Positions 1 through 20,150 of a stretch of DNA of 20,150 nucleotides are shown here, one piece after another. Numbering within the stretch: position 1 is the stretch's first letter; every line of letters begins with the position of its first letter. Location of the stretch: the IMG/VR virus record IMGVR_UViG_3300035698_022841, positions 1 to 20,150 of that record. One strand, given 5' to 3'. A program made the translations under genes and the position numbers. Below the pieces are notes generated by a model. It had not been told where the DNA came from, made no database searches, and worked only from the letters and a program-made list of their open reading frames with translations. Source of the DNA: a virus.

Positions 1-136
1 CACCGGCTAAGCTACCAACAAAGCCCGCGCCTAAGTCTCTGCTACGATCCTCTGATAACGCTAGGTGATCATCAACTTTATTAGCACATTTCTCCATATA
101 GTCATTAAATCCAAGTATGAATGCTTCTTTATTCAT
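1..136 (-). CDS. Tagged phage protein, N-terminal part only (cut by window edge)
   Basis: The gene starts with ATG at 136, two bases after the TAG stop of the 312-aa gene, and runs off the left edge, so only 45 residues are visible. It begins MNKEAFILGFNDYMEK, the same (A)F-x-LGF tag found at the N-terminus of five other proteins here. A hydrophilic stretch (residues 17-36) follows, then a glycine-rich start (GAGFVGSLAG), which resembles the glycine-rich segments of the 125-aa and 292-aa tagged proteins. It is the most distal visible gene of the leftward structural operon and is probably translationally coupled to its neighbour. Function is unknown. An internal or ejected virion protein is an inference from the tag. 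Confidence 0.75.
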   Translation of the reverse strand, partial: MNKEAFILGFNDYMEKCANKVDDHLALSEDRSRDLGAGFVGSLAG

Positions 137-138
137 TA

Positions 139-1077
139 CTAATACCATTTACCCTCTGGTGGTTTTAGTTCACCGAGTTGTTTTCTTACTACGGTAAGTT
201 TGTTTAGGATGTCCTCGGCCATGCGATCTGAGTCATTTATACTCTTTAGATCGTCATATACTATACTGAGAGCATGTATGTAGTCTTCGCTTCCATTTTG
301 TATTTTCAGAGGAACAACATTATTTGCTGCGCGCATACCAGTTGATATTAGATCCCTATCTACAGCATCGGCGACTTTTAGCATACTAAGTTGTGGAGCC
401 AATCCAGCTCTCATTTTTGCAGAAATTGACATATCAGAAGCTAGTCTCTTCAGCATTGAATACAAAACTTCTTTGGCTTCAGATAGTTTACCAGGCATCG
501 ATGCTAATGCGGCAGTAACAAGGGATGCTACTTTTCTACCTTTCATGATATGTTGCTTCATTACTTTATACAATACATCCATTGTACCAGCATATTTATA
601 GTAGTGAATTTCTGTATCCTCATTGGCGTCCCTTAGTTTAGAACTAAGTTTTTGAGCCTGCTTAGTTAGGCTATTGTATTTTTCCTTGTAAGATTTTATT
701 CTGTCAAATTCGTCATCAAAATCAAAGGAAGATACTTTCAATGATGCAAACTTCGATATCGAAGTTATAGCTGCAGGTGGTGCCGATAAATAATCGTTTG
801 ATTCTATCTCTGATGCTTGTTTTGTTGAACTAACATTAGAAATTACATCATCAGCTGATGCAACATCAAACTCTTGTGTATTTTCACCGTCACTTTGGTA
901 TATTTGGAGCATCGTGGATTGATTGGCCGCGTGGCAAACTCTTTTTATTTGCTCTGGGTTCAAATCATTGTCCGATGCTATTTTAATTATTGTAGATGTT
1001 AGCGGGGCTTCTTCTGCGAAAAGCTTAAATGAAGCCTCTCTACCAAATTTTAAGAGATCATCTTTAGAATACGACAT
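139..1077 (-). CDS. Unknown 312-aa phage protein, candidate virion protein
   Basis: A complete ORF whose ATG is preceded by a good ribosome site (AAGGAG about 6 bases upstream). Residues about 25-80 contain a helical segment with the pattern NPEQIKRVCHAANQ followed by a short beta-like FDVAS patch. I recall this arrangement from uncharacterised structural genes of large metagenomic phages, but I have no family name for it. The middle (about 120-155) is highly charged and could form a coiled coil. The lysine-rich C-terminus ends PPEGKWY. The gene lies directly downstream of TerL after a 55-bp gap, the largest gap in this part of the operon, and that gap holds a TATAAATA box, so it may have an additional late promoter. 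It lacks the FxLGF tag. Function not recognised. Confidence 0.8.
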   Translation of the reverse strand: MSYSKDDLLKFGREASFKLFAEEAPLTSTIIKIASDNDLNPEQIKRVCHAANQSTMLQIYQSDGENTQEFDVASADDVISNVSSTKQASEIESNDYLSAPPAAITSISKFASLKVSSFDFDDEFDRIKSYKEKYNSLTKQAQKLSSKLRDANEDTEIHYYKYAGTMDVLYKVMKQHIMKGRKVASLVTAALASMPGKLSEAKEVLYSMLKRLASDMSISAKMRAGLAPQLSMLKVADAVDRDLISTGMRAANNVVPLKIQNGSEDYIHALSIVYDDLKSINDSDRMAEDILNKLTVVRKQLGELKPPEGKWY

Positions 1078-1129
1078 AAATTACTCCTTGACTAATAATA
1101 TGACAAATACTTAACTTTACGCGAGTTTT

Positions 1130-1137
1130 TATTTATA
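1130..1137 (-). promoter_or_regulatory. Possible T4-type late promoter box TATAAATA
   Basis: Read leftward, an exact TATAAATA spans the TerL stop codon and lies 53 bases before the ATG of the 312-aa gene. The same octamer stands 54 bases before the first gene of the rightward operon. TATAAATA is the T4 late promoter consensus. In AT-rich DNA a few chance copies are expected, and at least three exist inside genes in this window, so the assignment rests on position and matched spacing only. Confidence 0.35.
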
Positions 1138-2809
1138 GGCTGTTTCTTTGCATCTGTATCAATAACGCTTCAACACTATAGAGAAGTGCAAACATAAAAT
1201 CATCAGGTTCGTCTACAGCGTGATCGAATTGCATTACTCTTGTTTTATCGTTATATTCTTGGTAGATATTTAGGATATCTTCGGCGAATGGTTGTGTTAT
1301 TTCCCATTTTGGAAAGACTATTTTTTTGTTTTTTATGGCTGTAAATATATCAACCATAGTTTCTGTTCTATTTAGTAAATATCTTCTAGCCTTATTGTCC
1401 CATGAGCGCCTTTCCTTTATTCCGTGGTTATTCATGAACTCAACGACTCTGTCTGATTTACCAGGTGTCCAGCATTCGCCAAATCCAGCTGCTAATTCCC
1501 TATTGGTCATATGCCCAAATCCCCAGTCAGCGCCTATCATGCCAACTCCATAATGATTGGACCATCTGATTATATCATCAACTTGGTGTCTGGGGTCAGC
1601 TTCTCTTGCTAGGTATTTTTTTGCGAATACAGGATAAAATCTATCATTAATAAAGGTGGTGATGCACAAAACTGTATATGCTGCACCTTCTTGACAAGAT
1701 CCCCAATCAACTCCAGCCCCCATTAGTTTACCTCTTAATGGTGTTGTTAGTCCAGGCTCAAAGCAATCGGTTAAGTTTACCGATCTCCTTAGGCTCGCAT
1801 CGCAAGCACTCCTCATATCGGCCTCAGTTATTGGTACACTTCCAGAATCGTATGGTAATCCTAGTACTTCATTATAGAATTTTGATCTAGGATAGTTATC
1901 ATATTTGAACATGATGCTATCTCTGTATTGCTGGGTTCCAGCATCACCAGTCCATGGACACAGACCAGCCATAAGGGCACTTATCCTAAATCCCTGAGTA
2001 TATACCTCAGGGTTCATGGACACCCATAATCCCTTGGTCCTATCTATGGGTTTTTTACAATCGGGTCTATTGCAACATAGGAATTTTAGGGCTATATTAC
2101 CTTCTCCTAGTACATTCCAATGGTTGCAGTGTTCACATTTTACTACCCATTCGTTTTGGGACGATTTCTTCCAAAAGTGCTGAATGGTGTTTCTGGTTGT
2201 CTTTGGGGTTCCGCTTTTCATGTTTATCTTACGAGCCGACGAAGACATAGATTGAGCTTCCTCAATTACCGGGATATGATCGGATACAATATCCTGAACC
2301 TCATCTATATTTATTTGGTTTGTGGATATTCCTCGGATACTGTCTGGCGAATGATAACAGGATGCTAAAAAAATATCGGAACCGTTACGGAAAGATTTGT
2401 GAGTAACTTGATCTCTGCATTTAGGTGTGAGGAAGTAGTCGAATACAGGAGAACCATCTATGATTAATGCTAGTTTTTGCTCCGAAAAGAATCTTATTTG
2501 CTGTCGCGTTGGAGCAACATACAATACATGAAATGATCCTGCATCCATACCGTGTAATTCTTCACGCGAAAAGTTATTATTGTATACATAATCAATGCCC
2601 ATTTCTGCTAGAGCAATATTGGCCAAACTGAAGTTTCCGATGGTTAATGATTTACCAACTTGCCTGCTACACATTAATACGATGTAGTTGGCTTGGCAAT
2701 CATATATATCGTAAAAAAATGGGTAGTCTTTTATTGAAAAAGGTTTCCCCTTCTCTATAAATAAAAACTCCTCAGCAAATTCAGATGGTCTAATGTTTAT
2801 ATCTGGCAT
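1133..2809 (-). CDS. Terminase large subunit (TerL), DNA-packaging ATPase/nuclease
   Basis: This is the motor that cuts concatemeric phage DNA and pumps it through the portal into the prohead. Visible ATPase motifs: Walker A CSRQVGKS (residues 47-54), Walker B with catalytic acid INIDE (166-170), and coupling motif SGTP (199-202). Next comes a zinc-ribbon-like insertion with C225, C228, C245/C246 and C251, as known from GpA-like terminases. The RNase H-like nuclease follows, with D368 (VDWG), D428 (ADWG) and a C-terminal acidic cluster (VDEPDD) in the last 30 residues. At 558 aa the length is normal. The start follows the 125-aa gene with no gap. It lies far from, and on the opposite strand to, the portal gene, and no small terminase is recognised beside it. 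The call is secure. Confidence 0.95.
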   Translation of the reverse strand: MPDINIRPSEFAEEFLFIEKGKPFSIKDYPFFYDIYDCQANYIVLMCSRQVGKSLTIGNFSLANIALAEMGIDYVYNNNFSREELHGMDAGSFHVLYVAPTRQQIRFFSEQKLALIIDGSPVFDYFLTPKCRDQVTHKSFRNGSDIFLASCYHSPDSIRGISTNQINIDEVQDIVSDHIPVIEEAQSMSSSARKINMKSGTPKTTRNTIQHFWKKSSQNEWVVKCEHCNHWNVLGEGNIALKFLCCNRPDCKKPIDRTKGLWVSMNPEVYTQGFRISALMAGLCPWTGDAGTQQYRDSIMFKYDNYPRSKFYNEVLGLPYDSGSVPITEADMRSACDASLRRSVNLTDCFEPGLTTPLRGKLMGAGVDWGSCQEGAAYTVLCITTFINDRFYPVFAKKYLAREADPRHQVDDIIRWSNHYGVGMIGADWGFGHMTNRELAAGFGECWTPGKSDRVVEFMNNHGIKERRSWDNKARRYLLNRTETMVDIFTAIKNKKIVFPKWEITQPFAEDILNIYQEYNDKTRVMQFDHAVDEPDDFMFALLYSVEALLIQMQRNSL

Positions 2810-3187
2810 TTACATCAACCTTGTTGTTTTTCCAGTTTTTGGATCCCAATTAAGAGCAATAGTCTTTTTTGTTGGCGATAAGCCTTGACGGGAGTACCAT
2901 TTGTTATTATATTTATCTGCTGATTTTCTCTTACTTCTACCATACAACCCCAATCCAAGACCAGCAATTGCTCCAATAGCTTTTGCTTTTATTGACTTTA
3001 ATCCATGTATGGATGCAGCGGCAACTCCAGCACCACCACCTATCCACTTTGCACCAGAGTTCTTTCTTTTGGCCACTTCTTTACGCATAGAAAGCCAGTT
3101 CTTGGGTGGATCATCGTTCTTTTGTTCAGAAATTTTCTCTAATCCCTTTTTGAATCCCAATTTGAAAGCTAACTCTATGTCATTCAT
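2810..3187 (-). CDS. Tagged small basic protein with glycine-rich hydrophobic segment
   Basis: A 125-aa protein starting MNDIELAFKLGFKKGLEK, a clear copy of the N-terminal tag. After a charged linker, residues about 50-82 form a glycine/alanine-rich apolar stretch (GGGAGVAAAS, then AIGAIAGLGLGLYG) that could insert in a membrane. A basic tail (GRSKRK, SPTKKT) follows. The start has AAAGGA upstream, and the stop abuts the TerL start. The first 43 nt match the start of the 285-aa gene at 38 positions, so the 5' ends have a recent common origin. A small ejected or membrane-active internal protein would fit, by inference. No family recognised. Confidence 0.8.
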   Translation of the reverse strand: MNDIELAFKLGFKKGLEKISEQKNDDPPKNWLSMRKEVAKRKNSGAKWIGGGAGVAAASIHGLKSIKAKAIGAIAGLGLGLYGRSKRKSADKYNNKWYSRQGLSPTKKTIALNWDPKTGKTTRLM

Positions 3188-3214
3188 TTAGCCATCCTTT
3201 CTTATTAAAGTTTT

Positions 3215-3958
3215 TTATTTAATAAATTTCATGGCCTTGATCAAGTGCGAAAGTGCCTTGGCAAGCTCCTTATCTACTGGCTTTAGTTTTTTTAGGTAAT
3301 TCATGAATCCTAAGTTGAAGGCTGATTTCTTTTCTAATGGTATTTTATAGTCGAGCATACCAACACCAAAAAGTCCTCCATGGTTCTTAAGAAATTCTGT
3401 TGGATAATCTCCAGGCTTTGCATTGATACCTAATTTTGGTCCGTCATTAGACATAAGCCATATCCTATACTTTAGGTTTGTATGGAGTTTGTCTACCATC
3501 GAATCCCACTCAACACCTTCCATCTTTGGCCATATATATCTTCCCTCATCATCAGCCATGAACTCCATATTGGATATTCCCATTTCTTCTGCTGATGCAC
3601 GCCATGCCTTCTGTACTGCTTTGCCTATTCCTTTGCTTCTGTACTTCTTTTTTAAGTATAGCATGTCTAGATTTAGATCAAATTTATCCCTAAATATTCT
3701 CTTTTGTATCGACGAATCAGCCGTACCTGGAACATGCTCATTGAGATCTTCTATCACATTCTCTCCGTCTTTAGATATTAAGCTTATTTTAGAGTTAGGA
3801 GAAAAGAATTTGTTGTCTAAAAAATGGTATATTCCTATATGTGGATTATCTTTGAGTAAAGGGTGTATATTTTTAAAATGCTTCTTCAGGACCCTCTTGA
3901 AGACTTTACCACGACCTTCATTGGAGTGATCCTTTAATATGTTCGATTCACTATTCAT
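3215..3958 (-). CDS. GNAT-family N-acetyltransferase with internal FxLGF tag
   Basis: 247 aa. Residues about 92-150 carry the GNAT acetyl-CoA site: a beta strand (LDMLYLKKKYRSKGIGKA) with the R107-x-x-G110-x-G112 pyrophosphate-binding motif, then a helix, a strand (MEFMADDEGR) and the GRYIWPKMEG patch typical of distant GNAT proteins. GNAT enzymes transfer acetyl groups to amines; the substrate here is unknown. Near the C-terminus (213-224) lies AFNLGFMNYLKK, the tag that other proteins carry at the N-terminus, followed by a lysine-rich helix. The start overlaps the stop of the 113-aa gene (ATGA). The operon context suggests a virion-associated enzyme, perhaps ejected to modify host protein, but that is inference. 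Confidence 0.75.
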   Translation of the reverse strand: MNSESNILKDHSNEGRGKVFKRVLKKHFKNIHPLLKDNPHIGIYHFLDNKFFSPNSKISLISKDGENVIEDLNEHVPGTADSSIQKRIFRDKFDLNLDMLYLKKKYRSKGIGKAVQKAWRASAEEMGISNMEFMADDEGRYIWPKMEGVEWDSMVDKLHTNLKYRIWLMSNDGPKLGINAKPGDYPTEFLKNHGGLFGVGMLDYKIPLEKKSAFNLGFMNYLKKLKPVDKELAKALSHLIKAMKFIK

Positions 3959-4296
3959 TTAGTTCTTTTTTTGTCTTGTTTCACTTGGAAATCATATACA
4001 ATCTTCATGGCTTTTCTGTAAGCACTCTCGTTGGCTTTGTCTTTTTTTGAGCCGTAATATCCTGGGGGCTTTGGATCCGTAACACCTTCTCGCAGTTTCA
4101 TGGCTGCTCGGTATGCTTCTTCTGCAGTTTTGAACTTTTTTTGATTTTTAGATTTTGCATCAAAATGTTTCCTATCTTCATTGTATTGCACGGCAGCATC
4201 ATATTCACGATCCGCACCTCCATATTCAAAATCCGCTCCATAATTCCTCAGACCATTTTCGAATCCCAATTTAAACATCATTTCGTTGTCGGTCAT
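3955..4296 (-). CDS. Tagged small charged protein, 113 aa
   Basis: Starts MTDNEMMFKLGFENGLRN, another copy of the tag, with GAGGA just before the ATG. The rest is very hydrophilic, rich in Lys, Asp, Glu, Tyr and Ala, with no membrane segment. Two imperfect helical repeats are visible, EEAYRAAMKLRE (about 59-70) and ESAYRKAMKIVY (about 90-101). It lies 7 bases after the helicase stop and overlaps the acetyltransferase start by 4 bases, so translation is probably coupled. The high charge and small size resemble phage internal proteins packaged with DNA. Function not recognised. Confidence 0.75.
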   Translation of the reverse strand: MTDNEMMFKLGFENGLRNYGADFEYGGADREYDAAVQYNEDRKHFDAKSKNQKKFKTAEEAYRAAMKLREGVTDPKPPGYYGSKKDKANESAYRKAMKIVYDFQVKQDKKRTK

Positions 4297-4303
4297 TCAT
4301 TCC

Positions 4304-5893
4304 TCATCTCAATATTGATGGTAGTATATCTATACCAAATTTAACAATAGGGCCTATTATTTTCTTTGCAGTGTTGGCTATTTCTTTTACATACGATACC
4401 ACCTTTTCTTTGCGTTCTTTTTTCTTGTAATCCCTTATGTCCTCGGAAGTAGCACGCATTGCCTTCAGGAATTGACTATTGAGAGCAGTTTTCTTTTTGG
4501 ATAGCATATCTAAGTATTCATCTGAACTAAAGTCAGCCTTCCATCCTAATGCACCCTGAAAGAACGACTTGGGCACTGTTGATTGATATTTTTGTACCTT
4601 TACTATTCTCTCGTTCTCTGGTAAATGAGAATGTGATTGGAACCTTATGGCCCTACCCTGTACTTGGTTTAGCTTTTCTTCGTTCCAATGAGGTTCAAGT
4701 ATTTGTATTAGCTTAGTTCCCTTGAGATCTATACCTTCCGCTCCAGCTCCAGATATCAGTAACAATTTTGTTTTACCGGAATTGTATTCATCAATGGCTT
4801 CTTTTTTTAGTTTATCATTCATTGATCCAGTAAATTTAGTATATTTTATTTTTAGTTTATCGAGGCTTGCCATCATTGGAGATAAACCATTCTCTATGAA
4901 GTTAGAATAAACAACACCTTTGAAATTCTTGTCAGAATCCATTTGTTTCTTTATTTCGTTAGTAGCGTATACTATCTTGGTTGCATCTTCTGGTTTAGCT
5001 GTCTCGCTGAAACTTTGTGGATTGTTGGAAACCATTCTAGGCCCCACCATAAATGACATCATTTCACCCATTTCGCTTTTACTGGGTGGTATTCCATGAG
5101 TCATCTTGTATGCTAATTTTGGATATTTGCCTACCATAAAACTATATGTTGCTAATTGATTTTGAGACATTGGTACTTTGACTACTTCTTTTTCTACATC
5201 TGGGAAGTATTTTTTGTCAAAGCTATTGTGATAGTCTGTTACCTTGGTTGTTTTTTCTGCAAAATCAGATAGATTAACTGCAACGTCTACACTCGATGGC
5301 TTTATTCCCTTTACCCATCTAGCATATATTCCTGGATCTATTTTCTTTTTACCTATGTACCTTTTCTTGAATGATACTGAATCTTTTGGAAAGTCCTCTA
5401 TATCAAAAGCCCTCATTAAGGGAACTATTTCTTCGGGTCTATTTCTTAATGGTGTTCCAGTTAGCATTACTACTTTTTTAGCTGGGATCTTCCTGGCTAG
5501 TCTACTCCTCATAGACTCTGATCTGCCCATTCTATGAGCTTCGTCATATATGACTAATGATTTGGCAGCATACCTAAGAAAGTCTAAATCATCAACTAGC
5601 TTGGTGGCTTTTTCATATGACATAACCTTATGCTCGCCTTTGAATCCTGCCTTCACTATTTCTTTCTCGAAATTCGATCTCAAGGCAGCTGGGACTATAG
5701 CCAATAACGGTAAACCCAATTCCTTAGCAGTGTTTATTGCGCTGAACGTTTTTCCAGAACCAAGACTATGATACAGTAATAGACCTTTTGATTTTTCGTC
5801 TTTAATTTTTTCCAATACACGCTCTTGATGCGGGAGGGCTTTCATCTTTGATATCTTATCCATAAACCCTAAAGTAAAAGCTAACTTATTCAT
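4304..5893 (-). CDS. Superfamily 2 (SNF2/poxvirus D6-like) helicase with N-terminal tag
   Basis: A 529-aa DNA/RNA-dependent ATPase. Motifs in order: a Q-like PHQERVLEKI (21-30), motif I LGSGKT (44-49), motif II DEAH (117-120), motif III TGTPLR (145-150), a linker domain, then the second RecA fold with SGAGAEGIDL (381-390) and motif VI QGRAIRFQSHSHLP (412-425). The GRAIR-x-x-SH-x-x-LP signature is known from D6/D11-like helicases of large DNA viruses and of some phages. The protein begins MNKLAFTLGFMDK, the same tag as small neighbours without enzymatic motifs, and its start overlaps the upstream stop (ATGA). Sitting among structural genes and tagged, it may travel in the virion and act early after ejection. 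That role is inferred; the helicase fold is clear. Confidence 0.92.
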   Translation of the reverse strand: MNKLAFTLGFMDKISKMKALPHQERVLEKIKDEKSKGLLLYHSLGSGKTFSAINTAKELGLPLLAIVPAALRSNFEKEIVKAGFKGEHKVMSYEKATKLVDDLDFLRYAAKSLVIYDEAHRMGRSESMRSRLARKIPAKKVVMLTGTPLRNRPEEIVPLMRAFDIEDFPKDSVSFKKRYIGKKKIDPGIYARWVKGIKPSSVDVAVNLSDFAEKTTKVTDYHNSFDKKYFPDVEKEVVKVPMSQNQLATYSFMVGKYPKLAYKMTHGIPPSKSEMGEMMSFMVGPRMVSNNPQSFSETAKPEDATKIVYATNEIKKQMDSDKNFKGVVYSNFIENGLSPMMASLDKLKIKYTKFTGSMNDKLKKEAIDEYNSGKTKLLLISGAGAEGIDLKGTKLIQILEPHWNEEKLNQVQGRAIRFQSHSHLPENERIVKVQKYQSTVPKSFFQGALGWKADFSSDEYLDMLSKKKTALNSQFLKAMRATSEDIRDYKKKERKEKVVSYVKEIANTAKKIIGPIVKFGIDILPSILR

Positions 5894-6747
5894 TTCATTA
5901 CCCGTCTATACGATAGTATTTTTTGTATTGCGTCTAATCTTTCTTGTTTTTCATCTTTGGCTATATTGCCTGTGTGACTAGCATACCCAAGGCCGCCGAC
6001 AGTACTTGCTATACCGAGTCCTGTTAATAGTTTACTCTTAGCCATTATCCCTGCGATGGTAGTAGGGACACCCAATAACCCTACGCCAAGGCCCTTGTTT
6101 ATCCTGTTTGGAAAATAGTTCTTCTGTCTTTCCTTTATGTTTTCAATTCTATCTGTGAGGTGCGATATTGGTGAATCCCTATACTTTTCTGATGATATAA
6201 TGTCATCAATTATGGTGCGCCTTCTTTTGGAGAGTTCCTTCAATAGACTAGATGTGTCCATTACTGCGTTAACTAGTCTTTGTCTTTTTATAGCCTTGAG
6301 TTTATCGACTTTCCTTTGCCTCTGAGATTCCTTGTAATCAGATACACCACTAGTAATTGCGGAACCAACGTTTAGGGCATCAGAATAATCTTCATTATCA
6401 GTAAATTCAGACATACCAGACATGACAGCTGCCGCTAAGTTTGCAGAATCAGTAAACGATTCTTCTTCCTTTATTTCGCTAAGACGCTTATTTATCTCAT
6501 CAAATTCACCGGACCTATTAATTCCAGTCCTAATTGCCGATCTAGCCTGCCTTAACTCGAATAGTTCGTCTTCGACTGCGTCCAGTTCACCAGCTAATGA
6601 TCCCGATGATTCCTTTGGATAATTAGTTATGTCATCAAATTCACCAGACATAACGGCAGATGATAGGTCTGTAACTCCCGCAAGCGATCCCTCTTTTTTC
6701 ATTTCCTTTATAAATCCCAATTTGAAAGCTAATTCCATGTCAGTCAT
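5890..6747 (-). CDS. Tagged 285-aa protein with internal repeats and hydrophobic C-terminal region
   Basis: Starts MTDMELAFKLGFIKEMKK (tag), one base after the stop of the 287-aa gene. The N-terminal half carries related short repeats: SSAVMSGEFDDI, RSAIRTG with SGEFDEI, AAAVMSGMSEFTD and GSAITSGVSDYKE, each a small helix followed by an acidic aromatic turn. A basic, probably coiled region follows (about 140-210), then an apolar Gly-rich stretch (GLGVGLLGVPTTIAGIMAKS and LLTGLGIASTVGGLGYAS) that could span or insert in a membrane. Repeats, tag and a membrane-active tail suggest a structural or ejected protein. No family recognised. Confidence 0.78.
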   Translation of the reverse strand: MTDMELAFKLGFIKEMKKEGSLAGVTDLSSAVMSGEFDDITNYPKESSGSLAGELDAVEDELFELRQARSAIRTGINRSGEFDEINKRLSEIKEEESFTDSANLAAAVMSGMSEFTDNEDYSDALNVGSAITSGVSDYKESQRQRKVDKLKAIKRQRLVNAVMDTSSLLKELSKRRRTIIDDIISSEKYRDSPISHLTDRIENIKERQKNYFPNRINKGLGVGLLGVPTTIAGIMAKSKLLTGLGIASTVGGLGYASHTGNIAKDEKQERLDAIQKILSYRRVMK

Positions 6748-7611
6748 TTACTTATCCTTGTTTATTAGTTCATTGAATGATATTGGTTTCTTGGCATCTT
6801 TCATTACGTTGAATTTGAATTTCTTGAATATATCCAAGCCCTCAGTATTGTCTTCCGATTCTTTCTTCTCTAGACAATCCATAGCCTTAAAGAATATATC
6901 AGACCAAATTTTAGCAGCCATATGGTTTATTTTGTCTTCGTTGTTTACGCTTTCCTTGAAATTGAAAAAAGCATCTTCCATCATTTGCTTTATAGCATCT
7001 TTTCTATCTATAGATACTGGAGCGTTCATTCTCCATTTGACATAATCGTCCTTGTCCTTATAGGCCATGAACTTATAGTCTTTTTCTTCTTCCGGGAGGG
7101 ATGCAAAATATTCATACAGTGTATCAGGCTGTATCGTATCTATATCATAAAACCAATACTCGTACTCTTCTATATCCTTAATTGTTAAGCGCACCCTATA
7201 TTTGTCGTTAACCAGTAAGCATATTTCACTTATATCCATATTAGTGGTGAGATAAACTTCAACTGCTCTACGCAACATGATGTTTTCAAATATAAGCTTT
7301 ACATTCTTAACATCAAAGGGTGCCCTAGTTATTCCTATTTTATCAGATAATTCCTTGAGGGCTTTATCTATATACATCCTTATAGTTATACCTTTACTGG
7401 ATTTCTTAGACGCACCAGCAAGGGGATTGCTTTCCAGGAATTCCAGTTCTTCTGGAGTTCCCAGGGAGTTATATTTGGACTCAAACTTCCGCATGTAGAC
7501 TCCGTTAACACTACCAATCTTATAGGAAGATAGGTATTCAGAAATATCGGAATACTTATTCCTTGCTAGTGTCAAATATTCTAGGAATCTTTCAAATGGA
7601 AATTTTACCAT
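6748..7611 (-). CDS. Unknown 287-aa phage protein, possible DNA-binding helices
   Basis: An acidic, helix-rich protein without the tag, a signal peptide or membrane segments. Residues about 110-150 (MLRRAVEVYLTTNMDISEICLLV, then YRVRLTIKDIEEYEYWF) read like a helix-turn-helix, the kind of domain found in small terminase subunits and some head-completion proteins. TerL lies downstream in the same operon, so a small-terminase role is possible but not shown. It starts 5 bases after the 649-aa gene ends, and its stop abuts the next ATG. Confidence 0.72.
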   Translation of the reverse strand: MVKFPFERFLEYLTLARNKYSDISEYLSSYKIGSVNGVYMRKFESKYNSLGTPEELEFLESNPLAGASKKSSKGITIRMYIDKALKELSDKIGITRAPFDVKNVKLIFENIMLRRAVEVYLTTNMDISEICLLVNDKYRVRLTIKDIEEYEYWFYDIDTIQPDTLYEYFASLPEEEKDYKFMAYKDKDDYVKWRMNAPVSIDRKDAIKQMMEDAFFNFKESVNNEDKINHMAAKIWSDIFFKAMDCLEKKESEDNTEGLDIFKKFKFNVMKDAKKPISFNELINKDK

Positions 7612-7615
7612 AACT

Positions 7616-9565
7616 TTATTTCATTTTTTCATTTTCGCTGGTTACGTTCTTAAGGGTGTCTTTCACGGCAAACATGGATTTCAATTCACGAACGACTCCA
7701 TCAATTACATCCATAGCATTCTTCACAGCTTGACCATCTATGTCCGGCAACCCAAGGCGTGTAGCAAGAAGCAAAGCTGCTAAGTGCGATATACATTCCT
7801 CGAATTGTGGAACATAGTCACCGAATACCTTGATGTTTTGAGGTGTTATGAAATTAAGTGATAGGACTGAGTCTACAGTTGCCTCGTCTGGCATGGCCGC
7901 TGCAAGTTTTACAGTATTAAATTTCAGTCTACCGTTGTTTGTATCTGCTTTTCTGGCTACGGTTTGTATCGGGTGGTTGAACCCGGATGCCTTAACGATA
8001 CCATCAGCTTCGGATCTTCGAAGTATCAACTTAGCTTCGTCAACAGTCGAACCAAGCTTCACTAGGGCCGATAGAGCTGCAAATTTATCAACGCCATGTT
8101 CGGTGTCTAGACTATCTGGTTTAGTCTCTACCATTCCTGATATAGCGTATGAATTACCAGTCCACTTAATCGTAAGATTGTTCCCATTAGATATTGACAG
8201 ATTAGCTACTTTATCCATGTCTTCATAATTGAATGAAGCGCTAGCCTTGTTGCCTAATGGTATAAACCTCATGCATGATGGGACATAATATTTGCCAGCT
8301 TCTTTTACTATGGTCTTGAGTAATGGAGTACAGACTATCTGGATCTCTTTGCCGTAGATAGTTTCACCCTCCATTTGGATGCCCTCTGCTGTTTTGGTTA
8401 TGACTGACTTCAATTTTACAGGGATTGTTGCAATAGAATGTTTCAGGTCTTGACCGAAGATAAATGTACCGTAGTCACCAGTTATTCCGGCTTCTTTAGT
8501 GTATCTGGATGATGGAGTACTTGATTCTTTACCGGCAATCTTCTCTTGAAATGCGAATACATTACCATTTGTAAAGATCTTTTCGCTTACTGGGTCAAGA
8601 TCGAAATCAACAACATTTATAAAAGCAATACCATCTTTATTTGATCCAGCTAGTTTTGCAATATATGTACCATCAGATTCGATTTCAGCAAAGCCTGATT
8701 TTAGGTCCCCAGAGATAAAGACATTACTTTTATTTCTTGAGTCTTCGATTATATGGTAACCATTGATTGATGCTTCCTTCAGAACACTGTCGCCAAATAG
8801 CTCCCTTATTTTCCTGGAGTCAACAGTAATCGATTCTGGTGCATAAAGATAATCAGATGTAGTAGTTACCTTATATTTACCAGCAACCTTTTCTATCTCA
8901 ATTATTGAGGCTGGTAATTCACTATTGATAGCACTCTTGTCGTCAGTACTCTTTGATGACTCGGCTGCAAGTTTTCTTACTGCTGAAAATGTACCGTTAG
9001 AAACGAACCCTGCGGCTATCTTTTCGTTAGAATCTATTTCATCCAGAACCTTTTCCAGGTCATATCTTGACGCAGTAGGAAGTACCTGGTCCAATAATGA
9101 TGCAATTATCTCTCTACCTGAATCTGGTGGCCTGGTATAATTACCAAGTGAAGTATCTTCCTTTTTTACTTCCTCACCTGGCTTGGCAACTCTATCAAAA
9201 ATCTGATGATTGAACAATATTTCGTCCAAGCGCTCTTCATTGAGAGGAAGCCACTTGCCGTTATGATTAAATATGTCCATTGGAGCCAAAACTGGCTTTC
9301 CATTTTTGCTTGATATGATAACAGGAACGGTTAAGGCGTTGTTTATGACCAAAGTACCATAGGCGAATCCAGCCTGCTCATCTTTCTTTTGGAACTGAAG
9401 TGTAGTATCAAATTTACCTATGAATGGCATCTTGTTATATATATGTTTGGTTATTTCATGTTCCCAATTCTTTGGGTCGCCAAGAATAAGCTCACTACCG
9501 GTTTTTTCGAAACTAACAGGTGTGACAAAAAAATCATCTTCCTGAATTAAATCCTCTAATGTCAT
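7616..9565 (-). CDS. Large 649-aa virion protein candidate, unknown function
   Basis: The longest gene in the window, second in the leftward operon, 9 bases after the spike gene. It starts MTLEDLIQEDDFF with GGAGTT just upstream. An N-terminal domain (about 1-125) contains GFAYGTLVINNALTVPVII and APMDIFNHNGKWLPL, patterns I associate with a conserved but unnamed structural family in large metagenomic phages. The centre is beta-rich with many Gly/Thr/Ser residues. The C-terminus is helical (HLAALLLATRLGLPDIDG, then VVRELKSMF). No catalytic motif, membrane segment or tag is seen. Position beside the tail spike suggests a tail, baseplate or inner-capsid part. Function is unknown. Confidence 0.8.
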   Translation of the reverse strand: MTLEDLIQEDDFFVTPVSFEKTGSELILGDPKNWEHEITKHIYNKMPFIGKFDTTLQFQKKDEQAGFAYGTLVINNALTVPVIISSKNGKPVLAPMDIFNHNGKWLPLNEERLDEILFNHQIFDRVAKPGEEVKKEDTSLGNYTRPPDSGREIIASLLDQVLPTASRYDLEKVLDEIDSNEKIAAGFVSNGTFSAVRKLAAESSKSTDDKSAINSELPASIIEIEKVAGKYKVTTTSDYLYAPESITVDSRKIRELFGDSVLKEASINGYHIIEDSRNKSNVFISGDLKSGFAEIESDGTYIAKLAGSNKDGIAFINVVDFDLDPVSEKIFTNGNVFAFQEKIAGKESSTPSSRYTKEAGITGDYGTFIFGQDLKHSIATIPVKLKSVITKTAEGIQMEGETIYGKEIQIVCTPLLKTIVKEAGKYYVPSCMRFIPLGNKASASFNYEDMDKVANLSISNGNNLTIKWTGNSYAISGMVETKPDSLDTEHGVDKFAALSALVKLGSTVDEAKLILRRSEADGIVKASGFNHPIQTVARKADTNNGRLKFNTVKLAAAMPDEATVDSVLSLNFITPQNIKVFGDYVPQFEECISHLAALLLATRLGLPDIDGQAVKNAMDVIDGVVRELKSMFAVKDTLKNVTSENEKMK

Positions 9566-9573
9566 TTTAACTC

Positions 9574-10284
9574 CTACGCCTTAACAATCAAGTTGTTGTT
9601 TATTGTAACCCTTTTTTTACTGTCTATTGAAAGAACTGTCGAACCATCTATAAGCAGCTTCACGAGGCCAGCTGCCTTACCTATTTGTAGTGTTATCTCT
9701 CCTGAAGTAGAATCAGGAACAGATTGTATCTTTAATTCAAAGTTGCCTGACTTATTGTCTCTATCGTTATCTATTTTTAGGTGGCTGTTGCCTACGAAGA
9801 ATTCTAGATTATCACAAAAAGCCAAAATCATGTTTATGTCTCCGGGAAGAAAGTACATTTGACATATGTCAGATGCTTGAAGCTGTAATACCCCTGATGC
9901 CTCAACTTTCATTAGGTTGTTCTTTGGTCCAACCATGCCGAAGTCGCCCATTGACCACAATGGCCTATTGCTTCTAAATCCTACTTCATCCCCATCGTCT
10001 TCGTCATTCGATCCCTTGCCCTGGCTGAGTGCTGCTATAAATCCAAGTATTACATAATCACCATTTTCAAGTTCAGTGACTACACACAATGAATCCTTGG
10101 CAGGTACATGAACAAAGCCACTACCTGTTTTTGTGTCAAAATATGATGATACACATTGTATATTTTTTGGCTCAGAGTTAAACAGAGCCACATCTACTGT
10201 ATAATTATTAGGGTCAACATCAACTACTCTGCCAATTTGCAGGGCATTACGAGGCGGTCCTTGGGTTCTTGTTGTTATATCCAT
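9574..10284 (-). CDS. Tail spike / baseplate protein with gpV/gp5-type OB fold
   Basis: 236 aa, first gene of the leftward operon. Residues about 15-85 read as the OB-fold of phage spike proteins (P2 gpV, T4 gp5, gp45-like): LQIGRVVDVDPNNYTVDVAL, then a strand pair ending GDYVILGFI. A Ser/Asn/Asp-rich linker is followed by regular beta repeats (SGNFELKIQS, GEITLQIGKA, VKLLIDGS, LSIDSKKRVTINN), as expected for a trimeric beta-prism or helix that forms the puncturing tip. The start is weakly supported, since the ATG has no good Shine-Dalgarno site. It suggests a tail with a membrane-puncturing tip, most often a contractile one. Confidence 0.8.
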   Translation of the reverse strand: MDITTRTQGPPRNALQIGRVVDVDPNNYTVDVALFNSEPKNIQCVSSYFDTKTGSGFVHVPAKDSLCVVTELENGDYVILGFIAALSQGKGSNDEDDGDEVGFRSNRPLWSMGDFGMVGPKNNLMKVEASGVLQLQASDICQMYFLPGDINMILAFCDNLEFFVGNSHLKIDNDRDNKSGNFELKIQSVPDSTSGEITLQIGKAAGLVKLLIDGSTVLSIDSKKRVTINNNLIVKA

Positions 10285-10340
10285 AGACCAATTTTAGTAT
10301 AATTAATGTAAGAATCGCAAGCTTAATAGTTCTGTATGCT
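10285..10340. other. Leader of the leftward structural operon
   Basis: A short AT-rich stretch between the DUF1232 terminator and the spike gene ATG. On the minus strand it contains TATACT and AATTATACTAAAAT within 30 bases of the ATG, but no -35 at correct spacing, no TGGTATAAGA and no exact TATAAATA. A promoter for the leftward operon must lie here or upstream; I cannot define it. Confidence 0.4.
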
Positions 10341-10360
10341 AAAAAGGGGCATAAGGCCCC
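10341..10360 (-). terminator. Intrinsic terminator after the DUF1232 gene
   Basis: Read leftward, GGGGC-CTTAT-GCCCC forms a 5-bp all-GC stem followed at once by TTTTT and then AGCATA. It begins 4 bases beyond the DUF1232 stop. The TTTTAGCATA tail recurs behind other terminators in the window. Confidence 0.8.
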
Positions 10361-10364
10361 TGCA

Positions 10365-10694
10365 CTATTTTGTCCTATTGGTCATGCTGCTGTACATGCT
10401 GTATATCTCGCCTAGTGCGACTGACATTACAACTAAATCATCAGCATACCCAATTATAGGTATTGAATCTGGTATCAAGTCAAATGGCTGAATAAAATAT
10501 ATTAGTGCTGCTATGGCCAAAAATCTAACTTTTCCAGATCCGTCCTTGAGGTATCTGTACAGTTCCATGACTTTGGCCCTTATCTTGCTATCACTTATTG
10601 CTTCGATTTTTTCTGTTGCCTCTGATAGGGTTTCCTTTACTCCCTCATCATCAAGGCGGGTTTTGTAAAATTCCGAGTCCCTTATACTCACCAT
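10365..10694 (-). CDS. DUF1232 / YkvA-like small membrane protein
   Basis: 109 aa. Residues 57-95 carry the DUF1232 signature: an apolar helix FLAIAALIYFI, then QPFDLIPDSIPIIGYADD (69-86), then a second apolar helix LVVMSVALGEIY. The IxPxDLIPDxIPxxGxxDD core is diagnostic. The family (YkvA and relatives) is a widespread bacterial inner-membrane family of unknown role. The start is ambiguous: GGAG lies only one base before the ATG at 10694, and the adjacent GTG at 10691 has better spacing. It is co-transcribed with the 53-aa gene from the promoter at 10942 and closed by its own terminator, so it is separate from the structural operon. Confidence 0.88.
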   Translation of the reverse strand: MVSIRDSEFYKTRLDDEGVKETLSEATEKIEAISDSKIRAKVMELYRYLKDGSGKVRFLAIAALIYFIQPFDLIPDSIPIIGYADDLVVMSVALGEIYSMYSSMTNRTK

Positions 10695-10747
10695 ACTCCT
10701 TTTTATTGTTATTATTATTTACCATTGAACTCGTCTACCAGCTCCTC

Positions 10748-10909
10748 TCAGAAATTCCTCATTAAGAATTCAATTTCTCTTGATTTCGGTTCATCATCTT
10801 TGTCCTGGTTTTCCAGGTTACCACTCAACCCGTTAAAAAATAATGGTCCGTCCTTGTCCATTACCATACGATTGTCCACGATTGATGCATTACCAAAGAT
10901 CATTTTCAT
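10748..10909 (-). CDS. Small unknown protein, 53 aa
   Basis: The reading frame stays open further upstream, but the true start is probably ATG 10909 (MKMIFGNASIVDN): GGGAAGGG lies just before it, and the TGGTATAAGA promoter lies only 33 bases ahead, inside the longer frame. The protein is acidic to neutral, with a DKDDEPKSRE patch and no membrane segment or known motif. First gene of a two-gene unit with DUF1232. Function unknown. Confidence 0.6.
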   Translation of the reverse strand: MKMIFGNASIVDNRMVMDKDGPLFFNGLSGNLENQDKDDEPKSREIEFLMRNF

Positions 10910-10941
10910 TTGAATTCCCTTCCCTAATGTTATCACTATTT

Positions 10942-10951
10942 TCTTATACCA
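10942..10951 (-). promoter_or_regulatory. Extended -10 promoter TGGTATAAGA (53-aa/DUF1232 unit)
   Basis: Read leftward, TGGTATAAGA, one of five identical copies, all upstream of minus-strand units. TG-G-TATAAG fits a bacterial extended -10 element; no TTGACA-like -35 is seen. The expected start near 10936 gives a leader of about 27 bases with a strong ribosome site. Confidence 0.75.
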
Positions 10952-10986
10952 GGCTTTTGGGCATAATTTTGTGGTTGCCGCCACTA

Positions 10987-10994
10987 TATAAATA
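10987..10994 (+). promoter_or_regulatory. Possible T4-type late promoter TATAAATA for the rightward operon
   Basis: TATAAATA within TATATAAATA, 54 bases before the ATG at 11048, in the only gap upstream of the rightward structural operon. No -35 box at 16-18 bp is visible, as for sigma-gp55-type late promoters. It matches the octamer and spacing seen before the 312-aa gene. It lies inside the transcribed or upstream zone of the opposing 53-aa unit. Confidence 0.45.
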
Positions 10995-11047
10995 GCAATA
11001 TACTTATGATGAACAAAACACAAATTTTTAATGGTTCTGGAGATAAA

Positions 11048-12169
11048 ATGTATAAAATTAGTTCACAAGTTATTGATTACTACGATGATGAGCGCATGGT
11101 TCTTGAATTTGCTGACGACATGCCTGACTATGTGAAAACTTCCAGTTTGGTAGATTATGATGAAATGGATAGCATCCTAGACGATGATTATGCTGTCATC
11201 ATGATAACCAAGACAGGAAGCAAGATAAAGAGATACCCTGTTTTTGATAAGCCTCACACATGGTTATCGTGCCAAGCATTTCTCAAGACAGCTGGAAAAT
11301 TACCGGCAAGTGCTATTGAAGTGGCAGCGACTAGTCTCTTTTCTAGTTGTTTGTACCATAATATAGAATGTCCAGATATGATTTCAAAGATGGCTTCAGA
11401 TATTAGCTCAAACACTGTATACGTAGATGAAGGGAAAGATAACCCATTCGAATATCATCTCAATGTTGAACTAATGAAGAAACAGGCCAGTAATATAAGC
11501 GACGATGAATATGGTGTCGTAGTTGGCGACAAAAGAATGTACCCACTTAACAACAAAACCAATGTCGAGTTGGCTATAGGTTATTTCGAAAAAAACAGTA
11601 AGGTATTAATCCCTGATATAAAACATCAGTTTGCAACCAATATATGTAAGTCTGCTAGTAGGTTCGATATTGATGTGCCAAATTCAATCTCTATATATAC
11701 TAATGAAGAAAAAGGAAACAGGATTGGTTTAAATATAAAACGCAGACGGATTTTTGCAAAGACAGCAGAACACCGTGAATTCCTGGATACTCTTCAATCT
11801 AAGTTTATGGACATGGGGAAAGATGAGATTATAGACTATTTATCTGAATTTGATAAAATAGCTGAACTATCAAGGCATTGGGGATTAGAATTGAATGATC
11901 CATATGTTAGTGTTCTAGAAAAGTCAGCTGAAAATTTTTTTGAGGATGGAGATAATCTTGGGAGCATTAAATCACCAGCAGGAAAAGGATCAAACGTAAA
12001 GAGTAAGGATATAACAGCCTACGCCAATGGTAGTGCTAGTGTTGAACTATTAAGTAGACTTCCAGACGATATCGTTAACGGATTCTTAACTGAACCGCTC
12101 GATACGTATAAGGATATGCCTGACATTCAAAAGAAAGTAATCATAGACGGTGTACTAGGAAAACTATAA
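11048..12169 (+). CDS. Unknown 373-aa phage protein, first gene of rightward operon
   Basis: The frame opens at 11006, but ATG 11048 (MYKISSQVIDYYDDERM) is preferred because TGGAG lies 6-8 bases before it, while the upstream ATG has no ribosome site. The N-terminal part is very acidic (YDEMDSILDDDYAVIMITK). The middle has alternating beta and helical segments (VVVGDKRMYPLNNKTNVELAIGYFE, with Cys-containing helices such as FATNICKSASRFDID). The C-terminus ends in helices (YKDMPDIQKKVIIDGVLGKL). No catalytic motif, tag or membrane segment. Placement before the portal-containing cluster suggests a virion or assembly protein. Function not recognised. Confidence 0.78.
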   Translation: MYKISSQVIDYYDDERMVLEFADDMPDYVKTSSLVDYDEMDSILDDDYAVIMITKTGSKIKRYPVFDKPHTWLSCQAFLKTAGKLPASAIEVAATSLFSSCLYHNIECPDMISKMASDISSNTVYVDEGKDNPFEYHLNVELMKKQASNISDDEYGVVVGDKRMYPLNNKTNVELAIGYFEKNSKVLIPDIKHQFATNICKSASRFDIDVPNSISIYTNEEKGNRIGLNIKRRRIFAKTAEHREFLDTLQSKFMDMGKDEIIDYLSEFDKIAELSRHWGLELNDPYVSVLEKSAENFFEDGDNLGSIKSPAGKGSNVKSKDITAYANGSASVELLSRLPDDIVNGFLTEPLDTYKDMPDIQKKVIIDGVLGKL

Positions 12170-12181
12170 GGACTGGTTGAA

Positions 12182-13060
12182 ATGAGACTAAATAAATCAG
12201 GCTTCATGCTAGGGTTCACTAGTGGAATAGGCAAGATAGCATCCATAGATAAGTTAGCCATCAAAAAAAGAATACTCGAATTCCTAGGTAAAACCGTAGG
12301 CGGATATGCTAAGAAAAATTTACTTCCAGTACTCGGTGAAGCCGCAGGATGGACACTGGGATCAAATATATTCAAAAATTTATCTGATGGTGATGAGATT
12401 TCTCCAAGTAAGTTAAGTGATGATTTCATGAATAACGTAGCTATGTTCGGTGGATTTAAGTTGCTTGGTAGTGGACTCAGCGCTAGCGCTGGTGGAATCA
12501 GTAAGGGTCTTGGCGCGGTTGCCAAAAGACTTGGATATGTTGCTGGTAAAGTTCCATCAGCTGCAGCCCAAGCATCCAAGGCGGCAGTGAAGATGAGGGC
12601 ATCAGCTAGGAAAATGTTATCATCTCCAATGGGACGCGAGATTGCCAAACAAAAAATTAAAATGAGAAAATTATGGAATAAAGAAGGATGGACTGCCATA
12701 GGTGCTGGTGTTGGTGCTTACGCTGGATATGATCCAGATAACCCAATTTCTAGTACTATTTCAGGTGGAGTAAAAGGCGGACTGTACGGTAAGATACTCG
12801 GTGGTGCTGCAGGTAAGCGGTCAGTAAAGCCATTAGCAGAATCGTACGGAGCAAAGCCAATGAAGCTTCCAGATAAAAGTTGGCTTGGTGAAATAACTAG
12901 CCAAATAAAACCAAACATAAAGGGCGGAATCGCCATGGGTGCCTTGGGTGATGCCCTTCAGAAGAAACAAAAAAGACAACAGGACAAGCAAATAAAGCAA
13001 TATTATGAACAACTAAGAAAATCACAACAACAACAACAATCATACGGGATGAAACGTTAA
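12182..13060 (+). CDS. Tagged glycine-rich 292-aa protein, candidate ejected/internal protein
   Basis: Starts MRLNKSGFMLGFTSGIGK, a variant of the tag and the only one seen on the plus strand, with AAGGA upstream. The body alternates basic and small apolar residues (FGGFKLLGSGLSASAGG, AAAQASKAAVKMRASARK). Residues about 178-218 form a glycine-zipper-like block (AIGAGVGAYAGYDPDN, GGVKGGLYGKILGGAAG), a pattern known from membrane-inserting proteins. The C-terminus is a hydrophilic Lys/Gln tail (QQDKQIKQYYEQLRKS, then QQQQQ). The stop overlaps the next start by one base. A pore-forming or membrane-crossing ejection protein is a reasonable inference, not shown. Confidence 0.75.
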   Translation: MRLNKSGFMLGFTSGIGKIASIDKLAIKKRILEFLGKTVGGYAKKNLLPVLGEAAGWTLGSNIFKNLSDGDEISPSKLSDDFMNNVAMFGGFKLLGSGLSASAGGISKGLGAVAKRLGYVAGKVPSAAAQASKAAVKMRASARKMLSSPMGREIAKQKIKMRKLWNKEGWTAIGAGVGAYAGYDPDNPISSTISGGVKGGLYGKILGGAAGKRSVKPLAESYGAKPMKLPDKSWLGEITSQIKPNIKGGIAMGALGDALQKKQKRQQDKQIKQYYEQLRKSQQQQQSYGMKR

Positions 13061-13644
13061 TGACTCCAAAATTAATATTAGATTTCTTCAAGAGGAATCC
13101 AGAGTGGATTGAATGGGAGCCTGAGACTATTTGGGCAGAATTCAATAGAGAATTACCGTCTACCGGTGAAAGTCATGAGATAAGGCGTGAGCAAAAGGAT
13201 ATGATTTTAGCTGTAAAGCTATGTCTATCTAATGATATGCCATGGGATCAATGGAACGTATTCGATAAAGTTGCGATATCTTTCAATGATAAGATAGCCA
13301 TATTTGATATAATGCAGGCCCCATCCTTAGGCGAGATATCATTTGCTGTAGAAATGATGAAGGATATACGCGCCAGTGAATTCTCTGAAGAAATAAGATC
13401 ATATGTAGCCGCAGTAGCAAAGGATGAAGGTTTTTTGGTTATGCCAGACAATCTTCAATTTTGCCAAGAGAGACTTAATTATCTAAACAGGAAATTCGTT
13501 AGAGAGACAGCCGAAGTTAAGTTAGCGTGGATGTTAGCAAAGATAACTGGTAATATTAAGTCTGGCTCTGATGATGATATGGTTACAGTCCAGTGTACCA
13601 AATTAATGGCGGTGGATAAATATGTCAAATCTAAAAAAGATTAA
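13060..13644 (+). CDS. Unknown 194-aa protein upstream of portal
   Basis: Starts MTPKLILDFFKRNPEWIEWEPETIW, a pattern I recall from conserved uncharacterised genes near the portal of large metagenomic phages. It is all-helical and acidic, with FAVEMMKDIRASEFSEEIRSYVAAVAKDEG in the centre. It overlaps the upstream stop by one base and the next gene by 23 bases, so it is tightly coupled. No tag or enzymatic motif. A head or neck assembly role is guessed only from position. Confidence 0.75.
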   Translation: MTPKLILDFFKRNPEWIEWEPETIWAEFNRELPSTGESHEIRREQKDMILAVKLCLSNDMPWDQWNVFDKVAISFNDKIAIFDIMQAPSLGEISFAVEMMKDIRASEFSEEIRSYVAAVAKDEGFLVMPDNLQFCQERLNYLNRKFVRETAEVKLAWMLAKITGNIKSGSDDDMVTVQCTKLMAVDKYVKSKKD

Positions 13645-14065
13645 AAGTAAGTTCCTGAAAAAGGCGAGTATATCTTCTGGATTTAGGTCTGCAGTTGGAG
13701 CCGCTACTGCGGGCTATAGTGGGTTTATGTTGACCACAGATATGGCCGAAGAATTAGCTAAGTACATGGAAAAGGATAATAGATACTTGGCCATACACGC
13801 AATAAGGGACGGGATAATATTGGGTTCCTTTGGCTATGATTTTGGGTCTATGTCCGAAAAAGAACTAGAAGAAATGATAGCCGAAAAATTTAACAAAACA
13901 TTAGATGAGATAGGTTCTATATACAAGAAGCTATATAAACAAATACAGGAATCTAATTCTAGGGTAATTTCTGTATCCTCAAGAGCTGGAGAAATTATAG
14001 GAAGGGCTAAAAATAGGCTTTCTGATTTGATCCACGGAGGATTATTCGGAAACAGGTATAAATAA
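13622..14065 (+). CDS. Unknown 147-aa protein upstream of portal
   Basis: The ATG at 13622 lies within the end of the previous gene and has GGTGG 7-10 bases upstream. The basic N-terminus (MSNLKKIKSKFLKKAS) leads to a short semi-apolar segment (SAVGAATAGYSGFMLT), then an acidic helical region (KELEEMIAEKFNKTLDEIGSIYKKLYKQI) able to form a coiled coil, and a basic end. The stop overlaps the portal start by one base. It does not match a family I know. Coupling to the portal suggests a portal-associated or internal head protein. Confidence 0.7.
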   Translation: MSNLKKIKSKFLKKASISSGFRSAVGAATAGYSGFMLTTDMAEELAKYMEKDNRYLAIHAIRDGIILGSFGYDFGSMSEKELEEMIAEKFNKTLDEIGSIYKKLYKQIQESNSRVISVSSRAGEIIGRAKNRLSDLIHGGLFGNRYK

Positions 14066-15852
14066 TGTCAACTCAGAGTGTAGATCTGTACGGTGAGTAC
14101 AATAAGAATATATATGCGAGTCCATTTTTTGATTTGAGTGGATTCTATATGCCAACATCGTTCAAAAAGTTCTTTGAATGGTCAAGACACTTTTTCTTAA
14201 CCAACAACTTAATTGGTCCGGTTGTAAATCAACTATCTAGATATCCCATAACAGACCTAATCTACAACACAGAAAACGAAGATGTAAGAAAATGCTATAA
14301 GGCAATATATGAGGAAATTCTAAGTATACAAGCTACAATGGTAGAGATAGGCCTGGATTATCATACATACGGGAACGCATTCGCATCGCTCAACCTCCCC
14401 TTTAAACGATCTTTAATTTGTCCGAAGTGCAAAGTTAGGTTCGACATAAAGAGCGTGGAGTATAAATTTAGGCTAGATAGAGTATCCTTTGAGGGTGTAT
14501 GCAGTGCATGTAAAAAAATGGTTAAGTATATACCTAAAGATGACATAGTTAAGATGCCAAAGCAAATGAGGATAGTGAGATATTATCCCGGAAATATTTC
14601 TATAAAGTATAATTCACTAACAGGCGAAACTCAATACCAATTCAGGATTCCCCATAAAGATAAAAAACAAATAAGAAGTGGAGATAGGTTCTTCATAGAA
14701 AATACACCACTTCAATATCTACATGCTGTGTCTAAGAATGCTATGGTTATATTTAGGAATGATAGAATATTCCATTTCAAAAGGAGTAACATAGCTGGAG
14801 CAGACATGGAGTGGGGAATACCGATAACTCTACCGGCCCTAAAGAAAGCTTTCTACCTACAAATATTACAGAAGGCTCAAGAGGCTATAGCTATACAGCA
14901 CATAGTTCCCCTTACAATACTTTACCCAGAAGCCAATGCTGGACAGAGCCCATACGAGATGCTTAATTTAAGTAGATGGAAAGTTGAAATAGAGAGAAGC
15001 ATACGGGCCTGGAAGAAAGATCCAAATCATATAGGAATAATGCCATTCCCTGTAGGCATTAAGCCCTTATTTTCAGAGGGCAGGCGACTGTTGGTTACGC
15101 CTGAGGTCAAAGAGGCTTCGATGCAAGTTGTAGCTGCAATGGGTGTTCCTCAGGAATTTTTATTTGGTGGATTGTCGTGGAGCGCATCCAGCATTAATCT
15201 AAGAATGTTAGAGAACCAGTTTATTAACTACAGAACGTTAATGGACAAGTTTTTGACATTCACTAGGAATCAAATAACTAGATTTCTTGGTATACCTGAA
15301 ATAAGAATTGGATTAAAAGAATTCAAGATGATTGATGATGTACAGCAAAAGCAATTGATAGTGCAACTCAATCAAGCCAATAAGCTATCCGATGAAACGC
15401 TTCTCGATTACATCGGCAAAGACGCGAAAGAAGAAGCTGATGAGATGTTTGCTGAATGGGAGAAGAAATTCAAGAAACAAAGACTCCAGTTACTTGAGCA
15501 AGAAAAACTCAACGGAGAGATACTAGTGTTGCAGCAGGAAAACCAAATGAAGGCACAGCAAGCATCTGAAAAAATGATGCAGCAGCAACAAGGCGAACAG
15601 GGTAATCCACAAATAGATTTGATAGGTCATTATGCTAATGAATTATCACAGCAGAACCCACAAATGCAACAGCAGATAATGCAACAAATGCAACAACAAC
15701 AACCAGAAATGGCAGAACAGATATTAGCCAGGCAACAGGCCGGTATGGATCAAGCAACCAGTGCAGATACTAATGCACAAAAACCAGCAGCTAAAAAATC
15801 AAAACAATTGCCAGAACAACGATCACCTCGCGGCAACAATAGATCAGTGTAG
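14065..15852 (+). CDS. Portal protein with zinc-ribbon insertion and Gln-rich tail
   Basis: 595 aa. The portal dodecamer forms the DNA gate of the head, docks TerL and carries the tail. Recognisable portal features: the N-terminal FTNNLIGPVVNQLSRYPITDLIY-like segment, a wing region (HFKRSNIAGADMEWGIPITLPALKKAFY), the repeated helical part IERSIRAWKKDPNHIG, and the stem/crown region MGVPQEFLFGGLSW-SASSINLRMLENQFINYRTLM (about 355-395). Between about 117 and 155 sits a four-cysteine insertion (C119, C122, C146, C149) that looks like a zinc ribbon. From about 500 on, the protein is Gln/Met-rich and low complexity, then basic (AAKKSKQLPEQRSPRG). It lies far from TerL and on the other strand. Confidence 0.88.
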   Translation: MSTQSVDLYGEYNKNIYASPFFDLSGFYMPTSFKKFFEWSRHFFLTNNLIGPVVNQLSRYPITDLIYNTENEDVRKCYKAIYEEILSIQATMVEIGLDYHTYGNAFASLNLPFKRSLICPKCKVRFDIKSVEYKFRLDRVSFEGVCSACKKMVKYIPKDDIVKMPKQMRIVRYYPGNISIKYNSLTGETQYQFRIPHKDKKQIRSGDRFFIENTPLQYLHAVSKNAMVIFRNDRIFHFKRSNIAGADMEWGIPITLPALKKAFYLQILQKAQEAIAIQHIVPLTILYPEANAGQSPYEMLNLSRWKVEIERSIRAWKKDPNHIGIMPFPVGIKPLFSEGRRLLVTPEVKEASMQVVAAMGVPQEFLFGGLSWSASSINLRMLENQFINYRTLMDKFLTFTRNQITRFLGIPEIRIGLKEFKMIDDVQQKQLIVQLNQANKLSDETLLDYIGKDAKEEADEMFAEWEKKFKKQRLQLLEQEKLNGEILVLQQENQMKAQQASEKMMQQQQGEQGNPQIDLIGHYANELSQQNPQMQQQIMQQMQQQQPEMAEQILARQQAGMDQATSADTNAQKPAAKKSKQLPEQRSPRGNNRSV

Positions 15853-15862
15853 GGAGTAAACG

Positions 15863-16096
15863 ATGGGCAATAAGCCAATATTGAAAGATTATAAAAGCAG
15901 GATAAAGATTTTTTGCTTAAATGATATAGATGATGCAGAAGAATTTTCAAACATATGTGAGGATCCAGCATGTGAATGGGTTAAATTATCTGACAACTGG
16001 GATCAGGCTGGTTTTTATAGAGTAGTCATCAAAGTAATGACAGAAGAAAAACTACAAAAAGAAGATATAGTGATAGAGGAAGAACGTGTCGATTAA
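15863..16096 (+). CDS. Small acidic 77-aa protein after portal
   Basis: ATG with AGGGAG 6 bases upstream, 10 bases after the portal stop. MGNKPILKDYKSRIKIFCLND opens a compact alpha/beta protein, with FSNICEDPACEWVKLSD holding two cysteines and a very acidic end (DIVIEEERVD). The last 11 bases overlap the GTG start of the next gene. No known motif. Function unknown. Confidence 0.72.
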   Translation: MGNKPILKDYKSRIKIFCLNDIDDAEEFSNICEDPACEWVKLSDNWDQAGFYRVVIKVMTEEKLQKEDIVIEEERVD

Positions 16097-17012
16097 TCTT
16101 ACGGCTTCGGAACTGGTTCTTGTTGATGGTCTTATAGATGATACAACTGGAACAATTACTGATGAGATAGTTGATCTTGAAAATGCCATTATAGCAATCA
16201 CAGAAGATCAAGCAGAGTCTCTGACATATTCTAACATCTACTTTAAGTTTTATGATTATTGGACTTCATTGACTAGTGATAGTGAAACTGAAAAGAAATG
16301 GATGATGGGGGATTATGTTGGTGCACCAGTAACTAAGGCGCAAATAGACTTGACAGCTGACGGCGAGAATAATCAGTTGTACCCAATAACTACATCGTCA
16401 TGGGGTCACTTGTATCCAAAAAGAGTTAATGCATTGTATGGGACTAGTTCTACAGGATACGGTGATGTGGGCGGGATACCATATGTATACGGTCCATATG
16501 AATATGGTCAGATATTAACAGAAGAAGCTAATCAAATTGGGGCTTCACCAGTTCCAGAGGCTAGAGCGGCTGCACAAGGAGCCCAAAGAACGGCCCTTCA
16601 ATCATACGTAATTCCGTCGATAACTAGCCTAATATCAGGGCTCCGGGAAGAGTCGTCTAGATATGATTTTTTGGACGCAATAATAGTACAGTGTCAGACG
16701 GCCTTAACTAGGGCAAATACTGCTCTTTCTAATGTCATAACAGAGTTAGCCGGATACCCCGCGATATCATCAGGTAGAGCGTCCTACTTATCCTCAAGGA
16801 AGTCTCAGATACTATCTAGAAGATCTCAGATAGCATCCAGTATGTTAGTGGTTTATTCTAGGAGATATTATTTTATAGATTACCTAGTTAACCAACAGTA
16901 TGGCGTGTATGGAGATTATATTGGTGCTGAGGATAATATATACTACACCACAAATAATAAACTATCTCTTGAAAACCAAAAAGCAGAACTACTGTTATAT
17001 GTAGGTGGATAA
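16086..17012 (+). CDS. Unknown 308-aa phage structural-type protein (GTG start)
   Basis: The start is GTG at 16086, preceded by GAGGAAGA inside the previous gene. The N-terminal helical part (residues 1-75) is acidic. A Gly/Tyr-rich middle (LYGTSSTGYGDVGGIPYVYG) and long Ser/Ala/Leu helices with heptad character (about 165-255) follow. No Cys-based motif, tag or membrane segment. The composition (many Tyr, Ser, Thr; coiled helices) fits a tail, neck or fibre protein. No homologue recognised. Confidence 0.75.
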   Translation: MSINLTASELVLVDGLIDDTTGTITDEIVDLENAIIAITEDQAESLTYSNIYFKFYDYWTSLTSDSETEKKWMMGDYVGAPVTKAQIDLTADGENNQLYPITTSSWGHLYPKRVNALYGTSSTGYGDVGGIPYVYGPYEYGQILTEEANQIGASPVPEARAAAQGAQRTALQSYVIPSITSLISGLREESSRYDFLDAIIVQCQTALTRANTALSNVITELAGYPAISSGRASYLSSRKSQILSRRSQIASSMLVVYSRRYYFIDYLVNQQYGVYGDYIGAEDNIYYTTNNKLSLENQKAELLLYVGG

Positions 17013-17329
17013 TGAGACCAACAGCCAAGATAAATACTAAATGCCTTGGGTGGTATTATTACGATGATAGTTGGCACAGGGTTAAGGGCAGAGTCATAGG
17101 AGCATCTAAAAATGTTTTAGTTCGTGGTGGAGGGATTGCCTATATGAATAGCAAGGTAATAATATATACTTCCCGTGGCAATCGTACAGCTTATATACTA
17201 AAGGGTGCCAAGATGGCCTTATGCCGAAAAGGTAAAATAGCATTGACTGGCGCAAAGGTTGGCAGGCTACCTAAGTTTAAGCTTGGTAGGCTATCTAGCG
17301 GATACTGCAAAAAGGTATTAGCTAAATGA
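17012..17329 (+). CDS. Small basic beta-rich 105-aa protein, end of rightward operon
   Basis: Starts with ATG overlapping the previous stop (ATGA-type contact). Strongly basic, with many Lys/Arg/Gly, and regular short strands: RVKGRVIGASKNVLV, NSKVIIYTSRGNRTAYIL, KGKIALTGAKVGRLPK. A WYYYDDSWH patch sits near the N-terminus. It could be a small decoration or nucleic-acid-binding protein, by composition only. It is the last gene before a GC hairpin that separates it from the opposing early units. Confidence 0.72.
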   Translation: MRPTAKINTKCLGWYYYDDSWHRVKGRVIGASKNVLVRGGGIAYMNSKVIIYTSRGNRTAYILKGAKMALCRKGKIALTGAKVGRLPKFKLGRLSSGYCKKVLAK

Positions 17330-17330
17330 G

Positions 17331-17344
17331 GGGCGCAGGCCCCA
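17331..17344. terminator. GC hairpin between converging units, probable weak bidirectional terminator
   Basis: GGGGC-GCAG-GCCCC, a 5-bp GC stem, begins one base after the stop of the last rightward gene and lies 20 bases past the end of the leftward 32-aa gene. T-tracts are poor on both sides (leftward TCATTTAGC). The TTTAGC tail matches the other leftward terminators. Confidence 0.5.
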
Positions 17345-17364
17345 CTTGATAATTTAACCCATCC

Positions 17365-17463
17365 CTACTTGCAATAAATACTCGAAGTCCCATCTCCGAA
17401 CATCCTTACCAACTCATCAAGATCCATTTCTCTTTCTTCTGGGCACGGATAATAGAAATTCAT
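17365..17463 (-). CDS. Micro-protein, 32 aa, coupled to the 67-aa gene
   Basis: ATG at 17463, one base after the stop of the upstream gene. GAGGAGGG, which is also the last codons of that gene, serves as ribosome site. The sequence begins MNFYYPCPEEREMDLDELV and ends with a Cys-Lys. It is acidic, has two cysteines and no membrane segment. The strong ribosome site and the coupled arrangement support it as real despite its size. Function unknown. Confidence 0.6.
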   Translation of the reverse strand: MNFYYPCPEEREMDLDELVRMFGDGTSSIYCK

Positions 17464-17464
17464 A

Positions 17465-17668
17465 CTACCCTCCTCTATAATGTTGGCATACCGCGCAATT
17501 GCAGTATTCGCCGTGTTGGTATCTTCTGTTTAAGTATTTAGGTTTGATGGCTTCCAGCATCCCCTTGAAGGCATCTGGATCTGGTTTTATTGATGCTGGA
17601 GTAACTCTCCTTATGGATGCTGCTATTAGCATTATAACCATAAGGGCATAGATTAAGTACGTGTACAT
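17465..17668 (-). CDS. Small single-pass membrane protein with Cys/His C-terminus, 67 aa
   Basis: ATG with GGGAGG about 6 bases upstream and a TGGTATAAGA promoter 20 bases ahead. Residues 3-18 (TYLIYALMVIMLIAAS) form one membrane helix followed by RR, so the C-terminal part probably stays in the cytoplasm. The C-terminus holds a compact Cys/His set (HGEYCNCAVCQHYRGG), possibly metal-binding. First gene of a two-gene unit. No family recognised. It could be an early membrane-acting phage protein, by inference. Confidence 0.68.
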   Translation of the reverse strand: MYTYLIYALMVIMLIAASIRRVTPASIKPDPDAFKGMLEAIKPKYLNRRYQHGEYCNCAVCQHYRGG

Positions 17669-17687
17669 ATATCCTCCCTAGTTATTC

Positions 17688-17697
17688 TCTTATACCA
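17688..17697 (-). promoter_or_regulatory. Extended -10 promoter TGGTATAAGA (67-aa/32-aa unit)
   Basis: Exact TGGTATAAGA read leftward; the predicted start near 17682 gives a leader of about 14 bases ending in GGGAGGATAT. No -35 box. Unlike the cassettes before cca and before the 45-aa gene, no terminator sits directly behind it. Confidence 0.75.
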
Positions 17698-17726
17698 AAT
17701 TTTTGTAACGAATACCACCATCTTTT

Positions 17727-17735
17727 TGTTACAAT
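17727..17735 (+). promoter_or_regulatory. Possible extended -10 (TGTTACAAT) for the plus-strand small ORF
   Basis: TG-T-TACAAT on the plus strand. If used, transcription would start about 7 bases on, at 17742, which is the A of the ORF's ATG, so the mRNA would be leaderless. No -35 is seen. Two similar TTTTTGTWAC words flank the region (about 17700 and 17723), possible operator halves. Confidence 0.3.
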
Positions 17736-17741
17736 GTAAAT

Positions 17742-17924
17742 ATGGTAAAATATTCCGTGTTAATGCACGAAGAAAAAATAGGTACTAAAAAAATAATATC
17801 GAAGTTAAAGTTAAAGGAATGCTGTAGGGAACTTGAGAAAACAGCATCCCTTAGTAGTGAACACACTTGTTCATGCGGCAACCAGTGCTTCATCGTTTCA
17901 GATGAAGACACCGTTACCGATTAG
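17742..17924 (+). CDS. Possible 60-aa cysteine-rich protein on the opposite strand
   Basis: An ORF in a gap otherwise empty of minus-strand genes. It begins MVKYSVLMHEEKIGTKK, has no ribosome site, and contains C27, C28 and then C43-x-C45-x3-C49 (HTCSCGNQCF), which may bind metal. The codons resemble neighbouring genes. Its last four bases overlap the stop of the convergent 45-aa gene. A perfect 7-bp inverted repeat (17888-17907) lies near its end. It could also be a chance ORF; the lack of a Shine-Dalgarno site is the main doubt. Confidence 0.4.
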   Translation: MVKYSVLMHEEKIGTKKIISKLKLKECCRELEKTASLSSEHTCSCGNQCFIVSDEDTVTD

Positions 17925-18058
17925 GGCTTCACTACTTTCTTGATTACTTCTTTGGCAATCTTTGTTGCCTTTGGAAGTATCTCCTTGGTGATTATTTCAA
18001 CCAATCCAGGTCTAGAAGATCCCGCTTTAAAAATCTTGGCGGCTTCTTTTGCACACAT
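17921..18058 (-). CDS. Small basic helical protein, 45 aa
   Basis: ATG at 18058 with TGGGAGG spaced 5 bases upstream, and a TGGTATAAGA promoter 23 bases ahead. The sequence runs MCAKEAAKIFKAGSSRPG, then an amphipathic lysine-rich helix (LVEIITKEILPKATKIAKEV, then IKKVVKP). No tag. The strong expression signals argue that it is real. An early host-interaction peptide is plausible but unproven. No clear terminator follows, only a T-poor hairpin at 17888-17907. Confidence 0.62.
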   Translation of the reverse strand: MCAKEAAKIFKAGSSRPGLVEIITKEILPKATKIAKEVIKKVVKP

Positions 18059-18080
18059 ACATACCTCCCATCTATTACCT

Positions 18081-18090
18081 TCTTATACCA
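18081..18090 (-). promoter_or_regulatory. Extended -10 promoter TGGTATAAGA (45-aa gene)
   Basis: Exact TGGTATAAGA read leftward, 24 bases downstream of the end of the cca terminator T-tract. The spacer begins TTTTAGCTATAAA and includes ATCC, as in the cassettes upstream of cca and of the GC-rich RNA. Confidence 0.75.
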
Positions 18091-18114
18091 TATTTACAGG
18101 ATAAATTTATAGCT

Positions 18115-18144
18115 AAAAGAAGCACCCTGGTTTCAGAGTACTTC
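18115..18144 (-). terminator. Intrinsic terminator of cca
   Basis: Leftward reading gives a 10-bp stem, GAAGTACTCT pairing with AGGGTGCTTC (two G-U pairs), a 6-base loop and TTTTAGC. About 80 bases after the cca stop. The stretch 18145-18225 is 3' untranslated and also holds a perfect 6-bp hairpin (18182-18197, GTGTTG/CAACAC). Confidence 0.8.
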
Positions 18145-18225
18145 TGCATATCCAAACACTTTATCCGTATCGCTGCATCGCGTGTTGGTATCAACACCCT
18201 AGTCTTACGCATAACGGCATTGTGT

Positions 18226-19482
18226 TTAGATATGGCTAACGTATCTTTTCTTGACTTCCTTTATAGCCAAGACCCTACGTTGGATAATATCGGATTTAAT
18301 ATCAGAGACGTCAGGGTTGGCCTTCACGGATCTGTAGGCTAATGCAGCCTCCATTATGTAGCAAGTCTTTTTGTTTACATAATCGAGATCAGATCCAGGC
18401 ATACGACCCATTTCATCGGACTCACCAATGATGCACCATGCCACCACATCGTCGGAGTAGCTGGATACCTTTAGTGCGTCGAATATCTTCCTGATCTTGC
18501 CCGGAGTAAGATCAAAAACCTTATGGAAGTGCATGTGCCACTTGGCCATAAGTTTGGACAGGCTTCTCCATCTTTTTTCTGCCTTCATCTTGTTGCACAT
18601 TTGAGTTATGTGCTCATCGCCATACGCTTCATGCTTATGGTGGGCAGGGAGGGACTTGGCGGGGGAATTTATCTTACCAACATCATGAAGCAGGGCCGCG
18701 AATAATGTTGGGACATCATCCGTTCGCTTTCTTACTTCCTCCAATACCATCATGGTGTGGTTATAGACATCGCCCTCTCCATGGTGGCCTTTTGGTTGGG
18801 GAATTCCTATCATTTTATAGATAGGCGAAAACCAGTATTCCAATGCCCCAAAATCACGGAGAGCATTAAAGTAGAGACTAGGATATTTACACGATAGGGC
18901 CTTCTTGGTTTCTTCCCTGACCCTATCAGCAGAGACCTTCTTATGTAGACCTGATGATACCATCTTTCTACATAGAGCTACGGTATCGGGTATTATCTTG
19001 AAGGAAAGTTGAGCTGCAAATCTAGCCGCCCTGAATATGCGAAGGGGATCTTCCATGAATGCATTGTCATCCAGATGCCGAATTTCTTTGGCTTGTATGT
19101 CGCTGTAGCCGTCAAACGGATCGAATAGCCCCTCATTGGAATACATGGCTATTGCGTTAATTGTAAAATCACGTCGAAAGAGATCTTCCTCGATAGTTAT
19201 GTTGGTGGTATCGAAGCTGAAATCTTCTGTCGTCACCCCGGTAGAGGTTTCCTTTCTCGGTAAGGCATAGTCTTCTCGCATGGGATCCAGAGAATGAAAG
19301 AAGACTGGGGTAGATATACTTTTACCAACTCTCTCGAATCCGAGGCCGAGCATGCAGGCTTCGGTTTTGTTGGTGACGAGCCAGTCATTGTCTTTCGGCT
19401 TTACATCCATAATGAAGTCTCTGACTGCTCCACCAACAAGTAACTTATCGAGGGAGTTTTTTATTTCATTCCAAGTGGACAT
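18226..19482 (-). CDS. cca: CCA tRNA nucleotidyltransferase with HD domain
   Basis: 418 aa, about the length of the E. coli enzyme. It adds or repairs the 3' CCA of tRNAs using CTP and ATP. Nucleotidyltransferase motifs: LLVGGAVRD (14-22), the metal-binding DND (31-33), LFRRDFTINAIAM (about 101-113), then DPLRIFRAARFAA (about 144-156), the class II poly(A) polymerase/CCA signature. The C-terminal half holds an HD phosphohydrolase domain (HTMMVLEEV, then FAALLHDVGK), as in proteobacterial Cca, which adds phosphatase and phosphodiesterase activity. The ATG has AGAGAGG upstream and its own TGGTATAAGA promoter 34 bases ahead, with an intrinsic terminator behind, so it is an independent unit. Phages carry such enzymes to keep host or phage tRNAs functional. 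No tRNA gene is seen here. Confidence 0.95.
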   Translation of the reverse strand: MSTWNEIKNSLDKLLVGGAVRDFIMDVKPKDNDWLVTNKTEACMLGLGFERVGKSISTPVFFHSLDPMREDYALPRKETSTGVTTEDFSFDTTNITIEEDLFRRDFTINAIAMYSNEGLFDPFDGYSDIQAKEIRHLDDNAFMEDPLRIFRAARFAAQLSFKIIPDTVALCRKMVSSGLHKKVSADRVREETKKALSCKYPSLYFNALRDFGALEYWFSPIYKMIGIPQPKGHHGEGDVYNHTMMVLEEVRKRTDDVPTLFAALLHDVGKINSPAKSLPAHHKHEAYGDEHITQMCNKMKAEKRWRSLSKLMAKWHMHFHKVFDLTPGKIRKIFDALKVSSYSDDVVAWCIIGESDEMGRMPGSDLDYVNKKTCYIMEAALAYRSVKANPDVSDIKSDIIQRRVLAIKEVKKRYVSHI

Positions 19483-19515
19483 TGACGCCTCTCTATTAAA
19501 TGATTGATACTATGT

Positions 19516-19525
19516 TCTTATACCA
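19516..19525 (-). promoter_or_regulatory. Extended -10 promoter TGGTATAAGA (cca)
   Basis: Exact TGGTATAAGA read leftward, about 25 bases downstream of the T-tract of the preceding terminator (spacer starts TTTTAACATATAAA). Predicted start near 19510; leader about 27 bases ending in AGAGAGGCGTCA. Confidence 0.78.
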
Positions 19526-19550
19526 TTATTGGGATGTTTATTTTATATGT

Positions 19551-19571
19551 TAAAAGAGGGGAAAGCCCCTC
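19551..19571 (-). terminator. Intrinsic terminator of the GC-rich RNA unit
   Basis: Leftward reading: GAGGGG-CTTT-CCCCTC (6-bp stem, 4-base loop), then TTTTAACATA. It closes the hairpin-rich transcript and directly precedes the cca promoter cassette. Confidence 0.85.
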
Positions 19572-19691
19572 GACCCTTTCGGTTAGGCAGCCGCCAAGGC
19601 TGCTTTTTTCTTGTTCTTTCCTTTTTCCTTGCGGGCTGCTTTCGCAGCCCGCCTGGACTCGCGTCCCTTGGCTACTTTAGCCAAGAAGACC

Positions 19692-19736
19692 GGGGAGGGA
19701 GAGGGAATGGGAATGGGAATGGGAGAGGGAATGGGG
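19692..19736 (+). repeat. Purine G-tract repeat, potential G-quadruplex on the plus strand
   Basis: Nine runs of three or more G on the plus strand, separated by 1-3 bases (GGGAAT repeated, with GGGAGA variants). The minus-strand transcript would instead contain an unstructured C/T-rich linker of (CCCATT) units between two hairpin domains. The flanks hold GGTC/GACC words (SalI-like GTCGAC at 19736-19741). Confidence 0.75.
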
Positions 19737-19794
19737 TCGACCTCTTCGGAGTTTCGGGGGGTGGGGGGAGGCCTTTCGGCCTCCCCTGCACCCC

Positions 19795-19998
19795 CTACTC
19801 GGGGTCCTCAATGGTCGGGCTTGATGGTGGAGAATTCCACCATCCGCTGATCCTGGCGCTAGTGAGGATGGCGCACACGATGGCGCCATCTATGAGGCGG
19901 GCGCCAGCGGTTACGCTGGCTCCCACGACAAAGGTCCCGGCGGCCAAATAGGCCGCCTTCGCGAGCCGCGATGACGCGCTGAATTCTTCGAGGGTCAT
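19795..19998 (-). CDS. Doubtful 67-aa hydrophobic ORF inside the structured RNA
   Basis: ATG preceded by GGGAGGG, coding for a short apolar protein (two possible membrane helices, LAKAAYLAAGTFVVGAS and GAIVCAILTSA) with a Pro/Ser-rich end. The apparent ribosome site and start codon are themselves the arms of a perfect 7-bp hairpin, and the whole ORF is filled by six perfect stems. The leader of about 70 bases is much longer than the 14-28 bases of the other four units. A chance ORF in a structured RNA is more likely. A small holin-like membrane protein, or a dual-function RNA, remains possible. Confidence 0.22.
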   Translation of the reverse strand: MTLEEFSASSRLAKAAYLAAGTFVVGASVTAGARLIDGAIVCAILTSARISGWWNSPPSSPTIEDPE

Positions 19999-20073
19999 AA
20001 GACCCTCCCTTCTTATGATTTTACCCCAACTCCAGATAAGGAATCAGGGGCATAAGGATACATCCCTATATAA

Positions 20074-20083
20074 TCTTATACCA
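20074..20083 (-). promoter_or_regulatory. Extended -10 promoter TGGTATAAGA (GC-rich RNA)
   Basis: Exact TGGTATAAGA read leftward, 27 bases beyond the T-tract of the next upstream terminator (spacer starts TTTTTTAGCATATGAAA and includes TATCC). Predicted start near 20067, giving RNA that begins about AGGGATG. Confidence 0.78.
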
Positions 20084-20110
20084 GATTAAGGATAGGGGAT
20101 TTCATATGCT

Positions 20111-20139
20111 AAAAAAGTATAGAGTATTGGGCCCTATAC
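20111..20139 (-). terminator. Intrinsic terminator of a unit lying to the right of the window
   Basis: Leftward reading: an 8-bp stem (GTATAGGG with CTCTATAC, one G-U pair), a 7-base loop, TTTTTT and then AGCATA. No gene belonging to it is visible in the remaining 11 bases of the window. Confidence 0.75.
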
Positions 20140-20150
20140 GTATGGAGATG

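Follow-up and report, generated by a model that had tools for sequence, protein, structure and literature searches.

The GC-rich unit near the right end of the window (19551–20066, minus strand) carries a genuine train of perfect hairpins and, among them, an open reading frame of 67 codons that is probably translated. Our best explanation, to which we give an even chance, is that its RNA of around 516 nt is a structured mRNA for a small protein or a dual-function RNA. The window is the entire 20,150-bp contig of a virus, a large AT-rich tailed phage whose portal and terminase are around 25–42% related to those of the Vibrio phages D69, D181 and D148, of Salmonella phage Arash and of many uncultured contigs. 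The combination of such dense perfect local structure with a coding signal is rare and has no equal in 5189 GC-matched pieces of related or cca-bearing phages. If it is translated, constraints would act on this half-kilobase phage RNA at two levels, its message and its fold, and it would contain a switch at the start site and perhaps a frameshift; otherwise, it would be a phage RNA that falls into none of the families described so far.

An earlier note on this DNA had described the unit as GC-rich in an AT-rich phage; its GC content is 0.60–0.63, compared with around 0.38 for the window, and the unit is framed on the minus strand by its own signals. The extended −10 promoter element TGGTATAAGA (20074–20083, minus strand) has five exact copies in the window (10942–10951 and four sites at 17688–20083, the latter within a block at 17.7–20.1 kb), all on the minus strand, and no copy with one mismatch. 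Copies also precede cca and two small genes of the window, which bears out the claim that the unit shares its promoter with its neighbours, and the element is found again in related phage contigs. TGGTATAAGA is an extended −10 promoter of this phage group; a sigma-70 consensus scan of the window did not list it because it has no −35 box. At the other end, the same-strand terminator that had also been claimed is present as the stem GAGGGG-CTTT-CCCCTC followed by TTTTA (19551–19571), recovered by the perfect-hairpin search as well. Between the two lies a Shine–Dalgarno (SD) sequence, GGGAGGG (20003–20009), similar to the GGGAGG used by neighbouring small genes. Promoter, leader, SD, small gene and terminator most likely form a single self-contained transcription unit, and their succession in gene order favours the mRNA reading. 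These signals support a separately transcribed, highly structured RNA of approximately 515 nt, the length given in the earlier note.

Counting perfect stems with loops of 3–8 nt, we found ten hairpins with stems of at least 6 bp on the minus strand of the unit, eight of them with stems of at least 7 bp, whereas 200 dinucleotide shuffles gave a mean of 0.27 hairpins of at least 7 bp (maximum 2). The stems lie where the earlier note had placed its train of perfect hairpins. Other half-kilobases of the window, stretches overlapping the unit excepted, contain at most two perfect hairpins of at least 7 bp, and the highest count among 5189 GC-matched 516-nt stretches from related or cca-bearing phage loci was four. 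In minus-strand order, the perfect-hairpin search returned GGCGGCC-TATTT-GGCCGCC (19939–19957), GCCAGCG-TAAC-CGCTGGC (19903–19920), GATGGCGC-CATCGTGT-GCGCCATC (19867–19890), GATGGTGGA-ATTC-TCCACCATC (19823–19844), CTTGGCTA-AAG-TAGCCAAG (19667–19685), GCGGGCTGC-GAAA-GCAGCCCGC with a GNRA loop (19631–19652) and GCAGCC-TTGGC-GGCTGC (19587–19603); the sequence contains a further small GNRA hairpin, GGAC-GCGA-GTCC (19655–19666). The strongest hairpin, found both in the fold and in the perfect-hairpin search, has a GAAA loop and the longest stem, 16 bp (19757–19795), which is a composite interrupted twice, by 2 nt and by 1 nt; the base that closes the UAG of the 67-codon frame is also the first of this hairpin.

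The predicted fold of the unit is chiefly a row of local hairpins, around 14 in all, with a minus-strand minimum free energy of −249.1 kcal/mol (z = −7.9; no shuffle was as good). Fold energy cannot tell the sense strand, because the plus strand folded alone is stabler still (−272.6 kcal/mol); the promoter, SD, terminator and GNRA loops identify the minus strand as sense. These loops are GAAA at 19777–19774 and 19643–19640 and GCGA at 19662–19659, together with another GAAA on a 2-bp stem. The earlier note had listed two GAAA and one GCGA, readable as GNRA on the minus strand only; all three were found, the GAAA on the 2-bp stem being additional. On the plus strand, no GNRA occurs among tetraloops on stems of at least 5 bp.

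The stems are almost wholly Watson–Crick; on the minus strand, 6 of the 136 pairs are G–U. Such pairing speaks for a mutational product: imperfect inverted repeats in a GC-rich gene would have been made perfect by template-switching during replication, and the RNA structure would have no function. This process is documented for inverted repeats (PMC7202029, PMC8604942). We nevertheless consider this origin improbable. GNRA loops are present on the transcribed strand only, where they make up two of the five tetraloops on stems of at least 6 bp (around 1% by chance), with two more on shorter stems; the hairpins are concentrated in one unit, which ends exactly at promoter and terminator; and nothing alike was seen in any other GC-matched stretch of related phages.

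The 67-codon frame (19795–19998, minus strand), which begins MTLEEFSASSRLAKAAYLAAGTFVVGASVTAG, is marked by codon bias, hydrophobicity and its SD. Scored against the phage's own genes, it has a codon discrimination of 0.43 over the other two frames, where equally long pieces of phage genes score between 0.06 and 0.71, and its hydrophobic stretch (KD19 of 1.62) was reached by none of 545 ORFs from dinucleotide shuffles. In 5000 randomisations that preserve each hairpin and its pair composition, random hairpin trains matched the codon bias with p of approximately 0.007 and the hydrophobicity with p of approximately 0.007, and not one had both. As a second control, none of more than 40 ORFs in the GC-rich islands of relatives combined the two properties. 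AlphaFold2, run on the single sequence, predicted one helix for the 67-residue product (residues 3–55, pLDDT 84), which is weak support because helices are easy to predict. Together these predictions suggest that the product is most likely a tiny, mostly helical, membrane-type protein. A 70-aa ORF at 19889–19677 and the plus-strand ORFs had no or weak coding signal and no SD, and were rejected as genes.

The protein does not account for the stems. When synonymous shuffling held protein and codon usage fixed, 0.8 hairpins were left where the ORF has 4, and 0.57 where a −1 frame extension described below also has 4; the observed number was reached in none of 500 shuffles in either case. The structure, lost in this way, goes beyond what the protein explains, with template-switching as the alternative cause.

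The earlier note had read the unit as a possible large structured RNA, with the assumption that it is non-coding. The structured, separately transcribed unit that it described stood up to analysis; the absence of coding became doubtful, because hairpin trains do not produce the coding signal of the ORF by chance (joint signal in 0 of 5000). We hold it possible, though not probable, that the unit belongs to a new class of structured phage RNA with no coding role at all, its hairpin chain acting by way of C-rich and A/G-rich linkers as antisense RNA, scaffold or sponge and its ORF being accidental. Structure extends across the whole transcript, the SD and AUG are buried and more than half of the unit lies outside the ORF; moreover, GC-rich islands of relatives (z of −3.4 to −6.8) look non-coding and occupy a minus-strand block downstream of portal, at least two of them directly behind an exact copy of TGGTATAAGA. 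However, those islands lack the joint coding signal and have no sequence similarity to the unit, they are rich in 6-bp palindromes, for which the unit is not enriched, and the C-rich linker of the unit has no advantage over its shuffles in pairing with start sites.

Among described RNA families, the earlier note had proposed a possible relative of ROOL or GOLLD. At gathering thresholds, a cmscan against Rfam 15 (4227 models) found nothing, and ROOL, GOLLD, OLE, raiA and HEARO were absent even from a permissive scan of the unit (E ≤ 5), so that the proposal found no backing at either level. T-large and the other Rfam RNAs likewise gave no match, with only sub-threshold hits to unrelated families, the best of which (rliI and microRNAs) were far under their family thresholds. 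tRNA islands are often found close to ROOL and GOLLD, and these two RNAs are reported to adopt complex, pseudoknotted, cage-forming folds (PMC12286853). The unit has in common with them that it is a large structured RNA unit of a phage, but it differs in matching no covariance model, in its separate hairpins and in probably being coding. Many GOLLD members exceed 800 nt, compared with around 516 nt here, and where ROOL has a pseudoknotted fold and a multimeric cage, the predicted fold of the unit consists mainly of local hairpins. ARAGORN found no tRNA gene in the 20-kb window, of which only 84 nt lie upstream of the unit, leaving that flank out of view.

Some bacterial RNAs, such as RNAIII of Staphylococcus aureus and SgrS, have dual functions, pairing a small protein with a structured RNA. 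The unit resembles these in its length of around half a kilobase, its row of local hairpins, an ORF that is very small, and C-rich unpaired stretches able to pair with a Shine–Dalgarno sequence. It differs in that we found no sequence relation, its ORF is larger and its linker is no more specific than shuffled versions.

The leader of the unit is around 68 nt long (19999–20066) and has a hairpin of its own; it also contains a possible 10-codon mini-ORF, MPLIPYLELG, which we record as an observation only. From the −10 element to the ATG the distance is around 75 nt, compared with around 20–34 nt in the sister units, in agreement with the claim of an extra-long leader. The start codon had also been described as buried in a stem, and indeed a 7-bp hairpin, GAGGGUC-UUAU-GACCCUC (19990–20007; −13.8 kcal/mol) covers the SD and part of the AUG. 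The perfect-hairpin search also identified a competing 8-bp hairpin, UCAUAAGA-AGGGAGGG-UCUUAUGA (20018–19995), in which the SD would be exposed in the loop. Strong sequestration of the start site would suppress translation and in that respect counts against the mRNA reading, although sequestration of the SD also counts in favour of a structured mRNA.

From this anatomy, the excess of structure and the statistical coding signal, we infer how a structured mRNA or dual-function RNA of this kind might work. The RNA would encode the 67-residue, mostly helical, membrane-type protein, with around 14 local hairpins selected on top of the protein. The start-site hairpin would act as a control point, keeping translation low or delaying it until the hairpin is opened by the competing hairpin, by a ribosome on the leader or by a protein, and the hairpin chain and terminator may shield the RNA from nucleases. 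At the stop codon, the 16-bp hairpin might cause some ribosomes to slip back by one base at CCCC, adding a proline-rich, Lys/Arg-rich tail to give 138 residues in all. Counting against the mRNA reading are the lack of a homologue, the small share of the transcript spanned by the ORF (just 40%), the non-canonical CCCC, the weak first half of the extension and a position-2 GC content that is high for coding sequence.

Between the stems runs a partly unpaired C-rich linker with CCCATT repeats (19692–19743, minus strand). Among 26 start regions included in a pairing test, its best partner was the unit's own SD (−20.7 kcal/mol), on which the linker could fold back. Start sites were better partners of the linker than gene interiors were (p = 0.0006), and the same held for shuffled linkers; composition thus explains the pairing, and we rejected a sponge or anti-SD role. 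As pairing to other start sites equals that of shuffled linkers, a role for the linker in trans is unsupported. A CsrA sponge was also dropped, as GGA occurs in hairpin loops only at the SD. The plus-strand complement of the linker is a GGGAAT repeat capable of forming a G-quadruplex.

The possible −1 frame extension comprises 72 codons (19583–19801, minus strand; ...KEKGKNKKKAALAAA) that are first proline-rich and then Lys/Arg-rich. It has no start codon of its own, ends around 11 nt before the terminator stem and overlaps the 67-codon ORF by 14 nt, in GAGGACCCCGAGTA. Its position-1 minus position-2 G content is unusual (p = 0.0007), its codon discrimination is not (p = 0.10), and a clear frame signal is limited to the final 110 nt or so, the first half being weak. 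A −1 shift at CCCC (19801–19804) could join both frames. The 16-bp hairpin starts 5 nt past CCCC, within the 5–9 nt expected for the downstream hairpin of a −1 frameshift element. The site reads G GAC CCC GAG in frame 0, so that a slippery heptamer of the form X XXY YYZ is absent, and after a −1 slip re-pairing would be perfect for the CCC codon only. At bacterial sites of programmed −1 frameshifting, too, the frame changes 5 nt ahead of a hairpin of high stability, but they use the X XXY YYZ heptamer where the unit has CCCC, and here no homologue was found. We propose programmed −1 frameshifting at CCCC only tentatively.

The break between the frames is ambiguous, because an assembly error or an indel of one base would look identical. 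Alternatively, with a smaller but appreciable chance, the gene is one ORF of 138 codons whose frame was broken in the C run next to the strong hairpins, either by a recent indel or by an assembly error of one base. This alternative overlaps our best explanation, since only the origin of the frame break differs. The coding signal switches frame across the 14-nt overlap, the remainder is open up to its stop close to the terminator stem, and strong hairpins are difficult to sequence. Weighing on the other side, we noticed no other broken gene in the 20-kb contig, and the frame signal of the extension reaches no more than moderate significance.

Searches for homologues were negative throughout. 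For the unit, blastn against phages and plasmids and a PHROGs search gave nothing beyond chance, as did a search of viral contigs for an exact 22-nt hairpin, and a DNA search of 16 relative contigs yielded chance-level matches only. With tblastn we found no homologue of the 67-aa and 72-aa frames in viral contigs, of the 67-aa frame in genome contigs or of the 138-aa fusion in phage records. None of the relatives recognised by terminase, portal or cca carried a hairpin train, nor did Vibrio phage D69, scanned over its whole genome, and a portal search in genomes returned no relatives. The earlier note had suggested looking for homologous islands beside cca-like genes in related phages; none with a hairpin train was found there. 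The missing homologue and the high GC content in a phage of around 0.38 would both suit a chimeric assembly or freshly acquired foreign GC-rich DNA. We regard this as very improbable, given that the phage's own type of promoter and SD and a terminator frame the unit, that the DNA is continuous with cca and that relatives too have GC-rich islands.

These islands, in contigs L053 (with identical copies), L062, L068, L084, L183, L190, L191 and L192, measure around 0.6–1.6 kb, are GC-richer than their host phages and are mostly without plausible genes. They adjoin a glycosyltransferase-like gene and mostly lie between that gene and a radical-SAM-like gene. Four of them are on the minus strand (L053, 15920–17560; L062, 13640–14610; L068, 14230–15470; L084, 3850–4720), in a block downstream of portal and a few kilobases away from it, portal being in the same locus in these four, and fold with z of −3.4 to −6.8; the other four are on the plus strand (L183, 4940–5535; L190, 4690–5535; L191, 4680–5430; L192, 4680–5625). 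TGGTATAAGA occurs at or near the island start in L084 and L192 (exact) and in L190 (one mismatch), and the sequence AACAACACT is common to the islands of L190–L192. Most islands are around two- to threefold enriched in 6-bp palindromes (34 versus 11.6 in L191). Against Rfam they gave no relevant family match. GC-rich stretches in L055, L057 and L004 were rejected as islands because they are coding (collagen-like repeats and Gly/Ala/Thr repeats).

The phage group thus seems to own large structured RNAs, and the islands are possibly an undescribed class of large phage RNA. Like the unit, they are structured, stand out as GC-rich within AT-rich phages of that portal family and lie close to portal but on the other strand; at several of them the promoter motif is present as well. 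They differ in looking non-coding, in being mostly palindrome-rich, in their usual place between radical-SAM-like and glycosyltransferase-like genes and in sharing no sequence with the unit: blastn with a word size of 7 found only chance-level pieces. Position and promoter speak for membership of the unit, whereas sequence, style and coding signal speak against it. It is a rather unlikely, though far from negligible, prospect that the unit is a member of a new class of strongly structured, GC-rich phage RNAs, driven by promoters and situated in the minus-strand block near portal of this large uncultured phage group, a class evolving fast beyond sequence similarity, which here would have acquired a hairpin train and gained a membrane-protein gene. 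The islands make this wider-class question directly testable.

We made several further observations in the window and in related phages. Several otherwise different proteins of the window carry a motif of the type F-x-L-G-F-x-x-G, mostly N-terminal (genes at 3187, 4296, 5893 and 6747 on the minus strand and at 12182 on the plus strand), and the gene at 3958 on the minus strand has it in its C-terminal part; the motif is possibly a sorting or processing signal. Genes resembling tRNA-Sec (48 bits) occur on the plus strand of L053 (4011–4103) and L062 (5920–6012), and a collagen-like gene of L055 (about 400–1800) contains an in-frame TGA; UGA may encode an amino acid in these phages. Among related or terminase-linked phage contigs, L191 has a group I intron (3032–3269, plus strand), and L005 has a tmRNA gene (15878–16284) and an abiF-like RNA (13389–13426), both on the minus strand.
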